From a virus, in IMG/VR virus record IMGVR_UViG_3300028030_000019, positions 1 through 47,223 of that record: a stretch of DNA of 47,223 bases; one strand, given 5' to 3'. The position numbers and the translations under genes are program-made. Positions 1 through 47,223 of the stretch are shown one piece after another. Each line of letters opens with the position of its first letter. The first letter of the stretch is position 1. The notes below the pieces were generated by a model. That model worked only from the letters and a program-made list of their open reading frames with translations. It had not been told where the DNA came from and did not search any database.

Positions 1-30
1 GGGTTAAAAGATTTATATGATATAATTTTA
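1..30 (+). repeat. 30-bp direct repeat, copy 1 (cassette boundary)
   Basis: This 30-bp stretch recurs exactly at 942..971. It holds the right arm of a terminator-like hairpin (gggtt) followed by an extended -10 promoter. At the second copy it lies just after the end of one regulatory gene and before the next leader RNA, so it marks the joint between tandem cassettes. The window opens inside it, so a further cassette may lie to the left. Confidence 0.9.
18..26 (+). promoter_or_regulatory. Extended -10 promoter of cassette 1
   Basis: The sequence TGATATAAT is a perfect sigma70 extended -10 element. The expected start of transcription is about nucleotide 31-33, which coincides with the first strand of the leader pseudoknot, so the RNA should begin base-paired. 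The same TATGATATAAT motif recurs on the plus strand at about 957..966, 3276..3285, 4173..4182 and 9256..9265. Confidence 0.75.
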
Positions 31-133
31 TTAATACTTTTAGTGGGAGTCCAATTCCAAATATAGAAAGTTCTTATCACTCGGTAAGGACTTCTACTAA
101 AGGTATTAATTTAGATGTTTGAATTGGACTCTC
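30..133 (+). ncRNA. Pseudoknot leader RNA, element 1
   Basis: Three helices can be read directly. Helix A pairs 30-44 with 96-110 (15 bp, one G:U). Helix B pairs 45-57 with 121-133 (13 bp, one G:U). Helix C pairs 68-76 with 85-93 (9 bp, one G:U). The strand order A-B-C-C'-A'-B' makes A and B cross, so this is a pseudoknot. A' contains the AAAGG ribosome binding site (99-103), and B' covers codons 3-7 of the gene starting at 115. The fold should therefore block translation, which suggests a regulatory switch or autoregulation. Elements 2 and 3 have the same topology with different sequences. Confidence 0.75.
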
Positions 134-915
134 AATCATCAACCTTTACTTATTATTGTCCTATTACTTTTAAAGGAATAAAGGTGCAAAATCTTATTAC
201 TATTGAAAATACACAAGCTGTTGTATCATTAAATACTATTATTAAATTCTCTGAACTTGGAGAACAAGCTATAAAAAAAATAGTTAAACGAAAGATAAAT
301 ATGTTAATTAAGAATGGATTAAGTTATCCATACGATTTGTCAGAAGACTTAAATTATTCTGAAATGAAATTTGATGAAAAATCTTGTACTTTGCTTTTAA
401 CATTATTGCCAAATAATGAAATTACTGAAAAATTTAAAGAAGAACTTGTAAACCAATTTTTTACTATGAGAGATGAAATTCAAAAGATTAGAGAAGATGC
501 TTTAAGACTTGAATTTAAAGAAGAAAAAGCTAAAGCAATAAGAGAAGCTAAGAAGCCTAAAGTATATGCTAATGGGTTCATGAGCTTAAAAGGGTGTTTG
601 GTAGAGCTAAGAGAACAAGGTATAGAAACTATAAAAGAGAATGAAGCATGGGATATGTTGGTTCACTATGGTTATGTGAAAACAATGCCTAAAATTACAA
701 TTAAAAGAGATATAGATACAGATAATGAAATAGCTAAGTATGTTATGGCTTCCAGAACCAGCTATGGATTACCTACATTTGATTTAAAGTTTATTAATGA
801 CTTAGTGTATCAATATATTCAAGATGGTAAACCTAAACCAGAAGAAGCTGATGAGTTAAGAGAAAGATTTTCTAAAGCTGCTATAAAATATGTAGATGAA
901 AATCTACTTATTTAG
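115..915 (+). CDS. Antirepressor-like regulatory protein, cassette 1
   Basis: This 266-residue protein is modular. Its N-terminal half (about 1-130) is not recognised, although the stretch around residues 95-125 resembles the end of a Rha-type domain. A short Lys/Glu-rich helix follows. The C-terminal domain (about 142-260) begins with AKKPKVYANGFMSLKGC and is shared with the genes at 1216 and 3452. Such swapped N-termini on a common C-terminus are typical of phage antirepressor and KilA-N/Bro-type regulators. The start at 115 has AAAGG 11 nt upstream, inside the leader pseudoknot. The gene ends in a 28-nt sequence that is repeated at the end of the next cassette. Its DNA-binding or partner-binding role is inferred from family context only. 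Confidence 0.75.
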   Translation: MFELDSQSSTFTYYCPITFKGIKVQNLITIENTQAVVSLNTIIKFSELGEQAIKKIVKRKINMLIKNGLSYPYDLSEDLNYSEMKFDEKSCTLLLTLLPNNEITEKFKEELVNQFFTMRDEIQKIREDALRLEFKEEKAKAIREAKKPKVYANGFMSLKGCLVELREQGIETIKENEAWDMLVHYGYVKTMPKITIKRDIDTDNEIAKYVMASRTSYGLPTFDLKFINDLVYQYIQDGKPKPEEADELRERFSKAAIKYVDENLLI

Positions 916-934
916 AACCAAACAAAGAACTCCC
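907..934 (+). repeat. 28-nt 3'-end repeat, copy 1
   Basis: This 28-nt sequence spans the last codons, the stop and the start of the terminator of the first cassette gene. It is identical to 1930..1957 at the end of the second cassette gene. With the 30-bp repeat at 1 and 942 it gives short homologies on both sides of the cassette, suited to duplication or exchange by recombination. Confidence 0.85.
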
Positions 935-945
935 ATTTGGGGGTT
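928..945 (+). terminator. Hairpin after cassette 1 gene
   Basis: AACTCCC pairs with GGGGGTT (one G:U) across a 4-nt loop. The hairpin follows the stop codon at 913-915 by 12 nt and runs into the promoter of cassette 2. It lacks a clean U-run, so termination may be inefficient. Confidence 0.5.
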
Positions 946-971
946 AAAAGATTTATATGATATAATTTTAT
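942..971 (+). repeat. 30-bp direct repeat, copy 2, with promoter of cassette 2
   Basis: This is identical to 1..30. It carries the extended -10 TGATATAAT (about 958-966). The predicted transcription start, about 973, coincides with the first base of the 23-bp stem of the second leader RNA. Confidence 0.85.
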
Positions 972-972
972 A

Positions 973-1146
973 GACAATTTCAATAAGTCTATTGGAAGTT
1001 TTCTTTGGCGAGTCTTTCTGCCAATGGACTTATTGAAGTTGTTACAAGTTTACTGAATGGTGTTCAAGCCACTTTCTAGGTATTCAGAGATGAATACCAT
1101 TGAGTAAACTTATTGTTTTGTAAGATTAGAGAGTAGCTTGAACACC
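973..1146 (+). ncRNA. Pseudoknot leader RNA, element 2, with extra 5' hairpin
   Basis: A 23-bp hairpin with three G:U pairs comes first (973-995 with 1021-1043). A pseudoknot with the same strand order as element 1 follows. Helix A pairs 1046-1058 with 1099-1111 (one mismatch). Helix B pairs 1059-1069 with 1136-1146 (11 bp, perfect). Helix C pairs 1079-1085 with 1092-1098 (7 bp). A and B abut with no spacer, as in element 1. G:U pairs in place of A:U or G:C favour an RNA rather than a DNA structure. The gene starts 70 nt downstream, so unlike element 1 this one does not cover the ribosome binding site. Confidence 0.75.
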
Positions 1147-1215
1147 TATCTTCAAATCTTCATTAATTACTCACTTTTTATATTATTGTTCATACTTTAA
1201 TTAAAGGATAAATCT

Positions 1216-1938
1216 ATGAAAGATTTAATTGAATTAACACCAACAGAGAGTTTCTTGCAAAATGCAGGATTTACAATGACATTAAAAGATGTAGCTGACC
1301 AATATGGGAAAGAGAATTATAATTTAGTTAGAGATTTTAATTCTATGATTTCTACACTTGATGAAGATAGTCTTAGCCACCTCAAATTTGAGGGGGCTAA
1401 ATATAAAGATAAACAAAATAAAGAGCGACCAACATTGGTATTAGATTTTAAAACACTTATTTGGTTTATAGCTAAATTTGACCATAAATTGAGATTAGAT
1501 ATTATAAATTATGCTTTTGCACAATTAGAAGAGACAAACAAACAAGCTATAGAACAAGCTGTTAAAAATGCTAAAAAACCTAAAGTATATAAAAATGGTT
1601 ATATGAGTGTTAGAGGTTGTATAGGTGAAGCATTTGATGATATAGAAGAAGATATACTTGAAACTGATGTTTGGAACGCTTTAGTATGGAATGGACTAGC
1701 TAGAACCAGAGCTAAGATAACAATTAGAAGAGAAATACCTGAAAACCTAGATGGAATAGTAGGGAAAATGAATTTAAATATACCTACATATAGACCTGAT
1801 ATAGTTAGAGAAACTTACAATAAATGGCTAGAAGCTGGTTCTCCTACTAAAACAGAGTATGAAAGACTAACAGAAGAATTTAAACAAATAGCTGATTATT
1901 ATGAAGCTAAGATAGAAGAAGCTAAAAAGCTTATTTAG
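1216..1938 (+). CDS. Rha-like phage regulatory protein, cassette 2
   Basis: This 240-residue protein has an N-terminal Rha-like domain (about 10-108). The recognisable features are the NLVRDFNSMI helix and the closing LRLDIINYAFAQLEE segment. A shared C-terminal domain (about 122-240) begins AKKPKVYKNGYMSVRGC. Rha-family proteins are phage regulators, some of which interfere with growth in particular hosts; the exact target here is unknown. The start is well supported by AAAGGA 7 nt upstream of ATG. The C-terminal domain is clearly homologous to those of the genes at 115 and 3452, which shows that the three genes arose by duplication with exchange of the N-terminal module. Confidence 0.8.
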   Translation: MKDLIELTPTESFLQNAGFTMTLKDVADQYGKENYNLVRDFNSMISTLDEDSLSHLKFEGAKYKDKQNKERPTLVLDFKTLIWFIAKFDHKLRLDIINYAFAQLEETNKQAIEQAVKNAKKPKVYKNGYMSVRGCIGEAFDDIEEDILETDVWNALVWNGLARTRAKITIRREIPENLDGIVGKMNLNIPTYRPDIVRETYNKWLEAGSPTKTEYERLTEEFKQIADYYEAKIEEAKKLI

Positions 1939-1957
1939 AACCAAACAAAGAACTCCC
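1930..1957 (+). repeat. 28-nt 3'-end repeat, copy 2
   Basis: This is identical to 907..934. It covers the end of the Rha-like gene, its TAG stop at 1936-1938 and the left arm of the terminator. Confidence 0.85.
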
Positions 1958-1968
1958 TAAAAAGGGAG
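1953..1968. terminator. Bidirectional terminator between cassette 2 and nrdB unit
   Basis: CTCCC pairs with GGGAG across six nucleotides. It lies between the stop of the plus-strand Rha-like gene and the end of the minus-strand nrdB transcription unit. In the minus direction the hairpin follows the small hydrophobic ORF ending at 1971. Confidence 0.55.
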
Positions 1969-1970
1969 AA

Positions 1971-2048
1971 CTACAATATAACTGATAATACCATACTGAT
2001 AATCATAGATACTTTCAATGCTATAAGCCCTAAAATAAAGTCTTTCAT
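1971..2048 (-). CDS. 25-residue hydrophobic peptide downstream of nrdB
   Basis: An ATG at 2048 has a strong AAAGGAG site about 7 nt upstream. It opens a 25-codon frame, MKDFILGLIALKVSMII followed by SMVLSVIL. Almost the whole peptide is one membrane-spanning helix. It is the last frame of the minus-strand nrdB unit and is followed at once by the bidirectional hairpin. A second, 8-codon frame with GGAG lies between it and nrdB (start near 2100). Function is unknown. It could be a real micro-protein or chance, and the ribosome binding site is the main support. Confidence 0.4.
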   Translation of the reverse strand: MKDFILGLIALKVSMIISMVLSVIL

Positions 2049-2152
2049 AATCTACTCCTTTCATAGAATCAATTCTAAGCCCTTTTCTTTTTTGTACTCA
2101 TACTCTAACTCCTATTAAACGCTTAGAATCAGAGTATGTTATGTTATGATTT

Positions 2153-3187
2153 TTAGAAATCATCTAAATCTATTGAACCAATAGAATAGGTTTTTACTTG
2201 AGTTTCAAAAAAGTTAGATTTAACATTGTTTCTTTCATCTATTCTATCTTTAATAAGTTTTTGTAAACTAGTAGTTGGTCTTTCTGGAAATGGTAATGGA
2301 AGATGTAATATTTTAGCTCTGTCATTGACAAAATTCTCTATAGTGGTTTGAACCAATTCTGGAGTAAGTCCAAGTATAGGATATGGTTCTAATGATTTAG
2401 CATATTCCATTTCTATATCATAAGCCTCAATAAGCATATTAAGCATCTCATCTTTTACAGAAAAAGTAAAACGGTTCTCTCTATATATTGTATTTACTAT
2501 ATTTGCAAATATAACCAGATGCAGAACAATTTCGTCTGTAGCGATTTCACTAAGTCCATCACTACTACCTTGTATTTTATCTCCCATAACAAAAATATAT
2601 GTAAATCCTGTTAAAAAGAAAATACCTTCAAGGCACACACTACACATAGCAGACATAAGAAAATCTTTTTGAGTTTCACCATTAATATATCTTGCATACA
2701 TATCTGCTATTCGTTGGTTCTTAAGAGCTATGCTTGGTTCTGTCTTATATAAATCAAAGATTTCATTTGAGTTACCTACATTATCAAGTAAAAAAGAATA
2801 CATGTCCGAATGGACTATCTCTTGTTCAGCTTGTTTAATTATAGTTGCTCTAACTATTTGATTATTAGCTTTAGGTGCTAAATCTATTAAAAAGTTAGTT
2901 TGAATTGAATCATCAAAAGATAGTTGGCTAAATACTCTTTTATATATCTCTTTTTCATTTGGTGATAATAAACTATAATTCTTTTTTTCTGTTGATACAT
3001 TAACTTGTTGAGGAGTCCAAAATCTATTCATAGCCATTCTATAAAGTTCTTTACTCCATTTATATCTAGGTCTATTAAAATCTATAAAACCTGTATTTAG
3101 TCTAGTAATGATGTTCTTTGGTTCAAATATTCTCTCATCTAATATTTCACAGCCATTTGGATTAAAGTATTTTGTAGAAGTTATCAT
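2153..3187 (-). CDS. nrdB: Ribonucleotide reductase class I small subunit (R2)
   Basis: This is a 344-residue R2 protein, the subunit that makes the radical used by NrdA to reduce ribonucleotides to dNTPs. Expected iron ligands can be placed at D93 (DSIQ), E123 and H126 (EIVH), E187 (CLEG) and H223. The radical tyrosine is Y130 in HSDMY. At the last metal site the text reads DEIVLH, that is E219-x3-H223, whereas the family has E-x2-H, so one residue appears inserted. No nrdA is present in the window, so the partner would be host-encoded or lie elsewhere in the phage. The start has AAGGA 8 nt upstream. The gene stands alone on the minus strand between two plus-strand regulatory cassettes. Confidence 0.93.
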   Translation of the reverse strand: MITSTKYFNPNGCEILDERIFEPKNIITRLNTGFIDFNRPRYKWSKELYRMAMNRFWTPQQVNVSTEKKNYSLLSPNEKEIYKRVFSQLSFDDSIQTNFLIDLAPKANNQIVRATIIKQAEQEIVHSDMYSFLLDNVGNSNEIFDLYKTEPSIALKNQRIADMYARYINGETQKDFLMSAMCSVCLEGIFFLTGFTYIFVMGDKIQGSSDGLSEIATDEIVLHLVIFANIVNTIYRENRFTFSVKDEMLNMLIEAYDIEMEYAKSLEPYPILGLTPELVQTTIENFVNDRAKILHLPLPFPERPTTSLQKLIKDRIDERNNVKSNFFETQVKTYSIGSIDLDDF

Positions 3188-3276
3188 ATCTATTCCTTTT
3201 TAAATCCAAAGAATAGCACAATAAGAGTTTAGAACCAATAAGAGATGTTATCTATTGTTTTTCATTAAGTAATCTA

Positions 3277-3285
3277 TGATATAAT
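3277..3285 (+). promoter_or_regulatory. Extended -10 promoter of cassette 3
   Basis: TGATATAAT matches the extended -10 elements of cassettes 1 and 2. The predicted transcription start at about 3291 is the first base of helix A of the third leader RNA. Confidence 0.75.
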
Positions 3286-3290
3286 TCTAA

Positions 3291-3405
3291 TAAGAACTTT
3301 ATAGGTGTCTAACCATAGTCTGGTTACTCTATATCACTTGGTATAGGGTAGCCACTGTATAGATAGCTGTAAGGTTCTTAATTGTAATGACTATGATTAG
3401 ACACC
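3291..3405 (+). ncRNA. Pseudoknot leader RNA, element 3
   Basis: Helix A pairs 3291-3302 with 3369-3380 (12 bp, two G:U). Helix B pairs 3304-3320 with 3389-3405 (16 of 17 positions). Helix C pairs 3321-3335 with 3340-3354 (15 bp, three G:U, 4-nt loop). The order A-B-C-C'-A'-B' and the near-abutting A and B match elements 1 and 2, although the sequences do not align. The KilA-N gene starts 46 nt after the structure. Conservation of topology without sequence is strong evidence that the fold itself is selected. Confidence 0.78.
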
Positions 3406-3451
3406 ATAATCATTAAACCTTAAAATTATCATTGTCTGAAAGAAAAAAGCT

Positions 3452-4114
3452 ATGGATTTAGAACTACATAGTTTTAGTAAAGAAGCTATATCAAGTAAAG
3501 AAGTAATGTTTGCATTACAGAATGGTTTGTGGATTAATGCTACAACAACAGCTAAAGAGTTTGGTAAACGATTGGATAATTATTGGAGAGATGAAAAAGA
3601 ATACATAGAAGCATTGGCTGAACTTAACTCCCTCAATATGAGTGATTTAAAAATAACAAAGCAAGGTAAATATGGTGGCACTTACTTGCACCCAGAGCTT
3701 GTGGTTAATTTTGCAAGATATTGTTCTCCCAGATTTGCTATAGAGTGCGATAGGTTTATTAAAGCAGAAATGATTAAAGTTAATCAAATTAAAACAGAAG
3801 CTTTGTTAGAACAAGCAGAGAAAGAAAAACAAAGAGCAGTAGCTGAAGCTAAAAAATGTAAGATATATGATGATGGAACAATGACAGTAAGAGGAGTTAT
3901 CCAACATCTTGGATTAGATGTATCTGAAGATTTTGTATGGGAAGCTCTTACATGGAAAGGGTGGAATGAAGATATTACAAAAGTTACTAAATATAGAAGA
4001 CTACCTAAAGATACTCCAAGTTATATAGGAACTAATAGGGGTTCACAAGCACCTACATACTACCCACAAGTAGTTAAACAAGCTGTAATTGACTATATAA
4101 AACAAATTGATTGA
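3452..4114 (+). CDS. KilA-N domain regulatory protein, cassette 3
   Basis: This 220-residue protein has an N-terminal KilA-N domain (about 15-108). Its hallmarks are WINATTTAKEFGKRLDNYW, a GTYLHPELVVNFARYCSP segment and the closing FAIECDRFIKAEM. A short Lys/Glu helix follows, then a C-terminal domain (about 132-220) starting AKKCKIYDDGTMTVRG. That domain is a diverged, shorter version of the one in the genes at 115 and 1216. KilA-N is a DNA-binding module of phage and large-virus regulators. The ribosome binding site is weak (GAAAG-rich), which fits translation controlled through the leader. A perfect palindromic terminator follows. Confidence 0.85.
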   Translation: MDLELHSFSKEAISSKEVMFALQNGLWINATTTAKEFGKRLDNYWRDEKEYIEALAELNSLNMSDLKITKQGKYGGTYLHPELVVNFARYCSPRFAIECDRFIKAEMIKVNQIKTEALLEQAEKEKQRAVAEAKKCKIYDDGTMTVRGVIQHLGLDVSEDFVWEALTWKGWNEDITKVTKYRRLPKDTPSYIGTNRGSQAPTYYPQVVKQAVIDYIKQID

Positions 4115-4118
4115 TTAT

Positions 4119-4142
4119 CAACTGCTCAAATTTGAGCAGTTG
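4119..4142. terminator. 24-bp perfect palindrome terminator after KilA-N gene
   Basis: The two 12-nt arms are perfectly complementary, with CAACTGCTCAAA on the left. The palindrome begins 5 nt after the stop of the KilA-N gene and is followed by a pyrimidine-rich run, as expected for an intrinsic terminator. Confidence 0.7.
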
Positions 4143-4174
4143 TTCCTCTTCTTCAGCTTATTTAAGTAATCTAT

Positions 4175-4182
4175 GATATAAT
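4175..4182 (+). promoter_or_regulatory. Extended -10 promoter pointing into the convergent structural genes
   Basis: The motif TATGATATAAT (4173-4182) matches the three cassette promoters, and its upstream AAGTAATC is shared with the cassette 3 promoter. No plausible gene follows on the plus strand. The transcript would start near 4189 and read antisense into the gene ending at 4279. Hairpins 4189-4196 with 4215-4222 and 4241-4247 with 4258-4264 lie downstream. It may drive a small antisense RNA or be the remnant of a fourth cassette. Confidence 0.55.
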
Positions 4183-4278
4183 TTTATTGCTATTTAGAGT
4201 TTATTTAGCGATTATAAATAGTTTCATTTTCATTTGTTATCTCTACTGGTTTTATCTAGTAGAGAACTCCTTGTTATC

Positions 4279-4836
4279 TTATAAAGTAGTTCTAGCTAAT
4301 CTTCGTCTAAAATCTTCATTTTCTTGCAAATATCTATCTATTTCACTAGTTGTAGCACCTCTATTGACTTGTCTAGCCCTATATTTAGAGGTAACATTTT
4401 CATTATATGCTTTAGCAGCATTAGTATAATTAGCTCTACCAAGTTTTCTATTAAATCTATTGTTTCTAACTTGTTCTCTATAGTTTTTATATGCTAACCA
4501 ACTATTAAAAGTACCTAATCCAATCTTAGCAGCATCTAAAGTATTTCCAATATTCCAATCAGAAAAAAATGAAGTTGGTTCTGTAGTAGGTGGTCTATAT
4601 GTTTTAGCTAGATTAGAACCAATATAATCACTTTGCTGAGTGCTTATTCTATCATCATACCATCTAGCATATGGATTATCTATACTTGAAGGCATTAAAT
4701 AGTCTAAACTTGTATTCATGTCTGTATTATTTAAATAACCAACTCTATTCCATTCTTTAGTTAGACCTTTTATTTTATCATCAAAAGTAAGATAATCTTG
4801 TCCTGCCATTCTATAAAAATCATCATATTTTCCCAT
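4279..4836 (-). CDS. Probable virion or tail-associated protein, 185 residues
   Basis: I do not recognise this family. The protein starts MGKYDDFYRMAGQDYLTF and has a hydrophilic N-terminal half. A central stretch (about 95-120, NIGNTLDAAKIGLGTFNSWLAY) could be a short amphipathic or membrane segment, and the C-terminus is Arg/Asn-rich and helical (about 120-185). It is the last of four consecutive minus-strand genes (4279..9213), with 3-nt spacing from the 769-residue gene, and this group lies next to the virion RNA polymerase. Small ejected proteins of podoviruses often look like this, so a virion role is inferred from position and composition. Confidence 0.6.
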   Translation of the reverse strand: MGKYDDFYRMAGQDYLTFDDKIKGLTKEWNRVGYLNNTDMNTSLDYLMPSSIDNPYARWYDDRISTQQSDYIGSNLAKTYRPPTTEPTSFFSDWNIGNTLDAAKIGLGTFNSWLAYKNYREQVRNNRFNRKLGRANYTNAAKAYNENVTSKYRARQVNRGATTSEIDRYLQENEDFRRRLARTTL

Positions 4837-4839
4837 ATT

Positions 4840-7149
4840 TCACTCCTCTATATATAAATTACTAATATCTAAGAATTTATCCAAATCATTTAATATAAAA
4901 TCAATAGATATATCTTCTACATATTCTATTATATCTGTGTTTAATACACGATTATAATATTCTTCTGGTGATTCTAAAAAAAGATTAAAATCTATATTCT
5001 CTTTTGAGCCACCAAGCTCATCTTGTTTAGCTTCTAGTTCTCTTGTACGTTGGTTCAGAAGAGTTAAGAAGTCTTTCATAGATTCCTGCTTTTCTATAGC
5101 CATATCTTCAATAACAGCATCAGTAGCATTTAAAGCACTTGAAGCTAAAAGCATATATAGTTCTTTATCGCTTGTAACCTTGCCTGTTTCAACAGTTAAA
5201 GCTATGTAGACTATAGCTATTAGCCCTCTTAAAAAATTGTTATTTGTTTGCTCTAACGACCATTTAAGAGCATAATTTAGACCATAAGATATAGCTATAG
5301 TTTCTGTTATAGTAGTGAGAACAACTGATAACGAAGTACCAGCACCTAATGTAGCGACAGTGACTGCTATTGCTACTACAACAAGTACAATTTGTATAAA
5401 ATTTATGAACCAACCTTTCTCATACCAATGTAGATGCTGTGTTGTAGAAGCAAAATTCAATAGTTGTATAGAACTATCATATAACAAATATCTATCTGTA
5501 AAATTACATCTATTTAAAGTTTCCATTAAAAGAGGAAAAGAAAAATCTATACCACTTGCATCTTGGAATGTCATAGCATCTAATAGATTATAAGTATATC
5601 CTTTTTTATGCCCACCATCTTTAATGACAGAACTTATAGATATTGTATCAACATCAATAATAGTGTATTCTGTAGTATCTTGATAAACTAATCTCATGAC
5701 AGCTTTAACAAAATTACTTTTTTGATAATTTTGAGAATTGTCATCTGATACTCCATTATTTCCAAGTTCATCGAGTGGTTCATCTACTTGCATAGCAAAG
5801 ATATACATTGTATATTTATGTGTATATGATATACCAGCAAATGTCTCTTTTTTAATATTTTTAATCTCTATAGATTTATTATACCTAGAACCAGAAATTT
5901 GTTGATTTATATGTTTTATATTGAATAAATAAGTATTCTGTTGATACCCATTATTATTAATAGTATTATTTGTAGTTGTATATTGTTTAATTAACTCAAA
6001 TGTCTTATATAATGCTTTTATATTGGATTTTGTTCTTCTATTGACATTTAATCCAAATTCAACAAAAGTATCTTTTGTATGTGAAAATGTCTCATTAGCT
6101 TCTTGTTGGTCAACTGGGTCATTATTCTTTCCTGTAATACTATTATGTAAATCAAGCATAGATATACCAAGTTTTTTACATATAGCTTTAGTGTCGTTAT
6201 ATCTATTTGGATTGCTATTTTTCATATCTATAACATATTCACCATTAAATTTCATAGTTATTACAGGAGTAATAGCGAATATACTATATGTATTAGCATT
6301 GGTTTCACCATCTTTATCTTCAAGTTCTGGAATAGCATTAGAACCAAGTTGATAAGTCCAGTAATAACAACATTCTCCTCCATCAACTCCAAAGATTACT
6401 ATTATCTTATTAAGTTTATCAGAAGCGTCTGTATTGGCTGTTCTTACATCATGATAATATATATCATTAGTAGCCTCGTCTCTTAATTGTAAGCCAAATA
6501 TAGGACATTCTGTACCATCATTAAGTACTTTTGTCATTTTAACTATATCTTGAATTCTAAGGTCTAAATTTGTTATACTTCTGTTTCCACTTCCATTTGA
6601 GCAATCATTATCTGGTAAGGTTATAGTTAAGTTAGGTTCATCAAAGTAATTATTATTAATTACTTCAGTTATATGGACTATACCATTATTTCCAACAGTA
6701 TATCCATTATTTTCCATATAGTAATAAGTCAAACATTGCATAGATGGAGTTAATGTATCAGAGTACCATTTGATTGTTACATCTTCTTGCTCTGAACCAG
6801 CTACACCAGCATGATTGAGTAATTCATTAAAAAGAGTATTATTATAATTTGTAGCTTCTCCTGCTACAAAAAATTTAGGAAGTCCATCTAATGACTTATT
6901 TTCTATATATTTAAATGTTTGCTTAAGTTTTAACATTTTGCCATATAATAATTCATCTTTTATCTCTTCACCTATAGAGGTGTTTTTAATATGAGCTTGT
7001 TGGTTCAGAATAAGTATTGGTTGTTTTTGTTTTGAATCTATAGAAAGAAAAGGTTGAGATGAAACAGTAACTGTTTGTATCGTTTCACCTTTAAATAAGT
7101 CTCCAAACCAATCACTAATAGCATGTAATCTTTCAGAGAACCAACTCAT
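4840..7149 (-). CDS. Large structural protein, probably tail, 769 residues
   Basis: The N-terminal 520 residues are rich in Asn, Thr and Ile, with beta-type alternation, as in tail or fibre proteins. A strongly hydrophobic segment follows at about 580-650 (WFINFIQIVLVVVAIAVTVA and further helices). The last 100 residues are acidic and helical. The hydrophobic part suggests membrane insertion during DNA ejection. No enzymatic motif was seen. The gene starts directly after the stop of the 513-residue gene (7150) and ends 3 nt before the next, so it is co-transcribed with neighbouring structural genes. The family is not recognised, and the tail/ejection role is an inference. Confidence 0.6.
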   Translation of the reverse strand: MSWFSERLHAISDWFGDLFKGETIQTVTVSSQPFLSIDSKQKQPILILNQQAHIKNTSIGEEIKDELLYGKMLKLKQTFKYIENKSLDGLPKFFVAGEATNYNNTLFNELLNHAGVAGSEQEDVTIKWYSDTLTPSMQCLTYYYMENNGYTVGNNGIVHITEVINNNYFDEPNLTITLPDNDCSNGSGNRSITNLDLRIQDIVKMTKVLNDGTECPIFGLQLRDEATNDIYYHDVRTANTDASDKLNKIIVIFGVDGGECCYYWTYQLGSNAIPELEDKDGETNANTYSIFAITPVITMKFNGEYVIDMKNSNPNRYNDTKAICKKLGISMLDLHNSITGKNNDPVDQQEANETFSHTKDTFVEFGLNVNRRTKSNIKALYKTFELIKQYTTTNNTINNNGYQQNTYLFNIKHINQQISGSRYNKSIEIKNIKKETFAGISYTHKYTMYIFAMQVDEPLDELGNNGVSDDNSQNYQKSNFVKAVMRLVYQDTTEYTIIDVDTISISSVIKDGGHKKGYTYNLLDAMTFQDASGIDFSFPLLMETLNRCNFTDRYLLYDSSIQLLNFASTTQHLHWYEKGWFINFIQIVLVVVAIAVTVATLGAGTSLSVVLTTITETIAISYGLNYALKWSLEQTNNNFLRGLIAIVYIALTVETGKVTSDKELYMLLASSALNATDAVIEDMAIEKQESMKDFLTLLNQRTRELEAKQDELGGSKENIDFNLFLESPEEYYNRVLNTDIIEYVEDISIDFILNDLDKFLDISNLYIEE

Positions 7150-8691
7150 TTAAACTATATACCCTGTAAGAGTATTACCTGTTAAATTACCTGAACTATC
7201 AAGTTCAGAAATCATTATTTTATCATCTTTATTGAATGGAGTTACATCTCCACCATCTTTTCTATAATACCATTTATTATCTGTGGCAGTAATAACAGTT
7301 GAGATTAGACCAGAAGATTGCGTATCTATTTCAACTAAAACAGAACCACCAATAATGCAAGTACCATTAAATAAAAGAATTGTATCTTTAGTAAATTTAT
7401 AATAGTTACAGATAAGTGTACCAATTTTATATATACTGAAAGGTTCTGATTTTAGTTGTAAATTCTTTAAAGATGTCTCATGTAAGATATTCATATTATC
7501 AATAGATGATGCTATTCTGTTAATTGTAGCTTCAACACCACTTGTTTCATTTGTAGCTACATCTCTTTTAGTCATATTCATAGCAAGATTTTCATCATCT
7601 ATCTCTTGAGCTACAGTTACAGTCCAAATATCTATAAGTTTAGATAACATATCTTGTTGTTGTTTATCTGTGAAACCTTGTTTTTGTCTAGTATATAACT
7701 CACCTTTAATAGTATTCAAATCTCTTTGACTGATTCCATTTAATTGAAGTTCACTTTTTTGAATTTCACAATATCCTGTTTTACATATAATTTCATCTTT
7801 CTGAGCAGGTAAAAGTTGATTTGTTCTATAATCTATCTCATTTGTCTTAGACTCAATATTTAATTTTTGAACTGGTAGTATATTGTCTAATTCATAACAA
7901 CATTGGTCACCCTTGCATTTAATTAATTTTATTTCATATTGTAACTTAGTAGCTTCAAGTGGTAATATAGTAGTATTTTTATATTGACAACTAACTGTTT
8001 CACAGTTTATTTTATTTGTTTTAGAATTAATCAATCCAACATTAGCTGGTAAAACAGCTGTTGTATCGTATTCTATATTAGCTGTCTTAGCTTCTATATT
8101 AGCTTTTTCTGCTGGTAATATATTTGCTACCTCATATTGACATTTATTAATTCTACATGTAACTTCGTTTGTTTGAGCAGTTATTAAGGCTGTTTTAGCA
8201 GGTAATACATTAGAAGTATCATACTCTATATTAGCCGTTTTAGCAATTATATTAGCCTTTTCACTAGGTAGTATATCGCTTACTTCATAGCTACATTTTG
8301 AAGTATCACATACTACATTATCTTTTCTAGCATCTATTAATACTTTATTAGCAGGTAATATATTATTAGTATCATAATCAATATTATCTTTCTTAGAACC
8401 AAGAAGAGCTATATTAGCTAACATCTCATTCCTTTGTGTAGGTAGTATATCTGATAATTGATACCTACATACATCTGTTTCACAATTTATTTTAGCTACT
8501 TGAGCATCAATAAGCTCTTTATCTTTTTGCCACTGAAAAGCATCATTTGCTAGTGGTTCGAAAGCAGCTGCTATTATTTGAGCTTGTTTAGCCTTGTCAA
8601 TTCTTTTCTCTTGTACCCAAACAGTAGTTCTAGCTTCTATTGAGTCTAATAGTGCATTAAACGTATCTACTACATCTGCATTGGTAGCCAT
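7150..8691 (-). CDS. Repeat-containing structural protein with LP coiled-coil units and Cys pairs
   Basis: Residues about 60-310 are built of short helical repeats, each ending in ILP, VLP or LLP (near residues 83, 112, 140, 163, 191, 214, 242, 271 and 294). Repeats of the type ILPAEKANIEAKTANI occur in tail-associated proteins of many phages. Unusually, cysteine pairs C-x4-C recur with the units (C70/75, C128/133, C179/184, C230/235, C259/264, C303/308). The C-terminal 150 residues look like a globular beta domain. It abuts the 173-residue gene upstream and the 769-residue gene downstream. A role as tail fibre, needle or connector is likely but not proven. Confidence 0.7.
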   Translation of the reverse strand: MATNADVVDTFNALLDSIEARTTVWVQEKRIDKAKQAQIIAAAFEPLANDAFQWQKDKELIDAQVAKINCETDVCRYQLSDILPTQRNEMLANIALLGSKKDNIDYDTNNILPANKVLIDARKDNVVCDTSKCSYEVSDILPSEKANIIAKTANIEYDTSNVLPAKTALITAQTNEVTCRINKCQYEVANILPAEKANIEAKTANIEYDTTAVLPANVGLINSKTNKINCETVSCQYKNTTILPLEATKLQYEIKLIKCKGDQCCYELDNILPVQKLNIESKTNEIDYRTNQLLPAQKDEIICKTGYCEIQKSELQLNGISQRDLNTIKGELYTRQKQGFTDKQQQDMLSKLIDIWTVTVAQEIDDENLAMNMTKRDVATNETSGVEATINRIASSIDNMNILHETSLKNLQLKSEPFSIYKIGTLICNYYKFTKDTILLFNGTCIIGGSVLVEIDTQSSGLISTVITATDNKWYYRKDGGDVTPFNKDDKIMISELDSSGNLTGNTLTGYIV

Positions 8692-9213
8692 TTATGAAGC
8701 CTTACTAATCTCAGGTTCTACAATTATGTGATAATGTCTTTTTGTTATATTAACAGTTATTGGAACATTATATTTATTTAACTCTTTTTTAGATGTTCTA
8801 AACTCTTTTGTTCTCAAATAGTTAACTATACCTATTGGTAATCTTTGTTTTTTATTGAACTGAACTACATATGATGGAATAGTGAAACCTCTTTGCATAT
8901 TACCTATAGTAATAATTTTACTTGGTAATTTACTCTCATTTGGGTTTAAGTTTTGAACAGTAACAGTAACTAATCTTGTCATATTTTCTTTAAAATTTTC
9001 ATCAGGAGTTAACTCTTTTGAAGATATATTTTTAATTTCATATTTATCTGTTTCTGTATTTTGGATATCAACTATTCTCTGTTCTATTGCCAATGGTACA
9101 ATTTCTTCTTTAGTCAAACCTTTTGTATTGATACCACTGTCTTTACAGTAATTTCTAAGCCCTTTCCAATCAAGACTCTCTATTTCCTGTTTTGCTTTTT
9201 CTTTTAAATTCAT
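8692..9213 (-). CDS. Phage structural protein with N-terminal SAP/HeH-like helix pair
   Basis: This is a 173-residue protein. Residues about 3-48 (LDWKGLRNYCKDSGINTKGL, then TKEEIVPLAIE) resemble a SAP or HeH helix-extended-helix motif. The rest has the pattern MTRLVTVTVQNLNPNESKLPSKII, then a Gly/Asn turn and IPSYVVQF, seen in small virion-associated proteins of podoviruses in my recollection. It is the first gene of the minus-strand structural group and diverges from the internal-protein/polymerase pair at 9291. AAAGGA lies 12 nt upstream of ATG. The structural role is an inference from pattern and position. Confidence 0.6.
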   Translation of the reverse strand: MNLKEKAKQEIESLDWKGLRNYCKDSGINTKGLTKEEIVPLAIEQRIVDIQNTETDKYEIKNISSKELTPDENFKENMTRLVTVTVQNLNPNESKLPSKIITIGNMQRGFTIPSYVVQFNKKQRLPIGIVNYLRTKEFRTSKKELNKYNVPITVNITKRHYHIIVEPEISKAS

Positions 9214-9230
9214 ATCTTATATCCTTTTTT

Positions 9231-9265
9231 ATTATATCTTACCACAGAATACATTATGATATAAT
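9231..9265. promoter_or_regulatory. Divergent promoter pair between the two virion-gene groups
   Basis: The plus strand carries TGATATAAT (9257-9265) 25 nt before the gene at 9291. The minus strand carries TATAAT (complement of 9231-9236) 18 nt before the gene starting at 9213. Both look like host-type -10 elements, so these virion genes may be read by host RNA polymerase rather than by the phage enzyme. Confidence 0.55.
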
Positions 9266-9290
9266 TTATATTAAAAAAAAAGGTTGAATC

Positions 9291-10586
9291 ATGAGGAATC
9301 CATTATCTTGGAGGAATGTAAATACAACTGTAACAAGTAATCCAAACCTAGCTTTGAGAATCTTTCAAGACTCTAATAATAATTTTTTAGGAACTTTCAA
9401 AGATATATATGATAAAAGAAGAGAAGCAAATACTATTGATGCTATGGAAAAAATAAGAGCAGGTGAACCAATAGGCACTGATTATGGTGGTGTAGTAGAT
9501 AGAAAAGCTTTATTAGATTTTTTAATCAAACAAGAACAATTTAAAAGACAGAAACGACTAGACAATGCAAGATTAAATAGATTGAGTCAAGTAATGTCTC
9601 TAGCTGCAGAAGAAGAAAATAGAAAAAAACAAACATTTCCTATATCTCTTGAAGCTGCTAGATTACAAAATAAAAAAGCTAAAATTGAAAATAATAATCT
9701 TCAAGACACTTATAATTTAACTAAAAAATTAACTAAAAGTAGAATAGATTTGAATGAAGCTAAAGCTATAAAAGCTCAAAGAACAAACTCATTAGAAGAT
9801 ATAAAAACAAAAATAGCTAAATCTGATTATGATAATCAAACAGAAATCGAAAATCTTAGAGATGAGTATGTTGCTACGCAACAAGCTATATCTAATGCTC
9901 TAAAAGATAATAATTATAGTGAGGTAAAAAGATTAACAGATGAGGCAAATCTATTAAAACAAGAAATAGGTGCTAAATCTGGTTTTACTAAAGGTTTAGA
10001 ACCAACTAAGAGCGAAATAACAAACTTATATAATATAGGATATAATGCTTATGATAATAGCTATAAAGATGTACCACTTACAGATGAAGAGAAATTAGCT
10101 ATTGCCTCTAAAAGCAAGAAAGTCTTAAACAAGAGTGATTTTCTTAAAAAACAAATAGAAAATCTATCAGATACTACTTTTATCAATAAAGCTGCAAAAA
10201 ATCAAGTTATTAACGAAATAAAAAATAACAAAGATAAATACTATAGAAATTACTTACTTGATGAAATCAATAAAGGACATATTAAAATACCTGAGACAAA
10301 GTCTATACAATATACACCTAAGTTGGAAGATTTAATTAAACAAAATGGATTAAATCCTTACGATAGCACTCTAAAAGGAATTATATCTAAAGGCTTAAAT
10401 GATAGAAGAAGTGTATTAATAAATAAAGATATTAAAGAATTGAAAAAAAGACTAAAAGCAATTAAAGATATTAATAAAAAACAAGCTCAAATATCAACAT
10501 TTATAAAAAAACATTATAATGATTTTAATGCTCCTAACGCAGAGTATTTGAAAGTATTATTAATTAAATCAGGAATTTTACAATGA
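9291..10586 (+). CDS. Internal virion/ejection protein, coiled-coil, 431 residues
   Basis: The N-terminus (MRNPLSWRNVNTT) is followed by a long Lys/Glu/Asn-rich, helix-forming body with few hydrophobic clusters, predicted to be coiled coil from about 50 to 220. No enzymatic motif is seen. The stop overlaps the start of the giant polymerase gene by 4 nt (ATGA), so the two are translationally coupled. In N4-like phages small internal proteins accompany the virion RNA polymerase into the cell, and the linkage suggests the same here. The start ATG has AAAAGG 8 nt upstream. The function is inferred from coupling and composition. Confidence 0.65.
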   Translation: MRNPLSWRNVNTTVTSNPNLALRIFQDSNNNFLGTFKDIYDKRREANTIDAMEKIRAGEPIGTDYGGVVDRKALLDFLIKQEQFKRQKRLDNARLNRLSQVMSLAAEEENRKKQTFPISLEAARLQNKKAKIENNNLQDTYNLTKKLTKSRIDLNEAKAIKAQRTNSLEDIKTKIAKSDYDNQTEIENLRDEYVATQQAISNALKDNNYSEVKRLTDEANLLKQEIGAKSGFTKGLEPTKSEITNLYNIGYNAYDNSYKDVPLTDEEKLAIASKSKKVLNKSDFLKKQIENLSDTTFINKAAKNQVINEIKNNKDKYYRNYLLDEINKGHIKIPETKSIQYTPKLEDLIKQNGLNPYDSTLKGIISKGLNDRRSVLINKDIKELKKRLKAIKDINKKQAQISTFIKKHYNDFNAPNAEYLKVLLIKSGILQ

Positions 10587-13500
10587 ACTATGAACAAATG
10601 CTAGATAATCAGTATTTAAAAGATACAATTATTAGAGATATAAGTATTGGAAAATTAAAATATATTGATGGAGATACTGTCGTTGACCCATTAACAGGTG
10701 TTACTTTTAGATTCCAAGGTTATGATACATTAGAGACACAAGATAGCAATAAAGCTCAAAAAGTAGGTAAAACAACATTATATAACACTCCTCTTAAAGA
10801 TATGGTAGAGTCTGGTGTTTTAACAGCTAATGATTTATACAATAATATGAATGGAGTAGATAATTATGGTAGGGTATTAGTAGATATACCAGAATTAGCA
10901 ACAGCTAGTATATTATCTGGAACAGCTGTTCCTTCAAATAAATATGACCAAAAGAACCAAGAACTCTATAGAAAATATATTGAGAAAAATCAAGATTTAT
11001 TAGGTGAAAACAGACTTAAAGAGTTAGATAAACTTAGAGAATATAATTTAAACCAAACTGAATACAATATGGGTATTTGGGGTAGAATAAAGAATGATTT
11101 AAAAACTGTAGGAGCTAGTCTTGGTAGAGCTGGAGCTATGTCTGCAGATGTAGTACTAGATGCTACTTTTAAAGCATTAGATACATTCTTGGGTACTGAT
11201 ATAGGAGATAGTACCTACTTCAATGAGAAAAAAACACAAGAATATCAATATAATCTATTTGGAGTAAACACTTTAAATAAAGATTTTGATATGAAAGAAG
11301 CAGTACATGAGTTCAAATTAGGTAAATATGGCTCTGCATTGCTTACAGCAACAGCTCATGCTGATGAACTATTTGCAGATAGCTCTGGTGATATGTTAAT
11401 GCTGTTCACAGGGGCAGGAGAAGCTACAGCTTTCTTAAAAGCTAAAGGTATGTTAGAAGGTATCAAAACATTAGCTAAAGGTAATGCTGGATTATTATTA
11501 CATGCTGCTGGAATGGCTAATAATGATTTAGAGCAAAGAGCTAAAATGAATAAAGATGGTAAAATAAGTGTAGCAGAAGCTTTAAGCACTTTTGGAGCTG
11601 AAATAGCTGTTGATTTATTAGATAAAACATCATTTGAAACTCTATTTAAAGGAAATGGTGAAAAAATACAAGCTTTAAAGCAAGTAATAGCAGGTCTTGG
11701 TGGTTCTGATAGAGCTACAGTAGCCAAAGCTATTGGTAAAAATTTAATTGATATTGGAAGTAAAGCAAGTAAAGGTATGCTTGAAGAAGGTATTTCTGAA
11801 GCTATACAAGAATATATACAAATATTAGCTGAAACATTAGGAACTGATGAAAAAGGATATATACTCCCTACAGGCGATGAAGTAACAGATAGAGTAATAG
11901 AAGCTGGTTTATCTGGTGCTGGTATGGGTATAGGTTTATCGGGTAGCATTGGTAATATTTCTAATATTTATAAAGAAGCAAAAGCAGGATATGAGGAAGG
12001 CTTTAATGCTTCAAATAAAAAAACTACAAATAATAATACAGAACCAACTGCTGATAATATAGAACCAACCAATGAAACATCAAAACAAGATACTAATGCA
12101 GAGCATAATTTAGATACTATAGTAACTGAAAAAGAGAATACTACACCTGTTGAAGAGACTCCTATAGAGGAAACTCAACCTAAAATAGATGAAATTCAAT
12201 CTAACAAACAAGAAGTTGCTCCTAATAAACAAAAGACACAACGACAACAAAAAACTATATCTAAAGAACACATTAAAAAAGGAGCAGAAGAACTTGATAA
12301 AAATTTTGATGAAATAGTAAAAACATTTAATAGCATTCCAAACATAAAGACTCCAGAAGATAGAAATAATTTTATTAAGAAATCAGACAATTTTGTTAAT
12401 AAACTACTTCAGCATTTTACAAAAGAACAACTTTCAGAAGCAATTAAAATTAGAAATGAAATTCAAAAAAAGTTAACAGAAAATCCAGAAAATGAAGTAA
12501 AAATGCAGAATGGAGATACATTAGGCATTGGTTCTAAAGAGGACTATACAGCCCAAGATTTGATGGATATATACTCAATAGTTGATACTATTAATAATAT
12601 ACAGACTCAAAAGAAAATACAAGAGAATATTTTAAAAAATAATCCCATAACAAAGCAATCTCTTGATGCTAATGAAGACAATAAGAATAATATAGTAAAA
12701 GAAGCATCAAGACTCAATATTGATGAAATAAATTACTTATTAGATGAAGCAGCTGATGAAGATAGTAAGCAGATATTTGAAGAAGCATTAGAAGATAAAA
12801 AAATAGTAGAAGATAATAACGACTTAAAAGATAGTTTCTTTTATGGTGATAACTCTAGTATAGGACTATTTGATATTGATAAAAATGATGAAAAAGCTTT
12901 AAAAATATACAAACAAAATAAAATAAATGAATATAATAAGGCTTCTAGAGCGCTAAATGAGTCAAGAGCAAACAATAATAAACCTATTAGTATTTTGAAT
13001 GATAATAAAGTAATTAGAGCTAATAATCCATTGGATAATCAATATGTCAATAATCTTAAAAAAGAAGTTGATTTTCTAAACTCTTATAAACCAGAACCAG
13101 AGATAACACCAGAGGAAAAAGATAAAAAGGTTAAAGAAGAAAAAGATAAAAAACAAATTTTAGAAGAGAGACAGTCTGTTGGTTCTATAATAAGTGATAT
13201 AGATAAAACAGAAACTAGACAAGAAGCTAAAAAAACACTCACAGAAGGCTTTAAAAAGCTCAAAAAAGATGGAACACTAGATAAGTATAAGCAAGACCTT
13301 TTAAAGGCTTATAAATCAAAGGTAGATACCTTAAATGAGCCAATAGCTAAAACTAAATCAAAGAAAGAAGAAACAGAAGAGAATAAAGCTAGAAGATTAG
13401 AGCAAAAATTAGATGAGTTAGATACTCAATTAAAAAATATATTTAAAGTGGATTCAAAAGAGAATATAAATAAAGCTCAACAAGAGAATTACAAAAAGAA

Positions 13501-16500
13501 AGAAGAACTTAGAATAAGACTTAAAGCACTTCGCAATAAGCAAAAACAACTTCATAAAAAAAGAAAAAAATTAGAAAGTGAAATCAAAGAAGCTAGAAAA
13601 AAGAAAAAAGAAGAGATAGCTAAAGCTAAAGAGAAGAAACTATCTGCTTTAAAAACTGTAATAAATAAAATCAAAAATACTACTGAAGCTGTAATAGAAA
13701 AAATAAAAGCTCTTCTTAGCGATGTTGATAAGGAGCAAAAAAAAGTAAAAGCTTTAATTGAAGAGATACAAAAAGAGATAAAACCTTTAACTGAAAAGCA
13801 GAATAAAGCTAAAAAGATAAAAGAGAAAAAGAAATTACTACTTGAAGAATATAAAAGAAGATTGCAAAAAACAGGTAAATTAACTGACAAAGTAATAAGT
13901 CAAATCAAATACATAGACAAGGGGTTCTATAAGTTCATAAAAGAGCTAAATTTGCCAAAAGGGATACAACTTAATAGTTTAGATGCTATAGAAAAAATAA
14001 TAAAATTAAGCCGTCCTATAGATGGTTATAATGGGTCTGATTTTTCTTCTAAAGAAAAAGAAATAAATTATTTCAATAAAATAGTCAAGCCTTTAGTTAT
14101 TGAAGTTAGAGATTTGATTGGTAGAATATCTGATAGAGGAGAGATATTTAAACGAGTATTTAATACAGAAGATGCTCTTAAATATAATGAATTATTGAAA
14201 GGATTAGATGAAGAGTTATTGACTAATCTCGTTACTGCCGTCACAATAGATAGTATGATGAATTATGGTGGCTTAATGGCTCAAATAAATAGCGATGAAG
14301 AGATAGCAGATTTCTTAGGCTTGACGTCTTCAAAAGAAGTAACTTCCGTTATGAGACAAAAGTTTGGTTATGGAAAACTTAGAACCACTATAGTAGCAAA
14401 TATGCAAAATATGATAAATGAGTATATCTATCTTAAATCTTTAGAGCCTATGGCTAAAGAGAAGTTTGGAACCGCTATAGCTTTACTTGCAACACATGTA
14501 ATGAAAGAGAGTAAAATAACAGGTATAGAAGAAGTTAAGATACATGTTAGTGAATTAAACAAATATAGAACCACTCCATACAACTCAAATGAGGCTAAAT
14601 CAGTTAATATTTTAAGAGCAAAGCAAAATATATTTTTTGGAAACAAACACAGTATAAGAGGTAAGGGTAAATCTATAGTAAATAAAGTTTTCTCTATTAA
14701 GGAAAAAAGAGAAAGAACAGAACCTTTACCAAGACATAAAAATAAAGCTATAGATAAGCTTCAACATACTCCAAGACAGATAAAACAAGAAATCATAGAC
14801 TTATATAATGAACTTGGAGAAGAAAAATTTAGAGATTTTTTTAGAGATATATTAGGGTACAATACAAGGGTAACAGACAACTATAAAAGTCATAAGGTTC
14901 ATATATCTAGAGTAGCATCAATTAAGGGCAAAAATCTTCAAATAGATGATTCTATAGATGGACTTATAGCAGCTATAGAGCAAGTTGGTAATAAGCTAAT
15001 ATATTTTAAATATGAAAAGAAATCAGAGCATAGACTTCATCTAATGGCAGAACTTATAAATCCACAATCGAATAAACTTCATAGATTTACTACTCATGCT
15101 GTTAATTCAAAAAGAACAGTAGATATTAAAGATGATGATAAGATGCTTATTTGGAAGTCTGCTATACTAGATGGATTAGGTATAAAATGGAAAAATGAAG
15201 ATGATATAGAGTTAGGATTTGAAGCATTATTTAAAGATAGTAATTTATTAGCATATTTAACTGATGATATTACTATGTTGTTAAATAATGAAGTAAACAA
15301 GTTAATACCTGATAATACTAAGTCTATATTTGATTTAAGTAAGAAAAATATTGAATCGATAATACAAAATAAAGACCCAAAATTAGCTAAAAAAATCTAT
15401 AAAAGATTGAAGCAATTAAAACCAAAAGATAAAGAAACACTAAATGAATTTGAAATAATTTTAACTCAATTACAAGATGTAAAACAACCAAATAGAATAA
15501 AAAAAGATAATTCTGATTTATTAGAATTTATACAAAAAATATTTCCAAATAAATATACCAATGAGCAGATATTACAAATAGCATCTTTTGAAGCAGCACT
15601 TAGAAGAATGAATGCAATTACTGCTTATTATAGAAATTATAAAACTGAAAGTAGTATTGATAACTACTCATCATCATTATTGCTTAAATCTCTTGTTCAA
15701 AATTATGGAGAAGAGTCTCATGCTTTAACAGCTCTTATAGAACTTAAAAAATATTATAATAAGACAGGAGATACATTTGAGACTGCTCTTGAAAAAGAGA
15801 CAGATTCACAAAACAGTGGTTCAACTCTTCAATCTATCTTTTATTTTAACCCATTAAACCCAGACTCTATAAGAATGTTACATAAAGGTGGTATTTTTAC
15901 TAATAGTACAGATGTTACAAAATCTAGCGAATATGATGGATTAGATAACTACGAAGAGAGTACTCAAAACTTCAACAAAAATATTATAGATGAAAACAAT
16001 GAATATGAACATAATAGACCCCCAGAACCACCACAAACAAGACATGGCGAGAAGCTAACAATAGGAGCTAATAATGCTTATGTAGCTAAAGTAAGTAGAT
16101 ATAATCTATATAATAACTTTTTCTTACCACTCTTAGGAGCTTGGGCTAAAGTTTCAACTTTAACACCAGAATATTTAGCAGAAGGTAGAAAATTCTTTAA
16201 ACATGCAATTATTGCTAAAGGCTATACAGCAGGTGATAAATCTATCCAAGTAAATAAATTCGATGAAACAATAGATGCTTTTTATAGCCTATTAGAAGAT
16301 ATAACAAGTAAACCTACAGAATATAATATACAAAAAGTTTTGACTTTAATAAATGCCTTACAGTATTATAATCAAGACCAAGATGGAAATTTACTTAAAT
16401 TAAAAGATAGAAATGGTAAAGATATAGACCCTATATTCTGGGGAGAAGAGCATAAGAATATAAATGCTTTAATAGAAGTTCTTAATAAGTTAAATAAATT

Positions 16501-19500
16501 GCAACAAATAGAAAAGCCAGATTTAAAAGTAAAAAGAGAAATATTAAAACTTAAAGAAAAAATATCATATTTTGAATTTAATGAGAAACAATTAAATATG
16601 TTACTAAATAACTATAGAAAGACTATGGGGAAAGTTGTAACTGACTCTATAAATAAAGTTTTAAAACCACTATCATTTGGAACTAAATTAATTCAAAAAT
16701 TATCCAACATGCACAACAAATTATTTCTTGACAATTTCTTTAATGAATTAGATAAAATTGCTGAAAAACAAGATTATATAACAAAAGAAAATATGGCTGA
16801 TGTAACAAATCAATTGGTTCAGAAAGGCATAGCTCCTGTTATAAGAGCTTATGACGACTCTATAGCAGAACTTATGAAAAGAGGTTTTAATGAGCAAATA
16901 GATAATATTATAAACAAAAAACAATATGAAGTAAAGGTAGGTACAGCACATAAAAATGATAGTAGATTAGAGCTTTCTACACAAACAATAGGAGTTAGTT
17001 CTTGGGTTGATATAGGTGTTAGAAGCCCAGCTCTAACAACTTTAATGGCAGATGCTTCAGTAATGAGCAATATTATAAAATCAACTGATATGAAAAATAT
17101 GGGATTATATATTTTTGATGCCATATTATCAGCTAATGGAGGAGCTAAAAAATATAATAATGAAATAAAATCTTTAATAGATAGTAGTTATTCTCCTATT
17201 TTAGCTACTATAAAGTCAATCAAAAAAGCTTTTAAAGATTTTGAATGGAACAAAGAGAATATAAATAAAGTTTTAAATAATTTAATAAGAGATGAAAATG
17301 AAACTAAACCATATAGACAATGGACTATAGCCAGATTAATGATGTTTTATAAGGAGATAAGCAAAAAAATAAAAGATAAAGAACAAATAGATGCTTATAT
17401 GCTTAATGCTGTATCAAGTGTTATAATAGACGAGAGAGGTGAAATAAAATTTGATGGAGTACCTATAGATTTCTTTACAGAACTATATAATCTTAATAGA
17501 ACCAACCTCAAACAATCCATAACATCTATAGACCATAATATTGGAATAAATGACCAAGTAGAAATAGGTGAAAATAGAAACTCACAATTGAATATAAATG
17601 AGTATAAAACTTTATATAACAAATATAAGAATAAAACATATAGTGAATTAAGTACAGATGAATCACTTGAAAAACTAAGAAATGATATAGATAACTATAT
17701 CTCTAATGAAGATATGAGAAATATAGATTTATATAAGTCCATATCTAAAAATAATTCAAATATTCAAATAGTAATTAACCAAATGAAAGAAGTTATGTCA
17801 GCTATTGAAAAACTTGGAGATAAGTTAGATAATATGCTAGATAGAGAAATAATGACATATTTAAAAGAAAAAAATATAAATATAAATCAAATCAATCAAA
17901 ATCTACTTAGACAACATCTAGTTCAAATCAGAGAAGCTAAAAAACAAGCAAAAGAAATATCTAAAAAATCATTAGATACAGAAGAACAGTTTATACCAAA
18001 ACATAAAATAACAGTAACAAAAGACAATCTAATGAATGTATATGATACGATAGATAATCTTTCTAATGATGAATTAGATGAAACATTTGGTTCTCAATTA
18101 AAGACACTATTAGAGACGCTTGTAGTGCCTATAATTGAAAAAGTAGCTGTATCTATAGGTAAGACTAACAATATGAGTTTTGGTGAAGCTGTAGGCTCTC
18201 ACATAGCTAATATAGCTATATCCACTAAAAGAAGTAAAGGACTATTTATCTCTGCACAAGAAGTATATGCTCATGAGCTAGTTCACAATGTTACTGATAA
18301 CGCCTTAAAGCACATGAATGTTTTCACTTATCAAATACTTGATATTATGAAAGACATAAAGAAAAAGCATGGTAATAAACTATATACACTCTTTTTGAAC
18401 CCAGATATGAAACATACTAAAGCAGATATAAAACTTGCAAAACAGATGGCTAATCATGTTTTCGGTGGTTATGGAAATCTATCAGAGTTTATAGCTTATG
18501 CTCTTACAAATAAAAATTTTAGAAATAATCTATCAGGTATAAAATCTATAGATATACATTTCGATAAAAGCTCTTGGTTTAGTAGAATATCTTCATTATT
18601 CCAAATAGCTATAGAAAAACTCAAACAGTTACTAACGACAGGTAAAATAGATAGCAATATCCAAAATAAAATAGAGACATTAGTTAGGAACAGTGTCGGT
18701 ATTTCAATTTATAACAATAATAAGGCTATAAGTTCATTTTTATCTGGTATAAATGTAATGATGAATTTTTATAATAATAACATATATCCAACACTCAACA
18801 GTATAAGTAATAAATATACAAGATATATGTTTCTTCAAAGAATTAATTTTATTAGAAAAAACCTTGCAATAATTGCAAGAATAGCTAATGCAATTAAAAA
18901 ACCAGCAAAAGAGATAAGGAAAGAGTTGTTACATGGTGACATAAAGACAATTAGCTTAGTTCTCCTAACAATTGGACTACAGAAAGTTCCTTTTAGTAAA
19001 GATTTTGGTATTAAAGCTCTAATAAAGATGATAAATTATGGAGAAGCAATAAGTAAATATATTAAAAGTAAAAAAAATATATTTACAGATGAACTTGTAA
19101 CTCTTTATGAGAATGTTACTAAAACAGCTAAAGATACAAGTACTATCGTGAGTGTAATTAGAAGAAGTATAAAAGCTATAGATGTTGAAAGAGAAATGCT
19201 TAGAACCAATACTCATGATATGATAAAAGAGAGAATTGAAAATATGCATTTATCAGACAATGAAAAAGAGGTTTTAAATGATATGTTTGTCAAACATAAA
19301 ATATATAGAATAATAGATTTCTTTAGTATTGAAGAAATAATAGATATACTTAGTACTCCTACAAAATTTGCTACTATTTATAAAAAACAAATACATAGAA
19401 AAGCTTTACCACATGTAGAAAAACTTATTAAATTCAGACAAAATCAATTGAGAGATGCAATATTCAGAAATCCATTCATAATAGCTTCTAGATTTGACTA

Positions 19501-21334
19501 TAAGAGTTCAAAAGCAATACATACATATTCATCTATTAAAGGTATAGGTTCTGTCGATTCTAAGCTAATTACAAAACTTAGAAATAATAAAAAAGAATTT
19601 TATGAATTATTAAATATAGCAAATGAGATAGAAAAAGAAAGTATTAAAAAACTTCACAATGGTAAATATGATAGATTATCTGATAATGAATATATACAAA
19701 ATTCAAATAAAGTAAATTTCGTTAGATATATAAGAGTATCAGATAAAGCTAGTAAAATGAATGCAATAGAGTTTGGTGGAGTACTTATAAAACAAATCAA
19801 AAATCCTTTTAGTGCAAAAGACCCTATATTGATATATTCAGTACCACCACTTAGAGAAAGCTATACTAGAGGTGCTATTGTATATGGTAATAAAAAAGTC
19901 AACAAAAGTTTAGAATCTTTATATTATGAATTGTACAATAAAGCTATGCCTAAGAGATTTAAGACAAATTTAAAATCTGAGGATTATATATATTATACGA
20001 ATAGCAAAAAAAATAAAATTTTTGACCCACTTTCAATAGATGAAAGAAAACAATTTTTGAATCATCAAGATGATATGCAACATGTATATGCAAATACTAT
20101 GGCTAGAAGTTATGAGAAAGAGAAATCAAATGAAGTAAATAGAAAAGTTATTGATATAATAGTGAGATTATCTCTTGAAAGTAGAGATACAATGAGATTA
20201 CAAGCTGATAAAACTGATAACAATGAATGGATAGAGTTATCAGACCCTACTAATGAAAAAAGACTTAATAATAAATTCAATGAAATAGATAGATTATGGT
20301 ATATGTTACCAACTGATACACAAAGATATATAGAAGCAAAATACAATGGTAGAGTATATATAAAGGCAGATGGTAATACTAAAAACATCTTACTTGGTTC
20401 GAGAGATGCTTCTATAGCTAATTTATTAAGAAAATTTCCTAAAGGAAGAAGAATAGTAAAAACTATGGAAGATTGGTGGAAATCTTTAATGGGTATTTGG
20501 AAAAGTACAGTAATCATTAAAATGCCTCATACTTTAGCTCAAAATGCTTTATCTAATATATTTCTAACTGCCTCAAAAGGATATAACTTCTATGAAATAG
20601 TTAAATATCAAAAAGAAGGTATGTTAGCTTTAGAAGATTATATGAGAACCAATGAGCTACTACATCAAGAAGAGTTGAAGAAAAAAATAAATTTACCATA
20701 TGATGCAAAGCTTATCAATGAATTACAAGCTAGATTAGAGAATAATAAAATAAAACCTTTAGCTGATGAAGGATTATTAGCTACTAGAATTGAAGACTTA
20801 ACACTTGGAGATACATTTGACGATATAAAACCTATACAAAAAGCAATAAATACACTTCCAGATGAGGTGGTTAAGCTTGGTTCTCAACTATATCTTACTA
20901 AGGATACTAACTATTTTAAAGCAATGTATAGACTTACACAAGCATCTGATTTTGTAGCTAGATATGCTCAAATAGAATTAGAAAAAAAATATAGTAAAAA
21001 ACCATATACTCAAATATTTAATGAAGTATTAGATGACTTTATTCAATATGATATACCTACAGGTAAAATGGTTAGATGGTTAGACCAAGTAACATTCTTA
21101 CCTTTTATTAAATACTATTTGCATATTCAAAAGGTTATATCAAGATTAGTAGCTTCCAATCCAAAAGCTGTTTTAGGTCTTGAAGCATTTGAGATGAATA
21201 TAGTTAACTTGGCTACTCCATTTGATGATTCTATATTACTTAAGAGTCCACTAGATAAGCTTAGAGACCCATTTGGAAATTTAAATGATATTGTTACCCC
21301 AGAACCAGCTAGATGGTTAGATAGCTTTATTTAA
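10583..21334 (+). CDS. Giant virion RNA polymerase-like polyvalent protein, 3583 residues
   Basis: The length is close to that of N4 vRNAP (about 3500). Domains seen in order are as follows. (1) About 20-105 is a staphylococcal-nuclease-like fold with R43, D48-T49, E51 and R97 matching the catalytic pattern. (2) About 180-470 is an Ala/Gly-rich, partly hydrophobic region. (3) About 835-1100 is a Lys/Glu coiled coil. (4) A single-subunit RNA polymerase core follows: R1484 with NPQSNKLHRF (T/DxxGR region), motif A D1741-SQNSG, motif B R1869-x3-K1873-x7-Y1881 and motif C FDA with D2179. (5) A zinc metallopeptidase motif HELVH lies at 2564-2568, with a candidate third ligand E2635. (6) A long helical C-terminus ends the protein. 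The protein would be packaged, injected, and transcribe the early genes. The nuclease and peptidase may act on host cell or capsid components. Domain functions are inferred from motifs read by eye. Confidence 0.85.
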   Translation: MNYEQMLDNQYLKDTIIRDISIGKLKYIDGDTVVDPLTGVTFRFQGYDTLETQDSNKAQKVGKTTLYNTPLKDMVESGVLTANDLYNNMNGVDNYGRVLVDIPELATASILSGTAVPSNKYDQKNQELYRKYIEKNQDLLGENRLKELDKLREYNLNQTEYNMGIWGRIKNDLKTVGASLGRAGAMSADVVLDATFKALDTFLGTDIGDSTYFNEKKTQEYQYNLFGVNTLNKDFDMKEAVHEFKLGKYGSALLTATAHADELFADSSGDMLMLFTGAGEATAFLKAKGMLEGIKTLAKGNAGLLLHAAGMANNDLEQRAKMNKDGKISVAEALSTFGAEIAVDLLDKTSFETLFKGNGEKIQALKQVIAGLGGSDRATVAKAIGKNLIDIGSKASKGMLEEGISEAIQEYIQILAETLGTDEKGYILPTGDEVTDRVIEAGLSGAGMGIGLSGSIGNISNIYKEAKAGYEEGFNASNKKTTNNNTEPTADNIEPTNETSKQDTNAEHNLDTIVTEKENTTPVEETPIEETQPKIDEIQSNKQEVAPNKQKTQRQQKTISKEHIKKGAEELDKNFDEIVKTFNSIPNIKTPEDRNNFIKKSDNFVNKLLQHFTKEQLSEAIKIRNEIQKKLTENPENEVKMQNGDTLGIGSKEDYTAQDLMDIYSIVDTINNIQTQKKIQENILKNNPITKQSLDANEDNKNNIVKEASRLNIDEINYLLDEAADEDSKQIFEEALEDKKIVEDNNDLKDSFFYGDNSSIGLFDIDKNDEKALKIYKQNKINEYNKASRALNESRANNNKPISILNDNKVIRANNPLDNQYVNNLKKEVDFLNSYKPEPEITPEEKDKKVKEEKDKKQILEERQSVGSIISDIDKTETRQEAKKTLTEGFKKLKKDGTLDKYKQDLLKAYKSKVDTLNEPIAKTKSKKEETEENKARRLEQKLDELDTQLKNIFKVDSKENINKAQQENYKKKEELRIRLKALRNKQKQLHKKRKKLESEIKEARKKKKEEIAKAKEKKLSALKTVINKIKNTTEAVIEKIKALLSDVDKEQKKVKALIEEIQKEIKPLTEKQNKAKKIKEKKKLLLEEYKRRLQKTGKLTDKVISQIKYIDKGFYKFIKELNLPKGIQLNSLDAIEKIIKLSRPIDGYNGSDFSSKEKEINYFNKIVKPLVIEVRDLIGRISDRGEIFKRVFNTEDALKYNELLKGLDEELLTNLVTAVTIDSMMNYGGLMAQINSDEEIADFLGLTSSKEVTSVMRQKFGYGKLRTTIVANMQNMINEYIYLKSLEPMAKEKFGTAIALLATHVMKESKITGIEEVKIHVSELNKYRTTPYNSNEAKSVNILRAKQNIFFGNKHSIRGKGKSIVNKVFSIKEKRERTEPLPRHKNKAIDKLQHTPRQIKQEIIDLYNELGEEKFRDFFRDILGYNTRVTDNYKSHKVHISRVASIKGKNLQIDDSIDGLIAAIEQVGNKLIYFKYEKKSEHRLHLMAELINPQSNKLHRFTTHAVNSKRTVDIKDDDKMLIWKSAILDGLGIKWKNEDDIELGFEALFKDSNLLAYLTDDITMLLNNEVNKLIPDNTKSIFDLSKKNIESIIQNKDPKLAKKIYKRLKQLKPKDKETLNEFEIILTQLQDVKQPNRIKKDNSDLLEFIQKIFPNKYTNEQILQIASFEAALRRMNAITAYYRNYKTESSIDNYSSSLLLKSLVQNYGEESHALTALIELKKYYNKTGDTFETALEKETDSQNSGSTLQSIFYFNPLNPDSIRMLHKGGIFTNSTDVTKSSEYDGLDNYEESTQNFNKNIIDENNEYEHNRPPEPPQTRHGEKLTIGANNAYVAKVSRYNLYNNFFLPLLGAWAKVSTLTPEYLAEGRKFFKHAIIAKGYTAGDKSIQVNKFDETIDAFYSLLEDITSKPTEYNIQKVLTLINALQYYNQDQDGNLLKLKDRNGKDIDPIFWGEEHKNINALIEVLNKLNKLQQIEKPDLKVKREILKLKEKISYFEFNEKQLNMLLNNYRKTMGKVVTDSINKVLKPLSFGTKLIQKLSNMHNKLFLDNFFNELDKIAEKQDYITKENMADVTNQLVQKGIAPVIRAYDDSIAELMKRGFNEQIDNIINKKQYEVKVGTAHKNDSRLELSTQTIGVSSWVDIGVRSPALTTLMADASVMSNIIKSTDMKNMGLYIFDAILSANGGAKKYNNEIKSLIDSSYSPILATIKSIKKAFKDFEWNKENINKVLNNLIRDENETKPYRQWTIARLMMFYKEISKKIKDKEQIDAYMLNAVSSVIIDERGEIKFDGVPIDFFTELYNLNRTNLKQSITSIDHNIGINDQVEIGENRNSQLNINEYKTLYNKYKNKTYSELSTDESLEKLRNDIDNYISNEDMRNIDLYKSISKNNSNIQIVINQMKEVMSAIEKLGDKLDNMLDREIMTYLKEKNININQINQNLLRQHLVQIREAKKQAKEISKKSLDTEEQFIPKHKITVTKDNLMNVYDTIDNLSNDELDETFGSQLKTLLETLVVPIIEKVAVSIGKTNNMSFGEAVGSHIANIAISTKRSKGLFISAQEVYAHELVHNVTDNALKHMNVFTYQILDIMKDIKKKHGNKLYTLFLNPDMKHTKADIKLAKQMANHVFGGYGNLSEFIAYALTNKNFRNNLSGIKSIDIHFDKSSWFSRISSLFQIAIEKLKQLLTTGKIDSNIQNKIETLVRNSVGISIYNNNKAISSFLSGINVMMNFYNNNIYPTLNSISNKYTRYMFLQRINFIRKNLAIIARIANAIKKPAKEIRKELLHGDIKTISLVLLTIGLQKVPFSKDFGIKALIKMINYGEAISKYIKSKKNIFTDELVTLYENVTKTAKDTSTIVSVIRRSIKAIDVEREMLRTNTHDMIKERIENMHLSDNEKEVLNDMFVKHKIYRIIDFFSIEEIIDILSTPTKFATIYKKQIHRKALPHVEKLIKFRQNQLRDAIFRNPFIIASRFDYKSSKAIHTYSSIKGIGSVDSKLITKLRNNKKEFYELLNIANEIEKESIKKLHNGKYDRLSDNEYIQNSNKVNFVRYIRVSDKASKMNAIEFGGVLIKQIKNPFSAKDPILIYSVPPLRESYTRGAIVYGNKKVNKSLESLYYELYNKAMPKRFKTNLKSEDYIYYTNSKKNKIFDPLSIDERKQFLNHQDDMQHVYANTMARSYEKEKSNEVNRKVIDIIVRLSLESRDTMRLQADKTDNNEWIELSDPTNEKRLNNKFNEIDRLWYMLPTDTQRYIEAKYNGRVYIKADGNTKNILLGSRDASIANLLRKFPKGRRIVKTMEDWWKSLMGIWKSTVIIKMPHTLAQNALSNIFLTASKGYNFYEIVKYQKEGMLALEDYMRTNELLHQEELKKKINLPYDAKLINELQARLENNKIKPLADEGLLATRIEDLTLGDTFDDIKPIQKAINTLPDEVVKLGSQLYLTKDTNYFKAMYRLTQASDFVARYAQIELEKKYSKKPYTQIFNEVLDDFIQYDIPTGKMVRWLDQVTFLPFIKYYLHIQKVISRLVASNPKAVLGLEAFEMNIVNLATPFDDSILLKSPLDKLRDPFGNLNDIVTPEPARWLDSFI

Positions 21335-21343
21335 AATATTTTA

Positions 21344-21352
21344 TGCTATAAT
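21344..21352 (+). promoter_or_regulatory. Extended -10 promoter of an intergenic RNA
   Basis: TGCTATAAT lies 10 nt after the stop of the giant gene on the plus strand. The next gene on this strand is absent, because the neighbour at 21474 is convergent. The expected start of transcription at about 21359 is the first base of a paired strand, as for the cassette leader RNAs. Confidence 0.6.
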
Positions 21353-21358
21353 TTCTTT

Positions 21359-21462
21359 GCATTTAAGAGAAACCCCATTCTCAATAATATAAAAGTATCT
21401 TAAATGTTCTTTTTCAGTTTTGCAATATCCTCCTAATAAGTTTTTTCCATAAACTGAAAAAG
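21359..21462 (+). ncRNA. Candidate small RNA at a convergent gene junction
   Basis: A 10-bp stem pairs 21359-21368 with 21398-21407, with an inner 5-bp hairpin starting GAGAA near 21367 and ending TTCTC near 21382. A 12-bp perfect stem pairs 21409-21420 with 21451-21462 across a 30-nt loop. The RNA would be about 105 nt and starts right at its promoter. The last stem may act as terminator for the giant gene, and in the other direction for the gene at 21474. No open frame is present. Confidence 0.5.
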
Positions 21463-21473
21463 ATATTTTATAG

Positions 21474-21788
21474 TTAACCATATTTCTTTAGAACTTTACT
21501 TATATAAGCAGCTGATTTACCTACTTTATAACCAATCTCAACATTAGTATAAACTTTTCTACCAAATTCGTTTTTCATTGAAGCAAGTTCAACAATTTTA
21601 GAAATAAGTTTTTTTTGCTCTTCATCTCTAATATCTTTGATTTTCTCCTTTAGCTCATCTATCTGGTTCTCATACTCTTTAATTTGCTCTTTTGCTGTTA
21701 ACTCTTTTGTTGGAGTACTATCTGTTGTTATTCTTCCAATTTTATCAATCTCTTCTTGTGTATAAGTTTCTGTTAATTTACTTTCCAT
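21474..21788 (-). CDS. Small coiled-coil protein with C-terminal HTH-like segment
   Basis: This 104-residue protein has a Thr/Glu-rich start, then a charged helix (about 33-75), and ends with a segment (about 78-104, YTNVEIGYKVGKSAAYISKVL) that resembles a resolvase/Xre-type helix-turn-helix. That suggests DNA binding and dimerisation through the coiled coil. It is the last gene of the minus-strand replication operon. Its start overlaps the end of the 58-residue ORF, and its ribosome binding site AAAGGA lies inside that ORF. It might be a regulator of the replication genes; no family is recognised. Confidence 0.7.
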   Translation of the reverse strand: MESKLTETYTQEEIDKIGRITTDSTPTKELTAKEQIKEYENQIDELKEKIKDIRDEEQKKLISKIVELASMKNEFGRKVYTNVEIGYKVGKSAAYISKVLKKYG

Positions 21789-21954
21789 TTTTTATTCCTT
21801 TTTTTAAATTATTTATTTCTTTTAGATACTTTCTTTTTTGTTCTTTATTATCTGTTTGATTAACTTTATCTCTTAACTTATTTATTTCACTCCATATCTG
21901 ATGTTCTCTGCGTCTTGGAGTATCCTTATACTCTTTTATTATATGTTGCATCAT
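21778..21954 (-). CDS. 58-residue basic helical protein
   Basis: This frame starts MMQHIIKEYKDTPRRREHQI and ends LKKGIKNGK. It is highly charged and entirely helical in character. Its ATG overlaps the stop of the RepA-like helicase gene (ATGATG), and its 3' end overlaps the next gene, so it fills the gap exactly between two coupled genes. That packing is the main reason to accept it despite its length. Function is unknown; it could be a helicase-loader-like accessory or a DNA-binding peptide, but nothing in it proves that. Confidence 0.65.
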   Translation of the reverse strand: MMQHIIKEYKDTPRRREHQIWSEINKLRDKVNQTDNKEQKRKYLKEINNLKKGIKNGK

Positions 21955-23315
21955 TTACTTATCCTTTTATATAATGTTTTTCTACCTTGTGTTTCTTTTA
22001 TTGTTCTCTCCTCTTTAATTAACTCATTTAATGCTTTTTTGATATTATCTCTGGCATATCTTTTAGAGTAATTAGTCATCTCTTTAACATCTTTTTTAAG
22101 ATATATTTTGTCTCTAATCTCTTGTGTAGATAACTTTTTTTCTAATATTTTCTCTATGTCATTTTTTAACTCCTTTATACTTATTTCTCTATTATTAGAG
22201 ATTATAGTTTCTTCTATTAAATCATCATTGGTAGCTTTGCTCAAATCAATATCTTTATCAATCGGCTTTAAATCAAGCTTATATGAATTTATATTGATAT
22301 AGCTCTCTGTTCCATAATCTTTTAAAAATTCTAACTTAATGTTATACTTTTCGAGTATTGGTGTCATATTCCTTGAACAGAATGAAGCAGATAGATAATC
22401 TGCATCAGATATTGACAAATCTGAATTAGAACCAAGCATGAAAACTATATGCTTTAGAAAATTATATTTTACATAAGAATATCCATTTATCTTTAGTTTA
22501 CTTATTACACCAATAACTATTTTTTCTAATACTTTCTCTTTGTGGTACATAATGTTATCCTCATTTATTAAACTCTCTTCATATACTTTAAATTCTAAGT
22601 TAGTAATACCTACTATTTTAGTATAATATGAGAGTGGTTTATTAGCAAAATTAGCTTCGCTATCTTTAGTTATTGATACAATTCTATTTTGGTTCATATC
22701 GACTTGTATCAATAGCTCTTGACCAAATATGCTTCTAAGGCTTGACATACCTCTAGCACCTAATTGCTCGTTTTTACCTGTATGAGCCAATAAAACAGTC
22801 GTAAAGAGATTATTTTTAGTTATATTTTCTTCTAAATCATCTATTACAGTTCCTACTTTTCTTTGATTACTTTCATATCCACTAATAATTTTAGCCCAAT
22901 TATCTATAATGAGATATGTTTTCTCTTTTTTTTCTTTTTGCTTTAAAGCTACAAGGAAAATAAAATCTAAAAAAGAAGTTTTTTTTCTTCTTTTATCTTC
23001 ATTTCTCCAATCATAGTAATTTAAATGATATGCTAAGCATTTCTTTTTATCTATTAAATCTTTAAATAATTCCGAAAATCTTGCAGATTGATTACCTGAT
23101 TTAGCATCAGCATTTATGTATATCAATGTAATATTCCGTTTTATACAGTATGATACACCCTGTGCAACTGCTAAAGATGTCTTACCAGAACCATCTCTTC
23201 CTATTATTAATTCAGAGTACGATTCCTGTATAAAACATGTATAATCATATATATTACTTGTTTTCTTAGATAAAGATAAATTATTTATTCTAATTAACTG
23301 CTCATCTATTAACAT
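21951..23315 (-). CDS. RepA-like RecA-fold helicase (AAA_25 type)
   Basis: This 454-residue ATPase has Walker A GRDGSGKT (39-46), Walker B YLIIDNW (134-140, D138), and a following VLLAHTGKNEQLGARG sensor region. These match RSF1010 RepA-type hexameric helicases found in phages and plasmids. Residues about 260-454 form a separate C-terminal region with a winged-helix-like end, perhaps for DNA or partner contact. It probably unwinds DNA at the phage fork with the AEP primase encoded at 29890. The promoter with -10 at 23345-23350 lies just upstream. The start has AAAGGA 8 nt before the ATG. Confidence 0.85.
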   Translation of the reverse strand: MLIDEQLIRINNLSLSKKTSNIYDYTCFIQESYSELIIGRDGSGKTSLAVAQGVSYCIKRNITLIYINADAKSGNQSARFSELFKDLIDKKKCLAYHLNYYDWRNEDKRRKKTSFLDFIFLVALKQKEKKEKTYLIIDNWAKIISGYESNQRKVGTVIDDLEENITKNNLFTTVLLAHTGKNEQLGARGMSSLRSIFGQELLIQVDMNQNRIVSITKDSEANFANKPLSYYTKIVGITNLEFKVYEESLINEDNIMYHKEKVLEKIVIGVISKLKINGYSYVKYNFLKHIVFMLGSNSDLSISDADYLSASFCSRNMTPILEKYNIKLEFLKDYGTESYININSYKLDLKPIDKDIDLSKATNDDLIEETIISNNREISIKELKNDIEKILEKKLSTQEIRDKIYLKKDVKEMTNYSKRYARDNIKKALNELIKEERTIKETQGRKTLYKRISK

Positions 23316-23344
23316 TTTTTAATCCTTTTTGTATATATTCATGT

Positions 23345-23350
23345 ATTATA
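23345..23350 (-). promoter_or_regulatory. Promoter -10 for the helicase operon
   Basis: The minus strand reads TATGTATAAT with the hexamer TATAAT at this site, 30 nt upstream of the helicase start. The region around it (23337-23485) is crowded with ATGTATA/TATACAT half-sites, which may be operators. Confidence 0.5.
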
Positions 23351-23435
23351 CATACATTTTACTTAAATAAAAATTAAATATATACTACCTTGTGTATTCT
23401 GAACCCCTTAGAACCTATGTATATTATGTATAACC

Positions 23436-23469
23436 TGTATATTACTTTTTACATATTTTGTAATATACA
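23436..23469. other. Inverted repeat in the thyX-helicase intergenic region
   Basis: TGTATATTAC pairs with GTAATATACA across 14 nt. It sits in the 220-bp non-coding region 23316..23525, which otherwise holds repeated TATACAT-type half-sites and an AC dinucleotide tract at 23506-23514. This could be a regulator-binding site for the helicase promoter. Confidence 0.45.
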
Positions 23470-23525
23470 ATTATACATGTTATACAGGGGTTTTGTAAGC
23501 GTATGCACACACACACTATACCCAT

Positions 23526-23542
23526 GTGGTAAAATTTACCAC
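23526..23542. terminator. Palindrome at the end of thyX
   Basis: GTGGTAAA pairs with TTTACCAC around a single central base. The TAA stop codon of thyX lies inside it. It is the probable transcription or processing end of the thyX operon. Confidence 0.5.
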
Positions 23543-25311
23543 TTAATCAATTCTCGCATGTTTTCTGCTAATAGTCTAATCTCTTGTTGAGCATGTTTAT
23601 CTATTCTCAGCTTGAAGAAATTATCTAGTTGACTTTTATTCCATGCACTCCATATAGTTGTATAGAGACTTTGTGGTAACACAGCTCTAGCTCTTTCAGG
23701 TTTCATACCTTGTTTAACCAACTTATTGTATGCTAATACAAGATTATCGTTCAAATCTTCCATACTATCATCTGGTTCATAAAACTCAAAAGGTATTTTA
23801 GAACCACTCACAAACCTTCTACTATTATGAACGACAATACCATTAGCTACATAATTTTGGTCTTTATGAGCTACTTCAATATCATAAGTATCAACAATAC
23901 CAACTTCTTTTATTGAAATAACCATACCATATTTAATAGTTTGTTTTGTTATTTTATACTCTTCAATACTTTTAGATTTATGACATTTTTTACATAATAT
24001 TTGCATATTATCTTCATCAAATGCTAATTTTGGATATAAAGATACTGATTTAATATGGTCTAATTCTAATTCTTTAGTAGAACCACAATAGTTACATTTA
24101 TGATTATATTTATCAAGTATTTTTGTTCTCCTAAATTCTGCTTCCCAATAACTTGATGCTCTTTTCCTCCAACCTCCTTTTGTAGTTCCTAGAGGTTTTG
24201 ATAATTTTTTTGAAATCATTTGTCTTGTATTATCTGAATGTATTCGACCAAAACAATGACTATTTTTACCTTTTATACCTTTATTCCATACATCATAACA
24301 AGAAGAAGCTTCTTTTTGTGTATATTGGATATTATGCTTTCTTAGCCATGTTCTTATTGTATTATAATTTAAGCCTTCAATTTTAACCCAATCTTTTAAC
24401 CCAATACCTTTTTCTAAGTAATATTCTTTTTTTTCTTTTAACCACTCTTTATTTTTATATAATTTTTGACCATTAATAGCTAAAAAATCTCCTTGTTTTA
24501 TATCTTTTAATTTTTTCCAACCATTTATAGTTAAAAATTTATGATTTTTGCTCGTTTCTATTTCATAAAATTTACCATTAGTTCCATATTGAATTTTTAT
24601 TTTAAATACTTTTTTCTTTCCTGTATAAAATACTTCATTTATTGGAACATATATGAAGCGATTTAAATCAAAATCATAAGTTTTTATTTTTGGTAATCTA
24701 TTATTAAAATGGTTTTTATATTTATATTGTTGATTATATAAATCTTCTATTTTTCTTTTACCTTTTGATGTTGTTATTAAACTATTACCAGATATACATA
24801 ACTCTTGAAAGTTTACTCTATGCCTTTGAGTCTGTCTAGCTACAAAGATAGGTATCTTCATTTTAAATACAAAAAAATTATCTTTTATCACTTGTATTTC
24901 ATTTGGTTCAGAATAATAATTATTTAGTGTATTGTCTAATCCAACATCATATATTAATGCTCTAAGATTAGTAAGCAGATATTTACTATCATCTATTAGT
25001 TCACCATATTTTATAATATGAGCTACATAGGAATAGTTAATGTCTATCTTGCTGTTAACAATATGTTCTATTTGGCTCATATTTAAACATATAGGGCAAA
25101 ACTCAAAGCTACTAGATGGTAACATGCTTGACTCTTTAGAAAGCCTTTTAAATAGCTTTTCTGGCTTTGTAGCTTCATCTTTACCAACACAAATAGATGC
25201 TACTTTTGTTATAGCATTTATTCTTGATTGGTTATCTACGTTGGCTCTACTAAAATCATATAATTCAACAAACCCAATTCCATCATCATATAAATATCTT
25301 CTGTTACTCAT
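23536..25311 (-). CDS. thyX: Flavin-dependent thymidylate synthase ThyX with in-frame intein
   Basis: The host protein is two exteins (residues 1-171 and 497-591, 266 residues when joined, a normal ThyX length). ThyX makes dTMP from dUMP using FAD. The signature starts RQTQRHRVNFQEL and continues after the intein as SRRFVSGS. Once spliced it reads RHR-x6-S, one residue shorter than the classical RHR-x7-S. The intein sits inside this active-site motif, so the enzyme should be inactive until splicing. The gene is overlapped at its start by a 43-residue membrane ORF. ThyX beside NrdB shows that the phage supports dNTP supply. Confidence 0.92.
   Translation of the reverse strand: MSNRRYLYDDGIGFVELYDFSRANVDNQSRINAITKVASICVGKDEATKPEKLFKRLSKESSMLPSSSFEFCPICLNMSQIEHIVNSKIDINYSYVAHIIKYGELIDDSKYLLTNLRALIYDVGLDNTLNNYYSEPNEIQVIKDNFFVFKMKIPIFVARQTQRHRVNFQELCISGNSLITTSKGKRKIEDLYNQQYKYKNHFNNRLPKIKTYDFDLNRFIYVPINEVFYTGKKKVFKIKIQYGTNGKFYEIETSKNHKFLTINGWKKLKDIKQGDFLAINGQKLYKNKEWLKEKKEYYLEKGIGLKDWVKIEGLNYNTIRTWLRKHNIQYTQKEASSCYDVWNKGIKGKNSHCFGRIHSDNTRQMISKKLSKPLGTTKGGWRKRASSYWEAEFRRTKILDKYNHKCNYCGSTKELELDHIKSVSLYPKLAFDEDNMQILCKKCHKSKSIEEYKITKQTIKYGMVISIKEVGIVDTYDIEVAHKDQNYVANGIVVHNSRRFVSGSKIPFEFYEPDDSMEDLNDNLVLAYNKLVKQGMKPERARAVLPQSLYTTIWSAWNKSQLDNFFKLRIDKHAQQEIRLLAENMRELIKW
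23824..24798 (-). mobile_element. Intein with HNH homing endonuclease in thyX
   Basis: The insert is 325 residues. It begins with Cys172 in CISGNSLITTSKG (block A) and ends in VVHN before Ser (blocks F and G: YDIEVAHKDQNYVANGIVVHN overall). These are the residues needed for protein splicing, with Ser as +1 nucleophile. Between the splicing halves lies an HNH nuclease: CNYCG, then LDH, then ILCKKCH, giving the zinc-ribbon Cys pairs and the central His. All key residues are present, so both splicing and homing may be active. A plain HNH group of this kind is less usual in inteins than LAGLIDADG. Confidence 0.92.
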
Positions 25312-25435
25312 TTTCTTCCTCCATTAAAATAAAATATATTAATATTCCTAATATTGTAGGTATTGGGAAACTAAATAAAAGAATAAAAAATATAAATGCT
25401 CCTATACCACCAAGTACTGCTTTAAGTTGTTTCAT
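25304..25435 (-). CDS. 43-residue two-helix membrane protein
   Basis: This frame starts MKQLKAVLGGIGAFIFFILL and ends FILMEEENE. It has two hydrophobic helices separated by a Pro pair, and an acidic C-terminus. Its ATG overlaps the stop of the GIY-YIG gene (ATGA), and its stop lies in the start region of thyX, so it fits the operon exactly. A small two-helix protein with a charged tail could be a holin or another inner-membrane micro-protein, but it lies far from the endolysin at 38200. Confidence 0.65.
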   Translation of the reverse strand: MKQLKAVLGGIGAFIFFILLFSFPIPTILGILIYFILMEEENE

Positions 25436-25893
25436 TTTAATAACTCCTTTACACCCTTGTCATAGTAAAACCTACTAAGAATATTTGAGTTTCTATATTC
25501 ATCTTTAAATAGAGCATCTCTTTTAAATAGCTCCATAGCTTCAAGATATGTAGCCTCTTTTGATGTTTTACAAAGATAGAGTACTTTTCTATAGGTTAGT
25601 TCATTATTATCAAAATTTGCCTTATTAAATGAGCCTATATAGTTTTTCCATCTTGTCTCTTTTCTAATAATCTCTTTAGTTGGTTTTTTAGAACCACCAT
25701 GATATTGATAACCCACATGTGATGCTCTCCTTAATCCACTTTTTAGTGGAGGGAGTTTTATTTGCCTAACAAGTTTCTTTTTACCAATATATTTTGTACC
25801 ATCTTTAAATGTTATTTCATATACGAAATATTTAATATCAATAGGCACTTTATTAAAAACTTTACATTTATATATCCAATCAATCATTTTCAT
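25432..25893 (-). CDS. GIY-YIG-like nuclease, Seg-type homing endonuclease
   Basis: This 153-residue protein contains FVYEITFKDGTKYIGKK (about 23-39), a GIY-YIG variant. Conserved basic residues, a HVGYQYHGGS loop and a late Glu (EATYLEAMELF, about 115-125) follow. The pattern matches small phage proteins annotated as Seg-like homing endonucleases. It lies beside the intein-carrying thyX but is a separate gene. It may be a free-standing homing nuclease or a repair/host-DNA nuclease. Overlaps on both sides show co-translation. Confidence 0.7.
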   Translation of the reverse strand: MKMIDWIYKCKVFNKVPIDIKYFVYEITFKDGTKYIGKKKLVRQIKLPPLKSGLRRASHVGYQYHGGSKKPTKEIIRKETRWKNYIGSFNKANFDNNELTYRKVLYLCKTSKEATYLEAMELFKRDALFKDEYRNSNILSRFYYDKGVKELLK

Positions 25894-26116
25894 CTACCTC
25901 TATTCTATATAAACTCTTACCTATAGGTATTAGAGTTAAATCAGCTGATTCAAATAATCCTTGACTATTTTTACACATAAAACCATGTGCAAATTTATCA
26001 CTATAAAAATATGCACATTTAGGTGCATAAATATATATATCTGGGTTATTAATTAGAGTTGTGAGTAAATCTACTCTAGTAAGTTCTACCTGTTTCACTG
26101 TTTCTAAGCCATTCAT
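25880..26116 (-). CDS. Hypothetical protein, 78 residues
   Basis: I do not recognise this protein. It is mixed alpha/beta with an aromatic-rich centre (YIYAPKCAYFYSDKFAHGF) and no clear membrane segment. It overlaps the 68-residue ORF upstream by 41 nt and the GIY-YIG gene downstream by 14 nt. The chain of overlaps in one direction supports it as a real gene. Confidence 0.6.
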   Translation of the reverse strand: MNGLETVKQVELTRVDLLTTLINNPDIYIYAPKCAYFYSDKFAHGFMCKNSQGLFESADLTLIPIGKSLYRIEVDEND

Positions 26117-26282
26117 AATATGCTATCATCTCCTTTTCATAATCTATATCTTGGTATAATAATTCTGAACCAAATTCATTGTATATTCGTCCTTCAATTG
26201 GTTCTAACTGATTGTAACTTTCAATAGGTGGAATAAGAGAGTTATAATCCTCCAATAACATTATCAAGTCTATTTTGCCCAT
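26076..26282 (-). CDS. Hypothetical acidic protein, up to 68 residues
   Basis: This acidic frame has two Tyr/Glu-rich stretches (EPIEGRIYNEFGSELLY; DIDYEKEMIAYYEWL). It overlaps the SF1 helicase by 41 nt if the first ATG is used. The internal ATG at 26261, giving MLLEDYNSL, would shorten the overlap and is a reasonable alternative. Function is unknown. Support comes from operon packing only. Confidence 0.5.
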   Translation of the reverse strand: MGKIDLIMLLEDYNSLIPPIESYNQLEPIEGRIYNEFGSELLYQDIDYEKEMIAYYEWLRNSETGRTY

Positions 26283-27801
26283 TTTCTTCTCCTTGTATTT
26301 TTATTATATTATCTATAAAATCAGAAAAACTCCAATCAAAGCCTTCAATTTTTTCATATAATCTTTTTTCTAATAACTTTGCATTAATAAGAATTTTCTT
26401 AGCTCTTGTACAAGCTGTATAATACATATAGATTTCATTTTTTTCATCTATCTTTTTTTCTATTACTTTTAAAGTAGTACTGTTAAGGTCATTAGATATA
26501 TATACTATATCAGATTGAAGCCCTTTTACACTAAATATTGTACCTATTAAAAATCTATCATCTTTATTCTCCTTTGCATATTGTTTCATGCCTATTAAAT
26601 CAGACCCTTTAAATCCATTTATTGTTTTAAATAATCTTATAATATTCTCAGGAAAATACATATCATTTTCAGCTTTGTACTCTATGTAATTTTTAAAAGT
26701 TCCAAAATCTTCTTTTTTCCATTCTTTAAAAAAATGCCATAATTCTTTTTTAACACCATCTAGCCTTGGCTCTTTTTTAGTCTCTTGATATTTATCCCAT
26801 TCTTTGTAGATACCAACTTTTACATATATATAATCATCAAACAGATTATTGATGTCTCTAGCTAAAGAAAACTTGATTTCTTTATTCATGCAAAGTTCAA
26901 TCATAGACAGCAATTCTCTATTGCCTCTTGTGACAAAGAGACTTGTTTCTGGTTCTAAATCATCTCTATTAACACCAACAAGTTGAATATCAAATCCATT
27001 GTTTAACATAAATTGATTAACAGCCTTAGCTATCTGAAGCGAACATCTAAAAGTTCTAGTAAGTGAACCAGATATTGCTCCATACTCATCTATAAGTACT
27101 TTTGCTCCGTTTATAGTATGGTTAAAAGTATATATATTTTGATTTCTATCAAATACAACAACTTTTTTCTTTGCTGGAATATTTAAAAATACTTCTAGAA
27201 ATACTCCATTTATATCAGCAAATTCATCACCTAACAATACATCATACTCTGGTATTTTAATAGAATTAGCATACAAATGAATATGAAATAGTTTCATATA
27301 TACAGCATGTGGAATTGGTTGTTTACCATTCTCCATATTAATAATAGTATTTTTAAGTAATTCTTCATATAAAGATATATTTTGTTCATCTTCATCTTTT
27401 AAGAAATCTTTTATTTTGACAAATCTTGAAGTACAAAACTTATTTAATAACCATTTAGCTCTATTTCTAATTTTGTAATTAGAGTGATTAATATCATTTG
27501 CACTAATAGAGCCTATTACCTTTAATTTTAATGGCTTAACTATGTATTGGTATGCTAGACTATGGAGAGTCTTAGTTTCGATAAAAGAAGGTACTTTTTG
27601 TGCATTTTCTAATGCTATTTTCCTATTGAAAGATAAAAATAAACCTTTTTTGAACCAACATCTGCTATCCTTTAGAGCAGTAATTAAAGTACTCGTTTTT
27701 CCTGCTCCAGCATTAGCTTCTATTGCTACTATTTTATTTTCTTTATTTAATATCAGAGCAATATTATGCTCTTGCTCTGATGTAAGTTTGAAGCTATTCA
27801 T
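26242..27801 (-). CDS. SF1 (UvrD/Rep-like) DNA helicase
   Basis: This is a 519-residue helicase. Motif I is EANAGAGKTS (28-37), motif Ia is near GLFLSFNRKIA, motif II is LLGDEFAD (D192, E193), motif III is FDRNQNIYTFNHTIN and motif IV is LTRTFRCS. Motif V is GTIFSVKGLQSDIVYI and motif VI is MYYTACTRAKK. These define a 3'-5' SF1A-type helicase/translocase acting on DNA ends or recombination intermediates. It ends just after overlapping the 68-residue ORF and overlaps the SSB-like gene by 4 nt. It is shorter than UvrD (about 720), as is common for phage versions. Confidence 0.9.
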   Translation of the reverse strand: MNSFKLTSEQEHNIALILNKENKIVAIEANAGAGKTSTLITALKDSRCWFKKGLFLSFNRKIALENAQKVPSFIETKTLHSLAYQYIVKPLKLKVIGSISANDINHSNYKIRNRAKWLLNKFCTSRFVKIKDFLKDEDEQNISLYEELLKNTIINMENGKQPIPHAVYMKLFHIHLYANSIKIPEYDVLLGDEFADINGVFLEVFLNIPAKKKVVVFDRNQNIYTFNHTINGAKVLIDEYGAISGSLTRTFRCSLQIAKAVNQFMLNNGFDIQLVGVNRDDLEPETSLFVTRGNRELLSMIELCMNKEIKFSLARDINNLFDDYIYVKVGIYKEWDKYQETKKEPRLDGVKKELWHFFKEWKKEDFGTFKNYIEYKAENDMYFPENIIRLFKTINGFKGSDLIGMKQYAKENKDDRFLIGTIFSVKGLQSDIVYISNDLNSTTLKVIEKKIDEKNEIYMYYTACTRAKKILINAKLLEKRLYEKIEGFDWSFSDFIDNIIKIQGEENGQNRLDNVIGGL

Positions 27802-28418
27802 AATATATTTTTAGCTAACTCTGCAGGTTTAGTTTTTGTTGGTTCAGTTTTAGTTGCAGTTCTTGCTTTAGCCTTTCTCTTTAAAACAGGTTTTTTCTCT
27901 ATTTTTGCAAGAAAAACTTCTTTTTGGTCTTCACCTTTCTCATTCTTACCATCTTTATCAAAGATATTTTCAATCTCATTTTGTTGCTCATATTCTCCAC
28001 CTTCTTCAAAAATTTCTCTAATGAACAAGGTTACAGGTATAGATGAGATTCCTTGTGTCTCTTGTACTTCAATCTCTTTCCCATAACATTTTTCTATCGC
28101 AGGTTTAACTACAATATCTTCTAATTTTTGTCCTGTTGCACTAACAAGTTCTTTTAAATCTTTAATACCCCACTCATTAGGCTTACCATCTTTTTTAACT
28201 ATATTTACATACTTTTCTAACACTTTCCCTTCTGGTTCATGAAGAGTTGCTTTAATTTTAAGCATTTTAGCCCCAGAATCTGTTTTGAAGATATATCCAT
28301 TGACATTACCTGTATAAATACCAGATTTAAGAACTTTAAAATCCTCTTTTGCTGTTGACACTTCAATTTTATTTGCCTCAATTTCACTAATTCCAACTAC
28401 TTTTAATAAATTTTCCAT
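27798..28418 (-). CDS. Probable single-stranded DNA-binding protein
   Basis: This is a 206-residue protein. Residues about 25-145 are beta-rich (YTGNVNGYIFKTDSGAKMLK, then YVNIVKKDGKPNEWG) in the manner of phage OB-fold ssDNA-binding proteins. An acidic stretch (EEGGEYEQQNEIENIFDKDG, about 140-160) follows, then a Lys/Arg/Thr-rich tail with little complexity. The gene lies between the SF1 helicase and the Sak4-like recombinase, which are typical SSB partners. The OB fold is inferred from pattern and neighbours; the sequence does not match bacterial SSB closely. Confidence 0.55.
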   Translation of the reverse strand: MENLLKVVGISEIEANKIEVSTAKEDFKVLKSGIYTGNVNGYIFKTDSGAKMLKIKATLHEPEGKVLEKYVNIVKKDGKPNEWGIKDLKELVSATGQKLEDIVVKPAIEKCYGKEIEVQETQGISSIPVTLFIREIFEEGGEYEQQNEIENIFDKDGKNEKGEDQKEVFLAKIEKKPVLKRKAKARTATKTEPTKTKPAELAKNIL

Positions 28419-28430
28419 TTTTTTATCCTT

Positions 28431-29000
28431 TTATTTTTGATTTTGTTTTGTTTCTTTTAGTTTGTTTATTAGTTCAGTACTGAACACATCTTGTGGTACA
28501 ATGAATATTCTACTACCTTCTGTTATAGACATTTCATCTCTAATAGCTTCTACCAATCTAGTATCATAAAAGTATTTTAAGAAATCTTTAAGTCTATTCC
28601 AAAATTCAAATAATGGATAATAATCTTCATTGTATAGGTTCTCAACTTCTATAATCATCTCTTTAAATTTTACATTCTTTATTCTCCTTAATACTCTATT
28701 TAGTGCAGCACTTGTTTTTTTAAGTTTATTCTGAACCACAAAAACAAAATACTTATCACCCCAAAAGTAAACATCAATACCTCTATGTTGAGGTGGTTTA
28801 GGTACTGTCTGTGGTATCTTATAATGTGCTACAGCTATTGCTAAATCACTTTTTTTAAATTTATAACTTCCAACTTTCCATTCAAGCCTTAGTTCTTGAA
28901 TGAGTCTTTCTGGAGTTATATCCTTGCTTCTTCTTAAATTATTATCTCTAAGGTAAGTGCTTAATGCACACCACTCTTCTTTCTTAAGTGTTTCATTCAT
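28431..29000 (-). CDS. Hypothetical protein in recombination operon, 189 residues
   Basis: The family is not recognised. The protein is basic and mostly helical. Its N-terminal part (about 5-60, LSTYLRDNNLRRSKDITPERLIQELRLEWKVG) reads like a small winged-helix or DNA-binding segment. A conserved-looking DVYFWGDKYFVF centre and a C-terminal IFIVPQDVF follow. It sits 5 nt from the Sak4-like ATPase and 12 nt from the SSB-like gene, so a role in recombination or replication is likely. Nothing shows catalysis. Confidence 0.6.
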   Translation of the reverse strand: MNETLKKEEWCALSTYLRDNNLRRSKDITPERLIQELRLEWKVGSYKFKKSDLAIAVAHYKIPQTVPKPPQHRGIDVYFWGDKYFVFVVQNKLKKTSAALNRVLRRIKNVKFKEMIIEVENLYNEDYYPLFEFWNRLKDFLKYFYDTRLVEAIRDEMSITEGSRIFIVPQDVFSTELINKLKETKQNQK

Positions 29001-29005
29001 TTTGT

Positions 29006-29695
29006 TTATCCTTGTAAATAATTCAATATATCTTGAATTGTTTTAATATCTGTATCTGAACCAAAATGGTCATATCCTTTAAATTTTGAAAGAAATCTAT
29101 TTTTACTTATTATGTCACCTCCTGTGTTAAATTCACTTTTAAAGTTAGTTTTATCTATTTTTTCATTGTGCAAAATAAAATCATATCGTGCTGGTAGCAT
29201 TTCCTTAAATTTTTTCGCTTTATACAAAGGGTGTTTAGCTCTATATCCATCTTCTGTAATAATAGTCTCTTGAAGAAAGATAGAAACTATATTTTTATTT
29301 AAAGATAATAATAAATCATTGTTCTCTCTTGATTTTGTATCAAATAGACCCCATAAATTCATACCATCTTTTTTATCTGGATATATTTCTGCACAAGAGA
29401 GAAAAAGTTTCTCACCGTATTGAGACCAGCTATCTGTTACAATAGTTTTGTATTTTTCTGTTTCTTTGCTATTATGAAGCCATAACAAAGCTTCTTTGTA
29501 CTCACCTGCATTGGATATGGATACAACATCTACACCATCTGCATCTTCTACAGAACCAAGTCCATGCTCTATATCAAGTAATAAAGCATCTTTTAATCCG
29601 TTAAGAGACATACGAGTTTTTTGTGTTCCACTTTGACCATATATACATATTTTTATATTTGTAGCTTTTACTGATTCTAATTTCTTTATTTCCAT
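29006..29695 (-). CDS. Sak4-like RecA-fold recombinase (AAA_24)
   Basis: This 229-residue ATPase has Walker A GQSGTQKT (20-27) and DIEHG after strand 2, with Walker B YKTIVTDSW. A LYKAKKFKEMLPARYDFILH segment and a final GYDHFG complete the pattern. This layout matches phage Sak4-type proteins: truncated RecA-fold single-strand annealing recombinases that work with an SSB. The Walker A motif has Gln before Lys in place of the usual Gly, as known in this family. Neighbouring SSB-like and helicase genes agree with a recombination module. It follows the RHH gene by TAATG overlap. Confidence 0.8.
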   Translation of the reverse strand: MEIKKLESVKATNIKICIYGQSGTQKTRMSLNGLKDALLLDIEHGLGSVEDADGVDVVSISNAGEYKEALLWLHNSKETEKYKTIVTDSWSQYGEKLFLSCAEIYPDKKDGMNLWGLFDTKSRENNDLLLSLNKNIVSIFLQETIITEDGYRAKHPLYKAKKFKEMLPARYDFILHNEKIDKTNFKSEFNTGGDIISKNRFLSKFKGYDHFGSDTDIKTIQDILNYLQG

Positions 29696-29835
29696 TATCT
29701 TTCTCCTTTAAAATGTTTTATTAATTTCGTTATAACTTCATCTATTGTTTTTAATTCATAATTAGCTTTTAATAATAAAAGCATTTTATGATTTCTCTTG
29801 TTTACTTGAATACTTTTTTGTGTATCTTTTTTCAT
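29695..29835 (-). CDS. 46-residue ribbon-helix-helix protein
   Basis: The frame starts MKKDTQKSIQVNKRNHK. A beta strand (SIQV) is followed by two helices (HKMLLLLKANYEL and IDEVITKLIKHF), the exact RHH/Arc-CopG plan. Such proteins dimerise and bind operators. AAGGA lies 7 nt upstream of the ATG, and the stop overlaps the start of the Sak4-like gene, so it is well placed as an autoregulator of the recombination genes. Its size is normal for the fold. Confidence 0.75.
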   Translation of the reverse strand: MKKDTQKSIQVNKRNHKMLLLLKANYELKTIDEVITKLIKHFKGER

Positions 29836-29889
29836 CTTTATCCTTTTTATTAAAATTATAACATTTTATAATTTTACAAAAAATACATT

Positions 29890-31995
29890 TTATATATTAT
29901 ATTTTCTATACAAACCTTTAATAAGAGTATTAAGTTCTTGTTCTGGAAAATTAGTTTGAGTTGCTAGATTTAATAGTTTATCTTCCCAATTGATATCTCC
30001 AATCTCAATCAAGAAGCAACCTAGCTTGAATAAACTATGATTTCTATTGCCTTTTGATATAAAAGAAGCATAATATTTCATTATTCCATTTATTCTATTA
30101 TCAACTTCATCATAATCTAGGTTTTCTACAATATTAAGATATTTTTCATTTGCATTAGTATCTGGCATAAGACCTGATACATCAAATAATTCTCCACTAT
30201 TTACATAAACTATTTCAGCATTAGGATTTGTGAACCACAATCTGCTAATATTTCTAGTAGCAGTATCATTATTTTTTAGTCCTAACATATCTTCTATATT
30301 GATAAGTAATTGTTTATGTTGTTCTGGAGTAACATAAAATATAGTTTTTGTTGGCACAATTATTCTAAATCTATCTCCAAATTCTCCTTTTTCTATTTGA
30401 TGAGATTTTGTTGTATATAAACAGTATGTAAAGTTATTAAAAAGCTGTTTTGCTTCTTCTATAGATAAACCATAGTCTATATCAAAACAAACAATATTTT
30501 GTCCTTCTATTGCATTATCTGCTTTTCTATGACCATCTGGAGAAGTTTGTTTGCTTGGCTCAAACCAAGATGTAGTAAAGCTTTCAACCTTTTCACTTTT
30601 TACTAACTTTTCAATATCTTTCCAATCTAACTCTACAGATTTATAAGCTATAGTTTTAGCCCCATTATTATCTGCAGAAAACCCAAATATAAGTTTTCTA
30701 AGATTTGTTATAGGTAGTTCTTCTATAAAATATCTAACAACCTTACCTTTATTTTGTTTTAAAACTCTGTTTTCTCTATAACAAAGTTCTTCAACTAAAG
30801 ATATAGTATCATTCCATAATTTTTTACCATTAGGAATAACATTGCTTTTACTTATATCCATTATTTCACTATGAGTTAAACCTCCTTTTAAATTTAATAT
30901 TCTGTATATCTCTTTATGAGACTTAGCTTCTTGGAATGTCTCAATAACAGTATCTCTTGTGGTTCTAAAGAAGCTATAAGCTTCACCTATACAATAATCA
31001 TCAACTTCATTTTTATCTTCTAAAAATGCTATTATATAAGCTATATTTACTATAACATCGAGTGAACCTGTATCAAATTGCTTAAACTCATTTAATCTAT
31101 CTTGTTTGGCAATTTTAATAAGTTCATCATCTATAATGTCTATTTGCTTATAAGCTTTATCCGTTATTAGCATAATAGTATCCATAGAACCAACAGCTCC
31201 ATAGTTACTAATCTTTTTAGCTAAAATCTCTTTCCATTTATTATTAAGATAATTAAACCATTCTATTATCTTATCTCTATCAATTTTTTCTATAGGTTTC
31301 TTTTCAATCTCAAGAGAACTATCTATACAAATAGCTCTTCTATAAATACCTGATTTAATAAGCATTTTAAGTTGTTCTGCTGTTTTCCTATTTAAAGCAT
31401 CTTTAGACCCCATACCAAGAAAATTAACTATAATATTATATATATCATCTTCAGGCTCAGAGTCTTTATCGCCTTGTATTATCTTTTTTTGCAACTTACC
31501 ATCATACATCTGTTTGATATACTCAAATAATTCCTTAGAAGTAATTATAGAATCTCCAACTTCATCAGTTTGGATATTAATAGAACCAAACTGAGAAGCA
31601 CTGTAAGCTTTACAGTATTTGAATAATCCCTCTTTAGTACCTTTAATCCCTAATGAATAAGAGTTGCCTTGTAGAAACTTTAGTATTTCTTTATCTGGCT
31701 CTTCTTCCAATAAAGAACATAAATAGAGATATACATTTATTCTCTGTTCTGCATAGTTTTCTAATCCACAAAGACTTTCTATTTGGTTTATTAAATAAGA
31801 TTTTCCAGAACCACTATTTGCAAATATAAGAGTAAGATAGTTGATTCTATTAGGTAAAGTATCTATCTCTTTTTTTATTGAATATCTATTTAAAAGTATT
31901 GCTCCATAATAAAGTAATATAGATTTTATTATTAATGGGTCATTCTTTCTTTTACCTGTTTTGATTATCTCTTTTATTATTTCATCTATTTTCAT
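29890..31995 (-). CDS. DUF3987-like ATPase fused to C-terminal AEP primase
   Basis: This is a 701-residue protein. The N-terminal ATPase has Walker A ANSGSGKS (59-66) and an acidic TDEVGDS segment near 140 as Walker B, resembling DUF3987/D5-type helicases. The C-terminal 220 residues carry archaeo-eukaryotic primase hallmarks: CFDIDYG (D505, D507), TTKSH, DRFRIIVP and a late NISRLWF. It should prime and help unwind replication forks. In most viral primase-helicases the primase is N-terminal, so the reversed order is notable. It ends 54 nt before the RHH gene and follows the SF2 helicase by 8 nt. Confidence 0.8.
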   Translation of the reverse strand: MKIDEIIKEIIKTGKRKNDPLIIKSILLYYGAILLNRYSIKKEIDTLPNRINYLTLIFANSGSGKSYLINQIESLCGLENYAEQRINVYLYLCSLLEEEPDKEILKFLQGNSYSLGIKGTKEGLFKYCKAYSASQFGSINIQTDEVGDSIITSKELFEYIKQMYDGKLQKKIIQGDKDSEPEDDIYNIIVNFLGMGSKDALNRKTAEQLKMLIKSGIYRRAICIDSSLEIEKKPIEKIDRDKIIEWFNYLNNKWKEILAKKISNYGAVGSMDTIMLITDKAYKQIDIIDDELIKIAKQDRLNEFKQFDTGSLDVIVNIAYIIAFLEDKNEVDDYCIGEAYSFFRTTRDTVIETFQEAKSHKEIYRILNLKGGLTHSEIMDISKSNVIPNGKKLWNDTISLVEELCYRENRVLKQNKGKVVRYFIEELPITNLRKLIFGFSADNNGAKTIAYKSVELDWKDIEKLVKSEKVESFTTSWFEPSKQTSPDGHRKADNAIEGQNIVCFDIDYGLSIEEAKQLFNNFTYCLYTTKSHQIEKGEFGDRFRIIVPTKTIFYVTPEQHKQLLINIEDMLGLKNNDTATRNISRLWFTNPNAEIVYVNSGELFDVSGLMPDTNANEKYLNIVENLDYDEVDNRINGIMKYYASFISKGNRNHSLFKLGCFLIEIGDINWEDKLLNLATQTNFPEQELNTLIKGLYRKYNI

Positions 31996-32003
31996 TATTA
32001 TTC

Positions 32004-33671
32004 CTAAAATGGTATTGATTCTGAAGACATTTTTTCTTCTCTAAGCCAATTAGGTTTAAATTTAAGAGAATATATGTTTTGTCTTTTATTAACAATAGTT
32101 TTGCAAAAAGTTTTAAATGCTTTTTTCCAACTTTCAACTCTAAGTTTATCTTCTTTAAAATCTTCAAATAATTTCAACCAATCTTCATATATCCAATTAG
32201 CAGTATTTATAGAATAGAAGTTCTTTACTAGCTTTGGCTCTTCTTTCCCTGTGTTTCTATTATATTTCATATAGGTATAAGAGCCTGTATCATTTGCATA
32301 TAACTTATTTAAAAGAGCCATAGTAATAAGTAGCACATCAAATGGTTCTTCTTCAACTTTGAATTTTTGAGCTATTTCTTCCACACTCATTTGAGATAGT
32401 GGAGTTTTATTGTTCTTAATCTCTTCTATTTTTGCTACAAGTTTAGCCCTTGAAATCTCAAACAATTCTCCATCTTTAATAAGCTCTATATTTTTCATTT
32501 TAAATTGCTCTTTATACTCTTTTAAATCCTCCTCTTCTGGTGGTTCATAATCTTCATAGATTTCTCCATGATTGACTATATTTTGTCCGAAATCTAATAT
32601 ATAAGCTACATCTTTATTACATGATAGTCTATTGCATCTCGAACCACCTTGTACGTACTTACTTCTAATTTTAGTGGTCAAACAAAAAGAAGCAGTGTCA
32701 ACATCTGGAACATCAAATCCAATAGCTATCTTAGCAACAGATACAAGTCCTTCTATTGGTTTCAACTTTTTAGAACCACCAAACAGAGCAGGATTAACAG
32801 CTACATGAGTATTTGTTCTAAATGCTTCAACTATCTCAGTAGCATTTTTTGTTTTAGATGTATATGCTATAATATTATGCCCTCTTTGTTGAAACATCTC
32901 TGCAAGATGTTCACAATGAGCCGTAGTTGTACAAAACCATATTGACTTAGGGTTTGGGTTATATTGTTTTTTGTATAGCTCATATCCATCAACTATAGCT
33001 TGATTATATGCAATAGTATCATATATACTGGATAAACTCTCCATAGAATAATCATCACTAGAAGACTCAACATTGGACAAAGAAGTTTCTAACCCAATAT
33101 TTGCTTGTAAATGTTTAATTGGAGTGAGTTTTCCTTTTTGAAGTAACCTACTAGATTTAATTATTCTAACAGTTTCATAATCTTTAAATCTACAGCCTTT
33201 ACTATTATAAGGTGTACCTGTAAAACCTATAATTGTATTTGGTTGTAAAGTATTGATTATTCTTCTTATTCTTTCACCTTTTATTCTGTTATGAGCTTCT
33301 TCAAGAAGAAGAAAATCGCATTTAAGATGGTCAAAACTCTCTATTCTAGCATCAAATGTTTGTTCCATAATAAGTTGAATTGGAGCATCATAATTTATTT
33401 TCTCCTCATATCCAGCTTTAATAACTCCATAATTATCCCAATCAAGCATTTTAAATGCTTTTATCCATTGGTCAATTAAGTCTGAAAACTGAATAGCTAT
33501 AACAGTCTTCATGTTTGCTTTTTTAGCATGGTCTATTGCAAATGAGGCAAATGTTAGAGTCTTACCAGAACCTGTACAAAGCTCTGCTATTATTCTATTA
33601 TCACCAAATACAACTTCTGCTTCTAATATGAATAGAGCTTCTTTTTGATAATCATATAGTTCTATAGCCAT
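32004..33671 (-). CDS. SF2 DEAD/DEAH-type helicase
   Basis: This is a 555-residue helicase. A Q-like YDYQKEAL segment precedes motif I CTGSGKT (32-38). Motif II is EEAH (124-127), with Glu in place of the first Asp. Motif III is GFTGTP (149-154), motif IV lies near IWFCTTTAHCEHLAEMF, motif V is AIGFDVPDVD and motif VI is QGGSRCNRLS. It belongs with phage and restriction-type SF2 DNA helicases (UvsW/RecG-like in role) that remodel forks or recombination joints. The C-terminal 150 residues are Lys-rich and have no known motif. It overlaps the 94-residue gene upstream by 10 nt. Confidence 0.9.
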   Translation of the reverse strand: MAIELYDYQKEALFILEAEVVFGDNRIIAELCTGSGKTLTFASFAIDHAKKANMKTVIAIQFSDLIDQWIKAFKMLDWDNYGVIKAGYEEKINYDAPIQLIMEQTFDARIESFDHLKCDFLLLEEAHNRIKGERIRRIINTLQPNTIIGFTGTPYNSKGCRFKDYETVRIIKSSRLLQKGKLTPIKHLQANIGLETSLSNVESSSDDYSMESLSSIYDTIAYNQAIVDGYELYKKQYNPNPKSIWFCTTTAHCEHLAEMFQQRGHNIIAYTSKTKNATEIVEAFRTNTHVAVNPALFGGSKKLKPIEGLVSVAKIAIGFDVPDVDTASFCLTTKIRSKYVQGGSRCNRLSCNKDVAYILDFGQNIVNHGEIYEDYEPPEEEDLKEYKEQFKMKNIELIKDGELFEISRAKLVAKIEEIKNNKTPLSQMSVEEIAQKFKVEEEPFDVLLITMALLNKLYANDTGSYTYMKYNRNTGKEEPKLVKNFYSINTANWIYEDWLKLFEDFKEDKLRVESWKKAFKTFCKTIVNKRQNIYSLKFKPNWLREEKMSSESIPF

Positions 33672-33946
33672 TTCTTATCATTTATATTACTTAGAAATAC
33701 AGGTAATTTCTTAAAAAGAAGATATTGCTTATTAGGATTTGTATTATCTGGTTCGACTGTATATCTAACGGCTTTATATCTCTTTTCTACATAATTGATA
33801 ACTTTTTTAATTTGATACCAGCTAAGAGGTTTGGTTCTATAGTTATAGATAAATGTCAATTCTTCTTTATCAAACTCTTCTTTCAAAATTGGTAATCCAT
33901 GTTTATTTTTGATAATATTTCCATTTTTATCTTTTTTAACATTCAT
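33662..33946 (-). CDS. Hypothetical protein, 94 residues
   Basis: The family is not recognised. The protein is basic, with an N-terminal KDKNGNIIKNKHGLPIL turn and a central helix (WYQIKKVINYVEKRYKAV). It overlaps both neighbours (the Rha/KilAC regulator by 4 nt and the SF2 helicase by 10 nt). Its position just before the helicase suggests an accessory role in replication, but nothing in the sequence shows it. Confidence 0.6.
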   Translation of the reverse strand: MNVKKDKNGNIIKNKHGLPILKEEFDKEELTFIYNYRTKPLSWYQIKKVINYVEKRYKAVRYTVEPDNTNPNKQYLLFKKLPVFLSNINDKKWL

Positions 33947-34662
33947 AGCTGTAGCTCCTTTGCAATATGTTTATAAATAAGTTTAACTTTATCTTCATAC
34001 ACCAATGTAACATCATATACTTGATTATTCGTTGTACTTTTTTTGACTACTTTGAACCAATTAGCATATCTTTGATAAGGTCTATTGTTCTCCATAAGTA
34101 AACCAACATCTCTACATGCTTTCATAAGTCCATTTCTTCCAACTTGAATACCATATCTGTCATAAAGTAATTTTGTTGTATGCTCAAAAGTAATTAATTT
34201 TTCATTATTAAGGACTGAATTTATAAGTTTGTCCATTAGTCTATTTTCCTCTTTTTGAGCTTCAATTTCTCTATCTAACATAATTACTGTTTCTCTAGCT
34301 ATTTGTAATGGGTCTTTGTGTTTTAATTCTTTTCTATATTCTATAAGTTCATCAATAAGTTTTGCTCTATATTTAATAGAGTAACCACTAATGATTATAT
34401 TAAATTCTCTTTCAGGTAATAAATAGTGTTTAACTTTTTGATTATTATCAGAATTATAGAGGAGCGAAAATTTGCTCTCCTCTATTCCAAGTTCTTCAAA
34501 AGCATTTCTACAAGTTTTTAATATATCTCTGTGATTTTTACCTGTTACTTCTGCTATTCTCAATGTTGACATTACAGGTTCTCCATTTATTTGTCTAATT
34601 GCTATAGCATCTGATTTTGTCATTACTTCTGTTGCTTTTGTTATTCCATAACTATTTCTCAT
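33943..34662 (-). CDS. Rha-type regulator with C-terminal KilAC (ANT) domain
   Basis: This 239-residue protein has a Rha domain at about 15-115 (VMSTLRIAEVTGKNHRDILK, a Phe-rich LLYNSDNNQKVKHYLLPE, and a closing LIDELIEYRKEL). A helical linker leads to a C-terminal KilAC/ANT domain at about 120-235 (RYGIQVGRNGLMKACRDVGLL, then NRPYQRY). This is a classic phage antirepressor layout. It is next to the AntA/AntB-like gene and upstream of the replication operon, so it may govern the early-to-replication switch. Confidence 0.88.
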   Translation of the reverse strand: MRNSYGITKATEVMTKSDAIAIRQINGEPVMSTLRIAEVTGKNHRDILKTCRNAFEELGIEESKFSLLYNSDNNQKVKHYLLPEREFNIIISGYSIKYRAKLIDELIEYRKELKHKDPLQIARETVIMLDREIEAQKEENRLMDKLINSVLNNEKLITFEHTTKLLYDRYGIQVGRNGLMKACRDVGLLMENNRPYQRYANWFKVVKKSTTNNQVYDVTLVYEDKVKLIYKHIAKELQL

Positions 34663-34699
34663 TTTTTTCTACTCCTTTTTTGTCTGTTTTCATATTCAT
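34652..34699 (-). CDS. Possible 15-residue leader peptide before the Rha/KilAC gene
   Basis: The frame MNMKTDKKGVEKNEK starts 11 nt after the end of the previous gene, with AAAAGGA upstream. It ends inside the first codons of the Rha/KilAC gene, while its own codons contain the AAAAGGAG ribosome binding site for that gene. This geometry could couple translation of the two. It is tiny and may be chance. Confidence 0.3.
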   Translation of the reverse strand: MNMKTDKKGVEKNEK

Positions 34700-34711
34700 A
34701 ACTTATTCCTT

Positions 34712-35539
34712 TTAATCTATATATCCATCATTTCTAAGCATCTGAACCAAATCAAGAAACTTATCTTCATAATAGACTACTTGATAAGGTTTTTCTTTTA
34801 CACTTGAAGCAAATTTATTATAACCATACCAATTACTTATTTTTACAAACTTTTTCATTGTTTTGCCTTTATAATTATAGGTTTCCATAAGTCCTATTTC
34901 TATAAGATAATCATTCCACTCTGGAGTTTTTACTTTTATATCAAATTTATTTAAAAGATATGTTGCAGAATAAGCTCTAACATCTCTTCTAATCTCTGTT
35001 ATTGTTTCACTTAAAGCTTCACCTACATCTTGTGGCAGAATACGCTTAAATTCGCCATTAGCTAATGCTATAGGGTCAAAATTAGCTCCCATATTTTGTA
35101 ATTTTTTAGCTAAATCAACTTTCTTAGAAATAATGTCTTGTCTTTTAAGCTCTTCTTCTGCCTCTAATAAAGCTATCTCTTTTTTTATTTTTTCTATTCC
35201 AAGAGTATTTTTAGCAATCTTTTCTATATTGATAAAATATTTACGAACTTTCTTTCCTTTTTCTGTTTGAGACATCATAGCTATATGTTTTGCAGCATCT
35301 ATAGTGCAAACATAAATAGACTGAATTTGACCTGTTTTTGACTTCTCACCTTTTTGGGTGAGCTTTATATAGTCAAAGTCTTCTTCAAGCATAGCTCTTT
35401 TAATTTGAGCTTTACACCAGCTTGTATAATCTTTCTTAATTTCTAAATAGTTGTAAATATCTCTCATATCTACACTATTAACTTCTTCATCACCTATTTT
35501 AGTTCTTTTAACTTTAATTAGTTCTTCTATAGTTTTCAT
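34712..35539 (-). CDS. AntA/AntB-type antirepressor
   Basis: This is a 275-residue protein. Residues about 15-115 match the AntA/AntB antirepressor domain: VDMRDIYNYLEIKKDYTSWC, then QKGEKSKTGQIQSIYVCTID and AAKHIAMMSQTEKGKKVRKYF. A coiled-coil linker (120-150) leads to a C-terminal region of KilAC type (about 185-275, SATYLLNKFDIKVKTPEWND, then MKKFVKISNWYG). Such proteins inactivate a prophage-type repressor. Five antirepressor-class genes occur in this window, but no cI-like repressor is visible. It lies 10 nt after the RecB/Cas4-like nuclease gene. Confidence 0.85.
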   Translation of the reverse strand: MKTIEELIKVKRTKIGDEEVNSVDMRDIYNYLEIKKDYTSWCKAQIKRAMLEEDFDYIKLTQKGEKSKTGQIQSIYVCTIDAAKHIAMMSQTEKGKKVRKYFINIEKIAKNTLGIEKIKKEIALLEAEEELKRQDIISKKVDLAKKLQNMGANFDPIALANGEFKRILPQDVGEALSETITEIRRDVRAYSATYLLNKFDIKVKTPEWNDYLIEIGLMETYNYKGKTMKKFVKISNWYGYNKFASSVKEKPYQVVYYEDKFLDLVQMLRNDGYID

Positions 35540-35549
35540 TTTCTGCTCC

Positions 35550-36350
35550 TTACAAGTTTTTCAATAGCTCATTAATTGCCTTGTATCCACTACCTTTTAC
35601 ATATTTGTTATAGTGGGGACATTTATTATTGTATTCACAAAAAGATATACACTTTTCTGGTCTTGATTTCCCTCTTCTATTATTCCACAATAAATTATTG
35701 CATTGTGGTAAATCATTTATTGGAGTAACTATAGCCTCTTCTAGCTCTCTAATCTTTGGTTCTATAATTTTCTCTTCAAATTCTTCATCTGAGACCCAAT
35801 TATCTTCGATTTTAAAGAGTTCCCAATTTGGAATTATCTCTTTACCAAAAACAGTACCATCTTTAAACCAGAGACTAATGTACATCTCAATAGGCATATC
35901 TGTTTCTTCTGCTAAGAGATATTTATAAAATCTAACTTGAAGTGCATATTCATGACTCCAATCTTCCTTTAATAACTTGCCATAAGTAGCTTTTTTAATA
36001 AGCTTATTATCAATAATAATGAGTTTATTATCAAATGTAATGAGTTGGTCTATTTCACCTGATAAAGTCCAATCTCCAAACTGTTTTGTTATTCTTACAG
36101 TAGATTCTATTTTTGATTCTTCTTTAACAAGCTTATCTATACCTATTTGAAGTATAGAACCTATTGTATTTTGTCCTATTTCATGTTGCCCTATATATCC
36201 ATATTCATATTGTAATTTAAATCTAATAGGGTCTATTTTTAGCATAGAGCCAGATAATATTTTTCTCTTAGCTTTTTTATTTCCTGAATATGTTGTATTA
36301 TCTACTATTATATTCTCGTAAAATTGTCTAATCTTGTCTATTGTTTTCAT
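35550..36350 (-). CDS. RecB/Cas4-like PD-(D/E)XK exonuclease
   Basis: This is a 266-residue nuclease. The active-site set is GEID (D101), IIIDNK (D114, K116) and QVRFY (Q138, Y142). Four C-terminal cysteines (C217, C234, C238, C244) are spaced as in Cas4/AddB-type iron-sulfur nucleases. It would degrade DNA ends to give 3' single strands for the Sak4/SSB pair, or process replication ends. Start and stop fit tightly between the Lys-rich 203-residue gene (overlap 23 nt) and the AntA/AntB gene. Confidence 0.88.
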   Translation of the reverse strand: MKTIDKIRQFYENIIVDNTTYSGNKKAKRKILSGSMLKIDPIRFKLQYEYGYIGQHEIGQNTIGSILQIGIDKLVKEESKIESTVRITKQFGDWTLSGEIDQLITFDNKLIIIDNKLIKKATYGKLLKEDWSHEYALQVRFYKYLLAEETDMPIEMYISLWFKDGTVFGKEIIPNWELFKIEDNWVSDEEFEEKIIEPKIRELEEAIVTPINDLPQCNNLLWNNRRGKSRPEKCISFCEYNNKCPHYNKYVKGSGYKAINELLKNL

Positions 36351-36939
36351 TTTCTTTTTCCTCTCTCATTTTTCTAACTTTTTCTAAAAAGCTTGATATA
36401 TTATTTTTTCTTTTTGCATATTTTAATTTGCTTGATTTGACTTTTTTTGTTTTTACCTCCTTTTTTTTCTTAGATTTTTTAGTCTTCTTAGTTTTTACTT
36501 TTTTGAACCAGACAGGATAACTATCTTTATATTTAATACCATATAATATATCTATATAATTCATAAATTTATCAATATCGCTATAATCAATCTTCATATT
36601 GAAAGATTTTTTGTATCTTTCTAATATATCTTTTTTAATGTTAAAATAGCTATCTAATTGATTTGGTGGAACACACGACAATAATCCAATTATAAGTTCT
36701 CCCACAGTTATATTTAATGTATAGCTATTATCATTTAGTACAGTTTGCATTTTTTTTATAATTTTACTATATTGCTCTATTCCAGCCTTATGGATGTATA
36801 TGACATTTAATTTCTTGCATCTACCCTTTATAGAACTAAAAAACACATTTAGTTCTTTTTCTGGAATATCTGATATTTCACTATAAATTAAAGTAGATAT
36901 AGTGAAAAGTTTGTTAGTGTTTTTACTTGGTGCAGACAT
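36328..36939 (-). CDS. Hypothetical protein with Lys-rich tail, 203 residues
   Basis: The family is not recognised. A globular N-terminal part (about 1-145) includes FFSSIKGRCKKLNVIYIHKAG and ITVGELIIGLLSC. It is followed by a nearly pure Lys/Thr/Ser tract (about 150-180) and an Arg/Glu-rich end. The tail would bind nucleic acid without sequence preference. It overlaps the nuclease gene by 23 nt and the GNAT-like gene by 17 nt. A DNA-associated role is likely on charge alone; no catalytic motif was seen. Confidence 0.65.
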   Translation of the reverse strand: MSAPSKNTNKLFTISTLIYSEISDIPEKELNVFFSSIKGRCKKLNVIYIHKAGIEQYSKIIKKMQTVLNDNSYTLNITVGELIIGLLSCVPPNQLDSYFNIKKDILERYKKSFNMKIDYSDIDKFMNYIDILYGIKYKDSYPVWFKKVKTKKTKKSKKKKEVKTKKVKSSKLKYAKRKNNISSFLEKVRKMREEKENENNRQD

Positions 36940-37285
36940 AGGGTCTCCACATAATATTCAAATCTTTACAAGATACTACTTCTTCAAATCCATTTTGAAG
37001 ATAATATTTTCGTAGCCTGTTATTACAATGTAAAACAATATCTACTTTATTCTCTTCTTGAAATTCATTTAGTAGCTTTATTGCATTTCTTTGCCCCTTT
37101 TTAAGCGTAAAAAGACCTTTGATATAGTCTATGTTGCCTTTAAAGTTTTCGACCCTTAAAAACGCATTTTCTGCATCATTAGAATAGCAATAATTAAATG
37201 TCTTAGATATGTCTATATTGCTTTTATCCTCTTTATTCATTTTCATAAAGTTAAAAAGATATTCTTTATTATCTATCATCTTCAT
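36923..37285 (-). CDS. GNAT-like acetyltransferase fold protein
   Basis: This is a 120-residue protein. The C-terminal half (FLRVENFKGNIDYIKGLFTL, GQRNAIKLLNEF and then LRKYYLQNGFEEV) follows the N-acetyltransferase pattern. The Arg-Asn-Ala helix stands where the acetyl-CoA loop usually is, and YLQNGF is the typical strand 7 signature. The N-terminus is short, so the fold may be incomplete. Phage members of this class modify host proteins or toxins, but the substrate here is unknown. It overlaps DUF3310 by 17 nt. Confidence 0.65.
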   Translation of the reverse strand: MKMIDNKEYLFNFMKMNKEDKSNIDISKTFNYCYSNDAENAFLRVENFKGNIDYIKGLFTLKKGQRNAIKLLNEFQEENKVDIVLHCNNRLRKYYLQNGFEEVVSCKDLNIMWRPYVCTK

Positions 37286-37496
37286 TTAAAAACTCCTCAT
37301 ATTTATTAGCTTTCTCTATATCTTCTAAGGCATCATTTTTTTTACCAGCTCTAAGTCTATATTTTAAGATGCAACCTAGATAGTATGCTTCTTCTGGGTT
37401 CATATCTATATTCCATAATACTACTGATATTATATCCTTAGCTTCAAATCTACCTATTTTATAGTGTTTAGGGTGGTTCACATTATCATTATTCAT
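37269..37496 (-). CDS. DUF3310 family protein
   Basis: This 75-residue protein has the family hallmark VNHPKHYKIGRFEAKDII at its start, LGCILKYRLRAGKK in the middle and a helical ALEDIEKANKYEEFL end. DUF3310 proteins are common in phages, often near nucleotide or replication genes. A nucleotide-related role has been suggested, but the biochemical function is not firmly known. It overlaps the neighbouring genes at both ends, so it is translationally coupled. Confidence 0.88.
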   Translation of the reverse strand: MNNDNVNHPKHYKIGRFEAKDIISVVLWNIDMNPEEAYYLGCILKYRLRAGKKNDALEDIEKANKYEEFLNEDDR

Positions 37497-37995
37497 CTTT
37501 TTCTCCTTCTAATCTAATAACTAATTCAATCTCTTTATCTCCTGTAATAGATTTACATATCCATTTATCATATACTGTTTCATAATTCATTATAGCTTCC
37601 TGCATTTTTTTTATATCAAAAGATGTAATTTCTGGTGTTATATATGTCTTTGGTTCGAAATTATCATCTCTTTTGAACCAACAAGCAATAAATCTATTAA
37701 ACCAAGTATCTTTTTTAACTATTATCTCCTCATAATCTTCATTTCTAACTAACAATATCTTCATTTTATTGAGTCTATTTACAGTTGATTGTTTATTTCT
37801 ATAATCAACAATATAGACTCTAGTAGTTTTTTGTTCTAATATATCTGGTTGTTCTATAAAATGCACATCTAACCTATCTTGAAATACAAAACCCCTTGGA
37901 AGTCTCCATTGTGGATTCTTTTTAAGATAATTATAGACTTCATCTATAGTCATTTTCTTTTCAAGTATTTTATAATCTCTCATACCTATCTCCAT
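37489..37995 (-). CDS. Hypothetical protein, 168 residues
   Basis: I do not recognise this one. The start region (KMTIDEVYNYLKKNPQWRLPRGFVF) could be a small recognition helix plus strand. The middle has TRVYIVDYRNKQSTVNRLNK, and the end is acidic (ELVIRLEGEKDE). No membrane segment is seen. It overlaps DUF3310 by 8 nt and the 70-residue gene by 10 nt, so it belongs to the same operon. Confidence 0.65.
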   Translation of the reverse strand: MEIGMRDYKILEKKMTIDEVYNYLKKNPQWRLPRGFVFQDRLDVHFIEQPDILEQKTTRVYIVDYRNKQSTVNRLNKMKILLVRNEDYEEIIVKKDTWFNRFIACWFKRDDNFEPKTYITPEITSFDIKKMQEAIMNYETVYDKWICKSITGDKEIELVIRLEGEKDE

Positions 37996-38198
37996 AAAAT
38001 AATATAATCATAATTCTTTTCAATATCAGGAGTGATATTAAAATCTTTAATAAATTCATTTTTATCTTCTTTAGATAAATCAGATAAAACTACTCTCAAC
38101 TCAGTTTCACCTATATTATTTTCCCATTTTTCTAATCTGTTCTCCCATTTTTTCATTTGGTTTAAATTTGCATGCGTAAATATTGCTTTTAAATCCAT
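37986..38198 (-). CDS. Hypothetical small protein, 70 residues
   Basis: The family is not recognised. The protein is helical, with Trp/Glu/Asn repeats (MKKWENRLEKWENNIGETEL) and an end rich in Asp and Tyr. It starts one base after the endolysin gene stop and overlaps the 168-residue gene by 10 nt. Operon position is the main support. Confidence 0.6.
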   Translation of the reverse strand: MDLKAIFTHANLNQMKKWENRLEKWENNIGETELRVVLSDLSKEDKNEFIKDFNITPDIEKNYDYIILWR

Positions 38199-38199
38199 C

Positions 38200-38838
38200 T
38201 CATAGTCCTTTTTCTAATTGTTTGTATGTATATTCTTTGTAGGCTCTTAATAACTCTTTTTGAGAGATATTATTAGCAACTCTATATAATTCGTATCTAT
38301 TCATTTTCTTATCTTTTAATATTTTTAACCCTGTTAACTCTCCTTGTTGATGTAGTATATATATATTAAAAATACTTGTAGGTAGTTTCTCTTTTTTTAA
38401 CACATCAAAAAGATGTGTAAATCTATCAGTACAGTATTTATCTTGAACCTCCATAGGTTCTTTCTTAAAGGCTTCAATACCTTTAGTATAGTTCACATCT
38501 ATTAGTGCATCATTTCCCATTTGACATAAACCTACATAATTGCCAGATGGACTTACAGCTTTAGAGTCATTATTGCTTTCAAATCTATATATAGCTTTTT
38601 TAAGATTATCATTAATAGATGATAGGGAAGTATAAATATCTTTATCATCTACACTTTCAATTATTTTCTTTTTATGTGGAGTTTGTATATCTAATGCTTT
38701 TCCTACGGTATCTTTTTTTTCTAAAATTACCATTTTATTAAAATAAGTAGTAACTATAGATGTTACTACTGCTGTTACAAAGAAAATTGCATAGTTTGTA
38801 ACTATTATTTTTCCCTTTTTAGTAAGTATTTTACTCAT
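38200..38838 (-). CDS. Signal-anchored lytic transglycosylase-like endolysin
   Basis: This is a 212-residue protein. Residues 12-31 form an uninterrupted hydrophobic segment (a SAR-type signal anchor, with no lipobox). A linker follows, then an SLT/lysozyme-like domain with RFESNN (probable catalytic E87) and GNYVGLCQMG (about 100-108). The C-terminal part is helical. It would be exported by the host Sec system and cut peptidoglycan once released or activated. A very short hydrophobic frame lies just upstream (38878..38940), a possible partner. The ribosome binding site AAAGGAAT precedes the ATG. Confidence 0.75.
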   Translation of the reverse strand: MSKILTKKGKIIVTNYAIFFVTAVVTSIVTTYFNKMVILEKKDTVGKALDIQTPHKKKIIESVDDKDIYTSLSSINDNLKKAIYRFESNNDSKAVSPSGNYVGLCQMGNDALIDVNYTKGIEAFKKEPMEVQDKYCTDRFTHLFDVLKKEKLPTSIFNIYILHQQGELTGLKILKDKKMNRYELYRVANNISQKELLRAYKEYTYKQLEKGL

Positions 38839-38877
38839 ATTATATTCCTTTTTTTTAAAAAAACGAATATTAACATT

Positions 38878-38940
38878 CTATAACATAAATTCTAATAAGA
38901 ATAGTAATATGAGTAGAAAAACAAGAATACTATAAAGCAA
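38878..38940 (-). CDS. Possible 20-residue hydrophobic peptide upstream of the endolysin
   Basis: A TTG start at 38940, with AAGGA 5 nt upstream, opens a frame of Leu, Ile, Phe and Val ending LLEFML. It is a single membrane helix. It overlaps the end of the YkgJ-like gene and precedes the endolysin by 39 nt. It could be a holin-like or regulatory micro-peptide. The non-ATG start and the size make it uncertain. Confidence 0.28.
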   Translation of the reverse strand: MLYSILVFLLILLFLLEFML

Positions 38941-39376
38941 GAAAATCCTTGTATTTTTTATACATTGTTGAAATTGATTTAAGTATATCTACAGAACCAA
39001 CCATTAAAAAAAGTTGTATTTTATCTAGCATTTCTATCTCTTTATTTGGATACTTTTTTGTATTACAGTACTTTGTTGGAGAAACAGAATAATGTAATCT
39101 ACAAATAAGAGGTCTATCTTTATAAGCTATACACTTATTATTTTTATCAAGAAAAGCACAATTATAAAAATTGTACTTCTCTTTATCTGCAATAGCTTGT
39201 TTCATTCTTGCTTTAACCTCATCATTTATGTATGGTATAAGTTTTTCCCATTCATTATTACCTAAAGCATAATCCTCACTCCATTTACAACACCAAGCTT
39301 TATTGCATTTACTACAACTTGTACTTGGTTCTATTTTGGTTTTTAATACTAAATCTATACTATCCATTAGAGCCAC
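38930..39376 (-). CDS. YkgJ-like Cys cluster (zinc/iron-binding) protein
   Basis: This 148-residue protein has CSKCNKAWCC (C21, C24, C29, C30), then NCAF with C72, C81, and a YKDRPLICRLHY segment with C91. This is the YkgJ/UPF0153 pattern of conserved cysteines that bind zinc or an iron-sulfur cluster. The role of the family is not settled, and phage copies are known. It overlaps the 184-residue gene by 17 nt. Confidence 0.75.
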   Translation of the reverse strand: MALMDSIDLVLKTKIEPSTSCSKCNKAWCCKWSEDYALGNNEWEKLIPYINDEVKARMKQAIADKEKYNFYNCAFLDKNNKCIAYKDRPLICRLHYSVSPTKYCNTKKYPNKEIEMLDKIQLFLMVGSVDILKSISTMYKKYKDFLAL

Positions 39377-39914
39377 CTATAAAACCAAGTACTGCATTAT
39401 ATAGATTTTCAGTTCTATGATAAGCTATATAATCTAATGGACTAGAAATAAGTTCTCTATATCTATCTTTAGAATATTCTCCATCATAAAAATTCATAAT
39501 TTTTAAATACAGTTCATAAGTCATATTACTTTTAATCCATAAAAAAACATCAAGCATCTCTTTATAACTTTTTTCTTCATCTTTTATTTTTTTTGGAAAT
39601 TTTATACTAAATACATTGCTATATTTACCATTAAAAATCTTTTCAAGATGACAATCATCAATAGCATTGAATTGTTTAATAATACTAGATAAAGAACTCT
39701 CTTGAATAACCTCTTTTCCCATCAAGTCGTTAATCATTTCAGTTATTACAGTTACTTCTTTATCATAACCTGAACCACCTGCATAGTACTTAGTGGTTCT
39801 TCTACCTTCAATATGTATTCTACAATTTCCTTGATTATTGTATATCACTTCAAACTTAAACTCTTTCCACATATCTCCATATTCATGGAATACCTTTTTT
39901 ATATCAAATTTCAT
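39360..39914 (-). CDS. Hypothetical protein, 184 residues
   Basis: The family is not recognised. The N-terminal half contains a beta-rich FEVIYNNQGNCRIHIEGRRT segment and a Gly-rich AGGSGYDKEV turn. The C-terminal half is helical and acidic. No membrane segment or catalytic motif was seen. The start follows a GGAG-type site. It lies 18 nt from the 74-residue gene and overlaps the YkgJ-like gene. Confidence 0.6.
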   Translation of the reverse strand: MKFDIKKVFHEYGDMWKEFKFEVIYNNQGNCRIHIEGRRTTKYYAGGSGYDKEVTVITEMINDLMGKEVIQESSLSSIIKQFNAIDDCHLEKIFNGKYSNVFSIKFPKKIKDEEKSYKEMLDVFLWIKSNMTYELYLKIMNFYDGEYSKDRYRELISSPLDYIAYHRTENLYNAVLGFIGGSNG

Positions 39915-39932
39915 TTTCTACTCCTTTTTTCT

Positions 39933-40157
39933 TTAAAATAGTAATGTCATTTTATTAACATCTTCTTTTCTTAGCATATCTAGTAGCTCTTTATTTAATA
40001 GCTTTTTGTGTATAAGCCATTCAATTTCATATGATAAAAGTTCATATTCAGAACAATCATCATCTATTTTAAAATGTTCTTTAATCATTTTTAACGATTC
40101 TGGCTCTAACTCATCTGTCATTAACAATAATTCTCTACTTATATTACCATATATCAT
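39933..40157 (-). CDS. Hypothetical acidic small protein, 74 residues
   Basis: The family is not recognised. The protein is acidic and helical (ELEPESLKMIKEHFKIDDDC, then EYELLSYEIEWL). It is the first gene after the 180-bp non-coding region 40158..40338 and so probably opens a transcription unit. AAGGAAT lies 6 nt upstream of its ATG. Confidence 0.55.
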   Translation of the reverse strand: MIYGNISRELLLMTDELEPESLKMIKEHFKIDDDCSEYELLSYEIEWLIHKKLLNKELLDMLRKEDVNKMTLLF

Positions 40158-40338
40158 TTCTTATTCCTTTTATATATTTCTAAAAAGCTCATAATCGCTT
40201 ATATTTAAGCGAAAATAAACTTACCTATACAATTACACCTAATAACTATTTTCTTTTAAATATGGCTATTTATGCAATATCTTTATTATATTTATCCATT
40301 TTGTTTTACTCCTTTTTAAAGTTTATTGTTTAGTTCTT
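40158..40338. other. Non-coding gap with small hairpin and the ATTGTATAGGT motif
   Basis: This gap between parB and the 74-residue gene holds a 6-bp hairpin (40195-40200 with 40207-40212). It also has the motif ATTGTATAGGT on the minus strand (complement near 40221-40231), which recurs near 41766 and 46105. A nine-codon frame with a strong AAAGGAG site starts near 40299, too short to call. The region probably contains a promoter for the genes to its left. Confidence 0.45.
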
Positions 40339-41130
40339 TTACTTGTTTAAATATTGTTTTATTTTTTCTTCATCATAAGAAGTTTTAAATCTATCTCTAT
40401 TTTGTTCAATAATTGAAATATAATGAGATATTCCATCAAAACTCAATATATCAAGTATTTCTGTTGCTTTTAATTGAATATAAGCAAGTTCAAGTGCATC
40501 TATTGTTTCAATATCATTTACAACATTTATTAATCCTTGATAGTATTTTCTTATAGCATCAGGACTTGTAGAATTAACAGTATATATAGTTCCATCTTTT
40601 TTAGTTTTTTTAATAGGAATAGAGCCACCATTAAAAAGCTTTTGCAATACTGCCTCTCCTGCTACTTTTCTTAAAGATAACACTTTTGATATTTGACTTG
40701 CTGATACACCAAAAATTTTACCAACTTTTCTCATATTAATATTTTCATTCATTTTTTCTTTTGCATCATAATAATTTAATGCTTGGATAGCTTTTTGAAC
40801 AGGTGTTTTATGTCTTCTTGTTTCTTTTGCAATTATTATTTCCTCTAATTCCTCCTTTGATAATGTAGTTGGTAATTTTTTGTATTTAATATATTTAAAT
40901 TTCTCATTTTGAGTTTCAGCATATAATTCTTTTAATGCCTTTAATCTATTCCTACCATCAACAAGTTTTCCTTTAAACATTAAAACAGGTTCTAATTGTC
41001 CTATTTGCTCTATACTATATTTTAATGCTAAAAAATCTTCCTCTGACTGCATTGGATTCATATCAGCTAATATATGAATTTCAATTTCATTTAAGCTAAT
41101 ACTGAAAATTTCTATCTTTTTACTTTTCAT
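40339..41130 (-). CDS. ParB/Spo0J-type partition protein
   Basis: This 263-residue protein uses the start at 41130 (MKSKKIE, AAAAGG 9 nt upstream); the longer frame to 41193 would overlap its promoter. The N-terminal ParB nuclease/CTPase domain includes IEIHILADMNPMQSEEDF, SIEQIGQLEPVLMFKG and GKLVDGRNRLKALKEL. A GETRR-like box reads AKETRRHKT, then a helix-turn-helix MRKVGKIFGVSASQISKVLSL. It should bind parS and segregate DNA. Near-parS palindromes lie 95-180 bp upstream. No parA gene was found in the window, so the motor may be missing, host-supplied or outside. Confidence 0.88.
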   Translation of the reverse strand: MKSKKIEIFSISLNEIEIHILADMNPMQSEEDFLALKYSIEQIGQLEPVLMFKGKLVDGRNRLKALKELYAETQNEKFKYIKYKKLPTTLSKEELEEIIIAKETRRHKTPVQKAIQALNYYDAKEKMNENINMRKVGKIFGVSASQISKVLSLRKVAGEAVLQKLFNGGSIPIKKTKKDGTIYTVNSTSPDAIRKYYQGLINVVNDIETIDALELAYIQLKATEILDILSFDGISHYISIIEQNRDRFKTSYDEEKIKQYLNK

Positions 41131-41164
41131 TTTGTAATGCCTTTTGTTTATAATCTTATACACA

Positions 41165-41193
41165 ATTATACACTTTTTTAAAAACAAAGTCAA
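41165..41193 (-). promoter_or_regulatory. Consensus sigma70 promoter of parB
   Basis: On the minus strand TTGACT (41193-41188) and TATAAT (41170-41165) are separated by exactly 17 bp. Transcription should start near 41158, about 28 nt before the ATG. A direct repeat GTGTATAA overlaps the -10 and the start and could be an operator for autoregulation. Confidence 0.75.
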
Positions 41194-41225
41194 GCAGAAA
41201 GTGTATTTTTTATTAAAATAGTACT

Positions 41226-41241
41226 TGTTTCTGTGGAAACA
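41226..41241. promoter_or_regulatory. parS-like site 1
   Basis: TGTTTCTGTGGAAACA is a 16-bp palindrome whose arms TGTTTC and GAAACA are identical to those of the bacterial parS consensus (TGTTTCACGTGAAACA). Only the central four bases differ. It lies 96 bp upstream of parB. Confidence 0.75.
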
Positions 41242-41249
41242 AACTTTTT

Positions 41250-41265
41250 TGTTTCTGTGGAAACA
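41250..41265. promoter_or_regulatory. parS-like site 2
   Basis: This is an identical copy of the 16-bp palindrome, 24 bp after site 1 (start to start). It is separated by an AAACTTTTT spacer that also follows site 1. Confidence 0.75.
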
Positions 41266-41272
41266 AACTTTT

Positions 41273-41286
41273 GGTTCTACAGAACC
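41273..41286. repeat. GGTTCT/AGAACC inverted repeat between parS-like sites
   Basis: GGTTCT and AGAACC flank two bases. The half-site GAACC is the pentamer that is strikingly over-represented throughout the window, so this palindrome may be a doubled binding site for the same factor. Confidence 0.55.
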
Positions 41287-41294
41287 ACTTTTTT

Positions 41295-41310
41295 TGTTTC
41301 TGTGGAAACA
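41295..41310. promoter_or_regulatory. parS-like site 3
   Basis: This is the third identical 16-bp palindrome, 45 bp after site 2. Three sites in 85 bp next to parB look like a small centromere. Confidence 0.75.
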
Positions 41311-41530
41311 CTTTTTACACTGTTTTGGTATTTTTTTTCTTCTACTTATTATATATAGTGTACCAGCAAAATTTCTGGAACAATGTAGTGGTTCTTTAAT
41401 TTTTTCTTAAATAAGTTCATGGGTCAATTTTTAACCCATGTAGATGGGTCAATTTTTGACACCTCAATTTTTGGGGTATGTAAGATACCCCAAATTTTTA
41501 ACATATCCCTTCTCAACCACATACTATCCC
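41311..41530. other. Non-coding region with hairpins and a 14-bp direct repeat
   Basis: No gene is visible here. There is a 14-bp direct repeat ATGGGTCAATTTTT (41419-41432 and 41444-41457). There are also a 7-bp hairpin (41418-41424 with 41434-41440) and a perfect 7-bp hairpin GGGGTAT/ATACCCC (41473-41479 with 41485-41491). The repeat could serve as iterons, and the second hairpin as a terminator. Confidence 0.55.
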
Positions 41531-41699
41531 ATAACAGGAAATTCAAGTGTGAATGAATAGAAAAGGTTTTGAATTTTACTTTTACACTAGACTTCGAGCT
41601 TTAGCTCGAATCCTCGAACTTGTTCGAGGGCTTGGTCTAGTGGAAAAGTAAAATTAGGGAATAGTGGTCTGTTCATGAACACGCAGGATTTCCTGTTAT
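41531..41699. repeat. Multi-arm cruciform element I
   Basis: An outer perfect 12-bp stem pairs 41531-41542 with 41688-41699. An inner 21-bp stem with one mismatch pairs 41572-41592 with 41635-41655. Inside it are two perfect hairpins: 41593-41599 with 41604-41610 (loop TTTA) and 41612-41619 with 41622-41629 (loop TT). A perfect 10-bp palindrome GTTCATGAAC lies at 41671-41680. The whole forms a four-helix cloverleaf in either strand. It has no open frame. Candidate roles are replication origin, single-strand initiation site or structured RNA linked to the parB locus. Confidence 0.75.
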
Positions 41700-41743
41700 C
41701 ATGTAATAGTCCTGCTGACTTTAAGCAATTCAAAAAAAACAAA

Positions 41744-41806
41744 AATAAGAGCTTTTAACCATTAACCTATACAATCATATAGGGTAAGCTTAGTTTCGCT
41801 CTTATT
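41744..41806. repeat. Intergenic palindromic repeat, copy 1
   Basis: Outer stem AATAAGAGC (41744-41752) pairs perfectly with GCTCTTATT (41798-41806). The inner hairpin CCTATA/TATAGG lies at 41766-41771 with 41778-41783. Related elements lie at 42201..42257 and 46085..46142. It lies left of the 96-residue gene and right of cruciform I. It may be a terminator, a promoter hairpin or an RNA-processing site. Confidence 0.6.
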
Positions 41807-41833
41807 CTTTGAGTATGAGCCTTTTACGAAAGC

Positions 41834-42124
41834 TTACGCTTTCTTTGAACCACACATAATCTTCTTATATATTTTTTCACACCAATCTCCTATACCTATA
41901 GACTCACGAATTGCATCTATAAATTCATTTAATTGTTCAGATTCAAAATATATTTCATCTGATACTTCCATACTATTTCCATCATTATAGAAATCAATAT
42001 CTATTAATCCATGTCCTTCATCTTTTATTGTACATGATATAGTAAAAGAATTTGAACTATGAATTACTATTAATATATCTTTAAAATCTTCTATATCATA
42101 ATTTTGTATTACCTCTTTTTTCAT
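41834..42124 (-). CDS. Hypothetical protein, paralogue of the gene at 42256
   Basis: This 96-residue protein has the pattern IEDFKDILIVI, then LIDIDFYNDG, DEIYFESEQLNEFIDAI and IGDWCEKIYKKI. It aligns along its length with the 99-residue product of 42256..42555 (EDFK, IDI-F, FE-QLN-F--A, DW---I). The two therefore arose by duplication. It is acidic with no membrane segment. Function is unknown. It is an early-region gene by position, with a 3-nt-loop hairpin (42184-42196) upstream. Confidence 0.65.
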   Translation of the reverse strand: MKKEVIQNYDIEDFKDILIVIHSSNSFTISCTIKDEGHGLIDIDFYNDGNSMEVSDEIYFESEQLNEFIDAIRESIGIGDWCEKIYKKIMCGSKKA

Positions 42125-42183
42125 ATCTTTCCTTTTTTAATAATACTAACTACTCCCTACCTATGCTTATGGGTGGTTCAAAC

Positions 42184-42196
42184 AGAGCTTTGCTCT
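42184..42196 (-). promoter_or_regulatory. 5-bp hairpin with 3-nt loop, candidate vRNAP promoter
   Basis: AGAGC and GCTCT flank a 3-nt loop. The hairpin stands 60 nt upstream of the gene starting at 42124 on the minus strand. N4 virion RNA polymerase recognises promoters of 5-7-bp stem and 3-nt loop, and this phage encodes a polymerase of that type. It could also be a weak terminator for the gene at 42256. Confidence 0.35.
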
Positions 42197-42200
42197 CAAA

Positions 42201-42257
42201 AATAAGAGCTTTTATAGCTCATCTATACAAATGCTTAGGTAAATAGAGATAAGCTCT
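42201..42257. repeat. Intergenic palindromic repeat, copy 2
   Basis: Outer strands read AATAAGAGCTT (42201-42211) and AAGCTCT (42251-42257), pairing over 7 bp. The centre has CTATACAAATG in place of the CCTATACAAT of copy 1. It fills the gap between the two paralogous genes. Confidence 0.55.
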
Positions 42258-42555
42258 AATTTTTGCTTCTAGCTATCTTAGATTGGATAATATATTTAAA
42301 CCAATCTACCAATCCACAACCAGAGTGTAAAGCATTTAAGAAATCATTTAATTGTTTTGATTGTTTCTCAAAATTTTCATCTATATCAACTTTTTCTCCT
42401 GAGTAGCTAAATTGAATATCAATAATAACTGAACCACCATCAAGCATCTCTATATCTAATGTCCAATCATCACCTTCTAAAAAATTTTTACAATCATTAC
42501 AGATTATATCTATCTTCTTAAAATCTTCTAATTTATAACTAAACAATGTTTTCAT
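42256..42555 (-). CDS. Hypothetical protein, paralogue of the gene at 41834
   Basis: This 99-residue acidic protein shares the motif order of the 96-residue neighbour: LEDFKKIDI, a Gly/Ser-rich VIIDIQFSYSG, FEKQSKQLNDFLNAL and LVDWFKYIIQSKI. Function is unknown. Its last bases overlap the end of palindromic repeat copy 2. Its start overlaps the end of the 79-residue gene by 4 nt, so the upstream genes are coupled to it. Confidence 0.65.
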   Translation of the reverse strand: MKTLFSYKLEDFKKIDIICNDCKNFLEGDDWTLDIEMLDGGSVIIDIQFSYSGEKVDIDENFEKQSKQLNDFLNALHSGCGLVDWFKYIIQSKIARSKN

Positions 42556-42791
42556 TTTTCTATCCTATTTTGTTTTAAAGCTATTTCACTAGCTATTCTC
42601 TCATATTCAGCTGGTTCATAATATTCCAATATAAAAGAGTTATCAATAGTATTAACTAAAATATTTTCATCTGGTATTCCAGATAAAATTTTAATATCTT
42701 CGTTAACCCAATCACAATCACACTCTTTTTTGTAATCATCTAACTCTTTTATTACTTCTCTTCTATTTTTTATTTCGTAACTCATCTTCAT
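42552..42791 (-). CDS. Hypothetical protein, 79 residues
   Basis: I prefer the ATG at 42791 (MKMSYEIKNRREV), because GGAG lies 6-7 nt upstream and the overlap with the previous gene is reduced to 29 nt; a longer frame reaches 42830. The protein is acidic, with a Cys pair (CDCDW) and an EYYEPAEYERIASEIA helix. The family is not recognised. Confidence 0.6.
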   Translation of the reverse strand: MKMSYEIKNRREVIKELDDYKKECDCDWVNEDIKILSGIPDENILVNTIDNSFILEYYEPAEYERIASEIALKQNRIEK

Positions 42792-43002
42792 AAATCTCCA
42801 ACTCATATTTAAAATCTCTTTTGAAATCATCTAGCGTTTCATATTCTGGGTCTGACTCTGTTATAGAGACATCTATACCCATATCATATTTATGATATTC
42901 TTTTAAAAAATTATAAATAAATTTACAATCTTCTTTAGAACCAGCAAAGATTAACTTATCAAATTCTTGAAACTCTTTTTTTATTACTTTATAATTCTCC
43001 AT
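42763..43002 (-). CDS. Hypothetical protein, 79 residues
   Basis: This is an acidic alpha/beta protein with KLIFAGSKEDCKFIYNFLKE (a strand-loop-helix that resembles a small nucleotide- or partner-binding unit) and an Asp/Glu-rich C-terminus. The family is not recognised. It overlaps the Cys-rich gene upstream by 14 nt. Confidence 0.6.
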   Translation of the reverse strand: MENYKVIKKEFQEFDKLIFAGSKEDCKFIYNFLKEYHKYDMGIDVSITESDPEYETLDDFKRDFKYELEIYEDELRNKK

Positions 43003-43369
43003 ATTTTTCTCTCCTTAAAAAGTATAATAATTCTTTTTCAATATTATTGATACTACTTATAGATTTGCCACATAACTCTTTTAACACTTTTTTATAAGTA
43101 CTATTATCATTATTACAACGGTTTCCTTTTTTACTCATAATACAATTTTTACAGTTATTATCTATTCCATAGTTGTGCATTATGCAATAAGGGCATAATT
43201 CTGCATCTCCAATGAGAGAATTACTATTTCTTTCTAATATTTCTCTCATATTTTTCCATATCTCATCTGGTATTGGTTCTATTTGGTCATCTGGTACTAA
43301 AATAGTTTTAACACCAGCTCTTTTTAACAAATATTGTTTAAACTCAAAATACTCTTTAGTCTTTTCCAT
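42989..43369 (-). CDS. Cys-rich hypothetical protein, possible zinc binding
   Basis: This 126-residue protein has a central cysteine cluster (about 79-105): CPYCIMHNYG, NNCKNCIMS and NRCNND. Two C-x2-C pairs plus a further Cys and His would suit a zinc or iron-sulfur site. The N-terminus (VPDDQIEPIPDEIWKNMREIL) and C-terminus are helical. The family is not recognised. It overlaps the RepL-like gene by 14 nt. Confidence 0.65.
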   Translation of the reverse strand: MEKTKEYFEFKQYLLKRAGVKTILVPDDQIEPIPDEIWKNMREILERNSNSLIGDAELCPYCIMHNYGIDNNCKNCIMSKKGNRCNNDNSTYKKVLKELCGKSISSINNIEKELLYFLRREKYGEL

Positions 43370-43835
43370 TTTTATATTCCTTTTTTATGTGGTGTTGTTC
43401 CCAAATATTTTGTGCTTGTTCTCTTAAGAGATTAGTTCTTACTCTTTTACCAATCCAAATAAATGGATTTATCATATAGATACCTCTATCAGTTTTTAGA
43501 ACCAAATCAGAAGTTTCCATTCTTTTTAGAATATCAGTAAGTTTTCTTCTTGATACTTTTAATTGCTTTGCTAAATTACTTATATTAGAAATTCTGATAT
43601 AGTTATCATTTCCATGTAATTCTAGCAGATATTTAACAATAGTTATATCCTTAGATGATTTGCATATTTTTTCCATTTTACTCAAAAAGTCCATATTGTT
43701 TATCCTTGTAGTAATATTGCTTATGCTATAATACTTTTCTTTAGTATTTGATATTGCTTCAAATTCAAATACTTCACCTGTAATAGGGTTATACCCTTCT
43801 AAATTGATTGAAGTTGTAGTATTAACTTCTTTCAT
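43356..43835 (-). CDS. RepL-like plasmid replication initiator / winged-helix protein
   Basis: This 159-residue protein starts at 43835 (MKEVNTT), where AGAGGT lies 6 nt upstream; the longer frame to 43880 would run through the operator hairpin. The core (about 50-140: ITIVKYLLELHGNDNYIRIS, NLAKQLKVSRRKLTDILKRM, then DLVLKTDRGIYMINPFIWIG) follows the plan of RepL of small Gram-positive plasmids. In that plan a winged helix-turn-helix ends in a YMINP/LMLNP strand. RepL starts plasmid replication. Here it could start episomal replication or simply regulate transcription. Large cruciform II lies 192 bp upstream. Confidence 0.65.
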   Translation of the reverse strand: MKEVNTTTSINLEGYNPITGEVFEFEAISNTKEKYYSISNITTRINNMDFLSKMEKICKSSKDITIVKYLLELHGNDNYIRISNISNLAKQLKVSRRKLTDILKRMETSDLVLKTDRGIYMINPFIWIGKRVRTNLLREQAQNIWEQHHIKKEYKNGKD

Positions 43836-43860
43836 TTTACCTCTTTTAATAAATAAAATG

Positions 43861-43879
43861 TGAGAACTATCAGTTCTCA
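43861..43879 (-). promoter_or_regulatory. 8-bp inverted repeat with 3-nt loop upstream of repL-like gene
   Basis: TGAGAACT and AGTTCTCA are perfect arms around ATC, ending 26 nt upstream of the chosen ATG. A TATAGT hexamer lies just upstream on the minus strand (complement near 43888-43893). The repeat may be an autoregulatory operator at the transcription start, or a vRNAP hairpin promoter. Confidence 0.55.
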
Positions 43880-44026
43880 TTGAAACTATAACAGGTTACA
43901 TATTAATTTAAGTTTAAGTCCTAAAAATAGTTATTTGTAAGTGTTTTTAAAAAAATGACTATTATATAGTTACCTCCTTTTTTTTTAGATTGCCTATATC
44001 CAGCAGGGATTTATTACACAGTAGGT
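43880..44026. other. Non-coding leader of the repL-like gene
   Basis: No gene is seen here. An unusually good Shine-Dalgarno AAGGAGGT (complement near 43972-43979) stands before no start codon on the minus strand, followed by ACTATATAATAG. It may be part of an anti-sense or attenuator structure or a fossil. Confidence 0.35.
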
Positions 44027-44195
44027 GTGTGGGGAAAAATCCCTATAAAAAGTTAAAAGCTCTGACTTTTTTTCCCATCTGAGGGAGTACTGAATTAGGC
44101 TCTATCACAGCCGACAAGTCGGCTGCGATATATCCACCCCCCAGATGTAAAAAAAAGTTCATCTTTTAACTTTTTACAGTAATTTTGCCCCACAC
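44027..44195. repeat. Multi-helix cruciform element II upstream of repL-like gene
   Basis: This is a long rod of stacked stems. Stems are 44027-44034 with 44188-44195 (8 bp, continuing to 44040/44182 after one mismatch) and 44047-44059 with 44163-44175 (13 bp). Further in are 44066-44073 with 44150-44157 (8 bp) and 44076-44081 with 44142-44147 (6 bp). The apical stem is 44108-44115 with 44118-44125 (8 bp, loop AA). All are perfect. No frame crosses it. The size (169 bp) and layered plan match cruciform I. It is a candidate origin or copy-control RNA for the RepL-like protein. Confidence 0.75.
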
Positions 44196-44197
44196 GA

Positions 44198-44507
44198 TTA
44201 AATGAGGGGAGAGTTTTTACTTGGCAACTCTACTTTAGTTAAAAAGTTCCAGATTATTTTATCTTCTGTATCATCTATAATATTATTTTTCTTTTTATTT
44301 TTGAATTTTTTGAAAATATATTTAATTATACGATAAAAAGCATCATCTACTATTTTTACTTCTTCTAATATTTTATATTTTTTTTTTAATTTTTTCTTTA
44401 TATCTTTTTACAGCTTCAATATCATTATGTTTAAATAATTTTATAATAAATCTGTTTTCACCTGTTTCAATTAAAAATAAATATACTTCTTTTTTTACTA
44501 TTTCCAT
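44198..44507 (-). pseudogene. Small gene broken at a run of ten A
   Basis: An ATG at 44507 with AGGAG 8 nt upstream starts MEIVKKEVYLFLIETGENRF and stops soon after a run of ten A on the minus strand (near 44380-44390). Removing one A joins it in frame to a clean downstream frame (KILEEVKIVDDAFYRIIKYI and on to LPSKNSPLI) that ends at 44198, giving about 102 residues. The total length is 3n+1. It may be a true frameshift, transcriptional slippage at the A-run, or a homopolymer sequencing error. Function is unknown; the C-terminal part is Lys/Asn-rich. Confidence 0.6.
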
Positions 44508-44574
44508 TTTATACTCCTATTTTTTACAAAAGGGGGGTAAATTTCAAAGAACTTACCTTTACCTATATAATTGA

Positions 44575-44901
44575 TTATCTTATATGTTTCAATGGCTTTA
44601 AAAGCTCTACAATTGCTTTCTTAAACACTTTTACTCTATTGAGTTCTTCATTGTTTAATGTGAACCAACTATCTCTACAATTTACTTCATAATCACATTT
44701 GAAACCTGCAGATTCTAATCTAGCCTTTAGATTTGAAAATAATATTCTTTGATATACATTCTCTAATATCGGAACATTAGAGAATCTTCTTGCATCTGTC
44801 CATACATCATCTTCTGTAGGTGGTTCTATTTCAACTGCTTTTGCTACAGCTTCTATTTTGTCTAAATACGGACAAAAATCATATTCATTATAATTTAACA
44901 T
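44575..44901 (-). CDS. Hypothetical protein, 108 residues
   Basis: The family is not recognised. N-terminal YDFCPYLDKIEAVAKAVEIE and an EPPTEDDVWTDARRF loop are followed by a helical middle and a CDYEVNCRDSWFTL strand. Spaced cysteines may be structural. It overlaps the interrupted ORF upstream by 7 nt (AAATGTTAA). It is an early-region gene by position. Confidence 0.6.
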   Translation of the reverse strand: MLNYNEYDFCPYLDKIEAVAKAVEIEPPTEDDVWTDARRFSNVPILENVYQRILFSNLKARLESAGFKCDYEVNCRDSWFTLNNEELNRVKVFKKAIVELLKPLKHIR

Positions 44902-45119
44902 TTACCTTCCTTTAATTTACTATATTTTTCATTTAGAAAATTTAAATCTTGTTCAGATAAATTGTCTAAATCCTCTTTAGATAAATCTTTTAAATCATCT
45001 ATTGTAGGGTTATCAATATTCTTGCTTCTAAATAATATATTTTTTGCAATATCGAGCATAGATAAGAGTCAATTTCTCTTATCTTCTGCTTTTTCTAATC
45101 CATCTATTAAATCACTCAT
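44895..45119 (-). pseudogene. Small gene split by an in-frame TGA inside a hairpin
   Basis: From the ATG at 45119 (overlapping the stop of the previous gene) the frame reads MSDLIDGLEKAEDKRN, then TGA at 45069-45071. It then continues open in the same frame as LLSMLDIAKNILFRSKNIDN to the TAA at 44895. The TGA lies in the loop of a perfect 9-bp hairpin (45060-45068 with 45076-45084). The downstream part could start alone at the ATG at 45057-45059 (54 residues), but that ATG has no ribosome binding site. Options are nonsense mutation, readthrough or two coupled peptides. Confidence 0.55.
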
Positions 45120-45642
45120 TTAGTTCTAAGGTCTCCTTATAGCTATTTTTAAGTGGATAGTGTCCTGCACACCAACCACCAAATGTAATCTCTATAAACC
45201 AATCTTTGAGAACCACAAAACAGTCCTCTTCAAATTGTTCATAGAGTTTTGGAAGATTGTCTTCTAACCACTCTGTTTTGTCTATTACTTGTTGTACTGT
45301 AGAACAATTATCCTTTAGATAATCTTCGTATATTTCTTCATTATTGAATAAGTCACCTAATATATCTTTTTCTTTTTCTTTTTCCCAATAGTCGATAATA
45401 TGTTGATAATTATCATCACTAAAATCTATATATAAAGATACTTCTCTGGTTAGATAAGTTCCATTGTAGTATCCTCCAACAAGTTCTATATCTTTTACTT
45501 CAAGAGATATAGTTAAACCATGTTTTACACTACTTATTTGAGTTTTTATCTTTTGTAACTCTTCTTCTATCTCATCTCTATCTAACCATGCACCATCTTC
45601 AATGAAATAATGCCCTTCAGATGGGGTATTCCAAGTTGACAT
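45112..45642 (-). CDS. Hypothetical acidic protein, 176 residues
   Basis: The family is not recognised. An N-terminal WNTPSEGHYFIEDGAWLDRD is followed by a coiled region, a Gly/Tyr-rich VGGYYNGTYLTREVSLYIDF beta hairpin and an acidic helical body. The end (WFIEITFGGWCAGHYPLKNS) is aromatic. No membrane span or catalytic motif was seen. It starts one base after the stop of the 138-residue gene. It is an early-region gene. Confidence 0.65.
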   Translation of the reverse strand: MSTWNTPSEGHYFIEDGAWLDRDEIEEELQKIKTQISSVKHGLTISLEVKDIELVGGYYNGTYLTREVSLYIDFSDDNYQHIIDYWEKEKEKDILGDLFNNEEIYEDYLKDNCSTVQQVIDKTEWLEDNLPKLYEQFEEDCFVVLKDWFIEITFGGWCAGHYPLKNSYKETLELNE

Positions 45643-46059
45643 TTAATCCTCCTCAAAATTTATTCCAACAGCTTCTAAGAAGAATACTGTTTCTGGTTCT
45701 AAATCTTTATAGCTTAAAGCACTGTATCTTATCTCATCGTTTAACTCTTCTACACTATCGCTAAAAAAATCAAATTGTGTATCTAAATAATTTCCATAGA
45801 TATTAAAATTCATATCTATGATATTTATACCATGTTTTTCTAGCTCTTCTGCTGCTGTATCAAAAATATGAATATAAATAAATAGCACTATATCTATGCT
45901 GTCTATATGAAAACATGTATCATGTAAATGATTATATATTTTAGTAACTAACCAATCTACATCTTTATTTATCTCTTTTAAAACTGTTAAAACATGTTTA
46001 AAATCCAATTCTTTAAAAGGACAAAACTTTGCTTTAGCTTCTAATAATTTGTTATCCAT
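45643..46059 (-). CDS. Hypothetical acidic protein, 138 residues
   Basis: The family is not recognised. FCPFKELDFKHVLTVLKEIN at the start, a His/Asp-rich centre (HLHDTCFHIDSIDIVLF) and an acidic C-terminus are visible. GGAGG lies 8 nt upstream of its ATG, a very strong site. The hairpin with 3-nt loop at 46105-46119 stands 46 nt upstream and could be its promoter. Confidence 0.65.
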   Translation of the reverse strand: MDNKLLEAKAKFCPFKELDFKHVLTVLKEINKDVDWLVTKIYNHLHDTCFHIDSIDIVLFIYIHIFDTAAEELEKHGINIIDMNFNIYGNYLDTQFDFFSDSVEELNDEIRYSALSYKDLEPETVFFLEAVGINFEED

Positions 46060-46084
46060 CTACAAAACCTCCTAGAATTTGTTT

Positions 46085-46142
46085 TAAGAGCAAAACTCCA
46101 CTTAACCTATACAATAGGTCTCGTGAAGCTTTAAAGCTCTTA
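46085..46142. repeat. Intergenic palindromic repeat, copy 3, with 3-nt-loop hairpin
   Basis: Outer stem TAAGAGC (46085-46091) pairs with GCTCTTA (46136-46142). The inner hairpin ACCTAT/ATAGGT (46105-46110 with 46114-46119) has a 3-nt loop. It shares layout and core sequence with copies 1 and 2. It fills the gap between the genes at 46059 and 46140. Confidence 0.6.
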
Positions 46143-46511
46143 TTTTAGCTCTTTGAATATGAAATCTATCATTTTCTTTTTTGCATCTATTAGAGCATTT
46201 ATGGATTTAACCATATAATCTCTTGTTTCTCCATCTAGTCTCTGCTCTAGCTCTTCAAGCTCTTCAGATTGCTTAATAATATGATTCATCATTACTTCAT
46301 TATTTACTGCTTTTTTAAATTCATCAGATTTTAAATAAGTCATGTTTGCTTTATGTTTTTGCTTATTCTCTTCTGCAAACTCTTTTACTTCTCTATCTAA
46401 AGGTTCTAACACTCCTTCATTTAAAGCATCTAACCCTATGTTGATTGTATTTAACCCTACATTAATAGTTCTAAAACCTGTTCTTACTATTTTTTTACTT
46501 TCCTCTAGCAT
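46140..46511 (-). CDS. Coiled-coil hypothetical protein, 123 residues
   Basis: Two nearly repeated segments, FRTINVGLNTINIGLDALNEG, begin near residue 13, with Ile/Asn at heptad-like spacing. A long charged coiled coil (about 35-120) follows. It resembles small membrane- or host-protein-binding early phage proteins only in general form. Its start overlaps the 81-residue gene by 7 nt. Function is unknown. Confidence 0.6.
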   Translation of the reverse strand: MLEESKKIVRTGFRTINVGLNTINIGLDALNEGVLEPLDREVKEFAEENKQKHKANMTYLKSDEFKKAVNNEVMMNHIIKQSEELEELEQRLDGETRDYMVKSINALIDAKKKMIDFIFKELK

Positions 46512-46750
46512 GATAGTTCCTTTTCAATTTCATTCATTATTCTATTCACTGCGTTTATTTTTGCTCTTTTATGGTCTTTTATTCTTACTACTATTGAGTG
46601 ATATTGATTTTTATTAAATCTCCATTTAAATACCTCCTTATTAAGTTTATTTAATTTTTTTGAAATTATTTCTCTATGTTTAATGTTATATCTTTTTGGA
46701 AGTTTTTTATTTTCCCAAGAATATTCTATTTCAATCCATTCTAGTTTCAT
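46505..46750 (-). CDS. Hypothetical basic protein, 81 residues
   Basis: This basic protein has a WIEIEYSWENKKLPKRYNIK start, a helical Lys-rich centre and an HHS-type IVVRIKDHKRAKINAVNR end. Charge suggests nucleic-acid contact. The family is not recognised. It follows the frameshifted ORF by TAAATG spacing. Confidence 0.55.
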   Translation of the reverse strand: MKLEWIEIEYSWENKKLPKRYNIKHREIISKKLNKLNKEVFKWRFNKNQYHSIVVRIKDHKRAKINAVNRIMNEIEKELSC

Positions 46751-46937
46751 TTATTTTCCTTTGTATATATCGTAAGTTGCTTCTAAAAAGCTATAAAAAT
46801 ATTTTATATTTTCTAATTCTTTTATAAATAGTTGTTCATATATATAACTAAAAAAACATATCTCCATATTCTTCTTGAAAATCATTAAAATCAATGTTAT
46901 ATTTTAATGTAGTTTTTTCTTCAAATAATCTTTTCAT
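46751..46937 (-). pseudogene. Small gene broken at a run of seven T
   Basis: The ATG at 46937 overlaps the stop of the gene to its right (ATGA). It reads MKRLFEEKTTLKYNIDFN and stops just after a run of seven T on the minus strand (near 46848-46854). With six T the frame continues SYIYEQLFIKELENIKYFY and on to a stop at 46751, exactly before the next gene, for about 61 residues. The total length is 3n+1. It is the second homopolymer break in this region, so sequencing error must be considered. Confidence 0.6.
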
Positions 46938-47197
46938 ATTAGCTCCCATTTATTTTCTTGCCAATAATAGAATATAGTACAGCCATAAGCTCTGCTCATA
47001 TAATCTATTAGCTCTTCTTCTTCATTTTCATTTATTGAGACCATGAAATATGCTAGATTGTCATCATCACAACATATAATGTATTCTTTGCTAGGTAATT
47101 TAGAACCACCAGCTAACTCTTCTGGTGTATCATTTTGATAACCTAAGTGAAAGAAAAACTCTTTTTCATCTTTTATCCAATTCTTTATTATTTTCAT
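46934..47197 (-). CDS. Hypothetical acidic protein, 87 residues
   Basis: This is a small alpha/beta protein with FFHLGYQNDTPEELAGGSK, a CCDDDNLAYFMV strand and an acidic helix. The family is not recognised. AAGGAAT lies 5-6 nt upstream of the ATG. It is the first complete gene at the right edge; the 26 bases to its right contain no further feature that I can support. Confidence 0.6.
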   Translation of the reverse strand: MKIIKNWIKDEKEFFFHLGYQNDTPEELAGGSKLPSKEYIICCDDDNLAYFMVSINENEEEELIDYMSRAYGCTIFYYWQENKWELI

Positions 47198-47223
47198 TGT
47201 TATTCCTTTGTTTGTAGTTGGTT

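Follow-up and report, generated by a model that had tools for sequence, protein, structure and literature searches.

The locus raises the question of how the leader RNAs of three phage regulator genes act. An earlier note described them as leaders of one pseudoknot topology and unrelated sequence, forming a new class that controls antirepressor expression, perhaps by binding a ligand or a protein. The window analyzed here is the whole stretch of 47,223 nt, positions 1 to 47,223 on one strand of IMG/VR record IMGVR_UViG_3300028030_000019, and corresponds to roughly two thirds of the genome of an N4-like, vRNAP-bearing phage of ~74 kb. The reading favored here, with a probability of roughly 0.58, is a leader-encoded antisense RNA module that controls antirepressor genes and probably does so by pairing in trans and repressing them.

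Three leaders and their competing helices

The A-B-C-C'-A'-B' fold claimed at 30-133, 1046-1146 and 3291-3405 is present at all three places (Table 1). In an exhaustive scan of both strands of the whole window, elements E1, E2 and E3 rank as the top three for A-B crossing topology, scoring 27, 27 and 26 against 21 for the next best; scores of 25 or more arise 0.02 times per window in 100 local dinucleotide shuffles. The described order of extended -10 promoter, leader and regulator gene holds, except that E2 is separated from its promoter by a further hairpin at 973-1043 (H0). The loop of this orphan is homologous to elements of the relative G004 that retain the target strand B3.

Table 1. Positions of the leader elements and associated features in the window
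Feature	Position	Strand	Details
Extended -10 promoter 1	18..26	+	TGATATAAT; from sequence; box repeated at 958, 3277, 4174
E1 5' hairpin	30..110	+	A 30-43:97-110, extended 30-52:88-110 (23 uninterrupted bp counting G-U); C 68-78:83-93, ACUC loop
E1 antisense segment B5	44-57	+	within 5' hairpin 30-110
E1 target B3	121..134	+	pairs with 44-57 (helix B); part of it sits in the loop of a small hairpin, D 114-122:132-140
ORF1, Rha/Ant-like regulator	184..915	+	GTG start at 184 likely; ORF opens at ATG 115
Extended -10 promoter 2	958..966	+	TGATATAAT; from sequence
H0 orphan hairpin	973..1043	+	23-bp stem; between promoter 2 and E2; without B3; loop TTTGGCGAGTCTTTC at 1004-1018
E2 hairpin	1046..1111	+	A 1046-1058:1099-1111, extended 1046-1066:1091-1111; C 1079-1086:1091-1098
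E2 antisense segment B5	1059-1079	+	within hairpin 1046-1111
E2 target B3	1126..1146	+	helix B 1059-1079:1126-1146; 11-bp core 1059-1069:1136-1146
ORF2, Rha/Ant-like regulator	1216..1938	+	
Extended -10 promoter 3	3277..3285	+	TGATATAAT; from sequence
E3 hairpin	3291..3380	+	A 3291-3303:3368-3380, extended 3291-3311:3360-3380; C 3321-3335:3340-3354, ACUU loop
E3 antisense segment B5	3304-3320	+	within hairpin 3291-3380
E3 target B3	3389..3405	+	helix B 3304-3320:3389-3405; inside hairpin D TAATGACTATG..CATAATCATTA
ORF3, KilA-N regulator	3452..4114	+	

In E1, E2 and E3 alike, helix A extends 8-9 bp into the 5' strand of B, a feature that had been overlooked. The top of A and helix B are therefore mutually exclusive, and the helices drawn as crossing compete with each other. 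The leaders are better described as a 5'-terminal hairpin that is antisense to a target (B') lying 41-69 nt upstream of the start codon.

A family held together by complementarity

At least 12 more complete elements and three hairpins without B' were found in the window and its relatives, giving 15 complete elements in four phage records (A 12-33 bp, B 9-23 bp). The order promoter, hairpin, B3, gene holds throughout, suggesting that hairpin, own target and antirepressor-type gene would be cotranscribed; in most members the hairpin forms the very start of the RNA. The genes after the additional elements encode KilA-N or Rha/Ant proteins in most cases, the exceptions being one helicase, one weakly RepL-like gene and one short ORF; RepL matches were weak throughout, and the idea of a phage-plasmid was dropped. 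The distance from the end of B3 was obtained from the 13 leaders with an assigned start, and in none is the Shine-Dalgarno site covered. The spacer between B3 and gene is unstructured, C-rich and G-poor (C 99 : G 19, versus 248:320 in control upstream windows). The motif TTATTATTGTYC within this spacer shows no genome-wide enrichment (4 occurrences for 2.5 expected). By eye, a frame is open from B3 to the Shine-Dalgarno site in both ORF2 leaders and not in E3, and a leader peptide was rejected as a general feature.

The "unrelated sequence" of the three leaders proved partly right: relatives place them in diverging families, E1 resembling one leader of the relative G001 and E2 another, and the C loop recurs. 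An ACUY tetraloop caps C in seven elements, and nothing else resembling a conserved core was seen; E2 and G1_KA3 have AGAGAU instead, and loop-type members lack the C hairpin. In agreement with the view that no named RNA family is involved, Rfam gave no match at the gathering threshold in the window; its weak miRNA-precursor matches merely reflect long hairpins.

Several observations indicate selection on the pairing itself. Among symmetrically scored helices with a score of 10 or more, G-U outnumber A-C mismatches by 46 to 10 (p=1.2e-6), and the excess is significant at every helix-score threshold from 9 to 12; when weak chance helices are included, the count is 85:65 and not significant (p=0.12). 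This bias implies that it is the sense RNA on which selection acts. Sequence alignment of the whole set fails, so the covariation that the earlier note had proposed as a check was counted between homologous elements, pair by pair, rather than with one covariance model, and compensatory changes were found. The A stems of G4_KA and G4_rha differ by five double and four single changes with none broken. E2 and G1_KA3 differ by three double changes in C and two in B, none broken in either, their A helices not being alignable. For E1 and G1_KA2, a simple alignment yields few clearly compensatory changes, and some pairs are broken.

The mean energy of B5:B3 duplexes is -25.5 kcal/mol for cognate partners and -9.9 (sd 3.8) for non-cognate ones; the cognate hairpin-target pairs are orthogonal, paralogues within one genome included. 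B3 is displayed in a small hairpin more than expected by chance (z=4.05). Two orphan hairpins that lack their own B3 match that of a relative: the one in G001 is 100% identical over 77 nt to window positions 1046-1122 and pairs with the E2 target at -33.9, and the best match of H0 is the G4_rha target (-18.6). For one orphan, the phage whose target it matches co-occurs with its own. A search of the sense RNA of the phage genomes compared for other targets with an exact 14-nt complement to a window hairpin found none, the sequences' own opposite strands aside. With sequence free to change and complementarity kept, the modules look like a lock-and-key RNA immunity control in N4-like phages.

Outside these relatives, neither blastn with 1-8000 nor tblastn with ORF2 gave a match among named phages, and a protein scan of genome contigs gave none either. 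A loop-pattern search returned, with a supporting hairpin, only G001 again; a Campylobacter UBA1713 cluster of matches is an unrelated repeat. The whole N4 genome has no comparable element, and none accompanies the KilA-N genes of phage D3, LoVEphage, Mcat13 or a Helicobacter prophage.

Probable action in trans and its alternatives

From the extended -10 promoter, the 5'-terminal hairpin (A with or without C) would be transcribed first, with B5 situated either in the loop or high on the 5' side of the stem, and the RNA would continue through the matching B3, the spacer and the regulator gene, an order read directly from the sequence. The hairpin RNA may be released by processing or early termination, accumulate, and pair in trans with B3 on leader transcripts, whether nascent or mature; cis pairing may also happen where A can open. 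In isolated hairpins of C-bearing members B5 is mostly paired (mean unpaired 0.26-0.50), which speaks against this reading. In these members strand exchange would release B5, initially partly paired within the A stem, and C would form together with B. Pairing of B5 with B3 would keep the antirepressor gene off. Since B3 lies far upstream of the start codon and the Shine-Dalgarno site is uncovered, premature (Rho-type) termination or RNase III decay is the most likely silencing route.

A strand-exchange switch acting purely in cis is the most serious competitor, though we think it unlikely. A would form first and B would then replace its top as C forms, so that the timing or final state of refolding controls the same molecule with no trans RNA. 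The entry of A into the 5' strand of B in 12/15 elements fits this, as does the C3' strand that the top of A and C often have in common in C-bearing members; moreover, the nested minimum-energy structure from RNAfold has B (and C) formed and A open in 10/15 full leaders, in which a cis-only switch is thus possible. Against it stand two relatives, G4_KA and G4_rha, whose A stems of 31-33 bp have no linker, so that an intact A precludes B in cis. Both still retain 12-13 bp of B complementarity, and their A helices (-33.6 and -45.8 kcal/mol) are much more stable than their B helices (-21.7 and -24.0). In addition, orphan hairpins without B3 persist, the Shine-Dalgarno site is uncovered in both states, and no intrinsic terminator was detected in the leaders from either.

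It is improbable that the leader is bound by a protein, such as the encoded KilA-N or Rha protein in feedback control, with pairing merely shaping the binding site. The encoded proteins are indeed regulators with domains of these types, and the ACUY tetraloop recurs; however, that loop differs or is absent in other members, the orthologue of ORF1 (about 90-91% protein and 87% DNA identity) stands behind a leader of wholly different sequence, and similar leaders precede different genes. A ligand would need a conserved pocket, and no core was seen beyond the ACUY C-loop, so antisense recognition fits better than a riboswitch. A ligand- or protein-binding pseudoknot thus finds no support as the unifying idea: complementarity is invariant while sequence is free, two relatives cannot form the pseudoknot in cis with A intact, and loop-type members lack C. 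What survives of the proposed leader class is an RNA-level, structurally conserved class before antirepressor-type genes.

Very improbable, too, is a role for a pseudoknot in activating translation or in keeping 5' exonucleases out. In ColIb-P9 repZ a pseudoknot adjoins the repZ start and activates translation; there, as here, a hairpin loop is complementary to a downstream site in the same leader, but B3 of the present leaders is remote from the start codon. The 5'-terminal position of most hairpins would suit such a role, and by rough geometry A and B could coexist, if bent, in most C-bearing members, yet an intact A makes the arrangement impossible in G4_KA and G4_rha. Inverted repeats acting at the DNA level, as operators or recombination sites, are scarcely credible: leaders and genes are reshuffled and flanked by repeats, but the strong sense-strand G-U bias and the promoter-anchored, one-way order argue against them.

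Antisense control of antirepressors in other phages

By analogy, the best reading of the antisense module is that the leaders would work like P1/P7 c4, N15 CA RNA or P4 CI RNA, yet are not members of the c4 family. In P1 and P7, C4 RNA is cotranscribed with ant and processed by RNase P to a ~77-nt RNA. Its specificity resides in variable antisense loops, in which P1 and P7 differ by a few bases (PMC5320573). Like C4 (RF01695), the present leaders are 5' RNAs complementary to a site ahead of an antirepressor operon, with which they are probably cotranscribed. They differ in that no three-stem C4 fold is recognized and Rfam gives no match (the RF01695 model finds none even at E up to 5 in window 1-4400 and L003/L004), in having one long antisense block of 9-23 bp, in occurring as several orthogonal copies per phage, and in the target, which in C4 is the ribosome-binding site and here lies well upstream of it. 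The anti-immunity (CA) RNA of N15, the subject of work by Ravin in 1999 (cited in PMC4488713), is reportedly a small processed RNA that controls an antirepressor gene. The likeness is an antirepressor gene under a small RNA; N15 belongs to another phage family, and the genomes considered here carry more than one module each.

In P4, processing of an untranslated primary transcript yields CI RNA, which base-pairs with complementary sites in that transcript and makes transcription terminate (PMC4825925). P4 uses two such sites and puts replication genes under this control, whereas here a single downstream target precedes mostly antirepressor-type genes. In Gifsy-1, the leader sRNA IsrK shares a transcription unit with the antirepressor gene that follows it (PMC4825925). 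It ends at a Rho-independent terminator and activates anrP in trans; no such terminator was seen here.

Swap or loss of a module would alter immunity specificity. A tentative and rather doubtful extension is an RNA immunity system between N4-like phages, in which orphans that lost their targets would be kept for silencing antirepressor genes in co-infecting relatives, and phages would exchange leader modules to change immunity type. Known N4-like phages are regarded as lytic, which makes an immunity role uncertain. If the antisense reading is true, leader-encoded control of antirepressors, as in P1/P7, N15 and P4, would extend to N4-like phages, usually thought strictly lytic, with several orthogonal copies per genome plus orphan hairpins. 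The modules would then provide a natural set of hairpins and targets that pair orthogonally. They would also be a clear test case for the idea that RNA immunity specificity is marked by conservation of structure in the absence of conserved sequence.

Crossing-helix leaders ahead of regulator genes

All helices on both strands of the window were searched for an A helix with a crossing B helix directly after it. The leaders E1, E2 and E3 are exactly the top three places, with scores of 27, 27 and 26 (the next is 21), and a score of at least 25 occurs 0.02 times per window in 100 local dinucleotide shuffles; the three elements described in the earlier note therefore exist. The extended -10 boxes and the genes behind them bear out its order of promoter, leader and regulator gene, but an extra hairpin, H0, precedes E2. 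An Rfam search of the elements gave no match.

Features of the window and of related records (L-numbers denote stretches of these)
Feature	Position	Remark
E1	30-134
E2	1046-1146
E3	3291-3405
ORF1, behind E1	184-915	like Rha/Ant regulators
ORF2, behind E2	1216-1938	like Rha/Ant regulators
ORF3, behind E3	3452-4114	KilA-N domain
H0	973-1043	hairpin without B3 target
Motif TTAT(T/C)ATTGTY	150-161, 1180-1191, ~3424-3435	recurs in many leaders between B3 and start codon; no enrichment elsewhere
Fourth promoter copy (TGATATAAT)	4174-4265	without clear element; followed by short hairpin region that extends into converging gene; perhaps a small RNA or a decayed leader
Inverted-repeat cluster	23331-23486	intergenic; two weaker A-B candidates (scores 19, 21); adjoins HNH-containing thymidylate-synthase-like ORF
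591-aa ORF	23536-25311 (-)	matches HNH endonuclease and thymidylate synthase; suggests intein or homing insertion
Ant-type regulator gene	34712-35539 (-)	additional; within operon, without own leader element
Contig overlaps	1-127, 47097-47223	exactly 127 nt, 100%, with IMGVR_UViG_3300028030_000052
ORF2 3' remnant	G005 (L034) 134-189	56 nt, upstream of E1; identical to window 1902-1957
Two group I introns (RF00028)	G002 (L004) 1881-2142, 2536-2773	head-gene region
Long hairpin (36-bp arm) and repeat-rich contig end	G001, L011 ~4760-4914 (-), L014 19084-19293	hairpin near RepL-like genes

An ORF of 3583 aa encodes an N4-type virion RNA polymerase (phrog_2206, E 8.5e-122), and because of the overlaps at both ends the window and IMGVR_UViG_3300028030_000052 form one N4-like genome of ~74 kb. 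The left contig break coincides with the E1 leader, perhaps owing to leader variants coexisting in the sample. The related record G001 (76 kb) comes from the same metagenome, and its major head protein is up to 46% identical to those of N4-like phages. Its leaders of the same order precede the ORF1 orthologue, a KilA-N gene, the ORF2 homologue, two more KilA-N genes, a helicase gene and a weakly RepL-like gene. G002 (9.8 kb) has one leader, ahead of an ORF2-family gene; in G004 (53 kb), leaders stand before an ORF2-family gene and a KilA-N gene, and also before a short ORF and a short gene resembling regulators. One homologue, in G003 (14.5 kb), has no leader element. The compared set comprises 15 complete elements, three from the window, and three hairpins without B3 (H0, one in G001, one in G004). 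Some elements were themselves picked by the A-B helix criterion, and for these the helices give no independent proof; the G001 and G002 leaders, located via gene neighbourhood, are the stronger cases.

Selection on the RNA and reshuffling of leaders

Across the elements, order and complementarity are kept and sequence is free. Between the G004 elements G4_KA and G4_rha, the A stem has five double and four single changes, none breaking a pair; E2 and the G001 element G1_KA3 differ by double changes in C (three) and B (two), again with none broken. With both strands scored in the same way, helices scoring at least 10 hold 46 G-U against 10 A-C pairs (p=1.2e-6), and selection therefore acts on the transcribed strand. 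Seven elements share an ACUY C loop. The window and G001 share the ORF1 gene at 87% identity but differ wholly in its leader, and a close E1-like leader stands ahead of an ORF3-family KilA-N gene; leaders and genes have therefore been reshuffled. The ORF2 remnant in G005 is a recombination footprint at these genes.

The target strand B3 tends toward a loop position within the small hairpin D (score sum 103.5 vs 80.4 +/- 5.7 in shuffles, z 4.05). It lies 41-69 nt upstream of the start codon, and the Shine-Dalgarno site is never covered. The spacer after B3 holds 99 C and 19 G, against 248 and 320 in upstream windows taken as controls (odds ratio 6.7, p 3e-16). Rho prefers C-rich, G-poor unstructured RNA, and the spacer would be a stretch of this type.

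Proposed antisense pairing and its rival, refolding in cis

The complementary A and B helices of the proposed pseudoknot are real, but "pseudoknot" is not the best name for them. A runs on into the 5' strand of B in 12 of 15 elements (by 8-9 nt in the window's three), so that either the top of A or B can form; the top of A further takes up C's 3' strand in E1 and E2. The main rival to antisense action is refolding in cis, with B formed and A open, which is possible in ten C-bearing leaders because RNAfold favours that state there. G4_KA and G4_rha, members without the C hairpin, speak against it: A spans 31-33 bp and is much stronger than B, B3 follows without a linker, and by rough geometry B cannot form in a single molecule as long as most of A stays closed. 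B is nevertheless kept at 12-13 bp, with sequences differing between the two, as intermolecular antisense pairing predicts.

Pairing is orthogonal: the mean duplex energy of the antisense segment B5 with B3 is -25.5 kcal/mol for cognate and -9.9 kcal/mol for non-cognate pairs, one exception being the non-cognate pair of G4_ORF2 with the repL-like target (-24.8). Two orphan hairpins have a clear partner. H0 best matches G4_rha. The G001 copy of the E2 hairpin, which lacks B3, matches the E2 target of the window phage at -33.9; it is identical to window 1046-1122 at 77/77 nt, and nearby coding DNA is 74-86% identical. Recent recombination alone could account for this identity.

In P1/P7 (c4; PMC5320573) and P4 (PMC4825925), antisense RNAs encoded in leaders control antirepressor or immunity operons, a kind of control also attributed to N15 (as cited in PMC4488713, ref. 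7), and it is these RNAs that the elements appear to resemble most in their action. The elements are, however, not C4 members, since the C4 covariance model has no match here and their target lies away from the ribosome-binding site. On the antisense reading the hairpin would be released from the leader, pair in trans and repress the downstream gene, with Rho or RNase III as putative effector, and the elements may serve immunity.
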